From a virus, in IMG/VR virus record IMGVR_UViG_3300009079_000158, positions 1 to 20,480 of that record: a stretch of 20,480 nt of DNA; one strand, written 5' to 3'. The notes under the pieces are model-generated. The model had not been told where the DNA came from. It worked only from the letters and a program-made list of their open reading frames with translations, and did no database searches. The translations under genes and the position numbers were made by a program. Position 1 is the stretch's first letter. Every line of letters begins with the position of its first letter. Shown piece after piece: positions 1 to 20,480 of the stretch.

Positions 1-20
1 AAATAATTAAATAAAATAAT

Positions 21-260
21 ATGACACCAATTAGAAAATTATCAATCGGAACAAACTTTAAAGAGTCAATGAATTATTCTGTTGGAACTGAGCATTCTAT
101 ATACATGAAAGGGGAGGTTAACCCTATAAGAATGGCTATACATTCCATAGAAGAGACAGAGAAGCATTATGTAGTTTACATCAAAAATGAAGACGATGTT
201 TTTCAATGGAAAAAAATACCTAAAAACGATCAGACTTCAGTTGAATTTTATATAGATTAA
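21..260 (+). CDS. Small hypothetical phage protein, 79 aa
   Basis: I do not recognise this protein with certainty. It is short, without signal peptide or membrane segment, and reads as beta-strand rich: alternating hydrophobic stretches around residues 47-54 (YVVYIKNE) lead into a WKKIP motif and a C-terminal VEFYID. The N-terminus (RKLSIGTNFKESM) and the WK/EFYID ending resemble small conserved proteins of Bacteroidetes phages, but that is memory, not a search. The start is the ATG after an A/T-rich leader. It ends two bases before the GroES-like gene, so the two are almost certainly co-transcribed and perhaps translationally coupled. The first 20 bases of the window hold only AT-rich leader. 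Function unknown. Confidence 0.72.
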   Translation: MTPIRKLSIGTNFKESMNYSVGTEHSIYMKGEVNPIRMAIHSIEETEKHYVVYIKNEDDVFQWKKIPKNDQTSVEFYID

Positions 261-262
261 TT

Positions 263-820
263 ATGTTTAGTCCAAATTGTTTTATAATAAATCCTAAAGA
301 CAAAGCTCAATATATAAATACTAAAAAAATTGGTGGTAAAGATTTAATAATTAACACCTCTATAGAAGAAGCTAAAGATGTTCAGAGAATAGGGAATGTT
401 GTTTCGATACCGAAATTGTACAACACAGAAGTGAAAGAGGGAGATGAAGTTGTGGTAAATCATAATGTCTTTAGAATTACATATAATGACAAAGGAATAC
501 CTTTAGAGTCTAGTTTTTACATTAAAGACAACTTATTTTATGTTGAACCAGAACTTGTTTATATGGCTATTAGAAATGGAGAAAAAATAGCTGTTAATGA
601 CAATGTATTTGTAGAACCTACAAAAGAAGTACATGCTGTATTTGGAGAAAGAGAAAAACAACACGTTGGAATATTAAGATATGGAAACAAAGTTCTAGAG
701 GCACAAGGAATAAACGAAGGAGATAGAGTAGTTTTCAGAAAAGGATGTGAATATGAATTTAATATAGATGGAGAAAAACTATATAAAATGTTCACAAAAA
801 GAATCCTTGCAAAATTGTAA
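263..820 (+). CDS. Phage co-chaperonin, tandem GroES-like domains
   Basis: Probable GroES-type lid for the host GroEL chaperonin, comparable in role to T4 gp31, acting in the cytoplasm on phage structural proteins. Residues 108-185 align in order with a whole GroES subunit: a first strand (IAVNDNVFVEP), a loop at 119-135, GILRYGN, a GINEGDRVVF motif equivalent to the vkvGDiVlF strand, then IDGEKLYKM and the terminal RILAKL, matching GroES '..dilA..'. Residues 1-104 repeat the layout: FIINPKD, a GGKDLII loop, RIGNVVSIP, VKEGDEVVVNHNVF, LFYVEPELVYM. At 185 residues it is about twice GroES size (about 97), hence the tandem reading. The GGKDLII stretch could be the mobile loop whose hydrophobic triplet contacts GroEL (inference). 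It sits two bases after the 79-residue gene and upstream of the terminase. Confidence 0.72.
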   Translation: MFSPNCFIINPKDKAQYINTKKIGGKDLIINTSIEEAKDVQRIGNVVSIPKLYNTEVKEGDEVVVNHNVFRITYNDKGIPLESSFYIKDNLFYVEPELVYMAIRNGEKIAVNDNVFVEPTKEVHAVFGEREKQHVGILRYGNKVLEAQGINEGDRVVFRKGCEYEFNIDGEKLYKMFTKRILAKL

Positions 821-838
821 CCTTAAATTTTTTATATA

Positions 839-1147
839 ATGTCTAGATTAAAAGCAGTAACGCAATTAACGTCAAAAACAACTGACGTAACGATGAATGC
901 AAAAAACGGCATCATCACGACTGTAGCATTAACAGATGCGGCAGACACAGAGTTTGAATTTGTTGTAAGCAACAATAAAGTTTATCCGGATTCAAATATT
1001 CAAGCAACAGCAGTATATGGGGGAGCAGGAGTTCCTTTAGTATCTATTGTTTCTAGAGACAAATTCACTTTTACATTAAGAATAGCTAACGTTGGTGTAG
1101 CTGCTTTTGATGCAGCCGTTGGAATTAACGTGTCTATTGTAGGTTAA
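839..1147 (+). CDS. Probable virion surface (decoration or fibre) protein, 102 aa
   Basis: Small, beta-rich, Gly/Ala/Val/Thr-rich protein with no cysteine, signal peptide or membrane helix. Alternating patterns (GIITTVAL, FEFVVSNNKV, FTFTLRIANVG, GINVSIVG) and a central YGGAGVPLVSI look like a phage beta-sandwich or trimeric domain used in head decoration, head fibres or tail fibres. It comes directly after the co-chaperonin and is the last gene before the terminator at 1165. Its codons differ from neighbours: ACG, GCG, GGC and ATC are frequent in the first half, as in a highly expressed gene or one of different origin. Virion role is inference from composition and position; a capsid-binding domain of a head fibre is a specific alternative. 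Confidence 0.6.
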   Translation: MSRLKAVTQLTSKTTDVTMNAKNGIITTVALTDAADTEFEFVVSNNKVYPDSNIQATAVYGGAGVPLVSIVSRDKFTFTLRIANVGVAAFDAAVGINVSIVG

Positions 1148-1164
1148 TTAGAACCATTACAAAT

Positions 1165-1200
1165 AAAGCCATCTAGTTAATAGATGGCTTTTTTATTTTT
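1165..1200 (+). terminator. Rho-independent terminator after the 102-aa gene
   Basis: AAAGCCATCTA at 1165-1175 and TAGATGGCTTT at 1181-1191 form a perfect 11-bp stem with a five-base loop (GTTAA), followed by a T-rich tail to 1200. It closes the co-chaperonin unit and separates it from the terminase, whose promoter box begins three bases later. Confidence 0.9.
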
Positions 1201-1202
1201 AG

Positions 1203-1210
1203 TATCTTTG
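1203..1210 (+). promoter_or_regulatory. Bacteroidetes-type -7 box (TATCTTTG) before terminase
   Basis: TATCTTTG matches the TAnnTTTG -7 element of Bacteroidetes promoters and lies 19 bases before the terminase ATG, just after a terminator. The identical octamer precedes the connector operon at 10995. No TTG -33 element is present at normal spacing, so strength or sigma-factor use is uncertain. Confidence 0.6.
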
Positions 1211-1229
1211 AATTATTAAATTAAACTAA

Positions 1230-3884
1230 ATGAAAAACCTAAGTCAAGACGTAGAATTAGCTATTATAGATTCTATAAAAGGTATGACTGCCGACATTGA
1301 TATTTTTTCAGTAGACGATGATAAGCTAGACACTTTAATGAAGTCTAGGTTAGATTCTTTTTCTGCAATAAAAGAAATGTTGGTTATGTGGGAAAACTCA
1401 AACAACTCCCCAAGCCACTCTAAACTTAGAACCTATGTAGAAAAGTTAATAAAAGCAGGAGATAATTCTATTGAGGTATTAAGAGATGCTTTAAGAAAAG
1501 ACATTGATTATGAGAAGTTAGATGTAGAAAAATATGGTAGAGCAATAAAAGCAAAGCCTGTTATCTTTAGAGCTATTACACAGATGAACTCTGGATTAAT
1601 AGAGCTAAAATTACAATTAGAATCTGACAAAATCGACTTAAAATCTAGGGAATTTAAAAGAGGATTTCCTGAGAAATTTGCTAATCAAGAATTTTTGCCC
1701 AAAAAAGACTATTATAAAGAATGGTATAATGAAGAAGAAGATGCTGTATTAATAGATCCAAAAGGTACAAAAGGAGAAATTATAGTATTGGAAAACTTAA
1801 AAATACAACTACCAATACCCCCTAAAAACAAAAAGAAAATATTATTTAGCAATCTCCCAAAAGAAGAACAATATTGGAGGAGATCTGAACAGCCAAAAGG
1901 ATTAACACCAGAGAATGAAGACCAATTTACTGACTATATTTTAGAAGAATTTAGAAGACGTAGAGAAGGTGTGTGGTTTATGAATAATGGCAATCCTGTT
2001 TGGCTTACACCTGCTCATTACATGGGGTTAGTTCATAATCAAATGCTAGATACAGGAGGATATAAAGATTTTCGTATGGCTCAATGCTATATGTATTATT
2101 TCTCATTAGCATGTATTGTAGATCCTAGAAGTGTAGGGGAGTTATTTGTAAAAGGAAGAAGAACCGGATTCACAGAAGAAATTTTAGACCATTTAGTTCA
2201 GTATTCAACTTCAGAAAAAAACAACCTAATAGGTATAACTTCTAAAACAGGAAGTGATGCTCAAGAAGCATTTCTTAAATACTCTTACGTTATTCAAAAT
2301 CTCCCTTTCTATTTTCAACCTGTTGTAAAAGGAAAAATAGACGATAGAAATAAAATGGAATTTGGAAAGCCTTCGGATAACACTAGAGACTCTAAAAAAC
2401 AAAGAGACACATCTACTTCTGACTATTTGAATACAAAGGTAGATTGGATGAACACCACTACTCTTTCTTATGACTCTAAAAAACTTAATATGTATTTAGG
2501 AGACGAAGCAGGAAAATGGGAAAGACCAAATAACTACATTGACCATTGGAATAACTTACGACCTACAATGATACCAGGAGGTGTTATTAAAGGTAAAGCT
2601 TTTATCGGATCTACATTAAACCCATTAGATAAAGGAGGTTCTGAGTTTCAGGCATTATATTATGGATCTGATATAACAAAAAGAAATGCCAATGACAGAA
2701 CATCTACAGGACTATACTCATTCTTTCTACCTGCACATAAAAATCTAGAAGACTATACAGATAAATATGGTATTTGCCATGAAGTATTAAAACCTGGGGA
2801 ATTTTTCTATAATGCTTCAGGAATTAAAAAAACTCAAGGAGCTTTACAATATTTAGAAAATGATTTCAAATCAGCTAGAAGTATTAGTGGTAAAGCATAC
2901 AACAATGCAAGAAGATTAGATCCAATAACAATTGACGATGCTTTTAGAGATGAACTTCAAAGTCAATTATTTGATATAGAGAAGATAAACACTCAGTTAA
3001 AATTTAATAGAGAAGAAGAAGTAGAAAACAATCTACTTACTAGAGGTAATTTCTATTGGAAAGATGGTATAAAAGATACAGAAGTAATTTGGAGACCTGA
3101 AGAAAAAGGCAGGTTTTTAGTGTCTTGGATTCCTCCAAAAGAAATGAGAAATAAGTTTAAGATTAAACCTATTTTTGGTATCATGACTAAATGTGCAGTT
3201 TATGACCAAGAAGGAGCTTTTGGATGCGATCCATACGACCAATCAGGAGTTGTGGATTCTAAGTTAGTTTCTACAGAAAACGGACTAGAACATAACTTAG
3301 GATCAAAAGGTTCTTTACATGGAGTTACAGGCATGAACATAGGAGATATTCCTAGTAATTTCTTTTTTCTAGAATATATAGCAAGACCTAAAGATGCAGA
3401 CACGTTTTTTGAAGATGTACTAATGTCTTGTTTCTTTTATTCTATGCCTATTTTAGTAGAGAATAACAAGAAAATGTTATTAAAACATTTTAAAGTAAGA
3501 GGTTACAGAGGCTTCTGCTTAAACAGATTTGACAAACATGCAAATAGATTGTCTCCTGATGAAAAAGAACTTGGAGGTATTCCAAACAACTCAGCAGATA
3601 TTATAAATCAACATTGGACTAGCATTGAATCTTATGTAAATAAATTTGTTGGAGAGTATGTGGCTGAAGACAATGAACAACCTATAAGAGAAGAGGGTGT
3701 GATAGGTAATATGTATTTTAATAGAACTTTAAGTGATTGGTTAAAGTTTGACATCGCAAAAAGAACAAATTTTGATGCATCAATAAGTTCAGGATTGGCT
3801 TTATTAGCAATTAATAGAAACAAATATAAACCACAAGAAGAGAAAAAAACATACGATTTCAAGTTTAAAAAATACAAAAATTAA
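1230..3884 (+). CDS. terL: Terminase large subunit (ATPase and nuclease)
   Basis: Packaging motor that pumps DNA through the portal and cuts it, 884 residues, long as in crAss-like phages, with about 250 N-terminal residues before the ATPase. Visible motifs: deviant Walker A KGRRTGFT at 308-315, with lysine before the first glycine and Phe where Lys is usual; Walker B MYLGDEAG at 421-428 with D425/E426; coupling motif GSTLNP at 460-465; and DPITIDDAF at 564-572, the usual linker before the nuclease. The RNase H-like nuclease has three acidic candidates: D667 in FGCDPYD, E744 in ILVENN, and D849 in FDASISSGLALL. It follows a terminator and -7 box, with the portal 60 bases downstream. No small terminase is evident in the window. 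Identity is secure; family placement comes from motifs and gene order. Confidence 0.95.
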   Translation: MKNLSQDVELAIIDSIKGMTADIDIFSVDDDKLDTLMKSRLDSFSAIKEMLVMWENSNNSPSHSKLRTYVEKLIKAGDNSIEVLRDALRKDIDYEKLDVEKYGRAIKAKPVIFRAITQMNSGLIELKLQLESDKIDLKSREFKRGFPEKFANQEFLPKKDYYKEWYNEEEDAVLIDPKGTKGEIIVLENLKIQLPIPPKNKKKILFSNLPKEEQYWRRSEQPKGLTPENEDQFTDYILEEFRRRREGVWFMNNGNPVWLTPAHYMGLVHNQMLDTGGYKDFRMAQCYMYYFSLACIVDPRSVGELFVKGRRTGFTEEILDHLVQYSTSEKNNLIGITSKTGSDAQEAFLKYSYVIQNLPFYFQPVVKGKIDDRNKMEFGKPSDNTRDSKKQRDTSTSDYLNTKVDWMNTTTLSYDSKKLNMYLGDEAGKWERPNNYIDHWNNLRPTMIPGGVIKGKAFIGSTLNPLDKGGSEFQALYYGSDITKRNANDRTSTGLYSFFLPAHKNLEDYTDKYGICHEVLKPGEFFYNASGIKKTQGALQYLENDFKSARSISGKAYNNARRLDPITIDDAFRDELQSQLFDIEKINTQLKFNREEEVENNLLTRGNFYWKDGIKDTEVIWRPEEKGRFLVSWIPPKEMRNKFKIKPIFGIMTKCAVYDQEGAFGCDPYDQSGVVDSKLVSTENGLEHNLGSKGSLHGVTGMNIGDIPSNFFFLEYIARPKDADTFFEDVLMSCFFYSMPILVENNKKMLLKHFKVRGYRGFCLNRFDKHANRLSPDEKELGGIPNNSADIINQHWTSIESYVNKFVGEYVAEDNEQPIREEGVIGNMYFNRTLSDWLKFDIAKRTNFDASISSGLALLAINRNKYKPQEEKKTYDFKFKKYKN

Positions 3885-3944
3885 AAAATAAAGCGTATTT
3901 TTACACTAAAATACAGAACTGCAACATTTTATAGGTTATAAAAT

Positions 3945-6389
3945 ATGAGTAATAATAAAGATTTTGAGTTTAAAATCAATTCTAACACTAGTTTCCCTAG
4001 TCAGTTAGACTCCTTTGACAATAAAATAAAAGAAGGTTGGGGATTAGGAGTGGCAAGAGCAATAGAGTCAGAATGGTTTTATAGAACATCTGGCAGTAAT
4101 TGTAAGTTCTATACGCAAAGAGAAGATATTATAGAAAGAAGGCTTTACGCAAAAGGTCTTCAAAATATGTCTAAATATAAAAAACAACTTGGAACAAATG
4201 GAGATTTATCTCACTTAAACCTTTCTTCAAAACCTATAACCCTTATACCTAAGTTAGTTAACATCATTTGTAATGGTATGACTAATAGGGATTATTCCGT
4301 TAGAGCTTTTTCAATTGATCCAACATCTAAAGACAATAGGGTTTCTTATAGAACTAAAATTGAAAACGATATGTTGGCTAAAGACATGTTGAAAAAAGCT
4401 AAAGAAACATTAAACGTAGACGTAGCTTCAATGCCTGTAGAGGAACTTCCTGAAAGTAAAGAAGAGCTAGATATTCACATGCAACTTGAATATAAACAAG
4501 CTATTGAATTATCTGAAGAATTGGCAATTGAAACTGTTTTTCAAGAAAACAGATGGGATGATCATATTAAAGCTAGAGTTTTAAAAGACATTATTGTAAC
4601 CGGAACAGGATGGGTAAAAAACAGATTTGTTAAAGATAAAGGTATTGTTGTTGAGTATGTAGATATTGAGAATAAGGTGCAATCTGAGTCTGACTGCCCT
4701 TATTATAGTGATTGTTTTTATCATGGAGAGTTAAAAACTGTATTAATAAGTGATGTTTTAACAGAATATCCATGGATAAATGATTATCCTGAAGCTAAAA
4801 AACAATTAGAGAACGCTTCTAATAATTGGTGGAATTATCACAACACACCAAAAGACGATAGAATAAAAGGTACTACAAATTTATTATTTTTTACTTACAC
4901 AACAACTAGAGAAAGAGCAAAAAAAATAAAAGAAAAATCTACAGGAGAAAGAATACTTTCAAAAGCTAGCGACACTTTTGACGAGTCTAAATTGAAAAAA
5001 GGTCAGACTAATGATTTTAAGAGAACTTCAGTTGTTGAAGAAGTTTTATTTGAGGGTGTTTATGTTCCAGGAACAGAAATTTTACTTAAATGGGAAGTTT
5101 CTGAACACATGAGTAGACCTAAATCAAATAAGCAAAAAGTAATCCAACAATTTATTGGGGTTTCTCCTGATAAAGAAAAAGGATATATTGATAGCTGTGT
5201 AGCTAGAATGATGCCTATTGATGATAAAATACAAGTTTTAGAATTAAAAGCACAACAAATAATCCAAAGGATGATGCCTAATGGGTATGAGATTGACGTT
5301 GATGCTATTGTTGAACTAGACCTGGGAGATGGTGCTAAATATACTCAACAAGGTGTTATTGATATGTTTTTTGAAACAGGTACTATTTTGACTAGGAGTA
5401 TGAACTCTGGGGGGGATTATAACTATGCTAAGAAGTCTATTCAAGAATTAAAGCATGATGGTTCTATTAATCAATTAAGAGCATTAAGAGAAGAACGTGA
5501 ACAATATACAAACCTTTTGCGTGAAGTAATTGGCTTAAATAAAGCGAGTGATGCATCAACTCCTGAAAAAGATAGTTTAGTAGGATTACAGAAATTAGCT
5601 GCACTAAACACCAATACTGCTACTAGACATATTTTAGATGGAACTATTGATGTTACAAAAAGAACAGCAGAAGCAATTACATATAGAGTAGCAGACTTAC
5701 TAAAGTTTTCTGATTTAAAAGAAGATTTTGTTAGAAAAGTAGGAACTAATTCTGTTGAAGATTTAGAATATGTGAAAAATTTACATTTACATGATTTTGC
5801 GATATTTTTAGACTTATCTCCTGACGAAGAAGAAAAAGCTAAATTAGAATCGGACTTAACTAAAGAAATAGATAAAGGTGCTTTAGGAGTAGAAGACAAA
5901 TACAAGATTTTAAATATTAAGAATTTAAAATTAGCAGTTTCTTATTTAGCAATTTTAAAATCTAAAAGGCAAAAGAAACAAGAAGAGCAGAAAATGCGAG
6001 AAATTGAAGCTCAAACTCAGGGAAATATTAAATCTGCTCAAGTTGCTGAACAAGCTAAACAACAAACTGCTCAATTAGAAGCAATGGTTAAATCTGAGTT
6101 ACAGAAACTAATTGACGAAGGTGCTATTCAAAAAGAAGTAGCTAGAGGAGAACAAGATAGGCTTACTGAACAATTAAAAGGAGAATTGAAAGAAAGATTA
6201 CAATATGTAATAAATAGCGGACAGTCTCAAAAAATTCAAGAACAAGAAGATGCTAAAAAAGAAAGATTACTAAAGCAAGGAACTATTACATCTGAAGAGA
6301 ATTATAAAAAACAAAATAATGGACAACCAATTGATTTTGAACAAAAAGAAAATCAAATAGAAGCTTTCAATACATCAACCATAAACTAA
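3945..6389 (+). CDS. Portal protein
   Basis: Dodecameric ring at the capsid vertex through which DNA is packaged and ejected. At 814 residues it has the length of crAss-like portals. Recognisable parts are RRLYAKGLQNMSKYK (65-79), the conserved IIVTGTGWVKNRF core (216-228), EYVDIENK (237-244) and YYSDCFYHGELKTV (253-266), a stretch characteristic of the crAss-like family. Residues about 670-770 are Lys/Glu/Gln-rich and predicted as a long coiled coil, as expected for the barrel/crown end inside the head. The start ATG immediately follows an 8-bp AT hairpin (3926-3944). It follows terminase and precedes a small basic protein by 12 bases. A G7 run at 5409-5415 keeps the frame intact. No truncation is seen. 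Confidence 0.92.
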   Translation: MSNNKDFEFKINSNTSFPSQLDSFDNKIKEGWGLGVARAIESEWFYRTSGSNCKFYTQREDIIERRLYAKGLQNMSKYKKQLGTNGDLSHLNLSSKPITLIPKLVNIICNGMTNRDYSVRAFSIDPTSKDNRVSYRTKIENDMLAKDMLKKAKETLNVDVASMPVEELPESKEELDIHMQLEYKQAIELSEELAIETVFQENRWDDHIKARVLKDIIVTGTGWVKNRFVKDKGIVVEYVDIENKVQSESDCPYYSDCFYHGELKTVLISDVLTEYPWINDYPEAKKQLENASNNWWNYHNTPKDDRIKGTTNLLFFTYTTTRERAKKIKEKSTGERILSKASDTFDESKLKKGQTNDFKRTSVVEEVLFEGVYVPGTEILLKWEVSEHMSRPKSNKQKVIQQFIGVSPDKEKGYIDSCVARMMPIDDKIQVLELKAQQIIQRMMPNGYEIDVDAIVELDLGDGAKYTQQGVIDMFFETGTILTRSMNSGGDYNYAKKSIQELKHDGSINQLRALREEREQYTNLLREVIGLNKASDASTPEKDSLVGLQKLAALNTNTATRHILDGTIDVTKRTAEAITYRVADLLKFSDLKEDFVRKVGTNSVEDLEYVKNLHLHDFAIFLDLSPDEEEKAKLESDLTKEIDKGALGVEDKYKILNIKNLKLAVSYLAILKSKRQKKQEEQKMREIEAQTQGNIKSAQVAEQAKQQTAQLEAMVKSELQKLIDEGAIQKEVARGEQDRLTEQLKGELKERLQYVINSGQSQKIQEQEDAKKERLLKQGTITSEENYKKQNNGQPIDFEQKENQIEAFNTSTIN

Positions 6390-6401
6390 AAAACAAAAAA
6401 A

Positions 6402-6908
6402 ATGACAGATCCAATTAAAAAGAAGAAACAAGCAAGTGGAGAACCAATAGGCTCAACACAACCAATAAGCAGAAATCCAGAACAAGAAAGAGTAGATGAT
6501 AAAGCATCTAAATTAGCTAAAACTGAAGAGGGGAAAGAACACATGGCTAAAGTAGGGCAAGATCTTGACATCACAACAGGTAAAGCTACAGCAAAACCAT
6601 TTAACGGAAAGTATATACCTGGAGATATAACAAAAGGAATAAGAGCTAGGTATATAAAAACAGATGGAACAATTATCGAAGACACAGCTAAAAACCCAGG
6701 GGATGCTAAAAGACAATACGATAGAGATAAAAAATTTACTGAACAGTCTAGGGAAAAAACCCAAAATGTTCACAGAGTACAAGTACTTGGAGAAAAAAAC
6801 AAAGCTTCAGATGAAAGAGAAAGTCAAAATGAAGCAATGCAAAAAAATAGAGTTCATGTGCTTCAAAACACAACACCAACTAAAAAAGTATTTAAACAGA
6901 AAAAATAA
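6402..6908 (+). CDS. Small basic hypothetical protein downstream of portal
   Basis: I do not recognise a family. The 168 residues are very hydrophilic, Lys/Glu/Gln-rich and probably basic overall, with a disordered N-terminus (DPIKKKKQASGEPIGSTQP), a central more ordered stretch at about 60-100 (KPFNGKYIPGDITKGIRARYIKTDGTIIEDT) and a charged, likely helical C-terminus ending in VFKQKK. The start follows an A-rich leader (AAAAAACAAAAAA-type) typical of this genome. It lies 12 bases after the portal and ends at a bidirectional terminator, so it is the last gene of the terminase-portal unit. Position suggests a minor head or packaging-associated protein, perhaps DNA-binding given its charge; this is inference only. 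Confidence 0.72.
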   Translation: MTDPIKKKKQASGEPIGSTQPISRNPEQERVDDKASKLAKTEEGKEHMAKVGQDLDITTGKATAKPFNGKYIPGDITKGIRARYIKTDGTIIEDTAKNPGDAKRQYDRDKKFTEQSREKTQNVHRVQVLGEKNKASDERESQNEAMQKNRVHVLQNTTPTKKVFKQKK

Positions 6909-6914
6909 GATAAA

Positions 6915-6942
6915 AAAAAGAGAGCTTTATAGCTCTCTTTTT
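6915..6942. terminator. Bidirectional terminator between convergent genes
   Basis: AAAAAGAGAGCT (6915-6926) and AGCTCTCTTTTT (6931-6942) form a 12-bp perfect stem with loop TTAT. The A-run on one side and T-run on the other allow termination in both directions. The stop codon of the minus-strand gene (6927-6929) lies inside the loop, so the hairpin serves both the portal unit and the inserted gene. Confidence 0.9.
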
Positions 6943-7307
6943 CCATAAGTATAAACAAGTCTTTCTTTTTCATTATCAATAAGGATTTCTGTAAAAGTAT
7001 TTCCATATATAATTAATAAATTATATTTTTCTCCATCAAAATCAATATCAAAAAAAGTATTCATTTCTTCTTTCGTTTCTTTGTCAATATAATATCCTGT
7101 TATTGTATATTTTCTTATTTCTCCATTTATTTTAAAAAGAAAATATTCATTATCTACCAATTCTATAGAAAAAGTTTCGTTTGCTTCATAGCAATCAGTT
7201 TTTGGAGAATCAAGTTTGTAAAAACAAACTTTTGTTACTTCAGGCATAATAACCTGTGAAAAAGCCATAAAAGGCATTAAAACGATAATAAAGATTAAGT
7301 TTCTCAT
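6927..7307 (-). CDS. Secreted protein of unknown function (moron-like), 126 aa
   Basis: The only minus-strand gene in the window, sitting between the portal unit and the capsid unit. The N-terminus is a clear signal peptide: MRN, a hydrophobic core at residues 4-15 (LIFIIVLMPFMA), then a probable signal peptidase I site near AFSQ, a style common in Flavobacteriaceae. There is no lipobox cysteine in the signal. The mature part (about 108 residues) is beta-rich with two cysteines, C28 and C39, that could pair in the periplasm. No enzyme motif is visible. It has its own -7 box and terminates in a shared hairpin, the usual layout of a moron. Possible roles are altering the infected cell's surface or blocking superinfection, but this is inference. 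It may have come from a host genome. Confidence 0.8.
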   Translation of the reverse strand: MRNLIFIIVLMPFMAFSQVIMPEVTKVCFYKLDSPKTDCYEANETFSIELVDNEYFLFKINGEIRKYTITGYYIDKETKEEMNTFFDIDFDGEKYNLLIIYGNTFTEILIDNEKERLVYTYGKREL

Positions 7308-7336
7308 AATTTAAAAGATTAATTAGTTAATAATAT

Positions 7337-7344
7337 CAAATATA
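7337..7344 (-). promoter_or_regulatory. -7 box for the minus-strand secreted-protein gene
   Basis: CAAATATA on the + strand is TATATTTG on the minus strand, a perfect TAnnTTTG -7 element, 29 bases before the ATG at 7307. I see no TTG -33 element at the expected spacing. It lies back to back with the + strand promoter at 7358-7386. Confidence 0.55.
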
Positions 7345-7357
7345 TATAAATTTTTAT

Positions 7358-7386
7358 TTGTATGTATATAAATATTCTTATATTTG
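7358..7386 (+). promoter_or_regulatory. Promoter of the scaffold-capsid unit
   Basis: TTG at 7358-7360 (within TTTG) and TATATTTG at 7379-7386 are separated by 18 bases, fitting the Bacteroidetes TTG-N17-23-TAnnTTTG consensus. The -7 box is 37 bases before the ATG of the scaffold candidate. No terminator is seen until 9904, so it should drive both scaffold and major capsid protein. Confidence 0.75.
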
Positions 7387-7423
7387 TGTTATAAACACTT
7401 ATTTTAATTAAATCTAAATAAAA

Positions 7424-8521
7424 ATGATTGTAGAAAATCAAGATAATCAAGGCATTAGCAATGAAAATGAAGGCAAAGAAACTCCATCATTTGTTGTTAG
7501 AGAAGTAAATGAAGACGATATTTCGGATGTTTTTAAAGAAAATGAAGAAGAAATAAGTTCTGAATTTGAAGAAAAAGACGTTTCTGGAAGCGAAAACACC
7601 ACTTTTGAATCAGAAGACGAATATGAAACAATTGAGCTTAATGAAGAAGAGGCTTTTCGTTTTCTAAAAGAGTCAAGAGGATTAGATGTAGAAAGTGTAG
7701 ACGATTTATTAAATCCAAAAGGAGGAAAGAAATTAAGTGCTACTGCAGAAAAATTTCAGGAGTTTATTGACAAAACCGGTAATGATAATATTTCGGACTT
7801 TTTAGCTACTCAGAAAGATTGGTCAAAAGAAGATCCTGAAAACGTTCTTAAACAATTATTAAAAACAGAAAACCCTACTTTAGATAAAGAAGAAATTGAT
7901 TTTCTTTTTAACGAAAAGTATTCTTATGACGAAGATTCTTATGATGATGCAGATAAGACAAGAAAGGGTATTAATAAAAAAGTTGACCTACAAAAAGCTT
8001 TAACGTTTTTAGAAAAGCAAAGGGAAGAATATATGATTCAAAGAGGTTCTTTGGATAATATCCCTGAAGATTATTTAAAAGCAAAGCAATTAGTAGACAA
8101 TTATAATAATGAGATTTCCAAAATTGAGGAAGAGTCGGTTGTTAAAAGGAACAAATTTGTTTCTACAACAGAATCTATTTTCAATAATAGTTTTAAAGGT
8201 TTTGAAACTAAAATTGGGGAAGAAAGTTTTGTTGTTAGACCAACAGACGTTTCTAAAACAAAGGAAGCTCAAATGGATATTAGAAATTTCCAAGCAAAGT
8301 TCTTTGACGAAAATGAAAATTTAGTAGATCCAATAGGGTATCATAAAGCTTTATACTTCGGTATGAATGCTGATAAAATTGCTGAACACTACTTCAATTT
8401 AGGTAAAGCTAGCCAAGCCGAAATAGAAGAAAAAGAATCTAAAAACATTACGGAAACTAATGGTATTAGAACAGTTCAAAAACCTACAGGAAGTGCTAAT
8501 TTCAAAGTTAGAGAAGTTTAA
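7424..8521 (+). CDS. Putative capsid scaffolding / pre-capsid protein
   Basis: Directly upstream of the major capsid gene and in the same transcription unit, which is where phages usually place a scaffold. The 365 residues suit that role: residues 1-80 are strongly acidic (many Glu/Asp, probably disordered), the middle (about 110-245) is charged and helical with heptad-like stretches (LQKALTFLEKQREEY, VDNYNNEISKIEEESVVKR), and the C-terminal third is more globular (FFDENENLVDPIGYHKALYFGMNADKIAEHYF). A short motif occurs at both ends: FVVREV at 23-28 and FKVREV as the last six residues. No protease catalytic signature is obvious. Scaffolding is inference from position and composition; a minor capsid protein is the alternative. 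Confidence 0.62.
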   Translation: MIVENQDNQGISNENEGKETPSFVVREVNEDDISDVFKENEEEISSEFEEKDVSGSENTTFESEDEYETIELNEEEAFRFLKESRGLDVESVDDLLNPKGGKKLSATAEKFQEFIDKTGNDNISDFLATQKDWSKEDPENVLKQLLKTENPTLDKEEIDFLFNEKYSYDEDSYDDADKTRKGINKKVDLQKALTFLEKQREEYMIQRGSLDNIPEDYLKAKQLVDNYNNEISKIEEESVVKRNKFVSTTESIFNNSFKGFETKIGEESFVVRPTDVSKTKEAQMDIRNFQAKFFDENENLVDPIGYHKALYFGMNADKIAEHYFNLGKASQAEIEEKESKNITETNGIRTVQKPTGSANFKVREV

Positions 8522-8555
8522 TTAAAACAAAAAACTAACGTAAAAATTAAAAAAA

Positions 8556-9887
8556 ATGAGCTTAAAAGCAGTTCCAGGAGTTTTGTTTACTCCATCGCCA
8601 AGTAAAGTGCCTACACCTGAAAATTATTTAGGTAGTGCAGACTTTAATTTCTTAAATGAATATATGCCTGAGACATATAGCAAAATCCATGATCGTTTTG
8701 GTACACAAGACATCACAGGAATGCTAGAAAGAATGGGTAAAGAGATGCCATACGCATCAGATCAAATCAAATGGACTGAAGAAGGTCGTTTGACAGAATT
8801 AGCATCAGGAGTTACTCGTTCAGGTAACGATTTTACTTCTGCTGATCACTCTTTTAGAGTTAATGAAACTATTACTGTTCGTAACCTAGATGGTTCTGCA
8901 GTAAGAAAAGGTTTAATTACTGCTGTTACAACTAATACTTTTACTGCTTTATGTGGTAATGCAGCAGGATGGACTGCTATTGGTACTGCAGATATTGTTT
9001 TATTTGCTGACTCTAATGAGTTTAAAAAGAAAACAGATGGTATGCAACAATCTTTAAATAGCAAAGTTGAGTTCTTTACTCAAGCAGGAGTTATTACTAA
9101 AGAATTAGTTGAAGAGTCTGGAACTAACTTAACACAAATGACATGGTTAGAAGTAGAAGATTCTAAAGGTGGAGTTGGTTATGTTTGGTACTTTAAAAAC
9201 TATAAAGACACAGAAAAACGTTTCAAAAATGCTGTAGAGACTAAGTGTATCGAAGGAGAAAGATGGGCAGGAGATTTATTAGCTGCAGGTTACGAAGGTA
9301 CTCAAGGTATGTTTAGTGCATTTGCAGAAGGTAATGACTTTGCAGGAGAAGCTAATACTTTAGCTGATTTTGACGAGATTACAGAAAGATTAAATGCTCA
9401 AGGTATGATTTCTAACAACTATATCTATGGTACTTCATCTCAAAACTTAGCTATTGACGATATGTTAAGAGACCAAAACCAAGGTTCTGCCGGTTGGGGT
9501 ATGTTTGACAATGACAAACAAATGGCTATTGAATTAGGATTTAGTGGTTTCCGTAGAGGTGGATATGACTTCGGTTATTCTCGTTGGAGATTCTTAGATA
9601 ACCCTACAACTCAAGGTTCGTTAATTGGTGCTTCTAAAACTCATGCAGTTATGTTCCCTTCAGGTTCAAAAACTGTTTATGATGAAATCAAAGGAGAGGC
9701 AGCAACTCAACCAATGTTACATACTCGTTACAGAGCTAAAGGAAACGAAAATAGAAAATTCAAAATGTCTGTTAGAGATTTTAGTGCAGGAACAAGTAAT
9801 GGTAATGACTCTTTAAAAGTAGATTTTATTACTGAAAGAGCATTAGTAGTGTTAGGAAGAAACAACACTATGATTTTTAGAGGATAG
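8556..9887 (+). CDS. Major capsid protein (HK97-fold, crAss-like)
   Basis: Main shell subunit of the icosahedral head, 443 residues, a little shorter than the gut crAssphage protein as I recall it. The sequence shows a family-like N-terminus (SADFNFLNEYMPETYSKIHDRFG), an inserted beta-rich region at about 95-150 (VRNLDGSAVRKGLITAVTTNTF), a long helix at about 215-240 (KDTEKRFKNAVETKCIEGERW), and the ending ITERALVVLGRNNTMIFRG typical of these capsid proteins. There is no visible N-terminal delta domain, consistent with a separate scaffold. Eight of about 22 Arg codons are CGT, while neighbouring genes use almost only AGA, consistent with very high expression. It follows the scaffold candidate by 34 bases and an A-rich leader, and ends at a strong terminator. 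Confidence 0.93.
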   Translation: MSLKAVPGVLFTPSPSKVPTPENYLGSADFNFLNEYMPETYSKIHDRFGTQDITGMLERMGKEMPYASDQIKWTEEGRLTELASGVTRSGNDFTSADHSFRVNETITVRNLDGSAVRKGLITAVTTNTFTALCGNAAGWTAIGTADIVLFADSNEFKKKTDGMQQSLNSKVEFFTQAGVITKELVEESGTNLTQMTWLEVEDSKGGVGYVWYFKNYKDTEKRFKNAVETKCIEGERWAGDLLAAGYEGTQGMFSAFAEGNDFAGEANTLADFDEITERLNAQGMISNNYIYGTSSQNLAIDDMLRDQNQGSAGWGMFDNDKQMAIELGFSGFRRGGYDFGYSRWRFLDNPTTQGSLIGASKTHAVMFPSGSKTVYDEIKGEAATQPMLHTRYRAKGNENRKFKMSVRDFSAGTSNGNDSLKVDFITERALVVLGRNNTMIFRG

Positions 9888-9903
9888 TCTAAAAACAATA
9901 AAC

Positions 9904-9936
9904 AAAAGGGTGTATGCCAATACACCCTTTTTTTTT
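9904..9936 (+). terminator. Strong terminator after the major capsid gene
   Basis: AAAAGGGTGTAT (9904-9915) and ATACACCCTTTT (9920-9931) form a perfect 12-bp stem with loop GCCA, followed by T's to 9936. It is the most GC-rich hairpin in the window and insulates the capsid unit from downstream genes. Confidence 0.93.
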
Positions 9937-9966
9937 AATTAAAAACAATTTAATCTAATTTACATC

Positions 9967-10917
9967 ATGGCAAAAGAAACAAAAAAAGAGCAAGATGCTC
10001 TAGAGCAAAATGTTATTCAAGACGTAGTAACAGCTAAAGAACCTACAATCCCATTAAGTGAGGTTCAAGAATTGATAAGAGCTAGTGTTAAAGAAGCTTT
10101 AGCTTTACAGACAGAAGCCAAAAAAGAAGTTGAAAAACCTCAACAATCTTATTTTCAAGAAAAAGAAAATACAGATGAAATACCAGGATTAGAAAATTTT
10201 GAATTTAAAGACAGAACTTATGTGTCGTTAAATGGCAGTAAAGCAATTACTCAAGACGTTTTAAATAGACATAAAGCAAAAAGTCCTTGTCAATGGTTAA
10301 ATCCTAGAACAAAAAAACTTATGACTCTTAGGTACTCTAGTAATCAATCTTCTATATTTGTAGAAGAACAGACAGGAGAGGTATTAAACACATATATCAT
10401 TATGAAAGATGGTATGTTAAGAGTTCCTAAAGAAAATGTAACATTACAGAAATTTTTAGCAATTCATCCTCATAATGGAACACGTTTTGAGGAATTAGAT
10501 CCTGCAAAAGAAAATCAAAAAGTAATTGATGCCGAAGATTTAAGATTTGAAGCTGAAGCTGCTGCAAGAAAGCTTTCAGGTATTGAACAAGATGCTATAG
10601 CTAGATTATTGTGTTTTAATTACAAAGAAGATTGGGATTCTTCTACAATTAAAAGAGAGATTTATCAGAAAGCAAAAGAAAACCCTACTAAATTTTTAAA
10701 ATTAGCGAAAGATGATACTTTGAAAATTAAAGGTATTATTAAAACAGCTATGCATAGAGAGTTTATAGCGTACAGAAACTTCGCTTTTTATGATGGAGCA
10801 GGAGACCTTATTGTTAGTGTAAACAGAAATGATGATGAGATAGAAACCATGGTTAGTTACTTAAACTCAAATAAAGGACAAAAACTTTATGAGTATTTAA
10901 AACAAGCTGTATGTTAA
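9967..10917 (+). CDS. Conserved-type head protein downstream of capsid, unknown role
   Basis: A gene in this position follows the major capsid protein in crAss-like genomes, so a virion or assembly role is likely, but I cannot assign one. The 316 residues divide into a charged helical/disordered N-terminus (1-70, with SEVQELIRASVKEALALQ at 31-48), a globular middle at about 105-180 containing CQWLNPRTKKLMTLRYSS and MLRVPKENVTLQKFLAIHP followed by FEELDPAKEN, and a helical C-terminus (about 186-316) with YKEDWDSSTIKREIYQKA and MVSYLNSNKGQKLYEYLKQ. No catalytic motif or membrane segment is seen. Terminators flank it on both sides, but I found no clear promoter box in the 30-base gap before it, so it may depend on readthrough or a promoter I cannot recognise. 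Confidence 0.75.
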   Translation: MAKETKKEQDALEQNVIQDVVTAKEPTIPLSEVQELIRASVKEALALQTEAKKEVEKPQQSYFQEKENTDEIPGLENFEFKDRTYVSLNGSKAITQDVLNRHKAKSPCQWLNPRTKKLMTLRYSSNQSSIFVEEQTGEVLNTYIIMKDGMLRVPKENVTLQKFLAIHPHNGTRFEELDPAKENQKVIDAEDLRFEAEAAARKLSGIEQDAIARLLCFNYKEDWDSSTIKREIYQKAKENPTKFLKLAKDDTLKIKGIIKTAMHREFIAYRNFAFYDGAGDLIVSVNRNDDEIETMVSYLNSNKGQKLYEYLKQAVC

Positions 10918-10939
10918 TTTAAAATCATTCTAAATAACT

Positions 10940-10970
10940 AAAACCTTCTGAGTAATCAGGAGGTTTTTTT
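10940..10970 (+). terminator. Terminator after the 316-aa head protein
   Basis: AAAACCTTCTGA (10940-10951) pairs with TCAGGAGGTTTT (10956-10967) across loop GTAA, with one G-T wobble, then a T-run to 10970. It precedes the connector-operon promoter, whose -33 element overlaps its T-tract. Confidence 0.88.
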
Positions 10971-11002
10971 GTTAATACTAATGAATAAAATTCTTATCTT
11001 TG
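10968..11002 (+). promoter_or_regulatory. Promoter of the connector and tail operon
   Basis: TATCTTTG at 10995-11002 is a perfect TAnnTTTG -7 box, identical to the one before terminase, 17 bases before the ATG at 11020. A TTTG at 10968-10971 sits 23 bases upstream, at the long end of allowed spacing. The terminator T-tract doubles as part of the -33 region. Confidence 0.65.
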
Positions 11003-11019
11003 TTAGAAATTAGATAGTT

Positions 11020-11745
11020 ATGATTAATGTAAATACAGCAAGGAATACAGTTTTGCAGTTATTAAACAAAACGAATAGAGGTTATATTGGACCTGAAGAG
11101 CTTAACAACTTCTTTAATCTTGCACAATTAGCTATTTTTGAAGATTTGTTTTTTGAATATAATAGACATATTAACAAGAGAAACAATCGTCTTACAAATG
11201 ATAGTTTTGCAGACATACCAAAAAACATAAGAGAAAATATAGATATTTTTTCTACATACGCTAATTTATCGTATAATGACATTTCAGATATTTGGAGTTT
11301 TACTGGAAATGATTTTTATAGAACAGAGGGATTGTCTTTAGTTAATAAGAACAATGGGAAAAAGAAAAATGTAGATGAAGGAGACAAGTCTAAGTTGAAT
11401 TTATCTATTAATTCAAATGTCGTAGCACCTACAACCACTTATCCTGAATATATAAAGATAGGTAATGATTATAGATTGTTCCCAAAGGTAAGCACTACAG
11501 ATTACGATTTAGAGTTGTTATATATAAGAACTCCTAAACATCCAAAATGGACATATATTAATGTTAGTGGTAATCCTTTATATAATCCTTCTGCATCAGA
11601 TTTGCAACATATTGAATTAGGGGTTAATTTGTTTGAATCTTTTATAGTTAAGGTTATGCTTTATGCAGGATTTTCAATAAGAGAGCAAGATGTTGTTCAA
11701 GCATCTTCAAATGAAAAAATTAAATCAGAACAAAAGAAAAGCTAA
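11020..11745 (+). CDS. Putative head-tail connector / tail ring protein
   Basis: First gene of the tail operon, 241 residues, probably one of the ring proteins stacked under the portal. The N-terminus is helical (NTARNTVLQLLNKTNRGYIGPEELNNFFNLAQLAIFEDLF). The centre has a strand-rich segment YPEYIKIGNDYRLFPK (about 147-162) followed by DLELLYIRTPKHPKWTY, and the C-terminus is a helix (LGVNLFESFIVKVMLYAGFSIREQDVVQ) with a charged tail. The layout of N-terminal helices, beta insertion and C-terminal helix fits podovirus adaptor/ring proteins. The next gene starts six bases after its stop. Assignment rests on gene order between capsid and muzzle plus this outline; which ring it would form cannot be told from sequence. 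Confidence 0.65.
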   Translation: MINVNTARNTVLQLLNKTNRGYIGPEELNNFFNLAQLAIFEDLFFEYNRHINKRNNRLTNDSFADIPKNIRENIDIFSTYANLSYNDISDIWSFTGNDFYRTEGLSLVNKNNGKKKNVDEGDKSKLNLSINSNVVAPTTTYPEYIKIGNDYRLFPKVSTTDYDLELLYIRTPKHPKWTYINVSGNPLYNPSASDLQHIELGVNLFESFIVKVMLYAGFSIREQDVVQASSNEKIKSEQKKS

Positions 11746-11751
11746 TACGAT

Positions 11752-12597
11752 ATGGCAAACGAAAATCCACAAATTTATTACGAGAATCAAGAAAATCATG
11801 GGGATTATGCTTATGAAACTCTAGAGAATTTAGTTAATAACTACGAGCAAAACTTTACAGGAGACAACACTTTATTAGGACACACACCTAGAAGACAAGT
11901 TTTGTTTTGGATGAAGAAAGGAATACAACAATTTACTTTTAATGCCTTAAAAGAAGTTAAGGCAGTAGAATTAGAACTAACAGATAACCTTGACATCATA
12001 TTGCCACCTGATTACGTTGAGTATGTAAGAATATCATGGCTAGATGTTAATACAGGGGAATTAAGACCAATGTCTGAAAATAAAAAACTAACATTAGCTA
12101 CTTCTTATCTCCAAGACAATGATGCAAATATTTTATTTGACGATGAAGGGGAAATATTAGAAGGAACTACTGCTACCGAATTAATAAATAGCACAATTCC
12201 TGACAACGTAAAGTCTTATTCTTTTTGCAGTAGAGACAATTGGGATTTAGATACTTCTATTAATGGAAATGGAAATTTTAACATTGATAAAAGAGTAGGT
12301 AGAATACATTTTAGTTCTGATAATGCTTCTAGAATAATTGTTTTAGAGTACATTTCAGATGGTTTAGAATACACAGACGAAGAAAACATAAAAGTAAGTA
12401 AGTTAGCTGAGATGGCTTTATATTCTTGGTGTAGTTGGAATCTGTTAAATAATAAAATTGGAGTTCCTGATTATGAAAAAAGAAGAGCGAAAAAAGACTA
12501 TGATACAGCATACAGAAACTCTAAGATAAAATTAATGGGTATTAAAATGCATGAAATAGCACAAGCAATAAAAAAAGCTAATAGTTGGTTTAAATAA
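11752..12597 (+). CDS. Putative P22 gp4-like tail stabilisation / ring protein
   Basis: Second connector gene, 281 residues, immediately before the muzzle, the place of the P22 gp4-like ring protein in crAss-like phages. Features are a helical N-terminal segment TPRRQVLFWMKKGIQQFTFNAL (about 46-67), the conserved-looking LPPDYVEYVRISWLDVNTGELRPM (about 84-107), a central beta region with FNIDKRVGRIHFSS then IIVLEYISDGLE (about 177-206), and C-terminal helices (VSKLAEMALYSWCSWNLLNN, then DYEKRRAKKDYDTAYRNSKIKL). The 'adhesive' strand plus bundled helices suits a head-tail adaptor. It is packed between its neighbours with six-base gaps, so stoichiometry is probably set in one polycistronic message. 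Good confidence in a connector role, less in the exact ring. Confidence 0.75.
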   Translation: MANENPQIYYENQENHGDYAYETLENLVNNYEQNFTGDNTLLGHTPRRQVLFWMKKGIQQFTFNALKEVKAVELELTDNLDIILPPDYVEYVRISWLDVNTGELRPMSENKKLTLATSYLQDNDANILFDDEGEILEGTTATELINSTIPDNVKSYSFCSRDNWDLDTSINGNGNFNIDKRVGRIHFSSDNASRIIVLEYISDGLEYTDEENIKVSKLAEMALYSWCSWNLLNNKIGVPDYEKRRAKKDYDTAYRNSKIKLMGIKMHEIAQAIKKANSWFK

Positions 12598-12603
12598 AAA
12601 AAT

Positions 12604-15600
12604 ATGAAAATCCAAAATAACTTCACAAAAGGAACAATTAATAAAGATTCAGATGAAAGGCTTGTTGCTGCAAATGAACTTATTGATGCTGAAAATTTTT
12701 TTGTTACTACAACTGAAGGATCAAATGCAGGTGTTGGTAAAAACGTACCTGGTAATGTAAAGAAAACAAATTATAATATCTTAGGTGGTAAGACTATTGG
12801 TGTAGGAGATGATGAAAGTAAAAATAGAATTTTCAATTTTATAAAAGGAACTCAGTTTGATTATATTATCGAATATAATGTTGTTACTAATACAAGTGAA
12901 ACTGTACTACAAGCAACTACAGGCGGTGTTTTAAATTTCAAATCAGGAGAAAGAATTTTAAACATTGACGTAATCTCTAGTGGAGAAGAAGGAAGTGATT
13001 TATTAGCTTGGTCAGGAGATAGTAATTCACCTAGAATTGTAAATATAAACAAAGCAAAAACTTATGGAATTGATGGGTTTACTGATATAGAAATTTCAGT
13101 AATGAAACCTTCTCCTATATTTGCTCCTGTTCTTAATTTACTTCAAATTGTAAACGAGACACATACATTTACAAGTGATAAATTTTTATCTTTTGCTTAT
13201 AGATGGAAATATGAAGGAGATTTTTACTCAGCAATTTCCGCTTGGAGTAAATATGCTTTTATACCTGGTTCTTTTGATATAGGTTTTGATTCTTGGGAAA
13301 ATAACTCAATGGTAAATATTGCAAATGCAATTGATATTTCTTTTAAAACAGGAACTAGACATGTCGTAGGTGTTGATATTTTAATGAAAAAAAGTCAATC
13401 TGATATTGTTTATTTAGTTGAAAGATTTGATAAAGAAGAGCAAGTTTGGGGTAATGACGAAACTAGAATTTTCCAATATAACGACAGTAAAATATCTAGA
13501 ATACTTCCGGAAGACCAATATTTTAGACAATATGATAATGTTCCTTTAGCTGCAAAAGCACAAACTATAGCAGGAAATAGGTTAATGTATGCTAACTTTG
13601 AAGAGCAAAGAGACATTGATACTGTTTTAAATTTAGAGGTTGATTATATATCTGATTCAATAGGAGGAACTGAAGAAAACGAAACAGAAGTTTTAAGCAT
13701 TAGTTGCGGAACAGAAGTTAGTAATATGGTTGATTTTAGAGGGATTATAAGCACACCAAATCCAGAAGGTTATATTCATGTTGATTTTTCTACAAATATC
13801 ATATCAGTAGACAACACTAGTAATATAAGTTCAGGAATGAGGATGTCTATATATCCATATATTACAGCAAAAGGCATAAGTAATACAACACAATATACCG
13901 TTACTATACTAGACGAGACAGATGCAATAGTTTATTCAGGAATAGGCACAGGAACTACTCCTCAGTATTTTTATTTTCACATATTAGACATCCCTAATGG
14001 TTTTAATCATCAATATAGAATATTTGTAGACAGCGACACTCCATTTGTTTATGATAATATTGTATCTTCAATTATTAGTAATACCGGAGGAGATATTTTT
14101 GGTTATTTAATTGATGCAAACAATAATTTATGTAAATCTAAATCTAACCCTTCTATACCTGACTATTTTGGAGATGTAATTTTATCAGCATCTCAAACAA
14201 TAGACTTTTCTAATTTTGATTTTAATAAAGACAAAACACTTTTATTTTCTTTTGATATTCAGTCTTTTCAAGAACCAACAAACACAGGAACGCTTTCTTT
14301 GTTTTATGTTTTAGAAGATGATTTTTTAGACTTAAATGATTTTTTTACAAACTCATTATTTACATCAAACATACCGGCTTATAGTCAAATATTTAGAGAC
14401 CGATTTAAATTAGGTTCTGATCCAATAATATTTGAACAAGGATTTCAATTCTCTATTTTAGGAGATATTATGACGATTAAAAATCCTTTTTATCTATTAG
14501 AAACTACAGAAGCTATTGATGATGATGTAGCTCCAGATAACAAAGAAGAGAAATACTTTTTTCACAAATCTTTGAATTTTAATTTTGAAGCAAGTATTAA
14601 TGGTTTTTTAACAAGTTTACATTCAAACAGAGACTATGAAGCAGGTATCGTATATTTAGACGAACAAGGAAGAGAAACTACAGTTTTAACAAATAAAGGA
14701 AACACAGTTTATATTCCTCATGTACATTGCATAGACCAAAACAGATTAGTTATAGAGACAAATTTTAATCCTCCTTCATGGGCTAAGTATTATAAATTTG
14801 CAATTAAACAAACTAAAAATGAATACCACACTATAATAGCCAACATGTTCTTTGAAGAAGGAGCTTATAGATGGATAAAATTAGATGGTGTAAATAAAAA
14901 CAAAGTTAAAGATGGAGATGTTCTTATTGTTAAATCTGATTTAGCAGGACCTCTAAGTAATTTAATAGAATTAAAAGTTTTAGATGTAAAAGTACAGGAT
15001 GATGATTTTATAGTAGGAAACACAGATTTAGATTTAAACCTACTAAAAGAACCTCAAGGCTTATATTTTAAAATTAAACCTTTAGGAATAGACTTAAATT
15101 ATACTTCAAATACAACTAACGTGTATTCAGGTTCAAAATCTAGACATAATCCAGGTTTTGAAACTTTTACTTTACCTGAATTTGGAACATATGATATAGG
15201 TGGTATTTTCATCCCTTCTACAGTAAAAGAAGGTTCGTATATTTATGTTGATATAAACTCAGATGAAGCTTCTAAAGGAAACAGGTGGTTTTATAAAAAA
15301 GCATTTTACGCTTCTAGGGATTATACTACAGTAGAATCTTTTTTTGAAAATCAAGTGGCTATAGATTCTGAGTTTATTCAATTTCTTATAGATCATGGAT
15401 CTTATAGATTTACTTCTGATGGAAAACAATTTGCTTTTTTTACAAGGGAAGGAGGTTATGGTGGTTCTGGAAGAAGACATACAAATGTTTCTATAACTAT
15501 TAAACAAAATAATTTTCTAGTATTTGAAACAAAACCTATTGAAAATCTAGGTGTATCTTTCTTTAAAGACCAAAATGTTTATACTATAACTGATGGACAA

Positions 15601-17007
15601 CATAATTCAGGAGACGTTATTAACCCTAATAAACACATTTTAACAAATGCTTTTAACTGTTTTGCTTTTGGTAATGGAGTTGAGAGTAATAGAGTCAAAG
15701 ATTCGTTTACAGGAGATTTCTTTAGTATAGATAATTCAGCTACTAATGTAAGTGCAGATGCTTATAAAAAGATAAATAGGTTTGCAGATATTACATATTC
15801 AGGAGTTTTTAATAGCAATACAGGTCTTAATGAGTTAAATAAATTCAATTTATCATTAGCAAATTATAAAGATGATATAGAAAAGACTTATGGTCCTATT
15901 GTGAAAATTAAAGCCCAAGATACTGATTTAGATGTTTTCCAAGAAGACAAATTAAGCAAGGTTTTCTATGGCAAGGATGCTTTGTTTAATGCGGATGGAA
16001 CAAGCAATCTATCAAGAATAGAAGATGTTTTAGGGCAGCAAGTTACTAATAAAGGAGAGTATGGTATTTCTTATCATCCGGACAGTTTTGATGAGTATGG
16101 TTTTAACTCTTATATGACAGACTTAAAAAGAGGTGTTGTATTAAAGAACAACCATAATAACGGAATTTTTGAAATATCTTTTCAAGGTATGAGAGATTAT
16201 TTCAAAAAAATGTTTAGAGATAATAAAATAAACCATATTAAAGGGCAGTACGATCAATTCCATGATTATTTCTTACTAAACATACAATATAACGATACTG
16301 AGTATGTTACATGGGTTTATTCAGATAAAGACAACGGTTGGTTGGGTAGATTAAAAATGAATCCTGAAGATATGATTAGAATAAATAGTCATTTGTTAGC
16401 ATTTAAAGATGGAGAAGTTTACCTATGTAATCAACAATCTAATTACAATACTTTTTTTGGAATAGAAACACCTAGTACTTTTGCATTTAATTTCAGTCAA
16501 AATCCAAGCGATAGAAAGAATTTTAAAAATATAAGTATTGAAGGTTCTATTCCTACAGAGATTGTTTTAAAAACAGACAATGATAATGGATATATCCATA
16601 AAGAAGACTTCGAGAAGAAAGAAAATGTTTATTATGCGTATGTTAGAAACTCTAATGAGACTATAGATACTGCATTATTAAGTTGTCAAGGAGTTGGACA
16701 GGCTAACATAAATGGACTAACACTAGAGTTTGACTTTGATTTAGATGTAGCTATTTCAGTTGGAGACATTATATTAAATTCTAATTTACAAGTAGTAGGA
16801 ACTATTTTATCAAAAACATCAAGAAATCTAGTTATGGACACTATAAACAACATAGTAGATAATGATTTTGTTTTAGTTTCAAAACCACAAAGTATAGAAG
16901 GTCAGTCATTATTAGGGTATTACATGAGAGTTGATTGTGAGTTCTCTAGTGCAAATGCACAAGAAATTTTCGCAATGAATAGTGAAGTATCTAAATCTTT
17001 TGAGTAA
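12604..17007 (+). CDS. Tail muzzle / nozzle protein (crAss-like)
   Basis: The largest gene in the window, 1467 residues, matching the size and position of the crAss-like muzzle protein that forms the distal tail tube and is related in part to the T7 gp12 nozzle. The N-terminus shows a characteristic opening: FTKGTINKDSDERLVAANE (7-25), DAENFFVTTTEGSNAG (29-44) and GNVKKT. The rest is overwhelmingly beta-strand, as expected for propeller and sandwich domains, with many N/D/T/S-rich loops. The C-terminal third contains NKINHIKGQYDQFHDYFLL, TEYVTWVYSDKDNGWLGRL and DGEVYLCNQQSNYNTFFGI, which look like the conserved nozzle core. No protease or glycosidase motif was recognised. It follows the ring genes by six bases; its stop codon overlaps a -7 box for the next gene. 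Confidence 0.85.
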   Translation: MKIQNNFTKGTINKDSDERLVAANELIDAENFFVTTTEGSNAGVGKNVPGNVKKTNYNILGGKTIGVGDDESKNRIFNFIKGTQFDYIIEYNVVTNTSETVLQATTGGVLNFKSGERILNIDVISSGEEGSDLLAWSGDSNSPRIVNINKAKTYGIDGFTDIEISVMKPSPIFAPVLNLLQIVNETHTFTSDKFLSFAYRWKYEGDFYSAISAWSKYAFIPGSFDIGFDSWENNSMVNIANAIDISFKTGTRHVVGVDILMKKSQSDIVYLVERFDKEEQVWGNDETRIFQYNDSKISRILPEDQYFRQYDNVPLAAKAQTIAGNRLMYANFEEQRDIDTVLNLEVDYISDSIGGTEENETEVLSISCGTEVSNMVDFRGIISTPNPEGYIHVDFSTNIISVDNTSNISSGMRMSIYPYITAKGISNTTQYTVTILDETDAIVYSGIGTGTTPQYFYFHILDIPNGFNHQYRIFVDSDTPFVYDNIVSSIISNTGGDIFGYLIDANNNLCKSKSNPSIPDYFGDVILSASQTIDFSNFDFNKDKTLLFSFDIQSFQEPTNTGTLSLFYVLEDDFLDLNDFFTNSLFTSNIPAYSQIFRDRFKLGSDPIIFEQGFQFSILGDIMTIKNPFYLLETTEAIDDDVAPDNKEEKYFFHKSLNFNFEASINGFLTSLHSNRDYEAGIVYLDEQGRETTVLTNKGNTVYIPHVHCIDQNRLVIETNFNPPSWAKYYKFAIKQTKNEYHTIIANMFFEEGAYRWIKLDGVNKNKVKDGDVLIVKSDLAGPLSNLIELKVLDVKVQDDDFIVGNTDLDLNLLKEPQGLYFKIKPLGIDLNYTSNTTNVYSGSKSRHNPGFETFTLPEFGTYDIGGIFIPSTVKEGSYIYVDINSDEASKGNRWFYKKAFYASRDYTTVESFFENQVAIDSEFIQFLIDHGSYRFTSDGKQFAFFTREGGYGGSGRRHTNVSITIKQNNFLVFETKPIENLGVSFFKDQNVYTITDGQHNSGDVINPNKHILTNAFNCFAFGNGVESNRVKDSFTGDFFSIDNSATNVSADAYKKINRFADITYSGVFNSNTGLNELNKFNLSLANYKDDIEKTYGPIVKIKAQDTDLDVFQEDKLSKVFYGKDALFNADGTSNLSRIEDVLGQQVTNKGEYGISYHPDSFDEYGFNSYMTDLKRGVVLKNNHNNGIFEISFQGMRDYFKKMFRDNKINHIKGQYDQFHDYFLLNIQYNDTEYVTWVYSDKDNGWLGRLKMNPEDMIRINSHLLAFKDGEVYLCNQQSNYNTFFGIETPSTFAFNFSQNPSDRKNFKNISIEGSIPTEIVLKTDNDNGYIHKEDFEKKENVYYAYVRNSNETIDTALLSCQGVGQANINGLTLEFDFDLDVAISVGDIILNSNLQVVGTILSKTSRNLVMDTINNIVDNDFVLVSKPQSIEGQSLLGYYMRVDCEFSSANAQEIFAMNSEVSKSFE

Positions 17008-17012
17008 CTTTG
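17005..17012 (+). promoter_or_regulatory. Candidate -7 box before the oxygenase gene
   Basis: TAACTTTG matches TAnnTTTG and lies 20 bases before the ATG at 17033. Its first three bases are the stop codon of the muzzle gene. No -33 TTG is present at normal spacing, so it may be weak, or chance in AT-rich DNA. Confidence 0.45.
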
Positions 17013-17032
17013 AATAATTAAATTTATTCAAT

Positions 17033-17587
17033 ATGATACTAATTAAAGATAATTTTTTTGAAGAAGAAACGTTTTTTAAATTGCAAGATTATGCAGAAAA
17101 AAGCGAATACAATATAGTAACAGCAGGAGATAAACAGTTTTCTACATTACAAGCACCGAGTTACATCTTACCACTAATTCAAATAGATGGTTATGATGTA
17201 ACTCTTTCTTTTATTAGAAGAGCATATAATGGCTTTGATGAAGAACCAAGAATACATTGTGATGGAATTATAATGAATGAAAAAACAAGCTTTGCTACTG
17301 TAATTTACATTAATAATATAGTTAATGTTACTTCAAATGGAACTGCTTTTTATGAACACGAATTACATGGAGCTAGACTTTCAGAAGATGCCTCAGAAGA
17401 TGAATTTAATAGGTTAATTTTAGAAGACAGTAATAATGAATCTAAATGGAGATTAACTGATTTTGTATCTGCTAAACCAAATAGAATGTTGAGGTATGAT
17501 GCCAGGATGTTTCACTCTAAATATCCAAATAAAATTACAGAAGGAATAAGAATTGTATTGGTTGCATTTTATACTAAATCTAAATAA
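17033..17587 (+). CDS. 2-oxoglutarate/Fe(II)-dependent oxygenase
   Basis: Predicted non-heme iron dioxygenase that couples 2-oxoglutarate decarboxylation to oxidation, usually hydroxylation, of a substrate; substrate unknown. The 184 residues show the full facial triad in a double-stranded beta-helix order: HxD at H75-C-D77 (RIHCDG), distal His H161 (ARMFHSKYP) and the 2-oxoglutarate-binding Arg R173 (GIRIVLVAFY), twelve residues later as usual. Between them, ATVIYINN (88-95) and NGTAFYEHE (102-110) fit the core strands of prolyl-4-hydroxylase-like members. There is no signal peptide, so it acts in the cytoplasm. It sits between the muzzle and the cargo genes, directly before a GNAT-like gene, suggesting that a virion or host protein is modified; a metabolic role cannot be excluded. 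Confidence 0.82.
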   Translation: MILIKDNFFEEETFFKLQDYAEKSEYNIVTAGDKQFSTLQAPSYILPLIQIDGYDVTLSFIRRAYNGFDEEPRIHCDGIIMNEKTSFATVIYINNIVNVTSNGTAFYEHELHGARLSEDASEDEFNRLILEDSNNESKWRLTDFVSAKPNRMLRYDARMFHSKYPNKITEGIRIVLVAFYTKSK

Positions 17588-17588
17588 T

Positions 17589-18014
17589 ATGGAATTAATT
17601 GTATCTAGAGTTACTCTGAAAGATTATGATAAATTTTGTGAATGGTGGAAGTTTTGGAGATTTCCTGCTCCACCTTTAGATTTTTTACCAAATAACGGAC
17701 TTGGTGGACTTAAAGTCTCGATAAAATCGAAAGGAACAGATCCTATTGATATTTGTGCAGGATATTTATATGAAACAAATTCAAAGGTGGCGTGGTTAGA
17801 GTTTATAGTTTCTAATCCAAATATCAAAGATAAAAAAACAAGACATGAAGCAATAGTTTATTTAATAAGACATCTTACAGTAGATGCTGAAATGAAAGGT
17901 TATGAATATGTTTTCGCTTCTTTAAAAAATGAAAACCTTATTAATAAATATAAAGAAGTTGGTTATCAATTAAGTAGCTCTAATACTACTGAGGTGGTTA
18001 TTAAACTTATATAA
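17589..18014 (+). CDS. GNAT-like acetyltransferase
   Basis: Small 141-residue protein with the outline of the GNAT acetyl-CoA-dependent acyltransferase fold. The core strand VAWLEFIVSNPNIK (67-80) corresponds to beta-4 with an acidic residue (E71); KKTRHEAIVYLIRHL (82-96) is the helix after the acetyl-CoA pyrophosphate loop, though the usual Q/RxxGxG/A is degenerate; YEYVFASLKNENLINKYKEVGY (105-126) matches beta-5 with its Asn (N116 or N119) and the final YxxxGY. Residues 18-34 (EWWKFWRFPAPPLDFLP) are aromatic and probably form the substrate side. I chose the ATG at 17589 over one at 17553: the longer form would overlap the oxygenase by 35 bases and add an unrelated segment. It starts one base after the oxygenase stop, so the two are likely coupled. 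Confidence 0.68.
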   Translation: MELIVSRVTLKDYDKFCEWWKFWRFPAPPLDFLPNNGLGGLKVSIKSKGTDPIDICAGYLYETNSKVAWLEFIVSNPNIKDKKTRHEAIVYLIRHLTVDAEMKGYEYVFASLKNENLINKYKEVGYQLSSSNTTEVVIKLI

Positions 18015-18058
18015 TCTAATTTATTGTTTTTTTATTTATTTAAGGTTTATTTATTTTG

Positions 18059-18066
18059 TATATTTG
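18059..18066 (+). promoter_or_regulatory. Candidate -7 box before the cargo genes
   Basis: TATATTTG is a perfect TAnnTTTG match, 26 bases before the ATG at 18093. The gap 18015-18092 is otherwise AT-rich with no hairpin. A TTG at 18024-18026 is too far (32 bases) to be a normal -33 element. The box helps decide the start of the next gene. Confidence 0.55.
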
Positions 18067-18092
18067 CTTATAATTATTTAAAACAACAAAAC

Positions 18093-18689
18093 ATGGGAGT
18101 TGCCACAGCTACAGCAATAGTAGGAGCAGGAGTATCTGCTTATACAGCAATAGATGAAGCTAAAAAGAAAAAAGCTGCTGCTAAAGCATTGCAAAACTTA
18201 GAACAGCCTGAATTAAATAATTCGGCTGAAAACTTGCAGGTTTCTACTTTAGGTTCAGACCTTCAAAGAGAAGAACAAGCTAGATTAGCTTCAACTCAAA
18301 CAGAAGCTTTAAAAGAGTCTGGAACAAGAGGTGTTATTGGTGGTTCTGGAAGAGTTGAAGCTAATAACCAAAGAGTAGGTAGAGAAATTGGTGCAGGACT
18401 AGATGAGCAACAAAAAGACATTGATAAATTGAAAGCACAAGATGATATAAATTTAAGAAATGTTAAAGAAACTAGACATAATGCGAATGTTTCAGCATTA
18501 TCATCTCAATATAATGCAGCAGCACAAGCTCAGAATCAAGCTATTGGGAATGTAATATCTTCTACAGGAACAGCAATAAATGCTTATCAAAATAGTCAAA
18601 AGCCAACTACTACAGAAAATTATTACGATAATGGTTTTGAAGCTGAGAATATAAAATATAAGCCTATAACTTATAATCCAAAAGATTAA
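18093..18689 (+). CDS. Putative ejected cargo / internal virion protein, 198 aa
   Basis: Candidate internal virion protein, packaged in the capsid or tail and released at infection, comparable in type to podovirus ejection proteins such as T7 gp14 or P22 gp7. Residues 1-19 (MGVATATAIVGAGVSAYTA) are Gly/Ala-rich and hydrophobic, able to act as a membrane-inserting or lipid-contact segment. Then follows a long polar, Ala/Gln/Lys-rich helical region (KKKKAAAKALQNLEQ; ASTQTEALKESG; a Gly-rich break RGVIGGSGR; DEQQKDIDKLKAQDD; SALSSQYNAAAQAQNQAIGNV) and an extended C-terminus. The frame is open back to an ATG at 18024, but that start lies upstream of the -7 box; the ATG at 18093 follows an AAAACAACAAAAC leader and begins the sensible protein. 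Role inferred from composition and place. Confidence 0.7.
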   Translation: MGVATATAIVGAGVSAYTAIDEAKKKKAAAKALQNLEQPELNNSAENLQVSTLGSDLQREEQARLASTQTEALKESGTRGVIGGSGRVEANNQRVGREIGAGLDEQQKDIDKLKAQDDINLRNVKETRHNANVSALSSQYNAAAQAQNQAIGNVISSTGTAINAYQNSQKPTTTENYYDNGFEAENIKYKPITYNPKD

Positions 18690-18691
18690 TT

Positions 18692-20188
18692 ATGGCAGGA
18701 GTAGTTGGAAAAGCAGGTAGTTTTGCTACAGTTGATAAAGTAGACGATACAATTGGACAAGCGTTCAAGGATGTAAACACTATGTTTGAAGATTCTGCAA
18801 AAGCTAAAAAAGCAGATGAAGAGGCTAAAAGGAAACAAGAAGATGCTAATTTAAAAGAACTTGAGGACTATAATGGTAAGTTTGGAGTTGATATAACAGG
18901 AAACCAAAGTGTAGATGATTTAACCGTTTCTTACACTTCTCAAGCAAGAGATATGACTGCTGACTTAGTAAGAAGAAGACAAACCTCTACAAACCCTCAA
19001 GAAAGAGCTGATTTAACAAAAAAAATAAATAAAATATATGGAGGTTATGATGTTTTAAAACAAATGCCAGTTGTTTTAAATAATAGAGTTGAAGAAATAA
19101 CAAAAGGCGTTACTGATGGTAAATACAACGATAGAGATGTAGATGCTGTTCAAAAAACACTTTCTAATGTTTTAAGCGGAAATGCTAGATTATATGTAGA
19201 TGATTATGGACAAACTAGAGTTACTGTTTATGATGTTACTGAAGAAGAAAAAGCTAAAGGTATTTTAGAGAAAGACATAACACTAGCTGAATTAATAAAG
19301 TCTACACAACCATTCTTAGCATCTACTTATGACACTCCAAATGGTATTTCTGACCAATTCTTAAAACAAGTAAAACTAGATAAAGAAAAAATTCAAAGCG
19401 GATTTACTACTATTACTAACGAACAAATGAGTAAAAGAGTAGAAGATATGATTGCTCAAAAAGCGAAAGAGGTTTCTACTGACGACAACGAAGTTTATGA
19501 AATTTGGAATAAAATGGGTAAGCCTTCAAAACGTAAATTTGATGATGCTGATAGAAAAGAAGTTGAAGAATACGTTAAGAAAGATTTACTAGGTAGATAT
19601 AATAAAAGCTATGAAAAAGACATTGACCAAAGTGCAATTACAAGCAGAATGAATGCTTTAAAAGAAGATAAAGAAGAAAAGCCTTCTTATAATGTAGTGC
19701 AAACACCTCAAGAATATGCTGCTGCAGGATTCAAACCGGCAAAAGGATATAAAACAGTATCTATTACTACAAAAAAACAGAAACCTGTTAATAATATCAC
19801 AATGGTTAATCAAGAATCAGGTAAAGAAATAATTTACAATAATGTGTTTTTAAATAACTATACTGTTGTTAAAAATTCAAAAGGACAAAGAAGTATTGTT
19901 GCACAAATTACATATCCAGACGTTAAAACATCTACTTTAACTGCAGAAGAGAGCATCACATGGAAAAAAAATCTAAAAGATCCAAATAGTTTGACTGATG
20001 AGGAAGAATTGATTGTATCAAGAATAACAAAAGGAGTAGAATACAAAACAGTAACTATTCCTATGAAAGAGGTTGATATTGTTAAGTTTAAAGACGTTGT
20101 TGGTGCATCAGATGCTAATGGTATGAAAGACTTAGCTAGAGTTGGGGAAGAAGAAAAATTTGATGAATACGGAGTTCCAATAAATTAA
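18692..20188 (+). CDS. Putative cargo / internal virion protein, 498 aa
   Basis: Follows the smaller cargo candidate by two bases. The 498 residues are hydrophilic and mostly helical: a short Gly/Ala-containing start (MAGVVGKAGSFATVDKVDDT), a strong coiled-coil stretch at about 35-60 (SAKAKKADEEAKRKQEDANLKELEDY), SQARDMTADLVRRRQ and ADLTKKINKIYGGYDVL further on, and a later segment around 300-335 rich in charged residues. The last third (about 340-470) turns strand-rich with KGYKTVSITTKKQK and RSIVAQITYPDVKTS. No transmembrane helix, protease or lysozyme motif is seen. Position after the muzzle and elongated polar character match the cargo proteins of crAss-like virions. No other family is recognised; assignment is inference. 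Confidence 0.68.
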   Translation: MAGVVGKAGSFATVDKVDDTIGQAFKDVNTMFEDSAKAKKADEEAKRKQEDANLKELEDYNGKFGVDITGNQSVDDLTVSYTSQARDMTADLVRRRQTSTNPQERADLTKKINKIYGGYDVLKQMPVVLNNRVEEITKGVTDGKYNDRDVDAVQKTLSNVLSGNARLYVDDYGQTRVTVYDVTEEEKAKGILEKDITLAELIKSTQPFLASTYDTPNGISDQFLKQVKLDKEKIQSGFTTITNEQMSKRVEDMIAQKAKEVSTDDNEVYEIWNKMGKPSKRKFDDADRKEVEEYVKKDLLGRYNKSYEKDIDQSAITSRMNALKEDKEEKPSYNVVQTPQEYAAAGFKPAKGYKTVSITTKKQKPVNNITMVNQESGKEIIYNNVFLNNYTVVKNSKGQRSIVAQITYPDVKTSTLTAEESITWKKNLKDPNSLTDEEELIVSRITKGVEYKTVTIPMKEVDIVKFKDVVGASDANGMKDLARVGEEEKFDEYGVPIN

Positions 20189-20194
20189 TAAATT

Positions 20195-20480
20195 ATGCCA
20201 GATAGAAAGTTTAAAACCCCAAACGGTAAGATTGCTAGTGAGAAACAACTTCAAGATAAGTATGGCTCTCAGTTTAATTCATTAATTGAAAACAAAACCT
20301 TTACTGAGGTAAATGAAGCTGTTTACAAGACACCTAATGGTTCTTATGAAGCAGAAAGTGTCTTAAAAAGTAAGTATGGGGAAAAGTTTACAGAACTAAC
20401 ACAAAACAACACCTTTGTATTAGACACTCCAATAAAAAAAAAAAACGATACTGCATCAACATCTACTACAAAGATTCCAA
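20195..20480 (+). CDS. Start of a further virion protein with 38-residue N-terminal repeats (partial)
   Basis: An ATG six bases after the previous stop opens a frame that runs off the window (95 complete codons). The N-terminus has two copies of a repeat with an exact 38-residue offset: residues 6-36 and 44-74 both read [FY]KTPNG, then a helix with L..KYG..F..L, then N.TF. After residue 80 comes a Lys/Ser/Thr-rich linker containing a run of twelve A's. In crAss-like phages very large virion proteins follow the smaller cargo genes, so this may be the beginning of one; the repeat could be a docking domain. Function unknown, and the end of the gene is not in the window. Confidence 0.78.
   Translation, partial: MPDRKFKTPNGKIASEKQLQDKYGSQFNSLIENKTFTEVNEAVYKTPNGSYEAESVLKSKYGEKFTELTQNNTFVLDTPIKKKNDTASTSTTKIP

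Follow-up and report, generated by a model that had tools for sequence, protein, structure and literature searches.

A predicted tandem GroES-like co-chaperonin encoded upstream of the large terminase in a phage family

The window (the whole stretch of viral DNA that was analyzed, 20,480 bases) codes for a protein of 185 aa (P0001; positions 263-820, plus strand, ATG start) that is predicted to consist of two GroES folds in series. The ORF list, Pfam, PHROG and a structural model contribute to this assignment. The N-terminal GroES-like domain covers aa 1-104 (263-574, plus strand) and the C-terminal one aa 105-185 (575-817, plus strand). A preceding sequence-only reading had proposed a phage tandem co-chaperonin. 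This stands with respect to the architecture, but the gene as such is already known under the flat name "GroES": it is annotated as GroES/cpn10 in isolated phages, and a PHROG exists. The double architecture in phages is new with respect to the open-access papers searched. Also new here are the widespread family, its constant neighbors and its co-occurrence with a separate one-domain Cpn10.

Fold and conserved features of the two halves

The C-terminal half is recognized by sequence. Pfam Cpn10 (PF00166) matches the whole protein with an E-value of 6.2e-5 and 23.4 bits, which is above the curated cut-off (21.1 bits), and the signal comes from the C half. PHROG 3188 also matches this half. In profile-profile comparisons against GroES sequences (about 30 from bacteria and 14 from phages), the C half reached a probability of 95%, or 97% with the wider family. 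For the N half, the Pfam search gave no Cpn10 match, and the profile-profile match to GroES was weak (probability 18-19%, E about 1e-3), with an alignment in GroES register. A profile search of each half against GroES, as recommended by the sequence-only reading, was thus successful for the C half and weak for the N half. Searches for the N half in NCBIfam and in the PDB (phmmer/hmmsearch) likewise failed or were weak, and adding the distant homolog from phage phi18:3 to the N-half profile brought no gain in detection. Because of these results, sequence alone is insufficient to reveal a GroES domain in the N half. Aminolevulinate dehydratase (5LZL), the top PDB match of a first, small profile (E 0.003), was gone with a deeper profile and is considered a chance match.

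The AlphaFold2 model of the full-length protein has a pLDDT of 91.8 and a pTM of 0.84, and the N half modeled by itself has a pLDDT of 91.7. When the N-half model was compared to the PDB with Foldseek, the best 27 matches were all GroES/Cpn10 (probability 0.93-1.00, best E 3e-3). For the full-length model, the tandem plastid co-chaperonins from 7EKQ came out on top, matching over the whole length (Cpn20 with E 3.5e-6, Cpn23 with E 3.9e-4); one-domain GroES from a range of species came next, with a TM of about 0.31. The two-domain arrangement fits 7EKQ approximately (TM 0.53-0.55, rmsd 7-9). From the separate models and the Foldseek matches against the PDB, a GroES beta-barrel fold is predicted for each half, so that the refuting outcome named by the sequence-only reading, a GroES fold limited to one half or missing from both, did not occur. 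The domain limits given by the sequence-only reading (1-104 and about 108-185) agree with the model, and its choice of plastid Cpn20 as the nearest analog is backed by the 7EKQ tandem chains being the top fold match. When the N half was compared with the C half as an internal repeat, the profile-profile search returned nothing significant (probability 1.5-3%), and a recent duplication of the halves is thus without support. A viral protein of 304 aa (BFVD entry A0A516L046) aligns with the model for most of its length (TMq 0.76) and may carry an additional domain.

The N domain contains a putative mobile loop (aa 20-42; 320-388, plus strand) with conserved hydrophobic residues at aa 28-29 and an S/T-rich segment. 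Model confidence in this loop has its minimum at aa 31-40 (block mean 75). In the C domain, the segment at the mobile-loop position (aa 119-136; 617-670, plus strand) is predicted to be a tight beta hairpin, is variable in sequence and length, and has a mean column entropy of 1.88 bits, as compared to 1.31 bits for aa 20-42. In the model, no obvious mobile loop is seen in the C domain. When 65 diverse relatives were aligned, a family signature, [HNW]-H-N-x-F, emerged at aa 66-70 (458-472, plus strand), in which H67, N68 and F70 are invariant. This signature is absent from the GroES sequences compared here.

Distribution, neighboring genes and a second Cpn10

PHROG 13932 ("co-chaperonin GroES", 200 positions) matches nearly the full length of the protein (E 6.8e-21 over aa 17-184). 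By tblastn, the tandem gene was found in 77 phage records (E down to 6e-38), mostly under the name "co-chaperonin GroES/cpn10". These are Flavobacterium phages (elemo group, 68), the Cellulophaga phages phi38:1, phi40:1 and Calle, one Maribacter phage and the assembled genome ctfjg026. A distant homolog from Baltivirus phi18:3 was reached via the structure library and via the terminase. At least 578 IMG/VR stretches encode a relative (578 of 600 among the matches listed). A plasmid search with the tandem protein gave no match. Contigs L093-L097, from bacterial MAGs named Aliivibrio, Pseudomonadales and TMED88, hold the tandem phage gene; these are likely phage contigs binned with bacteria, so that the MAG host names are untrustworthy. 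In a published comparison, "chaperonin cpn10" appears as one of the Pervagoviridae core proteins, and the parts of that text considered here do not mention two domains (PMC8776804). In the open-access papers searched, we found no report of a tandem phage co-chaperonin, and for phage GroES records a pairing with a second Cpn10 is unstated there.

The gene order in the window is: a gene for a 79-aa protein, the tandem gene, a gene for a 102-aa protein, the large terminase, portal, capsid-type virion proteins and other structural genes. The neighborhood was surveyed with custom profiles in 94 loci. A large terminase is encoded downstream of the tandem gene in all 92 loci with at least 1.2 kb on that side, and a protein of 74-80 aa upstream of it in all 89 loci with room, mostly at a distance of 0-8 bases; these counts are not independent, as some loci are near-identical and two were used in profile building. 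The position before the terminase, which the sequence-only reading had pointed out, is thus seen in the window and throughout the family. The head or tail client that had been suggested along with it is deduced from gene position only.

The 79-aa protein (21-260, plus strand) is of unknown function, with no match of weight in Pfam or PHROG. The tandem ORF starts 2 bases past its stop, and the two proteins are possibly functional partners. The 102-aa protein (839-1147, plus strand) has homologs only in a close clade (L001-L003) and matches the C-terminal third of PHROG 18251. The terminase large subunit (1230-3884, plus strand; PHROG 6681, E 1e-144) is extended by about 150 aa at the N terminus (1230-1690) in the window virus and likewise in elemo and phi38:1. 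In ctfjg026, phi18:3 and Gundel_1, the terminase is shorter and is preceded by a separate gene for 94-103 aa. It is possible that the extension is a fused small subunit. That the 94-103 aa gene has been fused as the terminase N terminus is without support from a profile comparison (probability 1.5%). Further downstream, a DUF6445 protein (PHROG 1644, "minor coat protein") is encoded among the structural genes (17033-17587), and an ORF on the opposite strand (6927-7307; 126 aa) with a signal-peptide-like start lies inside the structural gene block. No homolog of the latter was found in any related locus examined. In the elemo phage (L009/L169, NC_055853.1 48718-59802), a single ORF of about 11 kb, annotated as a structural protein, closes the structural block.

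Co-occurrence with other chaperonin genes was counted in 18 records of at least 54 kb that hold the tandem gene (W01-W05, G001, G005, G006, G012, G013 and G050-G057). As IMG/VR completeness is not given, the size limit serves as a proxy for it. A separate one-domain Cpn10 (open frame of about 85-103 aa) is present in 17 and GroEL in 12 of these records, which are not independent and represent about five lineages. GroEL was not detected in two lineages, the phi18:3 group (W05, G055-G057) and G054; both types of Cpn10 are present there and, in the phi18:3 record, carry a GroES annotation. The one-domain gene often adjoins GroEL. In the genomes examined, it is found in a different region from the tandem gene, about 7-27 kb away. 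One record of 54 kb (G012) has the tandem gene and lacks single Cpn10 and GroEL; it may be incomplete. In Gundel_1, which belongs to the same family as phi18:3, none of the three genes was detected. Neither GroEL nor a second Cpn10 was seen in the 20 kb fragment that makes up the window. As this record is without the relevant region, their presence in the window virus is assumed from its relatives.

Possible modes of action

From the folds, the Cpn10 co-occurrence and the terminase linkage, all obtained by computation, we infer a ring make-up, GroEL binding, timing and a client. The tandem, Cpn20-like subunit may join the single-domain Cpn10 of the phage in a mixed ring of seven domains that caps phage or host GroEL. 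We favor this reading tentatively, with somewhat more doubt than confidence. Three tandem chains and one single chain, for example, would supply 3 x 2 + 1 = 7 GroES domains. The GroEL that is capped would be the phage's own where encoded and otherwise that of the host. With its gene among packaging and head genes, the tandem protein would probably be produced while heads are being assembled, and the mixed lid might direct the chaperonin to a head or packaging protein of the phage. A more far-reaching version, in which the two proteins form an obligate seven-domain hetero-ring that steers phage or host GroEL to head assembly and has originated independently of plastid Cpn20, is considered doubtful.

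The sequence-only reading had also raised a symmetry puzzle, a two-domain lid on a seven-fold GroEL. The puzzle assumes that the tandem protein is the sole lid, but 17 of the 18 large relatives also encode a single-domain Cpn10, so that a seven-domain mixed ring is possible, as in 7EKQ. In plastids, one- and two-domain co-chaperonins coexist in mixed rings. The phage gene set has the same parts, and if these meet in one ring, the puzzle would be answered by 3 x 2 + 1. The mixed lid is consistent with the GroES folds in both halves, the 7EKQ match, the N-domain loop with its conserved hydrophobic residues, the pairing with Cpn10 (also in the two lineages in which GroEL went undetected) and the terminase linkage (92/92 loci). 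Against it stand the little sequence similarity of the N half to GroES and the C domain without an obvious mobile loop in the model, and a lid function explains neither the invariance of H67-N68 nor the strict linkage to the terminase. Moreover, the single Cpn10 is encoded in a different genome region, often beside GroEL, so that the two proteins may act separately. For GroEL binding by GroES loops, four of seven are quoted as the minimum (PMC4242682). Because of the predicted C-domain hairpin and its higher variability, one may speculate that only N-domain loops bind, in which case three tandem chains and one single chain would give four binding loops, the quoted minimum.

The main rival is a reuse of the GroES fold at the packaging machine. 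The tandem protein would then be without GroEL service and would act in head assembly or DNA packaging, e.g., by forming a ring or adaptor on the terminase or portal. We consider this somewhat unlikely. The constant flanking genes argue for it: in 92/92 loci the terminase follows the tandem gene, and in 89/89 the same small gene precedes it. So does the H67-N68-x-F70 motif, which does not vary among 65 family sequences and does not occur in the GroES sequences used; neither the flanking genes nor the motif are typical of GroES. The variable, hairpin-like loop of the C domain and the normal GroEL/GroES pair elsewhere in most of these genomes point in the same direction. However, the C half still exceeds the Pfam Cpn10 cut-off, the N domain retains a loop of GroES type, and a single-domain Cpn10 co-occurs even where GroEL was undetected. 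In phi18:3, virion MS/MS underlies the annotation of the portal, capsid and tail genes, and the tandem homolog is annotated by similarity only, which argues weakly against a virion component. The protein could instead form a lid of its own, with either four tandem chains (eight domains, one being left out) or three (six domains) capping GroEL and serving their own clients beside the ordinary phage GroES. Such a homo-oligomer would fit three findings cited in PMC5780408: Cpn20 forms tetramers, GroEL works with concatamers made of six to eight GroES domains, and Plasmodium Cpn20 can stand in for GroES in E. coli. The genomic separation of the tandem and single-domain genes would fit it as well. 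We regard it as improbable: if only N-domain loops bind, three or four loops would be available, which is at or below four of seven (PMC4242682), and the retention of a single Cpn10 where GroEL is missing is left unexplained.

Two further functions are suggested by the closest solved structure and by gene position, respectively. In 7EKQ, the plastid Cpn11/20/23 complex sits on ClpP, and the phage protein might similarly cap the host ClpP protease and block proteolysis. This is very improbable, as it is the co-chaperonin chains themselves that the phage protein resembles, and the phage sequence is without any pointer to ClpP. The immediate proximity to the large subunit in Flavobacterium and Cellulophaga phages could indicate a small terminase subunit. 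The model, however, has a mainly-beta GroES fold and not a helical DNA-binding fold, and several relatives hold another gene (94-103 aa) in that place, as does Gundel_1, which is without the tandem gene; this function is the least probable of those considered.

If the mixed lid is real, the plastid design would occur a second time, in a large phage family with a one- plus two-domain set. This would offer a compact system to study how a seven-fold chaperonin accommodates an even-numbered subunit and what is gained by a mixed lid. The flat "GroES" annotation of dozens of isolated phages is also refined. As hosts (Cellulophaga, Flavobacterium) are culturable, the idea is directly testable.

Comparison with known systems

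Within phages, the members of PHROG 13932 (Cellulophaga phage phi18:3 gp096 and phi38:1 gp089, Flavobacterium phage elemoF gp30) belong to the same family and are encoded at the same place before the terminase. T4 gp31 is also a phage-encoded GroES fold and is among the structural matches of both the model and the N half. It has, however, one domain and forms a homoheptamer, whereas here two domains are found plus an additional one-domain Cpn10. Bacterial GroES/Cpn10 (PF00166) shares the GroES fold with both halves and is similar enough to the C half to exceed the Pfam cut-off. The phage protein differs from it by its tandem structure, an N half beyond the reach of Pfam, a predicted hairpin in place of the C-domain loop, and the H67-N68 signature.

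Two-domain co-chaperonins have been described as a plastid speciality (PMC5780408). Plastid Cpn20/Cpn21/Cpn23 (7EKQ chains Q and R) consist of about 190-210 aa with two GroES domains arranged head to tail, occur together with single-domain Cpn10 and Cpn60, and are the best whole-length fold match of the phage protein. 7EKQ (Chlamydomonas) contains one chain of Cpn11, one of Cpn23 and two of Cpn20, adding up to seven domains. According to PMC8889267, its Cpn11/20/23 forms a heterotetramer that occupies one axial side of the Clp core. The identity between plastid chains and the phage protein is only 12-14%. Chains Q and R match GroES by sequence in two stretches, the phage protein only in its C half. 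Because Pfam finds only this half, the phage protein may work like Cpn20 and yet is not filed as Cpn20. The likeness to Cpn20 is one of architecture.
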